Part shown: positions 1 to 33,305 of the stretch, piece after piece
Layout of the letters: each line of letters starts with the position of its first letter
Position numbering within the stretch: position 1 is the first letter of the stretch
Source of the DNA: an uncultured Pelagibacteraceae bacterium
GTDB lineage: Bacteria; Pseudomonadota; Alphaproteobacteria; Pelagibacterales; Pelagibacteraceae
DNA length: 33,305 bases
Assembly: GCA_902522915.1 (NCBI GenBank)
Contig: CABYXQ010000011.1
Span: 1-33,305, forward strand
Direction of reading: 5' to 3'
Notes under the pieces: generated by a model
Databases searched by the model: none
Told to the model about the DNA's origin: nothing
Seen by the model: only the letters and a program-made list of their open reading frames with translations
Translations under genes and position numbers: made by a program

Positions 1-1684
1 TAACGTTTGAAATAGCTTTTAGAAAAACTAGTTTATCAGGAGATATATCATTTTGATTATTAATAAATCTTTTTTCAGCTTGCTGTTTTCCTAAGTTCCA
101 ATATGAGTGAAATTCTGATGCAAGCTCATACAAATAAACTGGGATACGATGTGGTTCAAGTCTGTTGCAAGCTGTAGTAATACATTTTGGCCATTCTGAA
201 ACTTTTTTTAATATCTTAATTTCATCACTGGTATATTCAAATTTATAATCTTCTATTTTAATATCTGAATTTAAGTCTTTACTAATATGGCGAAATACTG
301 AAGAAATTCTAGCGTAACAATATTGAACATAGTAAAGAGGATTATCTTTTGATTTTTCTTTGACAGCATCAAAATCAAAATCTAATTCAACATCACCGCT
401 TCTATTAAGCATTATAAATCTAGTTGCATCCTTACCAACTTCTTCAATTAGATCATCAACAGTTATATAGTCGCCTTTTCTCTTTGACATTTTAAAAGGT
501 TTATTGTCTTTAATAAGTTTTACTAGCTGACTAATTTTACAAATTAATTTATTTTTTTCTCCTGATAGAGCTTCAACAGATGATGAAATACGTTTTGTAT
601 AACCAGCATGATCTGCGCCAAGAATATTAATTAGAAAATCAAAATTTCTATCAACCTTATTTTTATGATAAGCAACATCGCTTGCAAAATAAGTCCAACT
701 ACCATCAGATTTTTGTAACGCTCTATCCTTATCATCTCCAAAATCTGTTGATTTGAACAATAATTGCTCTCTTTCAACCCATTCTTTATTATCTTCACCG
801 GCTGGAGCTTTAATTTTACCTTTATAAACAAACTTGCCATCTTCTAAGAACTTAATAACTTGCTCTACTTCATTATTTAAAACTAAGGTCTTTTCACTTA
901 CAAAATTATCATGCTTAATACCTAAGCTTTTTAGATTATTCTTAATTAAATCAAGAGCTTGTTCAATTGATAAAGAAGTTAATATATCCTTAATATCATC
1001 ATAACTATCGAAATTCATATCTAAGTTTGATGAAATAATATTTTTGGCAAAATCTATTAAATAGTCACCTGGATATAAATCAGGATTATCATTTGGAAAG
1101 GGTTCGTTAAATTTAGCCTCACGTATTCTAAAATAGACAGATTTAGTAAAACTAATTATTTGGTTTCCATAATCATTAACATAATATTCTTTAGTAACTT
1201 TATGTTTGTTAAAAGTTAATACATTTGAAATAACGTCTCCTAAAATAGCCCCACGACAATGTCCAACGTGCAATGGACCTGTTGGGTTTGCTGACACAAA
1301 TTCTACTAAGTAACTACATTTTTTCTCTTTTTCATTTATTCCAAAATTTTTTGCATTTTTAATAATCTCTTGAATAAAATTAGTCCAAAATAAAGGTTTA
1401 AATTTAATATTTATAAAGCCAGGCTTAACAACATTAATAGTATCAATTAAAGAATCCTTTTCCTTAATAATGGGTGATATTTTTTCAGCCAACACTAGCG
1501 GTGACTTCTTATTTAATTTTGAAAGTACCATTGCAACATTTGTTGAAATATCACAATCAAAATTAGGAGGCGGTATTTCTGCATTTATTCCATTGAAAGT
1601 TTCAGGAATAAGCAATTCACCATTTTTATTTAAATCGGTTATAATTAATTTAATTTTGTCTAAATATAATTCAAAAATGTTCAT
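1..1684 (-). CDS. argS: Arginyl-tRNA synthetase (3' end truncated by window edge)
   Basis: Charges tRNA-Arg with arginine in the cytoplasm (class I aminoacyl-tRNA synthetase). Reading the minus strand from the ATG at 1684-1682 gives an open frame of 561 codons to the left edge with no stop. It starts MNIFELYLDKIKL and contains VSANPTGPLHVGH around residues 125-137, the ArgS version of the HIGH motif, followed by CRGAILGD. The family is usually about 560-590 residues, so only some 15-25 C-terminal residues lie outside the window. The last visible residues (KLVFLKAISNV) fit the DALR anticodon-binding domain. The start overlaps the dgt stop as ATGA, so the two are probably co-transcribed and translationally coupled. 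Confidence 0.95.
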   Translation of the reverse strand, partial: MNIFELYLDKIKLIITDLNKNGELLIPETFNGINAEIPPPNFDCDISTNVAMVLSKLNKKSPLVLAEKISPIIKEKDSLIDTINVVKPGFINIKFKPLFWTNFIQEIIKNAKNFGINEKEKKCSYLVEFVSANPTGPLHVGHCRGAILGDVISNVLTFNKHKVTKEYYVNDYGNQIISFTKSVYFRIREAKFNEPFPNDNPDLYPGDYLIDFAKNIISSNLDMNFDSYDDIKDILTSLSIEQALDLIKNNLKSLGIKHDNFVSEKTLVLNNEVEQVIKFLEDGKFVYKGKIKAPAGEDNKEWVEREQLLFKSTDFGDDKDRALQKSDGSWTYFASDVAYHKNKVDRNFDFLINILGADHAGYTKRISSSVEALSGEKNKLICKISQLVKLIKDNKPFKMSKRKGDYITVDDLIEEVGKDATRFIMLNRSGDVELDFDFDAVKEKSKDNPLYYVQYCYARISSVFRHISKDLNSDIKIEDYKFEYTSDEIKILKKVSEWPKCITTACNRLEPHRIPVYLYELASEFHSYWNLGKQQAEKRFINNQNDISPDKLVFLKAISNV

Positions 1685-2799
1685 TTATTTTTATTATAAA
1701 GGTTAATAGCATAACGATCAGTCATACCAGAAATAAAATCTGAAATAGCTCTAAATTTATTTTTAGTCAATTGATCTTTACTAATAAATTTTCTTGGATT
1801 TGCGTTAATTATTTTAAATAATTTTTTAATTATCATTTTACCTTTTTGATTCTTTTCATAAACATTTTTATTATTGTACATTTTGTCTTTTAAAAATAAT
1901 TTAATTTCTTTTTCTGACTTTATTAATTTTTTTGAAAAACCAACCAACAAACAGTCAGTTTTTGTAACTTTTTTAAAAGAAGTTATTTTGTTATTCTTTA
2001 AATTTTTTTGTGTATTATTTAACAAATCTCTAATCATTAGATCAATGGAGTCTCTTATTATTTGATATGTTGCTATTTTGTAATTTGTTTTATTAATTTT
2101 TTTTTTATATTTTACATATATAGACTTGAAAAAATCTATTTCAGTGAGATCTTCTAATTTAAATAATTTAGCATTTATCCCATCTTGAATATCATGATTA
2201 TTATAGGCTATATCATCAGATATACTTGATATTTGAGCTTCTAATGATGGATATGAATTAAAAACAATCTTTTTTTTAAAACTTTTAAGACCTATTAATC
2301 TGTTTACTAAAGATAAATTTTCAACTGGTCCATTATGTTTTAAAAGTCCTTCAAGTGTTTCTATAGTTAGGTTTAAGCCATCAAATTTGAAATATTTATT
2401 TTCTAAAAACATTACAATTCTTAAAGTTTGTAAGTTATGGTCAAATCCTCCATGATCATTCATACATTCATTTAGAGCATCTTCACCTGCATGACCGAAA
2501 GGTGTATGACCCATATCATGAGCTAAGCTTAAGGTTTCTGCTAAATCTTCATTTAATTTCAGGAATTTTGCAATTGATCTCGCTATTTGGGCAACTTCAA
2601 TTGAGTGTGTTATTCTAGTCCGATAATGATCACCTTCAGTATTTACAAAAACTTGGGTTTTATGTTTAAGTCTTCTAAAGGAAGCACTATGAACTATTCT
2701 ATCTCTATCTCTTTGAAAAGGAGATCTAAATCTAGAATTAGCTTCATTAGTAAGTCTACCTTTGCTTTGAAATACGCCTAACAGACTATGTTTTTTCAT
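1681..2799 (-). CDS. dgt: dGTP triphosphohydrolase-like HD-domain protein
   Basis: Deoxyguanosinetriphosphate triphosphohydrolase-like protein, expected to hydrolyse dNTPs to deoxynucleosides plus triphosphate in the cytoplasm. The 372-aa product shows the HD metal site: H65 in THSIEVAQIA, H94-D95 in LAHDMGHTPFGH, and a later SSISDDIAYNNHDI segment supplying the distal Asp. The N-terminal RSPFQRDRDRIVHSASFRRL motif is typical of this family. Length matches the short alphaproteobacterial dGTPase-like group rather than the roughly 500-aa E. coli Dgt. Its stop overlaps the argS start by 4 bp, and 50 bp separate its start from the divergent erpA. The exact nucleotide preference cannot be read from sequence. 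Confidence 0.92.
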   Translation of the reverse strand: MKKHSLLGVFQSKGRLTNEANSRFRSPFQRDRDRIVHSASFRRLKHKTQVFVNTEGDHYRTRITHSIEVAQIARSIAKFLKLNEDLAETLSLAHDMGHTPFGHAGEDALNECMNDHGGFDHNLQTLRIVMFLENKYFKFDGLNLTIETLEGLLKHNGPVENLSLVNRLIGLKSFKKKIVFNSYPSLEAQISSISDDIAYNNHDIQDGINAKLFKLEDLTEIDFFKSIYVKYKKKINKTNYKIATYQIIRDSIDLMIRDLLNNTQKNLKNNKITSFKKVTKTDCLLVGFSKKLIKSEKEIKLFLKDKMYNNKNVYEKNQKGKMIIKKLFKIINANPRKFISKDQLTKNKFRAISDFISGMTDRYAINLYNKNK

Positions 2800-2849
2800 C
2801 CTTTAATTTAAATAATTAAGTATTATATTAGTAATACCAGTGTTCAAAC

Positions 2850-3167
2850 ATGATTAAAGAAATTAAATTTACAGATAAAGCTTTAAAACAAATAGATAAT
2901 TTATTGTCTAAAAAGGATAAAGGATCTTTTTTTAGAATCGCTATTAAAGGTGGAGGCTGTTCAGGTTTTCAATATGAATTCACATTTGATCAATCAAAAC
3001 AAGAAGATGATTTAAATTTTCAAAGCATTTTAATAGACAAAACATCAGCAGACTTATTAAAGGGTTCTGAGGTTGACTATGTATCTGAATTAATTGGAGA
3101 GTCTTTTAAAATATCCAATCCACAAACTAAATCATCTTGTGGATGTGGTGTATCTTTCTCACTTTAA
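2850..3167 (+). CDS. erpA: A-type iron-sulfur cluster carrier (ErpA/IscA family)
   Basis: Small (105 aa) A-type Fe-S carrier that delivers clusters to apoproteins. The three cluster-binding cysteines are present: C37 in GGGCSGFQY, and C97 and C99 in SSCGCGVSF at the C-terminus. ErpA, IscA and SufA cannot be separated securely by motif. ErpA is preferred because no isc/suf genes are adjacent and because a solitary A-type gene beside dgt and xth is common in alphaproteobacteria. The stop codon overlaps the xth start (TAATG), so the pair forms one transcription unit, divergent from dgt-argS. Confidence 0.88.
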   Translation: MIKEIKFTDKALKQIDNLLSKKDKGSFFRIAIKGGGCSGFQYEFTFDQSKQEDDLNFQSILIDKTSADLLKGSEVDYVSELIGESFKISNPQTKSSCGCGVSFSL

Positions 3168-3943
3168 TGATCATTTCATCTTGGAATGTTAATTCCGTAA
3201 GAGCAAGAATAGAAAATATCAAAAGTTATTTATTAAAATATAAACCAGATGTTTTAATGATGCAGGAAATTAAAACTGAAGATGTTAATTTTCCATATGA
3301 TGATTTTGCTTCTATGAATTATGAGTGCCATGTTTATGGTCAAAAAAGTTATAATGGTGTTGCAATTATTTCAAAAAATAATTTAAAAAATATAAGAACT
3401 GATTTAATTAAAGATAAGCTTAAACAATCTAGAATAATTTCAGCTGAAATCGAGTATAAAAAGAAAATTATTCAATTAATAAACATTTATACTCCCAATG
3501 GAAATCCAGTTGATACAGAAAAATACGATTATAAAAAAAATTGGATGGACCAATTAATTAAGCAATTAAAAATATTATCAAAAAAAAATTCTAATATAAT
3601 ACTTGCAGGAGATTTTAATGTCATACCAGCAGCTGAAGATGTCTATAACGTTAAAAGCTTTGAGGATGACGCATTATATAGATTAGAAATAAGAAAAAAG
3701 TTTAGAGAGATGCTTAACTTAGGCTTTAGTGACGTATATAGGCATTTTAACGAAGATAAAGAAGGATATACATTCTGGGACTACATGAGAGGGGCATGGC
3801 AAAAAAACAACGGTATGCGTATTGATCACTTCTTAGTTTCAAATTCAATAATTGATATAATAAAAGATATTAATATTAATAAAGATCCTCGCGGAAGAGA
3901 AAAACCTTCGGATCATACTCCAATTGAAATTAAGTTAGCTTAA
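3167..3943 (+). CDS. xth: Exodeoxyribonuclease III (AP endonuclease)
   Basis: Exonuclease III family enzyme of base-excision repair: Mg-dependent 3'-5' exonuclease and apurinic-site endonuclease. The start is set at the ATG at 3167, which overlaps the erpA stop as TAATG. The longer in-frame extension from 3137 lies wholly inside erpA, and its extra residues (MWMWCIFLTL) do not resemble the family. From 3167 the protein has 258 aa and begins MIISSWNVNSVRARI, placing N7 and E34 (MMQEIKTED) at the E. coli positions. GDFNV, DYMRGAWQKNNGMRIDH and the C-terminal SDHTPIEI complete the active site. The 3' end overlaps the convergent oxidoreductase gene by 9 bp. Confidence 0.94.
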   Translation: MIISSWNVNSVRARIENIKSYLLKYKPDVLMMQEIKTEDVNFPYDDFASMNYECHVYGQKSYNGVAIISKNNLKNIRTDLIKDKLKQSRIISAEIEYKKKIIQLINIYTPNGNPVDTEKYDYKKNWMDQLIKQLKILSKKNSNIILAGDFNVIPAAEDVYNVKSFEDDALYRLEIRKKFREMLNLGFSDVYRHFNEDKEGYTFWDYMRGAWQKNNGMRIDHFLVSNSIIDIIKDININKDPRGREKPSDHTPIEIKLA

Positions 3944-4933
3944 AGATTTTATTTTATTTACCAAGTCTTCGTTGATATTTCTAGGACCAGTATCTTTTCT
4001 ATTTTTATGTCTTCTTTCACCTGGTAACCGCACCTCACCCATAGACTTCATTTTTACAAAAAATTCATCAGCATGTTTTTGCCAACTTGTTCCAGCAGTT
4101 TTATCTGGACAAATTGCTAAAATAAATTCACCACCACTTGGAGGACCACCATCATTATTGTCTTTTGCTGCTGTTTCATAACTAAAATTATCACCAACTA
4201 AAGCACCTGCTAATAATTCAACCATCATTGCTATCGCAGAGCCTTTATATCCACCAAAGGGTAATAAAACTCCACCATCAGCTATTTCACCTGGATCAGT
4301 TGTTTCTTTACCATCTTTAGTAAGCCCAGTTCCAAGAGGTACTTTGTGCCCTTCTCTCTTTGCAACTTGAACTTCACCCATTGCCATTGAAGCTGTTGCC
4401 ATATCATATACAACAGGATTTTTTCCTGGTCTAGGCCAAGCAAAGGAAATTGGATTTGTTCCAAAAAGAGGTTTAATCGCACCAGCTGGTGCAACAGCAG
4501 GCTTGTAAGATGTGCAAGCAAATGTAACCAAACCATCTTCCGCTAATTTTTCAGTTTCAGGCCACATAGCAGCCATATGATGAGAATTATTAATAGCTAA
4601 AACAGCAACTCCATTTTCTTTTGCAGCTTTACTTAATTCAGGTAATCCTAAGTTAAGAACAACAGGAGCTAAACAATTATTTCCTTCAACTTTAATTACT
4701 GATGGAGATATTTTTTTAACTTCAGGTCTACCTTTTCCATTAATTTTACCACTTTTAAGTCCACTCACATAAGCAGGTAATCTAAACAAACCATGAGATA
4801 AGGATCCATCTCTTTCTGCATTTTTTATTAAATCTGAAAGTATAGATGCTGTTTCGTCATCACATCCGTTTGCTAAAAGAGTTTTTTTGGCTAGATCAAA
4901 AATTTCATCTAATGTTAACGAAATTGTACTCAT
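3935..4933 (-). CDS. Ldh-family NAD(P)H oxidoreductase, possibly a cyclic-imine (piperideine/pyrroline-2-carboxylate) reductase
   Basis: Member of the malate/L-lactate dehydrogenase-like (type II, Ldh_2) superfamily, a cytosolic NAD(P)H-dependent reductase of 2-oxo or 2-imino acids; 332 aa. Family marks are the N-terminal helix leading to DGSLSHGLFRLP, the catalytic region NNSHHMAAMWPETEKLAEDG, KPLFGTNPISFAWPRPG, and LLPFGGYKGSAIAMMVELL. The double His followed by AxxWP resembles delta1-piperideine-2-carboxylate/pyrroline-2-carboxylate reductases (DpkA) more than classic malate dehydrogenases, as far as I recall, but substrate is not proven. Its start overlaps the zur stop (TAATG), making it the last gene of znuC-znuB-zur and probably under Zur control. 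No zinc ligand set is obvious. Confidence 0.8.
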   Translation of the reverse strand: MSTISLTLDEIFDLAKKTLLANGCDDETASILSDLIKNAERDGSLSHGLFRLPAYVSGLKSGKINGKGRPEVKKISPSVIKVEGNNCLAPVVLNLGLPELSKAAKENGVAVLAINNSHHMAAMWPETEKLAEDGLVTFACTSYKPAVAPAGAIKPLFGTNPISFAWPRPGKNPVVYDMATASMAMGEVQVAKREGHKVPLGTGLTKDGKETTDPGEIADGGVLLPFGGYKGSAIAMMVELLAGALVGDNFSYETAAKDNNDGGPPSGGEFILAICPDKTAGTSWQKHADEFFVKMKSMGEVRLPGERRHKNRKDTGPRNINEDLVNKIKSLS

Positions 4934-5331
4934 TATGTTGATTTACATTTTTTACATAAACCAAAAAATTCTAAATTGTATTTATTATATTTCATTCCAG
5001 CTTCATCAACAAAATTTGATAAGTATTTTGAAAGTTTAGAGTTACTTATTTCAGAAACTTTTTCACAGCTTTCACATATTGAAAAAGCTGTTGCTTTAGA
5101 AATTTGACAGCTTGAATTTTGACAAGCAATAAAAGCATTACGACTTTCAATTTTATGAATTTTTCCTATTTTAACTAATTTATCTAAAGCTCTATAAACT
5201 TGTAAGGGTGCCTTGATACCTTTTTTTTGTACATTAAAAAGTATCGAGTAAGCTTTCATTGGCTCAGATGATTTATCTATAAGATCAAAAATAATTTGTT
5301 GGTTTTTTGATAAGTTGTTTTGTTTTTCCAT
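4933..5331 (-). CDS. zur: Fur-family zinc uptake regulator Zur
   Basis: Ferric-uptake-regulator-family repressor, assigned as Zur from its place between znuB and the znuA/znuC Zur boxes. The 132-aa protein has an N-terminal winged helix (about 8-68, with APLQVYRALDKLVKIGKIHKIES) and a dimerisation domain. Structural zinc cysteines are present as C86-X2-C89 (ICESCEKV) and C126-X2-C129 (LCKKCKST). In the expected sensory site H59, C70 and E94 align with E. coli H77, C88 and E111, but the fourth ligand (E. coli H96) has no His counterpart and C75 is the only nearby candidate. It lacks the His-rich C-terminal tail of E. coli Zur. It lies 25 bp after znuB, so autoregulation through the znuC promoter is likely. 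Confidence 0.88.
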   Translation of the reverse strand: MEKQNNLSKNQQIIFDLIDKSSEPMKAYSILFNVQKKGIKAPLQVYRALDKLVKIGKIHKIESRNAFIACQNSSCQISKATAFSICESCEKVSEISNSKLSKYLSNFVDEAGMKYNKYNLEFFGLCKKCKST

Positions 5332-5356
5332 TTTTTATTTACCTTAACGTTAAAAA

Positions 5357-6160
5357 TTAGTTTTTCAATTTAATAGACTGTTTTATATTTAGTAGAGAAA
5401 GTATAAATAGAACCAATGCAGCTGCTATGATTGATGGACCAGAAGGAGTATTAAACTCTAATGATGAAAATAGTCCTAATACCACAGATAATAAGCCACC
5501 AATGATTGAATAAAACACCATTTTCTGTGGACTATCAGATATATTTCTAGCCATTGCAGCAGGTATAATTAACATTCCTGTAATCAGTAATAATCCTACC
5601 ATTTTAATTGAAATTGCAATGATAGCTGCCATCAAAATTGTAAATACTGCTTTTGCTCTATCGGGATTTAAACCTTCTGCTTCAGCCAATTCATAGTTTA
5701 CAGTAGATGCAAATAAAGATTTCCAAATTAGTTTTAATGTAATCAATATTATTGGTCCACCAACCCATATAATAAGTAAATCATTTGTATTAACAGCTAA
5801 GATGTCCCCAAATAATAATCCCATAATATCAAACCTTATGAATGTCAAAAACCCAATAACAACAAGCCCTACAGCGAGAGATGAATGTGCCAAAAGACCA
5901 AGCAAAGCATCACCTGGTAAATTAGTTTTTTTTTGTAATTGAATTAAAATTACAGCTATCAAAGAAGAAATTAAAAAAACTGAAAGAGCAATATTTAGTT
6001 CAAATGAGTAAGCTAAAGTAACACCAAGTAAAGCTGAATGAGCAAGAGTATCCCCAAAATACGATAATCTTCTCCAAACAACAAAACAGCCCAGTGGACC
6101 TGTTACACAAGCGACACCAATTCCAGCTAGCAATGCTCTTATAAAAAAATCATCAAACAT
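5357..6160 (-). CDS. znuB: Zinc ABC transporter permease
   Basis: Inner-membrane permease of the ZnuABC high-affinity zinc importer (ABC-3 family), 267 aa with about 7-8 hydrophobic segments. The N-terminus RALLAGIGVACVTGPLGCFVVWRR and the segment YFGDTLAHSALLGVTLAY are characteristic of ABC-3 permeases. Later landmarks are YELAEAEGLNPDRAKAVF (the cytoplasmic coupling region) and LLLITGMLIIPAAMARN. The ATG follows directly on the znuC TAA, which implies tight coupling to the ATPase. Manganese or iron ABC-3 permeases look alike; zinc is inferred from Zur, the His-rich ZnuA and the Zur boxes. Confidence 0.92.
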   Translation of the reverse strand: MFDDFFIRALLAGIGVACVTGPLGCFVVWRRLSYFGDTLAHSALLGVTLAYSFELNIALSVFLISSLIAVILIQLQKKTNLPGDALLGLLAHSSLAVGLVVIGFLTFIRFDIMGLLFGDILAVNTNDLLIIWVGGPIILITLKLIWKSLFASTVNYELAEAEGLNPDRAKAVFTILMAAIIAISIKMVGLLLITGMLIIPAAMARNISDSPQKMVFYSIIGGLLSVVLGLFSSLEFNTPSGPSIIAAALVLFILSLLNIKQSIKLKN

Positions 6161-6901
6161 TTAGTTTTTCTTTATATCCCCTTCATCAGAATGAACATGG
6201 TCATGATTATGTTCATAAACCGAAAGAATTTGAGATGCTTGATCACCAAATAAAGTTTTATACTCATTGTTTCTTGCAACATCTATAGGTGAACCGGAGC
6301 AACATACGTGACCATTTAAGCAAACAACATGGTCTGTAGCAGTCATAACTGTATGAAGATCGTGAGATATTAATAAAATTCCACAATTTAACGTATCAGA
6401 TATTTTTTTGATTAGCTCGTATAATGCAATCTCACCTGTGTAATCCACACCTTGAACAGGCTCATCCAAAACTAATAATTCTGGTTTTTTAGAAATTGCA
6501 CGAGCAAGCAGAACTCTTTGAAATTCCCCACCCGATAAATTCCCTAAACTTTTATCTTTAAGGTGAATAACTCCTGTTAATGATAAAGCTTCATTAACTT
6601 GATCATCTTTGATTTTGTCTGTCAAAAGCATGAAATCATTAACTCTTATTGGGAGTGTCCAATCGATAGAAATTTTTTGAGGTACATAGCCAATATTATT
6701 TGTATATTTTTCAACACTGCCTTCTATGTTTTTGTAAATACCTAATGCAATTTTAGCAGTAGTACTTTTTCCAGAACCATTTGGACCTATTAGAGTTACA
6801 ATTTTACCCTTCTCAACTTGAAGTGATACACCTTCAACAAGCATTTTTCCGTTTTGTCGAAAACCTGCATTATTCAATTTAACTAAAATATTATTATCCA
6901 T
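6161..6901 (-). CDS. znuC: Zinc ABC transporter ATP-binding protein
   Basis: Cytoplasmic ATPase of ZnuABC, 246 aa. Walker A is GPNGSGKST (39-47), the signature is LSGGEFQRVLLARAI, Walker B is LLVLDEPVQGVD, and the switch is LISHDLH. The C-terminal tail carries a short His cluster (EHNHDHVHSDEGD), which could bind zinc and signal cytoplasmic zinc status; this is inference. First gene of the znuC-znuB-zur-oxidoreductase unit, divergent from znuA across an 82-bp spacer with two Zur boxes. Confidence 0.94.
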   Translation of the reverse strand: MDNNILVKLNNAGFRQNGKMLVEGVSLQVEKGKIVTLIGPNGSGKSTTAKIALGIYKNIEGSVEKYTNNIGYVPQKISIDWTLPIRVNDFMLLTDKIKDDQVNEALSLTGVIHLKDKSLGNLSGGEFQRVLLARAISKKPELLVLDEPVQGVDYTGEIALYELIKKISDTLNCGILLISHDLHTVMTATDHVVCLNGHVCCSGSPIDVARNNEYKTLFGDQASQILSVYEHNHDHVHSDEGDIKKN

Positions 6902-6931
6902 AATTACTTATTTTATACCTTGACTTATAAA

Positions 6932-6946
6932 TGTTATATTATTACA
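6932..6946. promoter_or_regulatory. Zur box 1 (imperfect)
   Basis: TGTTATATTATTACA is a 7-1-7 inverted repeat with one mismatch to the perfect second copy. It matches the Gram-negative Zur pattern (TGTTATA-N-TATAACA). It lies 31 bp upstream of the znuC start and 18 bp (start to start) from box 2, so two Zur dimers could cover the whole divergent control region. Confidence 0.8.
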
Positions 6947-6949
6947 TAC

Positions 6950-6964
6950 TGTTATATTATAACA
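6950..6964. promoter_or_regulatory. Zur box 2 (perfect palindrome)
   Basis: TGTTATATTATAACA is a perfect 7-1-7 palindrome located 20 bp upstream of the znuA ATG. It fits the known Zur operator consensus and lies between znuA and znuC with the zur gene in the same cluster. Zinc-loaded Zur bound here would be expected to block znuA and, with box 1, znuCB-zur. Confidence 0.9.
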
Positions 6965-6983
6965 ATCAATTAAATTATTTATT

Positions 6984-8063
6984 ATGAAAAAACTCAAAAA
7001 AATACCATTATTATTATCACTTTTATCATTTATAACTTTCATTACACCAATTAAGGCTGATGTAAAAGTAGTTACATCCATAAAACCATTACATTCATTA
7101 GCTAGTCTTTTAATGGATGGTATAGGAAAACCAGATCTAATAGTAGATGGATATGCATCTCCTCATGGATTTGCAATGAAACCTTCTCACGCAAAAATGT
7201 TACAAAATGCAGATATTGTATTTTGGGTTGGTGAAGATTTAGAAAATTTTTTAGAGAAACCTTTAAGTTCAATTGCAAAGAAAGCTGAAAAAATTGAGTT
7301 AATGCAAACAAAAGGATTGCAAGTTTTAAAATTCAGAGAAAGAAATATTTTTGATGAACATGATGATCACGACGATCATGATGGACACGCTAAGAAGAAA
7401 AAAGATGGACATGATGACCACGATCATGATGGACACGCTAAGAAGAAAAAAGATGAACATGATGACCACGATCATGATGGACACGCTAAGAAGAAAAAAG
7501 ATGGACATGATGATCATGACGATCATGATGGACATGACGATCATGAAGGACATGCACATGGTGAATTTGATCCACACATCTGGTTAGATCCTATCAATGC
7601 AAAAGTAATTTTGTTTGAAATGTCAAAACACTTAATAGAGAACGATCCTAATAACGAAGCAACTTACAGAGATAATTTAAGTAAAGCTTATAAGGAAATT
7701 GATAAACTTACTAAAGAAGTGACAGCTGAATTAAATGAAAGTGTTGCTTCAATTGTTTTTCATGATGCTTATCAGTATTTTGAAAAGAGATTTAGTGTAA
7801 ATATATTAGGTGCTTTTACAGTTAATACAGATGTAATGCCTGGAGCTGAACAATTAGCTGAAATTAGAGAAATAATTGAGCACGATAATGTAAGCTGTGT
7901 ATTTTCAGAACCTCAATTTAATCCTGATATTATCAAGGCAGTTGCTAAGGATATGAATATAAAAACTGGTGTTGTAGACCCTCTAGGAGCTACTTTAAAG
8001 CCAGGTAAAGATTTATATTTTGATCTTATAAAAAATATGTCTGCGTCATTTAAAGGTTGTTAA
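6984..8063 (+). CDS. znuA: Zinc ABC transporter periplasmic binding protein with expanded His/Asp loop
   Basis: Periplasmic zinc-binding protein of ZnuABC (cluster A-I metal-binding fold), 359 aa. A signal peptide covers about residues 1-25 (Lys-rich start, then LLLSLLSFITFI, cut near KA-DVKVV). Likely metal ligands are H61 (SPHGFAMKPSHA), H198 (FDPHIWLDP), H260 (VFHDAYQYF) and D332 (VVDPLG). C305 and the terminal C359 match the disulfide pair of E. coli ZnuA. Residues 126-192 form a very long acidic His loop with 19 His, built from near-identical 16-17-residue units separated by AKKKKD. The loop is assumed to capture or buffer zinc and mostly accounts for the extra length over the usual roughly 310 aa. 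Confidence 0.95.
   Translation: MKKLKKIPLLLSLLSFITFITPIKADVKVVTSIKPLHSLASLLMDGIGKPDLIVDGYASPHGFAMKPSHAKMLQNADIVFWVGEDLENFLEKPLSSIAKKAEKIELMQTKGLQVLKFRERNIFDEHDDHDDHDGHAKKKKDGHDDHDHDGHAKKKKDEHDDHDHDGHAKKKKDGHDDHDDHDGHDDHEGHAHGEFDPHIWLDPINAKVILFEMSKHLIENDPNNEATYRDNLSKAYKEIDKLTKEVTAELNESVASIVFHDAYQYFEKRFSVNILGAFTVNTDVMPGAEQLAEIREIIEHDNVSCVFSEPQFNPDIIKAVAKDMNIKTGVVDPLGATLKPGKDLYFDLIKNMSASFKGC
7359..7559 (+). repeat. In-frame tandem repeat encoding the ZnuA His-rich loop
   Basis: Tandem units of about 48 bp inside znuA, each encoding HDDHDHDGHAKKKKD plus G or E. Two central copies (residues 143-158 and 159-174) are almost identical at DNA level. They are flanked by a 17-residue variant before and a partial His/Asp run (175-192) after. 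All lengths are multiples of 3, so copy-number change would alter loop length without a frameshift. Confidence 0.9.
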
Positions 8064-8094
8064 TTTTAGATCATATTTCGATATAATATGAAAT

Positions 8095-8634
8095 ATGAAA
8101 ATTAATAAAGGTGATAAGTTGGATGAAATTACTCTTCCTGATAAGGATGGTAATACATTTAGTTTATCACAGACGTTAGGTAAGAAAGTACTATTAACTT
8201 TTTATCGAATTGCTGGTTGTAGTTTCTGCAATTTAAGACTTAATGAAATTAATAATAGATTTGGTGAACTAGGAAAAAATTTCACACACGTTGGTATTTT
8301 TCACTCTCCTGTTGATAATTTAAAATTTTATATGGATAAACATAACGATCTTCCTTTTACAGTGCTAGCAGATGAACAATTTAAATATTTTCAAAAATAT
8401 GAAATAGAAAGATCTATGACAAAAACGTTGAATGCAATGTTATTTAAACCTCATAAAATCATACCTGCAATGATAAAGGGTTATATTCCAACTAGAATTA
8501 AAGGTCATTTAGACATAGCCGTGACTGATATCTTAATAAATGAGCAAGGTATTGTCGAAGAAGTTTATTATGCTAAGAAAGATATAGCAGATCATTTTAA
8601 GTTTGAAAAAATTAAAGAATTTGCTTTAAGTTGA
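8095..8634 (+). CDS. Thioredoxin-fold AhpC/TSA-like redoxin
   Basis: A 179-aa cytosolic protein (no signal peptide) of the AhpC/TSA peroxiredoxin-like superfamily. The N-terminal GDKLDEITLPDKDGNTFSLSQTLGKKVLLTFYR region is typical, followed by GCSFC (C42-X2-C45) where thioredoxins have CGPC and peroxiredoxins their peroxidatic Cys. The central part (THVGIFHSPVDNL, LPFTVLADEQFKYF) matches the redoxin fold. The C-terminal third (MLFKPHKIIPAMIKGYIPTRIKGHLDI) resembles the uncharacterised peroxiredoxin-like subgroup. It starts 31 bp after znuA with no terminator between, so read-through from the Zur-controlled promoter is possible. Substrate and reductant are unknown. Confidence 0.75.
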   Translation: MKINKGDKLDEITLPDKDGNTFSLSQTLGKKVLLTFYRIAGCSFCNLRLNEINNRFGELGKNFTHVGIFHSPVDNLKFYMDKHNDLPFTVLADEQFKYFQKYEIERSMTKTLNAMLFKPHKIIPAMIKGYIPTRIKGHLDIAVTDILINEQGIVEEVYYAKKDIADHFKFEKIKEFALS

Positions 8635-8647
8635 TTTGAGAATTAAC

Positions 8648-10087
8648 TTATTCGACTATTAAAGTGTCTTTAGATCCACCACCTTGTGAACTGTTTACAA
8701 CGGTACTGCCCTTTTTAAGGGCCACCCTTGTAAGCCCACCTGTTGTTACATAATTAGTTTTTCCACTTAGGACGAATGGTCTAAGATCTAAATGTCTTGG
8801 TTCAATATCTTTGTCTGTAATAGTTGGTGCTGTAGATAAAATTTCTAACGGTTGAGCAATGTATTCACGTGGGTTTTTTTTAATTTTTTGTATTGTTTCT
8901 TCTTTTTCATTTGAGCTTGCTTTTGGACCAATTAATATACCGTAACCACCAGATGCATTTGCAGGTTTAACTACTAATTTGGAAATATTATCTATCACAT
9001 ATTTTTTTTGAATATCTTCATGGCATAGATAAGTTTCAACTTGATTTAAAATTGGTTGCTCACCTAAATAGTATACAATCATCTTATTAACATAAGAATA
9101 AACAGCTTTGTCATCAGCAACACCTGTGCCAACAGCATTTATTATACCAACATTTTTTTTAAGCCAAGATTTAAATAAACCTGGGACACCTATTACAGAA
9201 TCTTTATTAAAAGCTTTAGGATCTAAAAAATTATCATCCAATCTTCTATAGATACAATCTACCTTCAATGGACCTTTAACAGTTTTCATATAAACGATAT
9301 CATTCTCTACAAATAGATCTTTTCCTTCAACTAAAGCAATACCCATTTGCTCTGCTAGAAAAGAATGTTCAAAGTAAGCAGAGTTATAAATACCAGGAGT
9401 AAGAACTACCATGTGAGGGTTTTGAGTTTTTTTTGGAATACATTCCAACATACAATTGTAAAGCTTGTTTGTATATTGATGAATAGAAGATACTTTGTAT
9501 CTTGTAAATAATTCAGGAAAAACATCTCTCATAACCATTCTGTTTTCAAGCATGTAAGAAACTCCAGAAGGTACTCTTAAATTATCTTCTAAGACTAAAT
9601 ATTCACCATTTTGGTTTCTAATTAAATCAATACCTGAAATATTTGACCAAGCTTTATATTTAGGAGAAAAACCTTCACACTCCTTAACATAATATGGCGA
9701 ATTAAAAATTAGTTCTTTAGGTACAATTTTATCCTTAAATATTTTCTTTTGATTATAAACATCATCAATAAATAAATTTAATGCTTTTACTCTTTGTTTT
9801 AATCCTTTAGAAACTTTATTCCATTGAGTCTTAGGAATTATTCTAGGAATAATATCCAATGGCCATTTTTTTTCTTCAGCTCTATTATTTGCTGCATATA
9901 CTCTAAAATTAATGCCTCTTGCGCTAATAGTACTTTGACAATTTTTTTCGATCTTTTGTAGTTTGTTTTTACCGTATCTTTCTAGTATACTTGAAATTAC
10001 TGAAGCATGTTTTCTAAGCTTTTTGTCTTTTGTAAAATAGCCATCATATGCTTCTTTGGCATCATAATTTTTCCATAATTTGCTCAC
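8648..10087 (-). CDS. Circularly permuted type 2 ATP-grasp protein (COG2308/DUF407 family)
   Basis: Predicted cytosolic ATP-dependent amide or peptide ligase, 479 aa, full length for the family. Recognisable segments include GINFRVYAANNRAEEKKWPLD, NLRVPSGVSYMLENR, VVLTPGIYNSAYFEHSFLAEQMG, IYRRLDDNFLDP, NAVGTGVADDKAVYSYV and the nucleotide-site region VVKPANASGGYGILIGP. The C-terminal HLDLRPFVLSGK and TRVALKKGSTVVNSSQGGGSKDT are strongly conserved. In many bacteria this protein is encoded with an alpha-E domain protein, a transglutaminase-like protein and the Anbu peptidase, a system predicted to make and process peptide tags. Here only Anbu is adjacent (divergent). The true substrate is unknown. 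It ends 13 bp from the convergent redoxin gene. Confidence 0.88.
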   Translation of the reverse strand: MSKLWKNYDAKEAYDGYFTKDKKLRKHASVISSILERYGKNKLQKIEKNCQSTISARGINFRVYAANNRAEEKKWPLDIIPRIIPKTQWNKVSKGLKQRVKALNLFIDDVYNQKKIFKDKIVPKELIFNSPYYVKECEGFSPKYKAWSNISGIDLIRNQNGEYLVLEDNLRVPSGVSYMLENRMVMRDVFPELFTRYKVSSIHQYTNKLYNCMLECIPKKTQNPHMVVLTPGIYNSAYFEHSFLAEQMGIALVEGKDLFVENDIVYMKTVKGPLKVDCIYRRLDDNFLDPKAFNKDSVIGVPGLFKSWLKKNVGIINAVGTGVADDKAVYSYVNKMIVYYLGEQPILNQVETYLCHEDIQKKYVIDNISKLVVKPANASGGYGILIGPKASSNEKEETIQKIKKNPREYIAQPLEILSTAPTITDKDIEPRHLDLRPFVLSGKTNYVTTGGLTRVALKKGSTVVNSSQGGGSKDTLIVE

Positions 10088-10136
10088 AATTAATTTTTTA
10101 TTAATTAAAATAATTAATCAAATGCATATTTGGGAT

Positions 10137-10186
10137 ACCTACTATGCTTTAATTTAGGTGTTAGATGAAACCTAAATATATTAGGT
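10137..10186 (+). promoter_or_regulatory. Alternating ACCTA/TAGGT elements upstream of the Anbu gene (candidate operator or RNA switch)
   Basis: Four copies of one short motif alternate in orientation: ACCTA at 10137, TTAGGT at 10154, ACCTAA at 10170 and TTAGGT at 10181. As RNA, ATTTAGGT (10152-10159) can pair with ACCTAAAT (10170-10177), or ACCTAA (10170-10175) can pair with TTAGGT (10181-10186). The two hairpins exclude each other. The second would bury AGG at 10183-10185, 8 bp upstream of the ATG. As DNA, the same copies could be operator half-sites serving both divergent genes. The pattern is visible directly; function is inference. Confidence 0.4.
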
Positions 10187-10192
10187 AATAGT

Positions 10193-10918
10193 ATGACGTA
10201 TTGTGTGGGGATCAAAGCCAGTGATGGCATCGTTTTTGCATCAGATTCTAGAACAAATGCTGGTTTGGATAATGTAAATATTTATTCAAAAATGTTTATT
10301 CATGATGTTGGGGATAGAACAATAATCATAGTTACATCAGGAAATTTAGGAACTTCACAAGCTGTTTACAATTCAATAAGAAAAGATTTAGATAGCACCT
10401 CTGGCATTATGAATTTAAATACTTGTTCTGACTTTGAGCAAATAGCCTCTTACATTGGATCATTAAATATAGAACATTCTTCTCCAAAAGGTATTAACAC
10501 AGATACTGTTTTACTTGGATCTACATTTATTGTTGGTGGTCAAATTAGAGGTGAACCACTCGAGCTATACCTAGTTTATTCTCAAGGTAATTATATAAGA
10601 CCCGCAGACAGCAAGCCCTACTTAGTTATAGGTGAAGTTAAATATGGAAAACCTATTTTAGATAGAGTTATAAAACCAGATGTTTCAATTGGAGACGCAT
10701 CACGTTGCGCTCTTATATCAATGGACTCAACTCTTAAAAGTGATTTAACAGTCGGGCCTCCCATAGATTTAGCTGTTTATAAAAAAGATGAAAATCAAAT
10801 TGCGTCCCACAAATGCCTAAATATTACAGATGATGAATATTCAAAGGTTTGTAATAAGTGGTCTGATGGTATCTTTAAGATTTTTAACTCTTTTCCTAGA
10901 TTTGATTGGGAAGAATAA
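10193..10918 (+). CDS. Anbu, proteasome-like (HslV-related) N-terminal-threonine peptidase
   Basis: Ancestral beta-subunit (Anbu/BPH) peptidase, 241 aa, of the Ntn-hydrolase proteasome fold; a cytosolic ring or helical assembly is known for the family. After removal of Met1 the mature protein starts with the nucleophile Thr (MTYCVGIKASDG). D18 (FASDSRTNAG) and K33 (IYSKMF) fit the catalytic triad. Further marks are VTSGNLGTSQAVYNSI and SIGDASRCALISMDST. It is divergent from the ATP-grasp gene with a 105-bp spacer. Genes for alpha-E and transglutaminase partners are not in the window. The ATP-grasp partner suggests it processes products of that ligase (inference). Confidence 0.9.
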   Translation: MTYCVGIKASDGIVFASDSRTNAGLDNVNIYSKMFIHDVGDRTIIIVTSGNLGTSQAVYNSIRKDLDSTSGIMNLNTCSDFEQIASYIGSLNIEHSSPKGINTDTVLLGSTFIVGGQIRGEPLELYLVYSQGNYIRPADSKPYLVIGEVKYGKPILDRVIKPDVSIGDASRCALISMDSTLKSDLTVGPPIDLAVYKKDENQIASHKCLNITDDEYSKVCNKWSDGIFKIFNSFPRFDWEE

Positions 10919-10984
10919 ATTAAAGTTTTAGTTTCCCATATAATTGTAATAAATTCTTAACAAAACTTACATATAGAGGAGACT

Positions 10985-11206
10985 ATGTTTATTAAAAAAT
11001 ATCTAAAATGGCTTAGTACAGCTCTTGTTTTAACAGGAATATTGTTAACTAATTTAAATATCTACCCTATCAATATTTACTTTCACGGTTTAGGAGTTGT
11101 GGGCTGGACTATCGCAGGATTTATATCAAAAGATAAGGCTATTTTAACCAACTTTGGATTACAAATACCATTGTTTGTAATTGGAGTTTATAAAATTATT
11201 TTCTAA
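10985..11206 (+). CDS. Small membrane protein of unknown function (73 aa)
   Basis: A 73-aa hydrophobic protein not assigned to a function. It has a basic start (MFIKKYLKWL) and about two to three membrane segments: roughly 10-30 (STALVLTGILLTNL), 33-48 (HGLGVVGWTIAGF) and 56-72 (LQIPLFVIGVYKIIF). A clear ribosome site GAGGAG lies 5 bp before the ATG, supporting it as a real gene. Its stop overlaps the arsC start (TAATG), so it is probably translated together with arsC and the channel gene. A role with that module is only suggested by position. Confidence 0.75.
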   Translation: MFIKKYLKWLSTALVLTGILLTNLNIYPINIYFHGLGVVGWTIAGFISKDKAILTNFGLQIPLFVIGVYKIIF

Positions 11207-11640
11207 TGAAAAACATCTTGTTCGTTTGTACAGGCAACTCAGCTAGAAGCATAATAGCTGAAAGTATCATTAACAACGAATATTCAAATAAATTTAAAGC
11301 TTATAGTGCTGGGAGCAACCCATCAGGTAGAATTAATGAAGATGTAAAAAAATTTTTAGAAAAAAATAAAAATTATGATCTTTCTAATTATAGGTCTAAA
11401 AATTTTGAGAATTTCTTAGATAATGGTATTAAAATTGACCATGTTGTAACTGTTTGCAATAATGCAAATAACGAAGTGTGCCCTATATGGCCTGAAAAAA
11501 GTCAAATAATTCACTGGGATATAGAAGATCCTGTGTCAAAATTATCTAATTCTAATGAAAATGAAAAAAATATAATAATAAATAATACCTTTAATCATAT
11601 TTATAGAAATATTATTGATTGGATTGCTAATGAAAAATAA
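11206..11640 (+). CDS. arsC: Low-molecular-weight phosphatase-type arsenate reductase
   Basis: Cytosolic arsenate reductase of the LMW protein tyrosine phosphatase fold (thioredoxin- or glutaredoxin-coupled type), 144 aa. The CX5R phosphate loop is C8 to R14 (VCTGNSARS). The two further redox cysteines are C84 and C92 in VCNNANNEVCPIWP, and the general acid lies in HWDIEDP (D108). This three-Cys pattern separates it from ordinary LMW phosphatases. It overlaps the small membrane protein upstream by 1 base and the channel gene downstream by 11 bp. It would reduce As(V) to As(III) for exit by the adjacent channel. No arsR repressor gene is visible. Confidence 0.9.
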   Translation: MKNILFVCTGNSARSIIAESIINNEYSNKFKAYSAGSNPSGRINEDVKKFLEKNKNYDLSNYRSKNFENFLDNGIKIDHVVTVCNNANNEVCPIWPEKSQIIHWDIEDPVSKLSNSNENEKNIIINNTFNHIYRNIIDWIANEK

Positions 11641-12280
11641 TAACAAAATATTTATCGGTGAGTTTATTGGTAGTTGTTTTTTAGTAATGATTATTGTGGG
11701 TTCTGGAATTATGGCTGAAAACCTAACCGATGATAACGCTTTAAGACTTACGGCAAATACAATTGCAACTGGTGCAGGTTTATTTGTTTTAATAACAACA
11801 TTTGCTAATATTTCTGGAGCTCACTTAAATCCTTTTGTTAGTTTAGCGATGTATTTAACTAAAAAGATTAAAGGAAAACTTTTAATTACATACATTCCAG
11901 CGCAAATATTTGGATGCTTATTGGGTGTAATGTTAGCTAATGTATTTTTTGAACATAGTATAATTGAACTATCTACAAAAAGTAGAGATGGCTTTCACAT
12001 ATTTCTAGCAGAAATTGTAGCTACTTTTGGTCTAATATTTATTATTTTTGCAACTTTAAAAGACGGTAAAACAACAGTTGCTGCTTGTGTTGCAACTTAT
12101 ATTACAGCCGGTTATTGGTTTACATCATCAACATCTTTTGCAAATCCAGCTGTTGCCATAGCTAGAACTTTTACTGAATCGTTTACTGGTATTAATTATC
12201 TTAATACACCTACTTATATAATTGCTGAGTTAATTGGTACTTTGATTGCTATTTATTTAATTAAGAAATTAATTAAATAA
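11630..12280 (+). CDS. Aquaglyceroporin-like channel, probable arsenite channel (AqpS type)
   Basis: Inner-membrane major intrinsic protein with about six membrane segments. The ATG at 11630 gives 216 aa. The in-frame TTG at 11615 is rejected because it lies deeper in arsC and adds only MIGLL. The first pore motif is NPF (67-69, AHLNPFVSLAMYL) instead of NPA. The second is NPA (172-174) followed by AVAIAR, with R179 as the selectivity-filter arginine. Overlap with arsC strongly suggests the role of S. meliloti AqpS, letting arsenite leave the cell down its gradient. Water, glycerol or other metalloids remain possible substrates. Confidence 0.86.
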   Translation: MKNNNKIFIGEFIGSCFLVMIIVGSGIMAENLTDDNALRLTANTIATGAGLFVLITTFANISGAHLNPFVSLAMYLTKKIKGKLLITYIPAQIFGCLLGVMLANVFFEHSIIELSTKSRDGFHIFLAEIVATFGLIFIIFATLKDGKTTVAACVATYITAGYWFTSSTSFANPAVAIARTFTESFTGINYLNTPTYIIAELIGTLIAIYLIKKLIK

Positions 12281-12451
12281 AAAAAATATTTTGAGATAGA
12301 CATCTGTATTAAATAGTTTAAAAAAAAACGAATCTGTACTTCGATTCTCCAATAAATAAATTTATATATAGTAAAATTTTTTGAATCACATTAAACACTC
12401 CTCAAGTCATAAAACGATAGAACCGAAAACAATAATATTAAGGAGATAAAA

Positions 12452-13417
12452 ATGGAAATGACTTTAATTTACACGGTTATAGGGTTTGCCCTTGCCGGTT
12501 ATAGCGTAATCGCTAACGACTCAATCCAAACACTTGGTACTTTTATAGCCTCAAAGAAGAAGTGGTTTAAATGGTACGTTCTTGCTGGATCAGCATCAGC
12601 TGTTATGATTTTAGCACTTGGATGGGGATGGTATGCGTATGATGGTGATATTTCTTACGGAAGATTAACTAGAATACCTTATCAAGAAATTCAATGGTAT
12701 CATGCAGTAGCACCAGGGATACTATTATTATTAACAAGAATTGGGATACCAGTATCAACAACCTTTTTAGTTCTTTCAGCATTCGCTTCAACAGTTGTGC
12801 TTGAAAAAATGTTAATGAAAAGTGTAGTTGGTTATGGTTTGGCAGCAATGGTTGCTTATATAGCATGGATATTAGTATCTAAATTCATTAATGAAAAATT
12901 TGATGAAGTAGATGATAAATGGATAGGTTTTTGGAGAAATGCAGTATGGGTTTCTTCAGGTTGGTTATGGTGGGTTTGGTTATCTCACGATGTAGCTAAT
13001 ATTGCGGTATATCTACCTAGACAATTAGATTTAACATTGCTTTTAATTGTAATGGGTTACTTTACTGCATTACTATTTTATATTTTCTACATTCAAGGTG
13101 GGCCAATTCAAAAAGTTGTTCTTGAAAAAACAGGAACAAGATATGCAAGATCAGCTACAATTATTAACGTAATTTATGCTGCTGTTTTATTCTACTTTAA
13201 AGAACTAAACGATTTACCAATGTCAACAACATGGGTATTTGTTGGTTTATTATGCGGTAGAGAGCTTGCAATATCAACTATGAACAAAGAATATAAATTT
13301 AAGTATGTCTTTCCATTAATTGGTAAAGACTTCCTTAAAATGATTTTTGGATTAAGTGTTTCAGTAGGTATCGTATTGGCGATCCACTACATAATTATTC
13401 CAAATAACTGGTTTTAA
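12452..13417 (+). CDS. PiT-superfamily inorganic phosphate transporter-like protein
   Basis: Integral membrane protein of 321 aa with about 8-9 hydrophobic segments. It shows the inverted-repeat layout of PiT (Pi:cation symporter) proteins. The first half has ANDSIQTLGTFIASKK (21-36) and GIPVSTTF (98-105). The second half has SHDVANIAVYLPRQL (178-192) and LPMSTTWVFVGLLCG (255-269). These parallel the canonical GxNDVANAxGT..SK and PVSTTH signatures. The second copy has HDVAN instead of NDVAN, so the family is divergent. It begins 171 bp after the arsenite channel with its own strong ribosome site AAGGAG, so it may be a separate unit. Substrate (phosphate or another oxyanion) is inferred. Confidence 0.75.
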   Translation: MEMTLIYTVIGFALAGYSVIANDSIQTLGTFIASKKKWFKWYVLAGSASAVMILALGWGWYAYDGDISYGRLTRIPYQEIQWYHAVAPGILLLLTRIGIPVSTTFLVLSAFASTVVLEKMLMKSVVGYGLAAMVAYIAWILVSKFINEKFDEVDDKWIGFWRNAVWVSSGWLWWVWLSHDVANIAVYLPRQLDLTLLLIVMGYFTALLFYIFYIQGGPIQKVVLEKTGTRYARSATIINVIYAAVLFYFKELNDLPMSTTWVFVGLLCGRELAISTMNKEYKFKYVFPLIGKDFLKMIFGLSVSVGIVLAIHYIIIPNNWF

Positions 13418-13429
13418 TCAAATATATTT

Positions 13430-13460
13430 TTGGTCGTGTTAATTTATATAACACGGCCAA
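13430..13460. terminator. Hairpin between convergent PiT-like and SMR-like genes
   Basis: An 11-bp stem, TTGGTCGTGTT (13430-13440) pairing with AACACGGCCAA (13450-13460) with one G-U pair, and a 9-nt loop. It is GC-rich for this genome and sits exactly between two convergent stop codons (13417 and 13465). The flanking T-runs are short, so strength on each strand is uncertain. Confidence 0.75.
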
Positions 13461-13464
13461 TAAT

Positions 13465-13803
13465 TTAAGAATTTACTTTGCCTAAGAAATTAACAAGTAC
13501 AACGCCTATAATAATTAAAATAATACCCAATGAACCATAAATATTTGGTAGTTGATTATACTTAATAATTCCAAAAAGTGTTACAGCAGTAATGGTTAAA
13601 CCTCCATACGTGGCATATGTAAAACCAACAGGAATTAAATTCATTGCTTTAGATAAACAAAATAAACAAAAAACTATCGATGTTACACAAAAAATTGTTG
13701 GAAAAATATTAGTAAATCCATTTGTAGTTTTTAAAAAACCATTAGCAGAGATTCCAAGTATAACAGCTAAAATTAAATAGATGTATCCTGATGAGAAATT
13801 CAT
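13465..13803 (-). CDS. SMR/EmrE-like four-helix membrane protein lacking the key glutamate
   Basis: A 112-aa, four-helix protein that aligns end to end with EmrE: YIYLILAVILGISANGFLK against YIYLGGAILAEVIGTTLMK, GFTNIFPT against GFTRLWPS, IPVGFTYATYGG against IPTGIAYAIWSG. The proton/substrate residue Glu14 of EmrE corresponds to G17 here, and Trp63 to Y66, so a classic proton-coupled multidrug antiport mechanism is unlikely. It starts 9 bp after phnE and appears to be the last gene of phnDCE. Options include an accessory subunit, a lipid or head-group flippase like the ArnE/ArnF group, or an uncoupled pathway. Function unknown. Confidence 0.78.
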   Translation of the reverse strand: MNFSSGYIYLILAVILGISANGFLKTTNGFTNIFPTIFCVTSIVFCLFCLSKAMNLIPVGFTYATYGGLTITAVTLFGIIKYNQLPNIYGSLGIILIIIGVVLVNFLGKVNS

Positions 13804-13812
13804 CAGGTTATA

Positions 13813-14640
13813 TTATTTTATTTTTGATCTAATAAAAGCAGAAAAATGATCAATTAAAAAAATAGTTACAAAAATAAGTATTATAATTGCTGATACTCTT
13901 TCATATTCAAACATTCTAAATGATGATTGGAGTTCATATCCTATACCTCCAGCACCAACGATACCTAACATAGTAGCCATTCTAACATTCCGATCTAGGA
14001 TGTATAAATTGTTAGCAACAAAAGAAGGTAGTATTTGAGGTATAACCCCGAATGAAATAATTTGGCTTTTAGTTGCGCCAGATGATTTAAGCGCATCTAT
14101 CGGTCCTTTATTGATATGCTCAATATCTTCAGCATAAAATTTTGCTAAAAAACCCATTGTATGTAAACCTAAAGCAAGCACCCCTGGCATCGCTCCAAAT
14201 CCAATGGCAATAACTAAAATCATTGCAATAATAAATTCAGGAATTGCTCTAAAGAATATAACTATAGTTTTGCAAACAAGATAAACAAAATAATTAGGAG
14301 CTAAATTTCTTGCTGAAAATAATCCAAGAGGAATGGACAAAACTATAGCAATAAAAGTACCCAGAAAAGCAATTTCAATGGTTTCAAACATTGCATAAAT
14401 TAATTCGCTTAAATTACTAAAATCAGGGGGCAACATTCTTGATAAAATATCACCAAAATATTTTGAAGAGTCTGATACTAACTTTATAAAATCAATCTCC
14501 AGATCTTTAACTACAAATACTAAAGCAGAAGTAAATAAAACTATAAAAATAAGGGTTTTCCATGACCATTGGGGTCTTATATATTTTTCAAAGTTTTTAT
14601 TTTTATTATCTACCTTTAATTCTAAAATATTTTTATTCAT
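13813..14640 (-). CDS. phnE: Phosphonate-type ABC transporter permease
   Basis: Inner-membrane permease, 275 aa, about six membrane segments after a charged N-terminus of some 25 residues. The EAA-type coupling loop is visible as GPIDALKSSGATKSQIISFGVIPQILPSF (about 179-207). It is followed by RNVRMATMLGIVGAGGIGYEL, which is characteristic of PhnE. The family imports phosphonates, phosphite or related phosphorus compounds. It follows phnC by 4 bp and precedes the SMR-like gene by 9 bp. Confidence 0.92.
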   Translation of the reverse strand: MNKNILELKVDNKNKNFEKYIRPQWSWKTLIFIVLFTSALVFVVKDLEIDFIKLVSDSSKYFGDILSRMLPPDFSNLSELIYAMFETIEIAFLGTFIAIVLSIPLGLFSARNLAPNYFVYLVCKTIVIFFRAIPEFIIAMILVIAIGFGAMPGVLALGLHTMGFLAKFYAEDIEHINKGPIDALKSSGATKSQIISFGVIPQILPSFVANNLYILDRNVRMATMLGIVGAGGIGYELQSSFRMFEYERVSAIIILIFVTIFLIDHFSAFIRSKIK

Positions 14641-14644
14641 AATT

Positions 14645-15367
14645 TTAGCTATATATTTTCTTTAAGTATGCTTCGTTAATATTGCTTGATTTTTCATCAA
14701 ATGTAATTTTCCCATCAATGAGACCAACAACCCTATCTGAATATTTTTTTGCTAAATCTACTTGGTGAAGATTGCATAAAATAGTTGTTCCAAATTCTTG
14801 ATTTATTTTTTTTAATAATGATAAAATTAAATTTGAGGATTTAGGATCCAAACTCGCTACAGGTTCATCAGCTAACAATAACAATGGTTTTTTTATGATT
14901 GCTCTTGCTATCCCTACTCTTTGTCTTTGACCTCCTGATAGCTCATCAGATCTACTATAAGATTTTTCAAGTAAACCAACTGTCTCTAATGATCTTAATG
15001 CTTCAATCTTTTGTTTTTTTGAAAATAGATAAAACAGAGATAAAAATTTATTACTTGAGTTTAAAAGACCAGTCAATACGTTATTGATCGCAGAAAGATT
15101 ATTTACAAGATTAAATTCTTGGAAAATCATTCCAGTTTTTTTCTGAACCTCTGAAATATTATTATTATTTACTTCTTTATTATCAAAATAAATTTCTCCT
15201 CCACTTGAAGTTTCAAGACCATTAATTGTTCTAAGTAGAGTTGTTTTACCAGATCCACTAGGTCCTAGAATACTTACAAATTCACCTTTATTAATTTTTA
15301 AATCTATCCCTTTTAATGCTGGACTGCCATTATTAAAAGTTTTTTTAAGATTGTTTATTTCAAGCAT
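14645..15367 (-). CDS. phnC: Phosphonate-type ABC transporter ATP-binding protein
   Basis: Cytoplasmic ATPase of the PhnCDE importer, 240 aa. Walker A is GPSGSGKTT (35-43), the Q-loop region is GMIFQEFNLV, the signature is LSGGQRQRVGIARAI, Walker B is LLLADEPVASLD, and the switch His lies in NLHQVDLAKKYSDRVVGL. The segment between Q-loop and signature (NVLTGLLNSSNKFLSLFYLFSKKQKIEAL) has the PhnC-type length. It lies 17 bp after phnD and 4 bp before phnE. Confidence 0.93.
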   Translation of the reverse strand: MLEINNLKKTFNNGSPALKGIDLKINKGEFVSILGPSGSGKTTLLRTINGLETSSGGEIYFDNKEVNNNNISEVQKKTGMIFQEFNLVNNLSAINNVLTGLLNSSNKFLSLFYLFSKKQKIEALRSLETVGLLEKSYSRSDELSGGQRQRVGIARAIIKKPLLLLADEPVASLDPKSSNLILSLLKKINQEFGTTILCNLHQVDLAKKYSDRVVGLIDGKITFDEKSSNINEAYLKKIYS

Positions 15368-15384
15368 GATAGTCTTTTGGTAAT

Positions 15385-16239
15385 TTAACTTTTGTTTTTA
15401 TTTAATAGTTCAATAACTTCTCTTAAAACATTGTAGTCTGAATCTTTAACTTCCATATAATGAGACATTTTTCCACCATATCCACCTATCTCTCCATGGT
15501 TATGAGCGTCTAAAACAGCCTTTTTTATTTTATCTCTGTCTTCTTTTGGTATCATTTTTGAATAAGCTAAAGGTGGTGGTGGAACTCTATCTGATTTATG
15601 TATAATCCTGACATCATCTTCTTTAAAAGTTCCGTCTTCTAATCTTGCTTCATAATTTCTAGAACTCATGCCACACACATCCGATTGATTATTTATTACA
15701 GCAAGTAAACAAGCGTCATGACTGCCAGCATAAAAAACATTTTCAAAATGATCCTTATTCTTTATAGAAAGATTAATCTTACTTAATTCTACTTGTGGAA
15801 TTAAATCACCACTGGTCGAGCCTATAGTATTTAAGGATAAAATTTTTCCTTTAACATCAGTAAATTTTTTTAATTCACTGTCTTGTTTTACAACAAAATA
15901 TGCATAATAACCTGCATCTTTTTCACCTGGCCTAACACCAGCAGCAAATGCTTCTGCCCCAGCGATCTCAGCTGCTTTGACATATGTTTTACCACCATAC
16001 CAAGCAATGTGTGCTCTACCTGCTCTCATGGCCTCAACAGCTGCGTTATAATCTGTAACTTTGATAGTTTCAATCTTAAGACCAGTAAGTTTTTCTGTAA
16101 TAGAAATTAAAGTTTTATAATCACTTTCATCGCCTTTTTCACTCGCTGGTACAAATACCATTTTATAGGTCTTAGCTGCAGCGTTTAAATTTCCAGCAAA
16201 TAAAACTAAAAATAATATAATTAGTGCTTTTTTTATCAT
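15385..16239 (-). CDS. phnD: Phosphonate-type ABC transporter periplasmic binding protein
   Basis: Periplasmic solute-binding protein, 284 aa from the ATG at 16239. That start is chosen over the ATGs at 16260 and 16254 because AAAGGA lies 7 bp upstream and it gives a clean signal peptide (IKKALIILFLVLFAGNLNA). PhnD-family marks are DYNAAVEAMRAGRAHIAWYGGKTY, STSGDLIPQVEL and the anion-site segment YAGSHDACLLAVINN. Two cysteines in the ligand-binding half (C in HDAC and DVC) are not general to the family. The true ligand could be 2-aminoethylphosphonate, methylphosphonate or phosphite; sequence alone does not decide. Confidence 0.92.
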   Translation of the reverse strand: MIKKALIILFLVLFAGNLNAAAKTYKMVFVPASEKGDESDYKTLISITEKLTGLKIETIKVTDYNAAVEAMRAGRAHIAWYGGKTYVKAAEIAGAEAFAAGVRPGEKDAGYYAYFVVKQDSELKKFTDVKGKILSLNTIGSTSGDLIPQVELSKINLSIKNKDHFENVFYAGSHDACLLAVINNQSDVCGMSSRNYEARLEDGTFKEDDVRIIHKSDRVPPPPLAYSKMIPKEDRDKIKKAVLDAHNHGEIGGYGGKMSHYMEVKDSDYNVLREVIELLNKNKS

Positions 16240-16276
16240 AATTTGTCCTTTCATTATCATTAACTATGTTCGCTAA

Positions 16277-16320
16277 CAAGTTAATTATAATAAAAAAAGA
16301 TAAAGTAAAGGTGAGAAATG
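16277..16320 (-). promoter_or_regulatory. Possible promoter for the phnDCE unit
   Basis: Reading minus, a TATAAT -10-like hexamer (16289-16284) lies 45 bp upstream of the phnD start, in the gap after the HTH-nucleotidyltransferase gene. A convincing -35 at standard spacing and a Pho box are not seen. No terminator hairpin is visible in this gap, so read-through from upstream genes remains possible. Confidence 0.35.
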
Positions 16321-17454
16321 TTAAGTTTTTGTGAATTTTTTCTTAAATCCAACTAAAGCTTTTTTATAATCTTCAACGGTATCAATCTCTTTCCATCCGC
16401 TCTCAATGATAACACAATGGACTTTGATTCCAATATCTACAAGTTCTTGAATAAAATCAGTAAGATAAGCTTTTTGAAATGTTTTGGCTCTCTGAAAAGG
16501 TTTATTCCAATAAATCTTTTTTAGCCTATGAAAATGTTCTTTAAAAATTTCTGCACCACGATTTGTTAATTTAATCATACCAATAAATTCTCCATGAACT
16601 TCTTCATTACCAGTATTAATCTTTCCTATTTTTTCAACTTCATTATTTGAATTAAATATTACATTTTCAGCTTCTGTAAGTGGGTGGTCTTTTCGTCCAA
16701 CATAATAACCTCTCCAATCAATATCTACTACAACAGATATATCATGATTACTATTTAATGTTCTTTTAACAACTGTTGAGTCAAATAAAATGTCTGAGTA
16801 AGAAATAATTATATTTCCATTTATAAAATCCTCGGCATAAAATATTGAATTTAAAATATTATTATTTTTGTAATCAGTATTTTCAAAATATTTTATACCT
16901 TTGTATTTTATTTTTTCTTTTTTATAGCCTCTTATTACTGATATATCTTTAATTGAATTTTTTTTATAAGCATCTAATTGTCTTTGTAATAAAGTTTTCC
17001 CACCAAAATCAAGCATACATTTTGGAAGGTTTTCTGTATGTTTTTTTAATCTACTACCCAAACCTGCAGCTATTATAAGTGCTTTGCTAGTATTGGAATT
17101 TAAAGATTTTTCCAAATTATCTATTTGAATATCATTAAGTTCATTTTCTTTTATACTTCTAATTAAAGAAATTATTTTTGGATTACTTTCAATGTATTCA
17201 CTTATGTCTGGAGCAACTCCTTTTTTTGAAAATCCAGCTAAATCATGTAAGTGATTTTTATCTGTTTCAAGAACGATTGACATTTTATTTATAACATTAA
17301 TTTTAGGAGCCGTACGCTTATTTTTTTCAATATCATTTAAATATGAAGCAGCTATACCAATTCTAACAGCTAATTCTCTTTGACCTATGCCCTTCTTAAG
17401 TCTTAGTTCGCGAATAAAAGTTCCAAATTTATTAAAGTTTTTATTTGGTGGCAT
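16321..17454 (-). CDS. Fusion of XRE-type HTH regulator and LicC/PntC-like nucleotidyltransferase
   Basis: A 377-aa two-domain protein. Residues about 10-73 form an XRE/Cro-type helix-turn-helix (FIRELRLKKGIGQRELAVRIG, SYLNDIEKNKRTAPK). A linker of about 50 residues follows. Residues about 124-370 form a nucleotidyltransferase: ALIIAAGLGSRLKKHTENLPKCML (nucleotide loop and Lys), SYSDILF (D221, metal), DWRGYYVGRKDHPLTEAENVIF, GEFIGMIKLT and GWKEIDTVEDY (D358, metal). The NTase resembles phosphocholine and phosphonate cytidylyltransferases (LicC, PntC, or NTase domains attached to PEP mutase), so it probably makes a CDP-activated phospho- or phosphono-alcohol. It starts 3 bp after the CDP-alcohol phosphotransferase gene. 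I do not know a described function for this HTH fusion. Confidence 0.82.
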   Translation of the reverse strand: MPPNKNFNKFGTFIRELRLKKGIGQRELAVRIGIAASYLNDIEKNKRTAPKINVINKMSIVLETDKNHLHDLAGFSKKGVAPDISEYIESNPKIISLIRSIKENELNDIQIDNLEKSLNSNTSKALIIAAGLGSRLKKHTENLPKCMLDFGGKTLLQRQLDAYKKNSIKDISVIRGYKKEKIKYKGIKYFENTDYKNNNILNSIFYAEDFINGNIIISYSDILFDSTVVKRTLNSNHDISVVVDIDWRGYYVGRKDHPLTEAENVIFNSNNEVEKIGKINTGNEEVHGEFIGMIKLTNRGAEIFKEHFHRLKKIYWNKPFQRAKTFQKAYLTDFIQELVDIGIKVHCVIIESGWKEIDTVEDYKKALVGFKKKFTKT

Positions 17455-17457
17455 AAT

Positions 17458-18588
17458 TTATCTTAATATATTTACTATATTTTCATTAATAAAATCTGAA
17501 GTTTTATTATAGTTAAAAAAGTTTTTATCAATAAATTTATCAATCTCATCATTATTTTCATTAAAATTTATAATAGATTGTTCAATAATATTATTTAAAT
17601 CATCAATTTGATTATTCTTAAAGAAAGTTCCAAATTTAAATTTTATTTTATCATCAATAGATTCAAAATCTTTAAAATTTTCAATTTGATTATTGTGAAT
17701 TTTATCAAAATCATCAAAATAAAGAATTGGTCTTTTCATTAATAATAAAAATTCTATTGAAATACCAGAATTATCAGTGATTAAACATTTTGCCCTTTCA
17801 AATGCTTTGTAATTTTCAGGGTCATCATCATACACAAACATTTCACCACTAAATTTTTTCTTGATTGAATTTAAGTATATTTGTGATCTTTTTAAATTTT
17901 CAGGATGTGGTCTAAATCTTACTTTAAAGCCATTTTTAAGTGTCTTATCTATAATTTTTTCAAAATTTTCATTTATAAATTGCTTTTTATTATTATTCCA
18001 TGAAGGAGCTATTAAAATTTCATCATTAACTTCATTTTTATTTGATTTTAAATGAAGATAATCAAAATACGGATAACCTGATTTTATTAATTTTTTTTTT
18101 TTTAATTTATGAAGGTCTTCTCTTAATTCAATTTCTTTTATCTGGTAATCTCCATTACATAAAATTGTATCATAATTATCAAAAGCTGTTGATGTGTAAA
18201 CTTTTGTTGTGCTTACAGCTCCATGGAAAAAATATATATAATTTTTAATAAATTTATTTCTTTTTACTATTGTATTATCTAAATCTGTCAAAGTAAGAAA
18301 CATATTTTCACCTTTAACTGTTAAAAAAAAATATTGCATTAAGACGCCTTTACCAATGTAAATATTTTTAACATTAATATCCGTCACTTTGTCATCAAAG
18401 TCAGATGATACGTAATAAATTTGATTTGGATATTTTTTATTTATAGCATCTATTAATAAGTATGCGTATTTGAGGTAAGCTTTATTTTCTGAAAAAAAAA
18501 TTACTTTAGGTTTATCTTTATTGATTTGTTTTATATTTTTAATTATTAAAAAAAACTCTTTAAAATTTGAAATTAATTTTTTTAACAT
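17458..18588 (-). CDS. CDP-glycerol glycerophosphotransferase family protein (TagB/TagF-like)
   Basis: A 376-aa protein of the teichoic-acid-type CDP-alcohol phosphotransferase family, a GT-B-like fold that moves a phospho-alcohol from its CDP carrier onto an acceptor, often at the inner face of the membrane. Visible family motifs are FFHGAVST (120-127), RFRPHPEN (224-231) and TDNSGISIEFLLL (271-283), with LIAPSWNNN (192-200) at the start of the C-terminal domain. The N-terminus is basic and amphipathic. It is very Lys/Asn/Ile-rich. It lies 5 bp after manC and 3 bp before the HTH-nucleotidyltransferase, which probably supplies its CDP substrate. Confidence 0.82.
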   Translation of the reverse strand: MLKKLISNFKEFFLIIKNIKQINKDKPKVIFFSENKAYLKYAYLLIDAINKKYPNQIYYVSSDFDDKVTDINVKNIYIGKGVLMQYFFLTVKGENMFLTLTDLDNTIVKRNKFIKNYIYFFHGAVSTTKVYTSTAFDNYDTILCNGDYQIKEIELREDLHKLKKKKLIKSGYPYFDYLHLKSNKNEVNDEILIAPSWNNNKKQFINENFEKIIDKTLKNGFKVRFRPHPENLKRSQIYLNSIKKKFSGEMFVYDDDPENYKAFERAKCLITDNSGISIEFLLLMKRPILYFDDFDKIHNNQIENFKDFESIDDKIKFKFGTFFKNNQIDDLNNIIEQSIINFNENNDEIDKFIDKNFFNYNKTSDFINENIVNILR

Positions 18589-18593
18589 TTAAT

Positions 18594-19799
18594 TTATTTT
18601 ACTCTGCCATAAATATCCTGATATCTTACAATATCCGTTTCTTTTAGAATAGAACCTACTTGTGCTTCAATAATTTTGACTGGTTTTTTTCCTGAATTTT
18701 GAATTCTATGAATAGCTTTAAGAGGAATGAATATATGATCACCTGGTTTTTTAATTATTATATTTTTATTAAGGGTTATTTTAGCAATACCATTTGTAAC
18801 TAACCAATGTTCAGCACGGTGATGGTGTTTTTGTAAACTCAATATTCCTTTTGGTTTAACAAATAATTCCTTAATTAGAAATTCTTTACCTTCGAATAAA
18901 TTTATATATTTGCCCCATGGACGATAATAAACATTTTTTTTTTTAACATATTTGTTTTTATTTTTGTCATACATTTTCAAGATTTCTTTCCAGCTGCCAA
19001 GATCTGACCATGGTATATCTAGTTTAATAGCATTAATTTTTTTGGTTTTTTCTAAAATTGCATAATCAAATGATTTAGCAGTTGCTTTTATAAATGATGA
19101 TTTATTTAAATAATATGTATTAGATTTAAGTTTAGCTTTATTAACCGAATTAAAACAATTTCTATAAATACTAGGATTATATTTTTTAAAGTTATTAATT
19201 ATTGAGTCTTTTCTTAAAAAAAACATGCCTGAATTCCAATAACCTTTTTGTTTAATTACTTGCTTTGCTCTACTTACTATTGGTTTTTCAATGAATTTTG
19301 TAACTTTATTGATATTTCCTTTAATTTTTTTTGTTACAAAATATCCATATTCACTTGAAGGTGAGGTTGGTTTGATACCAAATATGAAAATATTTTGATC
19401 AGTTAATTTTGATTTATTTTTATTGATAGCTTTATTAAAAATATTCATTTTTTCTATTAAGTGATCAGCAGTAAAAAACATTAAAGGTTGATCATTAGGA
19501 ATATCTTTTATCAAAGCAGTGCTTAAAATAGCAGGAGCTGTATTTCTTTTAGCAGGCTCTAAAACTATCTTATGCTTTTTAATCTTATTTTTTTTAAGAT
19601 GCTTTATTACTTCTTTTAAATATTTCTTATTTGTGCTGATAATTGGTGTATCGTAAATTGAAGCTTTTATTCTTTCTAAAGTTTTGCCAAATAATGTCCA
19701 ATTACCAAAATCAATAAATTGTTTAGCTTGATGATTTTTAGAATTTGGCCAAAGTCGAGTTCCAGCACCTCCACATAAAATGACTGGACGAATTTTCAT
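18594..19799 (-). CDS. manC: Mannose-1-phosphate guanylyltransferase (type II PMI/GMP family)
   Basis: Cytosolic enzyme making GDP-mannose from mannose-1-P and GTP for surface polysaccharide. The 401-aa protein begins with the pyrophosphorylase loop PVILCGGAGTRLWPNS and has FFTADHLIE, TKFIEKP, YWNSGMFFLRKDS and WSDLGSWKEI. The C-terminal cupin domain (ILSLQKHHHRAEHWLVTNG) is that of type II phosphomannose isomerases, so a bifunctional enzyme is possible. It is shorter than the usual roughly 470 aa, with a shortened region between the domains. Its start overlaps the ilvD stop (TAATG). Confidence 0.88.
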   Translation of the reverse strand: MKIRPVILCGGAGTRLWPNSKNHQAKQFIDFGNWTLFGKTLERIKASIYDTPIISTNKKYLKEVIKHLKKNKIKKHKIVLEPAKRNTAPAILSTALIKDIPNDQPLMFFTADHLIEKMNIFNKAINKNKSKLTDQNIFIFGIKPTSPSSEYGYFVTKKIKGNINKVTKFIEKPIVSRAKQVIKQKGYWNSGMFFLRKDSIINNFKKYNPSIYRNCFNSVNKAKLKSNTYYLNKSSFIKATAKSFDYAILEKTKKINAIKLDIPWSDLGSWKEILKMYDKNKNKYVKKKNVYYRPWGKYINLFEGKEFLIKELFVKPKGILSLQKHHHRAEHWLVTNGIAKITLNKNIIIKKPGDHIFIPLKAIHRIQNSGKKPVKIIEAQVGSILKETDIVRYQDIYGRVK

Positions 19800-21517
19800 T
19801 AAATCTCTGAATAATCCTTAACTTCTTTTTTCTTACCTGGATGTGTAGGTGCTCCTAAGTATGCAGGTCCAACTGTCTGTGCATATTTCCACAAAGTACC
19901 TGATCCAAATTCAGATTTTCTAGCCTTCCATTTTCTTTTTCTTGCAGCCAATTCTTTCTTAGAAAGTCTTACATTAATAATTCCTTTTTTGGCATCTATA
20001 TCAATGATATCACCAGTACGTAAAAGGCCTATAGGACCTCCTAGAGCGGCCTCAGGGCCCACGTGACCAACACAAAAGCCTCTTGTGGCTCCAGAAAACC
20101 TACCGTCTGTTATAAGGGCTACTTTTTCGCCTTTTCCTTGTCCATAAATTGCACTTGTTGTCGATAACATTTCTCTCATGCCTGGGCCACCAACGGGTCC
20201 CTCATATCTAATAATAATCACATCACCATCATTATACTTCTTACTTTGAACAGCTTTCATAGCGCTTTCCTCATTATCAAAGCATCTTGCTTTTCCAGTG
20301 AATTGTAATTTTTTTAATCCAGCAACTTTAACAATAGCTCCTTCTGGAGCTAAGTTACCTTTTAAACCAACAACACCTCCTGTTGGTGATAAGGGGTTTT
20401 TGTAAGATCTCATCACTTTTTGTTTAGGATTAAATTTAATATTTTTTAAGTTTTCTTTCATGGTCTTTCCAGTAACAGTCATACAGTCTCCATGAATATA
20501 ACCGCCTTCATATAAAGTTTTTAATAGCATTGGAACACCACCAGCTAACCACATATCTTTAGCAACATATTTTCCACCTGGTTTTAAATCTGCAAGATAA
20601 GGAGTTCTTTTAAAGATTTTAGCAACATCCATTAAATCAAATTTAATTCCAGCTTCATTTGCAATTGCAGGTAAATGTAATCCTGCATTTGTGGACCCAC
20701 CAGTTGCAGCAACAACTGTTGCAGCATTTTCTAATGATTTTTTTGTAACAATGTCTCTTGGTTTAATTCCTTTTTTCAAAAGGTTCATAACCATTTTACC
20801 GCTAGCTTTTGCATATTTGTCTCTTTCCTCATAAGGGGCTGGGGTTCCTGCAGAATAAGGTAAAGCTAATCCAATTGCTTCAGACACACATGCCATAGTG
20901 TTTGCAGTAAATTGACCACCACAAGCACCAGCGCTTGGGCAAGCAACTAATTCCAATTTTCTAAGTTCTTTGTCGGTAATTTGACCAGATGAATGTTTTC
21001 CAACAGCCTCAAATACATCTACAACAGTCACATCTTTACCTTTGTATCTTCCTGGTAAAATTGAACCACCATATATAAAAACACTTGGAACATTTAATCT
21101 AACCATCGACATCATCAGTCCTGGTAAAGATTTATCACAACCAGCAATTCCAACTAATGCATCATAACAATGTCCTCTTACGGTAAGCTCTGCAGAGTCA
21201 GCTATAACCTCTCTTGAGATTAAAGAAGATTTCATTCCTTCATGACCCATTGCAATTCCATCTGTAACAGTAATAGTGCAAAATTCTCTTGGTGTTCCAC
21301 CATTTGCTCTTACACCTTTTTTCACAGATTGAGCCTGTCTCATTAAAGCAATATTACATGGCGCAGCTTCATTCCATGTAGAAACAACTCCTACAAAAGG
21401 TTTTGAAACATCTTTTTCAGTTTCGCCCATTGCATAATAGAATGATCTATGAGGAGCTCTATCTGCACCTAAAGATGTATGTCTGCTAGGAAGTTTTCTC
21501 TTATTAAATTTTGCCAT
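19799..21517 (-). CDS. ilvD: Dihydroxy-acid dehydratase
   Basis: Fe-S enzyme of valine, isoleucine and pantothenate synthesis, converting 2,3-dihydroxy-isovalerate (or -methylvalerate) to the 2-keto acid; cytosolic, 572 aa. Cluster cysteines are C54 ([10 protein letters not shown]), C127 ([11 protein letters not shown], with K129 the expected carbamylated Lys) and C199 ([15 protein letters not shown]). The C-terminal part has [40 protein letters not shown] and [11 protein letters not shown]. It overlaps valS by 1 bp upstream and manC by 1 bp downstream. Confidence 0.97.
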
Positions 21518-24144
21518 TATATACCTTTGATTGTTATTAAAATTTTCTCAATATCGTTCTTCAAATTATTATAATTATTTTTTTCTTGTTCAACAATCTC
21601 TTTTGGTGCACGATCTACAAAACTTTTATTATCAAGTCTTTGAGTTATTTTATCCATCTCATTTTGTATTCGGTTTTTCTTGCTGGTTAAATTTTCTTTA
21701 ATAAGTTTTAAATCAATATCTTTATCAAAATATATCTTAAATAAATCACCTGATACAACCATTGTTGCAGCTGGTTTATCTATATCATCACTGAAAATAT
21801 TGTTAATTCTGCCTAATTTTTTAAGAATTGTTTCATTATCATTGATAAATTTTTTCTGATTATCATTAATATCATTAATAGATATATCAATAAAAGAACC
21901 AGGACTGACATTTAGTTCATTTTTGAACGATCTAAGTTCAGAAATTATTCTTATTATATTTTCAACCTGTTTTGTATTATGATCCTTATCAATTCTACCA
22001 GTGGGCCAATTAGAAAGCATTAAAAAATCTTTACCAGATTTATCAAATTTATTTTTTAACCAAATTTCTTCTGTAACAAATGGTATAAATGGATGTAACA
22101 AAATCAATATTTGCTTAAATATATAACTAGATACTTGTTTAACCTCATTTTTTATATCCTCATTATCTGAAAAAAGTATTGTTTTTGATAATTCTAAATA
22201 CCAATCACAGTATGAATGCCATGAAAATTGATAGGCATTTCTTGCAGCCTCATCAAATCTATAGTCTTCTAAGTTTTTTTCTATTTTATTTTTTGTTTCT
22301 AAAAGTTCTGAATAAATCCACTTATTTATATTAACTGTTAAAGAAGGAACTTTATCAATATTTGTGAAATCACATTCATTTGTGATTAAAAAATTATTAG
22401 CATTCCATAGCTTATTTAAAAAGTTTCTATAGCCTTTAACTCTATCTTCAGAAAGTTTTACATCAGTTCCAGGAGAAGCCATTGAGAGAAGTGTAAATCT
22501 TAAAGCATCAGCACTATATTTTTCAATTAAGTCTAAAGGATCTATTACATTGCCTTTAGATTTAGACATCTTTTGACCCTTCTCATCTTTAACTAATGCA
22601 TGAACATAAATATCTTTAAAGGGTTCTTTATTTAAAAATTCCGTACCAAACATTATCATTCTAGCAACCCAGAAAAATATTATATCAAAACCTGTTACTA
22701 AAACAGATGTTGGATAAAATTTTTCAACATATTTTTTATTATCAGGCCAACCTAATGTTGCAAAAGGCCAAAGACCTGATGAAAACCACGTATCTAAAAC
22801 GTCTGGGTCTCTAATTAATTCAGTTTCTTTACCATAATGTTTCTTTGCTTGTTCTTTTGCTTCATTTTCATTTGTCGATACAAAAATTTTATCATCTGGA
22901 CCATACCAAGCAGGTATTTGGTGACCCCACCATAACTGTCTTGAAATACACCAAGGCTCAATATTATTCATCCATTGAAAATAAGTTTTTGACCAATTCT
23001 CTGGAAAGAAATTAGTTTTTTTTGAATTAACAACTTCTTTTGCCTTAACTGATAATTTTTCAGCATCAACAAACCATTGCTCTGTTAAAAAGGGTTCAAT
23101 AATAGAATTAGATCGATCACCATAAGGAACTTTATTTTTAATATTTTCTTCTTTTACAAAAAATTCTTTATCTTTAAGATCTTTTAAAATCTTTTTTCTA
23201 GCCTCAAATCTATCAAGTCCAATATATTCTTTAGGTGCATTGTAGTTAATTTTACCATCTTCAGTAAATACATTAATTATTTCTAGATTATTTCTTTGAC
23301 CCACATCATAGTCATTAAAGTCATGTGCTGGCGTAATTTTCAAAGCACCAGTTCCTTGCTCAGGGTCTGCATAATCGTCTTCGATAATTTTAATCTTTCT
23401 ACCAACAATTGGAATTGTAACTGATTTACCTGCAAAATTTTTAAATCGTTCATCATTTGGATTAACAGCTATTGCAGTGTCCCCTAACATTGTTTCAGGT
23501 CTTGTGGTTGCAATTGTAATAAATTGATCAGTCCTATCTATGGGATATTTTATATAATAAATTTTTGAATTAACTTCTCTTTGATCAACTTCAAGATCTG
23601 ATATTGCCGTTTTTAAAACAGTGTCCCAATTTACTAATTTTTTATCCTTATATATTAATTTTTTATTATAAAGATCTACAAAAACTTTTAATACTGATTT
23701 AGATAAATTCTCATCCATTGTGAAGGCATTTCGTGACCAATCACAAGAACATCCTAATTTTTTTAACTGATTAATAATTATATCGCCATACTGTTCTTTC
23801 CATTCCCAAACTTTTTCATTAAATTTTTCTCTACCAATTTCATTTTTATCAATATTTTCTGAAGCAAGTTTTTTTTCAACAAGAGCTTGAGTTGCAATAC
23901 CAGCATGATCGGTGCCTGGTTGCCATAACGTTTCATAATTATTCATTCGATGATATCTAACTAATAAGTCTTGAATAGAATTATTAAGAGCATGACCCAT
24001 ATGAAGACTACCAGTTACATTTGGTGGAGGTATTACTATAGAAAATTTTTTGGAATTTTCCTTAGGTTTAAAAAGACCATTTTTTTCCCAATAGGAATAA
24101 ATTTTATCTTCTACATCTGAATGTATATATTTATCAGTACTCAT
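21517..24144 (-). CDS. valS: Valyl-tRNA synthetase
   Basis: Class I aminoacyl-tRNA synthetase charging tRNA-Val, 875 aa. The HIGH motif is in [18 protein letters not shown] (H48-H51). The editing domain includes [31 protein letters not shown] and [14 protein letters not shown] are typical for ValS, and the second signature is [14 protein letters not shown]. The C-terminus ends in the characteristic coiled coil (about 805-870, [19 protein letters not shown]). It is the first gene of a compact minus-strand run into ilvD and manC. Confidence 0.97.
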
Positions 24145-24170
24145 GTATGTTAAAGTTTATAATTTAATAA

Positions 24171-24196
24171 TCTAAATTAACAATAATCAATTTAGA
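24171..24196 (-). other. AT-rich inverted repeat in the valS leader
   Basis: TCTAAATT (24171-24178) and AATTTAGA (24189-24196) form an 8-bp stem with a 10-nt loop, 27 bp upstream of the valS start. It has only two G-C pairs... the rest A-T, so it would be a weak RNA hairpin; it could also be an operator. No T-box features are visible. Confidence 0.3.
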
Positions 24197-24267
24197 TCGT
24201 TATTTAATAGACTAATGATAAAAATTTAATATAAAAAGGCTTCTGAAGCTATTAGTCAAAACAAGAT

Positions 24268-24341
24268 GGCAACGTGGCGGAATGGTTACGCAGAGGATTG
24301 CAAATCCTTGTATCCCGGTTCGATTCCGGGCGTTGCCTCCA
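24268..24341 (+). tRNA. tRNA-Cys (GCA)
   Basis: A 74-nt cloverleaf with acceptor GGCAACG pairing with CGTTGCC, discriminator T and an encoded CCA. The anticodon loop is TTGCAAA with anticodon GCA (24300-24302), and the T arm is CCCGGTTCGATTCCGGG. It is divergent from valS and 51 bp upstream of tRNA-Asn. Confidence 0.96.
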
Positions 24342-24392
24342 AAAAAAATCTTGTTTTAGTTTTAAAAAAAAGTAAGTTGAGATTTTTAATAT

Positions 24393-24468
24393 TCCTCGGT
24401 AGCTCAGTTGGTAGAGCAGTTGACTGTTAATCAATTGGTCGCAGGTTCGAGTCCTGCCCGAGGAGCCA
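24393..24468 (+). tRNA. tRNA-Asn (GTT)
   Basis: A 76-nt cloverleaf with acceptor TCCTCGG pairing with CCGAGGA, discriminator G and encoded CCA. The D arm is GCTCAGTTGGTAGAGC, the anticodon loop is CTGTTAA with anticodon GTT (24426-24428), and the T arm is GCAGGTTCGAGTCCTGC. The AAAAAATTTTTT run just after CCA probably ends transcription. Confidence 0.96.
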
Positions 24469-24543
24469 AAAAATTTTTTACTTTAAGTTTAATAAATTTA
24501 AAAATAATATTTTTCAAATTAAAGGGTCTTAATTAAAATTAAA

Positions 24544-24915
24544 TTAAACTACTTTTGAAACTATAGTTCCTGAAATCTGTAATGATTTGTTAAATTTTAA
24601 TTTTTGATCGCTAGTAAGCTCTGAATATAACTTTGTTAGAAAGTTATAATTTACATTCATGTGACCCTCTTGTGATTTTTCTAAATTAATTAAATATTCT
24701 GAAAAATCTTCAAAAAAATAATTAATTGGTACCTTTAAATAATTTGATAACTGAAGTAACCTTATAGAGCTTACTCCATTGGTACCTTTTTCATATTTTT
24801 GAATTTGTTGAAATGTTACATTAATTGCTTTTGCGACTTTAGTTTGAGTTAAACCTAAAGCTAATCTTCTTAACTTAAGTTTATTACCTAAGTGTTTGTT
24901 GAAATTATCTTCCAT
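24544..24915 (-). CDS. XRE-family transcriptional regulator
   Basis: A 123-aa cytosolic DNA-binding protein. The Cro/CI-type helix-turn-helix spans about 8-66 (LGNKLKLRRLALGLTQTKVAKAI, VTFQQIQKYEKGTNGVSSIRL, LKVPINYFFED). TFQQIQKYEKGTN plus the FFED ending is the pattern of the alphaproteobacterial PraR/PhrR-like group, as far as I recall. The C-terminal half (67-123) is not a recognised domain. It is monocistronic, between tRNA-Asn (convergent) and the aap operon. Target genes are unknown. Confidence 0.85.
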   Translation of the reverse strand: MEDNFNKHLGNKLKLRRLALGLTQTKVAKAINVTFQQIQKYEKGTNGVSSIRLLQLSNYLKVPINYFFEDFSEYLINLEKSQEGHMNVNYNFLTKLYSELTSDQKLKFNKSLQISGTIVSKVV

Positions 24916-25022
24916 TAAGACCCCTCTTAATTAAATTTTAAAGTCATATTCAACATAGTTATTAAACTTACTGCAATAAAAAAATTTTTTTAATTTTCGT
25001 AAAAAATATAGAATTTAAAAAC

Positions 25023-25043
25023 CTGTCAAGCATAACTTGATAG
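25023..25043 (-). terminator. Rho-independent terminator of the aap operon
   Basis: CTGTCAAG-CATAA-CTTGATAG makes an 8-bp stem (one G-U pair) with a 5-nt loop. Reading minus, it is followed by GTTTTT, and it lies 60 bp after the aapP stop. It fits the 3' end of the aapJQMP transcript. Confidence 0.7.
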
Positions 25044-25102
25044 TAAAAACTCATATTAGGTTAAAAAAAAATGAATATAAATGGCTATGTATTTTAGAAT
25101 TA

Positions 25103-25837
25103 TTATAAAATTTGACTTAAAAACAGCTTAGTTCTATCACTTTTTGGATTAGCAAAGAATTCTGTGGTATTAGCTTTCTCTATAATCATACCTTCGTCCA
25201 TAAAAATTACTTCATCGGCAACTTCTTTTGCAAAGCCCATTTCATGTGTAACTACTATCATTGTCATCCCTGCTTTAGCTAAATTTACCATAGCATCTAA
25301 AACTTCTTTAATCATTTCTGGATCTAGTGCAGATGTCGGTTCATCAAAAAGCATTATTTTTGGTTCCATACAAAGAGCTCTTGCTATTGCACATCTCTGT
25401 TGCTGACCACCAGATAACTGACCAGGATACTTATTTGCTTGATCATCAATTTGAACTTGCTTTAATTGGTTAAGTGCTAATTCTTCTGCTTCTTTTTTTG
25501 GCATTTTTTTTACCCAAATAGGAGCAAGTGTACAATTATCTAATATTGATAAATGAGGAAATAAATTAAATTGTTGAAAAACCATTCCAACTTCGGCTCT
25601 TATTTGTTCAATATTTTTTGTTTCTTCTGATAATTCTGTGCCATCAACTATTATTGAGCCTTTCTGATGTTCTTCAAGTCTGTTAATACATCTAATTAAA
25701 GTAGACTTACCAGACCCAGATGGTCCACAAACTACTATTTTTTTATTTGCTTCAACATCAAGATTTATATCTTTTAATACTTGAAAATCTCCAAACCATT
25801 TGTTCATGTCTTTAATTTGAATAATAGGATCGGCCAT
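25103..25837 (-). CDS. aapP: General L-amino acid ABC transporter ATP-binding protein
   Basis: Cytoplasmic ATPase of a polar amino acid importer, 244 aa. Walker A is GPSGSGKST, the Q-loop is [14 protein letters not shown], the signature is [15 protein letters not shown], Walker B is [14 protein letters not shown] and the switch is [13 protein letters not shown]. It is last of four genes in the order aapJ-aapQ-aapM-aapP, starting 2 bp after aapM. The symbol follows the Rhizobium aapJQMP arrangement (yhdWXYZ in E. coli). Confidence 0.93.
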
Positions 25838-25839
25838 AA

Positions 25840-27282
25840 TTATCTTTCAGTTTTATATTTCTGCTCTAAATTATAACTATATTTACTCATTGCATAGCAA
25901 ATAATAAAAAATACTACTGATGCAAATACATATCCTTCCATTGCATAGCCTAACCATTTAGGGTTAGTTTTTGCAAGACCCAACATTCCAGCTAATTCCA
26001 TAAGACCTACAACAAAAATTAATGGTGTGTCTTTTACTAACGCTAAAAATGTATTGGCTATACCTGGTATCACTAATTTTAATGCTTGCGGTAAAATCAC
26101 AAAAATATACATTTTCCAATAACCCATTCCTAAAGATTTTGCAGCATCATATTGTCCTCTAGGCAATGCTTGCAGTCCACCTCTAATTACTTCAGCAACA
26201 TATGCTGCTTCAAATAATGAGATGGCTATTATAACTCTTACAAGTTTATCAATAAACATGTCTTCCGGTAAAAACATTGGGAACATGACTGAGGACATAA
26301 ACAAAACTGTAATTAAAGGAACACCTCTCCAAAACTCAATAAATCCAATGGATATATATTTTATAATAGGAAAATCTGATCTTCTGCCTAATGATAAAAA
26401 AAGACCAACAGGAAAACAAAATATTAAACAAAAAAATGATACTATAAATGTTAAAGATAAACCTCCCCATGCACCTGTTTCAACCCATTCAAGAGCCTCT
26501 AGTTTACCTAATTCTATTAATTCTTCATAAAACAAAACATATTTTAACAATATATAAACAGTTAATGGGACAATTATAAAATAATACATTTTAAATTTTG
26601 AAGGGATAAAGAAACCTATTATAATTGAAATTACAGCAGCAATTATTCCATAAGAAAAATCAAAAAATATTGGTCCACCCGAAATAAAAAAGAAGATAAA
26701 TAAAAACGCTATGATTGGATATATAACTACGTAATATAATGTTAAATATTTTTTATATTTTTCAGTTGCAAAAAAACCAACAGATCCAAGAAAAGCTAAT
26801 GAAATAAAAGATAAATTTATTCTCCATTGCTCAGCGTTTGGATACATTCCATACATAAACCTATTAAACCAAACTTTTATATACGTCCAACATGCACCTG
26901 TACCTGTACAAGAATCTCTACTATCACCACTAATATTTGCATCAATAATGAACCAACTTAGTGCAGGAGGTAATAATTTAATAAAAATAAATATTATCAA
27001 TAAAGATAGTAAAGCATTAAAATTATTTGTATTAATATTTTTATTTATTAAATCTAAATATTTTATACCTGAGTATTCAATTCTAATAAAATGCAAACCA
27101 ATAAAACCTAAAATCAATGGCAGGAAAAAACTTAAAGCATCTGGTAAAAATGAAGTTAAATTTATATTAAAAAAAGAATTTAAAGTTACATCTAAAACAC
27201 TAAAAAAAAATAATAAAATTCCAATATATAAAAAATTATATAAATTACTTTTGTCAGGTGTTAAAAGATTAATTTTATTCAT
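25840..27282 (-). CDS. aapM: General L-amino acid ABC transporter permease AapM, N-terminally enlarged
   Basis: Inner-membrane permease of the His/Glu/Gln/Arg family, 480 aa. The transport domain is C-terminal: [22 protein letters not shown] and the coupling loop [19 protein letters not shown] leading into [25 protein letters not shown]. The central periplasmic part has [26 protein letters not shown], typical for AapM. About 100 residues at the N-terminus, with some three hydrophobic segments, make it longer than the roughly 385-400 aa I expect for rhizobial AapM. The start lies at the aapQ stop. Confidence 0.9.
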
Positions 27283-28433
27283 TATTTTTCTTTTATTGCT
27301 ATTTTTTTATTATACCAATTCATCAATATTGAGATTGAAATACTTAAAGATAAATATGTTAACATGGTAATAGAAACTATTTCTATTGCTCTACCAGTTT
27401 GCATTAAAGCAGTTCCTGCAAAAACTAAAACTAAATCAGGATAAGCAATAGCAGCTGCTAGTGAAGAATTTTTTGTCAAATTTAAATATTGATTAGTTGT
27501 AGGTGGAATTATTATTCTTAAAGCTTGAGGCATAATAACAAGTTTTAAAACCTGATTCGGAGTTAAGCCTATTGATGCAGCAGCTTCCTTTTGTCCTTTA
27601 CCCACTCCTTGAACACCAGCTCTTACACATTCAGCGATAAATGTAGCTGTATAAAGTGAAAGTGCTAATACTAATGCTATTAATTCTGGTGGTAAACCAA
27701 TGCCACCATCATAAGTAAATGAAGATTGAGACATTTGTTTAATTACAGGAACTTCAACCACAAAACTGGCTCCTCCTATTAAAAAACTTAAAAGAGGTAA
27801 AATTAATAATAAGCCAATTGAAATCATTAAAACTGGAGTCTGTTTACCTTCAGTTTCTTGTTTTCTTCTTGCATATATTCTTACAAAAATAATAGAAATA
27901 ATTGCTGCAATTACTGAATAAACAAAAATATGTAAATTATTCCAAATCAATGCAGGTACAAAAAAACCTTTAATTGTTAAAAAAAACACTCCTAGCATCG
28001 GTTCTGCTTTCTCAGGAAGCGGTAACGCTCTTAAAGCTGCAAAATACCAAAAAAATATTTGTAATAGTAATGGAATATTTCTAAAAAACTCTACATAAAC
28101 TGCTGCTGTTTTTACTATAAGATAATTTTTTGAAAGTCTTGCGATACCAACAACAACACCAATAATTGTAGCTAATATTATACCTATAACTGATACCAAA
28201 ATAGTATTTAATAAACCTACTAAGTAAGCTCTAAAATATGAATGTGAACCATCATATTCAATTAATGAAAATTGAACATCAAAAGAAGATTCTTGAGATA
28301 AAAAACCATAACCAAAAGTTATGCCTCTATTATCCATGTTAACTTGTGCATTATAAGAAAAAAAACCAAATACAAGTACTACAAACAATAATGTAAGTAA
28401 TTGTGGAAATATTTTTTTAAAATTAAGGTTCAC
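27282..28433 (-). CDS. aapQ: General L-amino acid ABC transporter permease AapQ
   Basis: Inner-membrane permease partner of AapM, 383 aa. The N-terminal VDMDNRGITFGYGFLSQESSFDVQFSLIEYDGSHSY-type region (about 32-67) is typical of AapQ. The transport domain has YVEFFRNIPLLLQIFFWYF, the coupling loop GVQGVGKGQKEAAASIGLTPNQVL and MPQALRIIIPPTTNQYLNLTKNSSL. The start codon is GTG (28433-28431) without a clear ribosome site. No better in-frame start exists before residue 30. It lies 10 bp after the T-run of a strong terminator-like hairpin that separates it from aapJ. Confidence 0.9.
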   Translation of the reverse strand: MNLNFKKIFPQLLTLLFVVLVFGFFSYNAQVNMDNRGITFGYGFLSQESSFDVQFSLIEYDGSHSYFRAYLVGLLNTILVSVIGIILATIIGVVVGIARLSKNYLIVKTAAVYVEFFRNIPLLLQIFFWYFAALRALPLPEKAEPMLGVFFLTIKGFFVPALIWNNLHIFVYSVIAAIISIIFVRIYARRKQETEGKQTPVLMISIGLLLILPLLSFLIGGASFVVEVPVIKQMSQSSFTYDGGIGLPPELIALVLALSLYTATFIAECVRAGVQGVGKGQKEAAASIGLTPNQVLKLVIMPQALRIIIPPTTNQYLNLTKNSSLAAAIAYPDLVLVFAGTALMQTGRAIEIVSITMLTYLSLSISISILMNWYNKKIAIKEK

Positions 28434-28450
28434 AGGAAACTATAAAAAAA

Positions 28451-28472
28451 AGGGCTAGAAAAATCTAGCCCT
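28451..28472 (-). terminator. Intra-operon hairpin between aapJ and aapQ
   Basis: AGGGCTAGA (28451-28459), loop AAAA, TCTAGCCCT (28464-28472) is a perfect 9-bp stem flanked by an A-run on the left and T5 on the right. It therefore reads as an intrinsic terminator on both strands. It sits 23 bp after the aapJ stop and 10 bp or so before the aapQ start. It is expected to end most aapJ transcripts and protect their 3' end. Confidence 0.9.
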
Positions 28473-28495
28473 TTTTAATTAATTATTTAATATAA

Positions 28496-29536
28496 TTATC
28501 TTGCTGGTGGTACGTAAAGTATTCCACCTTTTGTCCATAATTCATTTGGACCTCTGTCAGGTAATATACCAGTGTCAGCAATATTTCTCTTATAGCTTTC
28601 ACCGTAGTTACCAACTTGCTTGATAATTCTTAAACTCCAGTCATTGTCAAGACCTAAAGCAGCTCCTAATTCACCTTCAGCACCTACTAATCTTTTTACA
28701 GCAGGATTATCTGAAGTTTTCATTGAGTCTGCGTTAGCAGAATTAACACCATACTCTTCTGCTTCGATCATTACGTTTAGAGACCATCTAACGATATCTT
28801 CCCATACAGAATCACCTTGTCTAACAACAGGGCCTAAAGGCTCTTTTGAAATAGTTTCTGGTAAAACTATGTGGTCATCTGGAGAACTCAATTTAATTCT
28901 TTGAGCAGCTAAACCAGATTTATCAGTTGTATAAGTATCACATCTTCCAGCATCGTACGCAGCAACAACTTCGTCAGCTTTTTCAAAAGTTACTGGCTCA
29001 TAAGAAATTCCTTTTGAATTAAAGAAGTCTCTCATATTAAGCTCAGTTGTTGTTCCTAGGTTTGTACATGCAGAAATACCGTTTTTGAAATCATTCACAG
29101 ATGCATATCCAGAATTTTTTCTAACCATAAAACCTTGACCATCGTAGAAGTTTACTCCAACGAAAGTAAGTCCGATATCAGCATCTCTAGAAAGAGTCCA
29201 AGTTGTGTTTCTTGATAAGATATCTATCTCATTTGATGTTAAAGCTGTAAATCTTTCTTTAGCACTTAATGGTGTAAACTTAACTTTGTTTGCATCACCT
29301 AGTACCGCAGCAGCTACTGCTCTACATACATCAACGTCAACACCAGTCCAATTTCCTGCTGCATCAGCATTAGAAAATCCAGGTAGACCTTGAGATACTC
29401 CACATCTTACAAAACCCTTTTTTTGAGTGTTTTTAAGTGTCTTAGATTTTTTAGCAGCCATTGTCTCTGTTGTAAAAGTAAACAACACAGCAACCATAGC
29501 AACTAAAGAAGTTAATTGTTTTAAGTATTTAAACAT
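28496..29536 (-). CDS. aapJ: General L-amino acid ABC transporter periplasmic binding protein
   Basis: Periplasmic binding protein (SBP type 3), 346 aa. The signal peptide is about residues 1-27 (KYLKQLTSLVAMVAVLFTFTTETMA). The ligand lobe has FVRCGVSQGLPGFS, WTGVDVDVCRAVAAAVLG, RFTALTSNEIDILSRNTTWTLSRD and DGQGFMVRK, and the second lobe GISACTNLGTTTELN and AGRCDTYTTDKSGL, all typical of AapJ. AAGGAAG lies 6 bp before the ATG, a strong ribosome site. Codons are somewhat richer in G/C-ending choices than its neighbours, as expected for an abundant protein. A terminator follows it. Confidence 0.95.
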   Translation of the reverse strand: MFKYLKQLTSLVAMVAVLFTFTTETMAAKKSKTLKNTQKKGFVRCGVSQGLPGFSNADAAGNWTGVDVDVCRAVAAAVLGDANKVKFTPLSAKERFTALTSNEIDILSRNTTWTLSRDADIGLTFVGVNFYDGQGFMVRKNSGYASVNDFKNGISACTNLGTTTELNMRDFFNSKGISYEPVTFEKADEVVAAYDAGRCDTYTTDKSGLAAQRIKLSSPDDHIVLPETISKEPLGPVVRQGDSVWEDIVRWSLNVMIEAEEYGVNSANADSMKTSDNPAVKRLVGAEGELGAALGLDNDWSLRIIKQVGNYGESYKRNIADTGILPDRGPNELWTKGGILYVPPAR

Positions 29537-29668
29537 TTTCTTCCTTTTGTTTATATTTATTTGTTAACAAATAATTCAAAATTACTTTTGAATATTCATA
29601 ATTTAAACATGATAAATATTTAGCTTCAAGAAAAAATTAACAGCAATTATGCTCTATTATAGTCAAGC

Positions 29669-29745
29669 TGGCGCGCCCTGGAGGATTCGAACCTCCGACC
29701 CTCGGTTTAGAAAACCGATGCTCTATCCAGCTGAGCTAAGGGCGC
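29669..29745 (-). tRNA. tRNA-Arg (TCT)
   Basis: A 77-nt cloverleaf on the minus strand: acceptor GCGCCCT pairs with AGGGCGC, discriminator G, encoded CCA (29671-29669). The anticodon loop is TTTCTAA with anticodon TCT (29711-29709), and the T arm is GGAGGTTCGAATCCTCC. It lies between trkH and aapJ, in the same direction. Confidence 0.96.
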
Positions 29746-29780
29746 AATTCGTAGAATAAGGATACATATATAATACTTAA

Positions 29781-31187
29781 TTAATATTTAAAAAGAAATT
29801 TTTTAGCTATCAATAATAAAGATAAAAGCTCAACTCTTCCAATAATCATAAAAAAAATTAAACAATATTTAGTAAAAAAATGTAAATTTATAAATTCAAA
29901 GCTACTTATTCCATAAGCAGATGAATTCACTGTATTCATCAATGTAAGAATTGCCAATTTAAATGATTTTTCAAATTCAATATTACTTAAGCTTAAAAGT
30001 AAAGTTAAAATAAATAGTGAAATAATAAAAATTACTATTGTTAAAAAATACTTATTTATTTCTTTAAAATCAAAATTTATTTTTGAAAAGACAAGCTTAT
30101 TCATAAAAATATTTTTTGGCTTACTATAGGAAAGAATCTGATTAAATGAATATTTTGTTAAAGAATAAATTTTTAAAAATCTTAAACCAGAACTTGTAGA
30201 AAAAAAAGATCCACCAATAATAACAAGTATTAAATATACGAAATTTAAATTAGATTGATTAAAATTAAGTGAAATTCCAATATTTGTCATACTGCTAACG
30301 AGCGATAAAAAACTATAGGTAAAATTATTATCAAAGCTAAAGAAAATAAAAAAAATTGTGACTGTAAATAAAAAAAATAAAAATAAATGAGCATCTTCAT
30401 AAAAAAAATTTAAGTTTTTATTTCTTAAAAAAATAAGATTGTATATAAAAAAAATACTAAAGAAAGAAACCAACATTAAAAGAGAAAAAATTATAATTTG
30501 AGTGTTATTAATTAAAATTGATGAAAGTTCATTCGTGGGTAAAAAACCACCTGATGAAATTATTGTCATAGCCAAATTAAGAGAATTAAATGTTCTTATG
30601 CCAAAAATATTAAGAATTATAAAAATAGAAATAGTTAATGATGAGTAGAGTAAAAATATTTTTATAGTTTGTTTTAATATTTCAGAGCTATTAAAAGATA
30701 AAAAATTAGTAAGAGATTTTTTTAAACTTTCATCGTAAATATCAATTAAAAAAATTATTGAGAATAAAAAATACAATCCACCTATCCATTGAATAGATGA
30801 TCTCCACAATATTAAACCTTGGTCAATATGTTTAATATTATCAAAAATTGTAAATCCTGTTGATGTAAAACCAGATACCGACTCAAAAAGCGCGTCTAAA
30901 AATGCAAGATTATAAATACTAAAATATAATGGTATAGATAAAATCAATGGTAATAAAATATACCCTAAAAGAACAGTTAAAATTTTTTCAAATATTGTAG
31001 GTTTTTTTTCAAAATTTTTTATTTTATAAAAAATTACCCCAATTATTAATGATGAAATAAGACTAAAATAGTAAGTATTTAAATTTAAATACAGATTAAA
31101 ATAGTAGGAGTAAATTATATTAAAAAAAGATAATATTGATATTAACCCGAAAAAAAAACTTAAATATTTTACTCTAAATTGTAACAT
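29781..31187 (-). CDS. trkH: Trk potassium transporter membrane subunit
   Basis: Integral membrane K+ transporter subunit, 468 aa, built of four pore-loop units. The selectivity segments read SVSGFTSTGFTIFDNI, TIISSGGFLPTNEL, SSMTNIGISLNF and NTVNSSAYGISSF, each with a central Gly. GSFFSTSSGLRFLKIY before the fourth unit is typical of TrkH. Very Phe/Ile/Leu/Lys-rich. It starts 4 bp after trkA; TrkA supplies the NAD-binding gating ring. The order ntrX-trkA-trkH is common in alphaproteobacteria. Confidence 0.93.
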   Translation of the reverse strand: MLQFRVKYLSFFFGLISILSFFNIIYSYYFNLYLNLNTYYFSLISSLIIGVIFYKIKNFEKKPTIFEKILTVLLGYILLPLILSIPLYFSIYNLAFLDALFESVSGFTSTGFTIFDNIKHIDQGLILWRSSIQWIGGLYFLFSIIFLIDIYDESLKKSLTNFLSFNSSEILKQTIKIFLLYSSLTISIFIILNIFGIRTFNSLNLAMTIISSGGFLPTNELSSILINNTQIIIFSLLMLVSFFSIFFIYNLIFLRNKNLNFFYEDAHLFLFFLFTVTIFFIFFSFDNNFTYSFLSLVSSMTNIGISLNFNQSNLNFVYLILVIIGGSFFSTSSGLRFLKIYSLTKYSFNQILSYSKPKNIFMNKLVFSKINFDFKEINKYFLTIVIFIISLFILTLLLSLSNIEFEKSFKLAILTLMNTVNSSAYGISSFEFINLHFFTKYCLIFFMIIGRVELLSLLLIAKKFLFKY

Positions 31188-31191
31188 TAAA

Positions 31192-32583
31192 TTAAATAGA
31201 GCTTATTCTAAATATATTCTCAACAACTGAAATTGAATCTTTTTTAGCTAAAAAGACAACCCTATCATCTTTTTGAAATACAAAATTAGATCTTGGTATA
31301 ATCACTTTATCTTCTCTTAGTACAGCACCTATTCTTATTTCATCTGGTAAATTTGAATTTTTTAACTCTTTATTAATAAGTTCTGAAGTTTCTATTATTT
31401 CAGCATCAATTACCTCATATTCTCCATTTAAAATTGTATAAGCCGTCTCAATAGTTCCTTTGTGTATATGTTTTAAAATACTAGAAACAGTGTTCATTCT
31501 TGGATCAATAAGGTCATCAATTTTTAGAGAATTTTGTAATAAGGAATAGTTAGGCTTATTTATTAAAGCCATAGTTCTCTTATCATCAATATTTTTTTCA
31601 TCTTTAGCAAATTTTTCAACAAGAATGCTAACCATTAAATTATCTTCATCATCGTTAGTAAGAGCTAAAACAGTCTCGGCTTCCTCTAAATTTGCTTCAA
31701 CTAAAACCTCTTCATCTAATCCATTACCATTAATTATAATTGTATTGTTAAGTTCATTTGCTAAAAATTCAGCTCGTTCTTTGTTTTTTTCAATAATTTT
31801 AACTCTTGCAGAATCCAAAGATTCCTCAATATTTTTTGCTAAGTTAAAACCAATATTTCCACCACCAACAATTAAAATTTTTTTTGAAATTTTTTCAGTA
31901 TGACCAAAAGCTTCTAATGTTTCTTGCATTTGAGAAGAATTTATTATGACATAAATTTTATCATCTTTTTCTATTTTATCATTTTTTTTTGGAATTAAAA
32001 ATTTTTCACCTCTTATAATTCCAATAATATTTGCATCTAGATTTGGGTGTTTATTTGTTAATTCATTAAGTTCAATATTAATTAAACTACATTTTTCATT
32101 AATTAAAATTTCAAGTAGCCTTATTTTATTCTCTGCAAAAGGGACACTATCTAAAGCACCTGGAGCTTCAAGTTTTCTTTGAATAGATTTTGCTATTTCA
32201 ATCTCTGGAGATATTATTACATCTATAGGTAAATTTTCTTTATTATAAACTCTTGTAAATTTTGGGTTAAGATAATCTTGTGATCTTATTCTAGCAATTT
32301 TCTTTGGAATATTAAAAATTGAAAAGGCTATTTGACATATAACCATATTAATTTCATCACTTCTAGTCACAGCTATAATCATATCAGTTTCTGATGCATT
32401 AGCCTTTTCAAGTATTGATGGATAAGTAGCTTTGCCCACAATAGCTTTTACATCCAAAACATCATCAATTTTCTGAATATCTTCACTGGATTGATCAATA
32501 ACAGTAATAGAATGACCTTGCTCACTTAATTGTTTAGCAATAGTAAAACCTACTCTTCCAGCACCACAAATGATAATATTCAT
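31192..32583 (-). CDS. trkA: Trk potassium uptake regulatory subunit
   Basis: Cytoplasmic NAD(H)-binding gating protein of TrkH, 463 aa, made of two RCK units. The first Rossmann motif is GAGRVG (7-12) with acidic D30 closing the ribose site. The second is GGGNIG near residue 236. Each is followed by a TrkA-C domain (GEKFLIPKKNDKIEKDDKIYVI and EDKVIIPRSNFVFQKDDRVVFL). It starts 1 bp after the ntrX stop and is followed 4 bp later by trkH. Confidence 0.95.
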   Translation of the reverse strand: MNIIICGAGRVGFTIAKQLSEQGHSITVIDQSSEDIQKIDDVLDVKAIVGKATYPSILEKANASETDMIIAVTRSDEINMVICQIAFSIFNIPKKIARIRSQDYLNPKFTRVYNKENLPIDVIISPEIEIAKSIQRKLEAPGALDSVPFAENKIRLLEILINEKCSLINIELNELTNKHPNLDANIIGIIRGEKFLIPKKNDKIEKDDKIYVIINSSQMQETLEAFGHTEKISKKILIVGGGNIGFNLAKNIEESLDSARVKIIEKNKERAEFLANELNNTIIINGNGLDEEVLVEANLEEAETVLALTNDDEDNLMVSILVEKFAKDEKNIDDKRTMALINKPNYSLLQNSLKIDDLIDPRMNTVSSILKHIHKGTIETAYTILNGEYEVIDAEIIETSELINKELKNSNLPDEIRIGAVLREDKVIIPRSNFVFQKDDRVVFLAKKDSISVVENIFRISSI

Positions 32584-32584
32584 T

Positions 32585-33305
32585 TTAATTAAATTCTTTG
32601 ATTCCTAAACCTTTAAGTTTTCTATGTAGAGCGCTTCTTTCCATGCCAACAAAGCTTGCTGTTTTTGAAATATTTCCATTAAATTTCTTTAGTTGAATAG
32701 TTAAATACTCTTTTTCAAACTTTTCTCTAGCTTCTTTTAATGGCACAGATAGGTCATTTTCTGATAAATTTTTTCCAAAATTTTCATTTTTTAGGGATTC
32801 TTTTATTATATTAGAAATTTTTTCTTTAGACTCTGGTTGTAAAATTGCAATTCTTTCAATTAAGTTCCTTAATTCTCTAACATTACCTTTCCAGCTATGA
32901 TTTAAAATATAACTGTTATTTTCGTCAATTTCTAATTTTTTTATATTATAATTTTCTGATATTTTTTTTGAAAAATATTTTATCAAAAGTGGTATGTCTG
33001 AAATTCTTTGATTTAAAGCCTCAATATTAATTTCAAAAACATTTATTCTATGAAATAAATCTTCTCTAAAATTACCAATTTCAATTTCGTTTTTTAAATC
33101 TTTACTTGATGAGCAAATTAATCTGACATCAACAATTACGTCTGTATTTCCATTTATTCTTTTAAATTTTTGATCTGTTAAAACTCTTAAAATTTTAGAT
33201 TGTATATCTAGAGGAATTTCAGAAACATGATCAATTAAAAGTGTTCCTGTATTCGCTTTTTCTAATGCACCATAGGAAATTAAGCCATTTTCCTTTTCTT
33301 CACCA
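32585..33305 (-). CDS. ntrX: NtrX-like response regulator, AAA+ and DNA-binding part (5' end outside window)
   Basis: C-terminal 239 codons of an NtrC-family response regulator, open to the right edge; the methionine-like codon at 32986 is an internal TTG, not the start. AAA+ features are GTLLIDHVSEIPLDIQSKIL (Walker B region), VDVRLICSSSKDL (sensor 1), FREDLFHRINVFEI (arginine finger), RISDIPLL and WKGNVRELRNLIERI (sensor 2). The end is a Fis-type HTH (NISKTASFVGMERSALHRKLKGLGI). The GAFTGA loop for sigma-54 contact is absent and Walker B reads DH instead of DE. Position before trkA-trkH matches NtrX, partner of the sensor kinase NtrY. The receiver domain lies outside the window. Confidence 0.85.
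   Translation of the reverse strand, partial: GEEKENGLISYGALEKANTGTLLIDHVSEIPLDIQSKILRVLTDQKFKRINGNTDVIVDVRLICSSSKDLKNEIEIGNFREDLFHRINVFEINIEALNQRISDIPLLIKYFSKKISENYNIKKLEIDENNSYILNHSWKGNVRELRNLIERIAILQPESKEKISNIIKESLKNENFGKNLSENDLSVPLKEAREKFEKEYLTIQLKKFNGNISKTASFVGMERSALHRKLKGLGIKEFN

Follow-up and report, generated by a model that had tools for sequence, protein, structure and literature searches.

A conserved fusion of an XRE regulator with a LicC/PntC-like nucleotidyltransferase in SAR11 bacteria and its candidate DNA site before a phosphonate importer

Some SAR11 bacteria carry a conserved enzyme-regulator fusion that comes with its own candidate DNA site. In the window, that is, the whole analyzed stretch of 33,305 nucleotides from an uncultured Pelagibacteraceae bacterium, the fusion gene (16321-17454, minus strand) encodes a 377-residue protein, HTH-CT, in which an XRE regulator is joined to a LicC/PntC-like nucleotidyltransferase. 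The fusion is conserved among relatives, a short element lies beside it, the intergenic copies of this element are confined, in the genomes searched, to those with the fusion, and one lineage lacks the head, the element and the importer together. We consider it rather probable that HTH-CT is a NadR-like enzyme-repressor, which would activate a phosphonate with CTP and gate the transporter, or the pathway, supplying that phosphonate. The conserved element GTWAGCGAACA beside the fusion gene is new here; no account of the fusion or the element was found in the open-access literature searched, a result that leaves their unpublished status unproven.

On the minus strand the gene reads as one uninterrupted open frame; the plus strand there is full of stops. 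An earlier note on this DNA had seen in one frame both a helix-turn-helix and a complete nucleotidyltransferase, and this is confirmed by Pfam, alignment and an AlphaFold model. The HTH (residues 10-73; 17236-17427, minus strand) is recognized by Pfam HTH_3 over residues 14-65 (E 1.5e-9; 38.2 bits, cut-off 23), and by the same model at 41.2 bits when residues 1-120 are taken alone. The head thus holds a full HTH that passes the curated HTH_3 cut-off and places it in the XRE family, and its sequence matches SinR (3qq6) at E 1.1e-7. Its best conserved stretch in a 29-row alignment, which leaves out L050, L065, L066 and L070, is S37-P50, where S37-Y38-L39-N40-D41, E43-K44, K46-R47 and A49-P50 are at least 90% identical over the rows. 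The segment that follows (residues 84-119; 17098-17205, minus strand), part of what had been described as a linker of roughly 50 residues, has three helices predicted by AlphaFold (84-90, 92-103 and 108-119), and residues 4-113, taken as a unit, match short free-standing frames in other members of the phylum (best E 1.5e-18), one of which, L186, is an HTH protein according to Pfam. The supposed linker therefore belongs to the regulator, and the protein is a complete small XRE regulator joined to a complete enzyme.

The nucleotidyltransferase domain (residues about 121-371; 16342-17094, minus strand) is matched by NTP_transf_3 over residues 125-243 (E 1.6e-9; 38.6 bits, cut-off 27) and, also over its cut-off, by NTP_transferase over residues 124-188; the Pfam list for the whole protein contains only HTH, NTP_transferase-type and IspD matches. 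A glycine-rich nucleotide loop, a lysine and two metal aspartates are all present, as expected for the LicC/PntC type. The aspartates D221 and D358, named as metal ligands by the earlier note, are invariant in the 29 rows, and so are A129-A130-G131, R135 and K145; the roles of these residues are presumably those suggested by the LicC/PntC alignment. The AlphaFold model, built on 29 sequences with a mean pLDDT of 80.7 (five models spanning 51.9 to 80.7), has confident helices in the head, with ten-residue means of 88-95 across residues 11-70, as well as the enzyme fold. Residues 1-122 folded without an alignment gave a poor model (pLDDT 46), which was set aside. Purifying selection seems to act on all three segments, with median dN/dS values of 0.18 for the head, 0.30 for the linker and 0.06 for the enzyme, which are rough values taken from 247-258 of 351 pairs (pS 0.05-0.70) with silent sites near saturation.

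A contig scan over 84,980 species with two enzyme-only peptides returned 32 loci, 31 from SAR11 and one from a Thermoplasmata MAG, the latter 42% identical over the enzyme part. Among the 31 SAR11 loci, L067 holds the enzyme alone and the other 30 have the HTH head as well; relatives share the fusion at 70-92% identity. The earlier note had named as a danger to its idea an HTH absent from all close relatives together with a frameshift joining two genes; since the same fusion recurs in relatives, it is neither a frameshift nor a chance event, and an assembly fusion is likewise ruled out. The loci are interrelated rather than independent samples, and seemingly come from single-cell genomes and MAGs. 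Within the genus, 15 of 399 genomes, the window's own included, contain a near-full-length match (72-100% identity). Four of those 15 are listed with one or two TAA inside the matched stretch, and one of the four, G434, which is L039, has an intact 367-residue frame; in the same scan the match of G015 is cut, that of G108 is headless and that of G307 begins at residue 137.

The headless L067 is informative about the history of the fusion. Its enzyme is 86% identical in the best segment, its locus contains no head, no element and no phnDCE, and in its genome (G108) no PhnE passes the cut-off. In the tree, L067 is nested among HTH-bearing rows (support 95/87), and because of this position the absence reads most simply as loss of the head. 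In the Thermoplasmata MAG (L071:2240-3636), the enzyme adjoins a TagD-like frame near a contig end, and the N-terminal head of about 50 residues, in which Pfam finds nothing, looks ribbon-helix-helix-like by eye. A phage origin of the fusion was considered and rejected: searching viral contigs with this one protein yielded 21 pattern matches, none of them a confirmed relative, and among seven phage records the head alone was matched in six (within residues 3-116) and a 50-residue piece of the enzyme in one.

Downstream of the fusion gene in the window lies a PhnDCE importer on the same minus strand, each component of which is matched by at least one model over its cut-off. PhnD (15385-16260) is matched by Pfam Phosphonate-bd (1.5e-48) and passes TIGR01098, and its score against the PhnD equivalog TIGR03431 is 205.9 bits, below the cut-off of 261.1. 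The ATPase PhnC (14645-15367) reaches 318.8 bits with TIGR02315 (cut-off 266.1), and the permease PhnE (13813-14640) 290.2 bits with TIGR01097 (cut-off 216.7). Next comes a small transporter of the SMR family (13465-13803, minus strand; Pfam Multi_Drug_Res, 3.5e-15), which is also seen downstream of phnE in many other loci. The phnD start is likely the ATG at 16239, after AAAGGA, and with this start the element would be untranslated; in L060, L062 and L064 the longest phnD frame begins before or inside the element, and a later ATG is the likelier start.

The genes phnD, phnC and phnE come next on the same strand in 26 of 28 head-bearing loci, the exceptions being L043 and L059. These 28 comprise the window and those 27 of the 30 head-bearing loci in which the next gene can be read; L065, L066 and L070 end before it, and L040, L060 and L062 begin inside the fusion gene. 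It had been asked earlier whether the domain pair always neighbors TagF-like, pepM or glycan genes. The steady partner is instead phnDCE, and tagF and manC come and go. In the window, the fusion gene is flanked on its upstream side by a gene for a TagF-like glycerophosphotransferase-family protein (17458-18588, minus strand; Pfam Glyphos_transf, 4e-10), a facultative partner, and by a manC-like GMP/PMI gene (18594-19799, minus strand; 372.8 bits with TIGR01479, narrowly short of the cut-off of 372.95), a facultative neighbor. TagF as a constant partner was rejected, as it is absent beside the fusion in many loci. Elsewhere the upstream side is occupied by manC, tagF, thyX (Thy1; L061 and L063) or a 23S rRNA gene of the same orientation, which in L049-L051 ends about 80-90 bases upstream of the fusion gene. 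This adjoining of cassette and 23S rRNA gene (L049:5129-7962, L050:2158-4991, L051:5159-8001) represents one of several chromosomal places; in these three loci Rfam lists 16S, two tRNAs and 23S, and no 5S rRNA. L059 keeps the head, is followed by a glycosyltransferase gene and has neither element nor importer. At the left end of L046 (1-750) phnD and phnC occur a second time in shortened form (139 and 104 aa), either a duplication or an assembly artefact.

L043 differs from the other loci in placing the fusion among genes for phosphonate synthesis. Upstream of the fusion gene are a PEP mutase that carries a fused TagD-like domain, Ppd and an Fe-ADH, and downstream is mpnS; PEP_mutase and Ppd score over the cut-off, MpnS matches PDB 6b9s at E 1.7e-108, and phnDCE is absent from the locus. 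The element lies between the fusion gene and mpnS. The whole region (L043:3664-10561, SAR11 genome AG-909-C05) has the appearance of a methylphosphonate cassette, made up of PhyH, TagD-PEP mutase, Ppd, Fe-ADH, HTH-CT and MpnS.

The element was found by comparing the gaps between genes. GTWAGCGAACA is the core of a near-palindrome, TTGTWAGCGAACAA, flanked by A+T-rich inverted arms. In the window, the core, GTTAGCGAACA, is a candidate operator before phnD (16267-16277, minus strand), and with its inverted arms attaactt...tagttaat, which are possible operator flanks or an RNA stem, the element spans 16259-16285 on the same strand. It lies within 160 nt after the fusion stop in 27 of the 28 loci, 26 of them with an exact GTWAGCGAACA and L045 with two variants; in L059, no intergenic match was found in the locus with up to two mismatches allowed. 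L048 contains two copies, L049-L051 have a second copy before the fusion gene, and in the genome of L065 the element precedes phnD on a separate contig (L124).

In the genomes searched, this distribution is specific to the cassette. The 32 enzyme-bearing genomes hold 34 exact core matches, of which 31 are at the place just described, as assigned by position and count and including the one on the separate contig of L065's genome, and three are elsewhere, in reading frames; a reversed control pattern has nine matches in the same genomes. Across 151 genus genomes there are 17 core matches, five of them intergenic in four HTH-CT genomes and the other 12 in 11 fusion-free genomes, all inside mechanical reading frames, compared with 73 matches of the reversed pattern (the totals 9, 73 and 17 are hand sums from tables). 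The element was not found at loci of another phnE type, which occurs in six of the 151 genomes, three of them with C-P lyase, and because of this absence it appears to go with this cassette and not with phosphonate transport generally. In the window it is found only before phnD, with none near valS, ilvD or manC. These results support the earlier proposal of a link, made by the head, between transcription and the pathway, as the near-palindrome precedes phnD, or mpnS in L043, and its sole further intergenic position in the genomes searched is before the fusion gene of L049-L051. The more specific proposal that the enzyme represses its own operon agrees with the three of 28 loci that have an element before the fusion gene, but not with the others, the window among them.

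The core itself is nearly symmetric, as expected for a dimeric XRE protein: around the center TTGTWAG|CGAACAA, 0.49 of the pairs are symmetric, compared with 0.30-0.38 at six other centers. The invariance of the core in the site table is partly a matter of construction, because the pattern itself served to select the sites. In L052, L058 and L061-L063 a sigma-70 promoter can be made out immediately upstream of the core; its general support is weak (mean score 8.6 vs 7.6 in shuffled sequences over 31 sites, with p at most 0.05 in five). The promoter scan of the window gave 24 sites vs 23.8 in shuffles, and its terminator scan gave none. The favored reading is that the conserved element is an operator, perhaps with some hairpin role.

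Rather unlikely, in our estimate, is the alternative in which the element is a structured RNA, a hairpin with a conserved loop, that precedes the phnD ribosome-binding site and affects translation or the stability of the mRNA, with the HTH having its target elsewhere or none. The arms change sequence between clades yet largely stay complementary. The named stem has 86.4% of its cells paired vs 82.4% in shuffles, 12 cells changed on both sides vs 1-4 in slid controls, and a covariation score of 0.136 vs 0.077. Predicted hairpins are stable in the window (-14.9 kcal/mol, z -4.1) and decreasingly so in L063 (z -2.8) and L041 (z -1.6), whereas in the other three of the six sequences folded (L043, L058 and the upstream copy of L049) they are no better than shuffles, although the core is kept. 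RNAalifold on the set gives a nearly flat consensus (-0.32 kcal/mol), the pairs changed on both sides number four, a value reached by 106 of 500 shuffles, and Rfam contains no known RNA family at the window's element. The near-symmetry of the core also argues for an operator.

The kinship with LicC and PntC proposed earlier is borne out by sequence and fold. VIA-align ranks LicC 1jyk first (Z 25.1; 2.2 A, 24% identity, 224 residues), with GlmU (24.5) effectively tied, PntC 6pd2 at 24.3 and GalU and RmlA close. Foldseek gives E 1.1e-16 to 6pd2 and 4.2e-16 to 1jyk, consistent with the PF12804 family and fold; among the matches listed, the fold search concerns the enzyme part, and the HTH does not appear. 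Sequence matches to LicC and PntC have E values of 1.8e-12 and 7.6e-10. The domain is probably a CTP-dependent cytidylyltransferase acting on a phosphonate-type group. In PntC, Glu104 is described as lying near the amine of aminoethylphosphonate (PMC6697681). Its counterpart in the alignment is Tyr219, which all 29 rows share, so that the acidic residue near the AEP amine is missing; the sequence alignments stop before the second one near the amine, Glu196. CDP-choline and CMP-AEP become less likely as products with this replacement, and AEP would be a less likely substrate. A phosphonate lacking the amino group, for instance hydroxyethyl- or methylphosphonate, would fit.

In six of six frames tested, a related enzyme domain is joined to PEP mutase, and these domains form with the SAR11 rows one 25-row group (99/98), which holds only under midpoint rooting and includes L180 as well as Pfam-tested frames. 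Together with the setting of L043 and the TagD-like frame beside the enzyme of L071, the fusions suggest that the enzyme belongs with phosphonate-pathway cytidylyltransferases. A further recurring cluster seems to combine a PEP-utilizing-enzyme-like protein, a C26-type amidotransferase and a PntC-like enzyme (L006, L007, L008, L012, L015, L158, L161, L162 and L167); it has a Pfam basis in L158, and the others were recognized by eye, some with parts missing.

The binding protein offers additional hints about the ligand. By sequence, the closest solved relatives of the window's PhnD are the PtxB/PhnD binding proteins 5jvb and 5lq1 (E 1.6e-22), whose structures contain phosphite or methylphosphonate, and the STS and His motifs are retained. 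In Trichodesmium PtxB, a capping residue, Tyr208, is described as tied to phosphite selectivity (PMC5700983). Proline takes this position throughout the linked PhnDs aligned, which makes a bulkier ligand plausible. The positions of E177 and D205 of E. coli PhnD read as Arg and Pro in the PhnD alignment. We assume that these two E. coli residues hold the amine of AEP, and the comparison carries no weight in the argument. As a caution, a picocyanobacterial PhnDCE has been argued to be a phosphate transporter (PMC10284923).

Genes of phosphonate metabolism were sought in the 32 enzyme-bearing draft genomes, whose incompleteness makes each absence of C-P lyase, pepM or PhnX weak alone. PhnJ of C-P lyase is found in none of them, and in three of the 151 genus genomes, all among the six with the other phnE type. 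PhnX over the cut-off occurs in none of the 32, PhnW in one and PEP mutase in five. Nine genomes hold a PhnZ-like HD protein (163.6-170.1 bits, below the cut-off of 214.6), so some may degrade imported phosphonate.

We likewise regard as rather unlikely that the enzyme supplies the TagF-like transferase with a different activated group (CDP-glycerol, CDP-choline or a sugar nucleotide), with phnDCE as a plain phosphorus importer sharing the regulator by chance. Such a product would suit the TagF-like neighbor in the window and several loci, the manC gene in many, the closeness in fold of GlmU, GalU and RmlA, and, as regards phosphorus use, the PhnZ-like genes. Against it, many loci have no tagF next to the fusion and phnDCE is nearly constant, the L043 enzyme sits within an operon for phosphonate synthesis, and related domains are fused to PEP mutase; a plain phosphorus importer also fits poorly with genomes, incomplete as they are, in which C-P lyase and PhnX were not detected.

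In the proposed enzyme-repressor mechanism, the C-terminal domain would couple an organophosphonate to CTP, yielding a CMP-phosphonate for a surface polymer, as kinship and neighbors suggest. The N-terminal XRE module would bind the near-palindrome before phnD, and when bound would repress the importer, or mpnS in one lineage, that supplies the enzyme's substrate; both steps are suggested by co-occurrence. Conceivably, the affinity for DNA is set, in either direction, by whether substrate, CTP or product fills the enzyme site. The element could also belong to another regulator of phnDCE, because head, element and importer mostly travel together, and only L043 and L049-L051 separate them. Some phosphonate enzymes, such as HppE, carry Cro-like heads. 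That the head of HTH-CT is likewise structural, serving dimerization without binding DNA, is improbable: MpnS in L043 is HppE-related with a weak HTH_26 match and the L067 enzyme persists without a head, but the head resembles stand-alone frames and SinR, is best conserved at S37-P50 and co-occurs with the near-palindrome in 27 of 28 loci.

A broader and more tentative proposal, possible without being our expectation, is a CMP-phosphonate salvage route: SAR11 bacteria without C-P lyase would import an intact non-amino phosphonate via PhnDCE and put it on surface glycans instead of using its phosphorus, in parallel to the de novo synthesis of methyl- or hydroxyethylphosphonate, with one bifunctional enzyme-repressor sensing the pool and controlling supply. 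Marine phosphonates feed methane release. If PhnDCE is tied to an activating enzyme in genomes where C-P lyase was not detected, not every SAR11 phosphonate transporter marks consumption. The candidate site and its single target make the enzyme-repressor reading directly testable with two purified pieces.

To our knowledge, enzymes that bear a DNA-binding head and regulate the transporter for their own substrate are few, NadR being the model. HTH-CT, if it acts as proposed, would be a second, independent design of the NadR type, found in streamlined and very abundant ocean bacteria, and a clear case of the principle. SinR, by comparison, is a stand-alone regulator (78-111 residues in PDB chains), whereas the regulator in HTH-CT is fused to an enzyme. 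LicC, the CTP:phosphocholine cytidylyltransferase (PDB 1jyk), is the best sequence match and, tied with GlmU, the best structural one, but unlike HTH-CT it has no HTH. Its Asp105 is equated with PntC Glu104 (PMC6697681) and through PntC would correspond to Tyr219, an uncertain correspondence, as the direct LicC alignment is shifted by one residue there. PntC, the CTP:2-aminoethylphosphonate cytidylyltransferase (Tde1415, PDB 6pd1/6pd2), shares the PF12804 fold and the phosphonate setting (PMC6697681), but is fused to an aminotransferase rather than an HTH, and most SAR11 HTH-CT loci have an importer alongside in place of a PntC-type biosynthetic operon.

NadR of Enterobacterales combines an HTH with an NMN adenylyltransferase and a ribosylnicotinamide kinase. 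Its N-terminal HTH is described as fused to the nucleotidyltransferase, repressing genes that include the transporter gene pnuC, and as occurring only in some relatives (PMC12421817). HTH-CT resembles it in the N-terminal HTH, the nucleotidyltransferase and the existence of headless relatives, and differs in nucleotidyltransferase family, substrate and target; its DNA binding is a prediction. Neither an NMN adenylyltransferase nor a kinase domain appears in its Pfam list, and among the best 25 of 34 NCBIfam rows there are nucleotidyltransferase and HTH models only, with no NadR. Since the enzyme domains differ, HTH-CT is not a NadR, and works like NadR at most.
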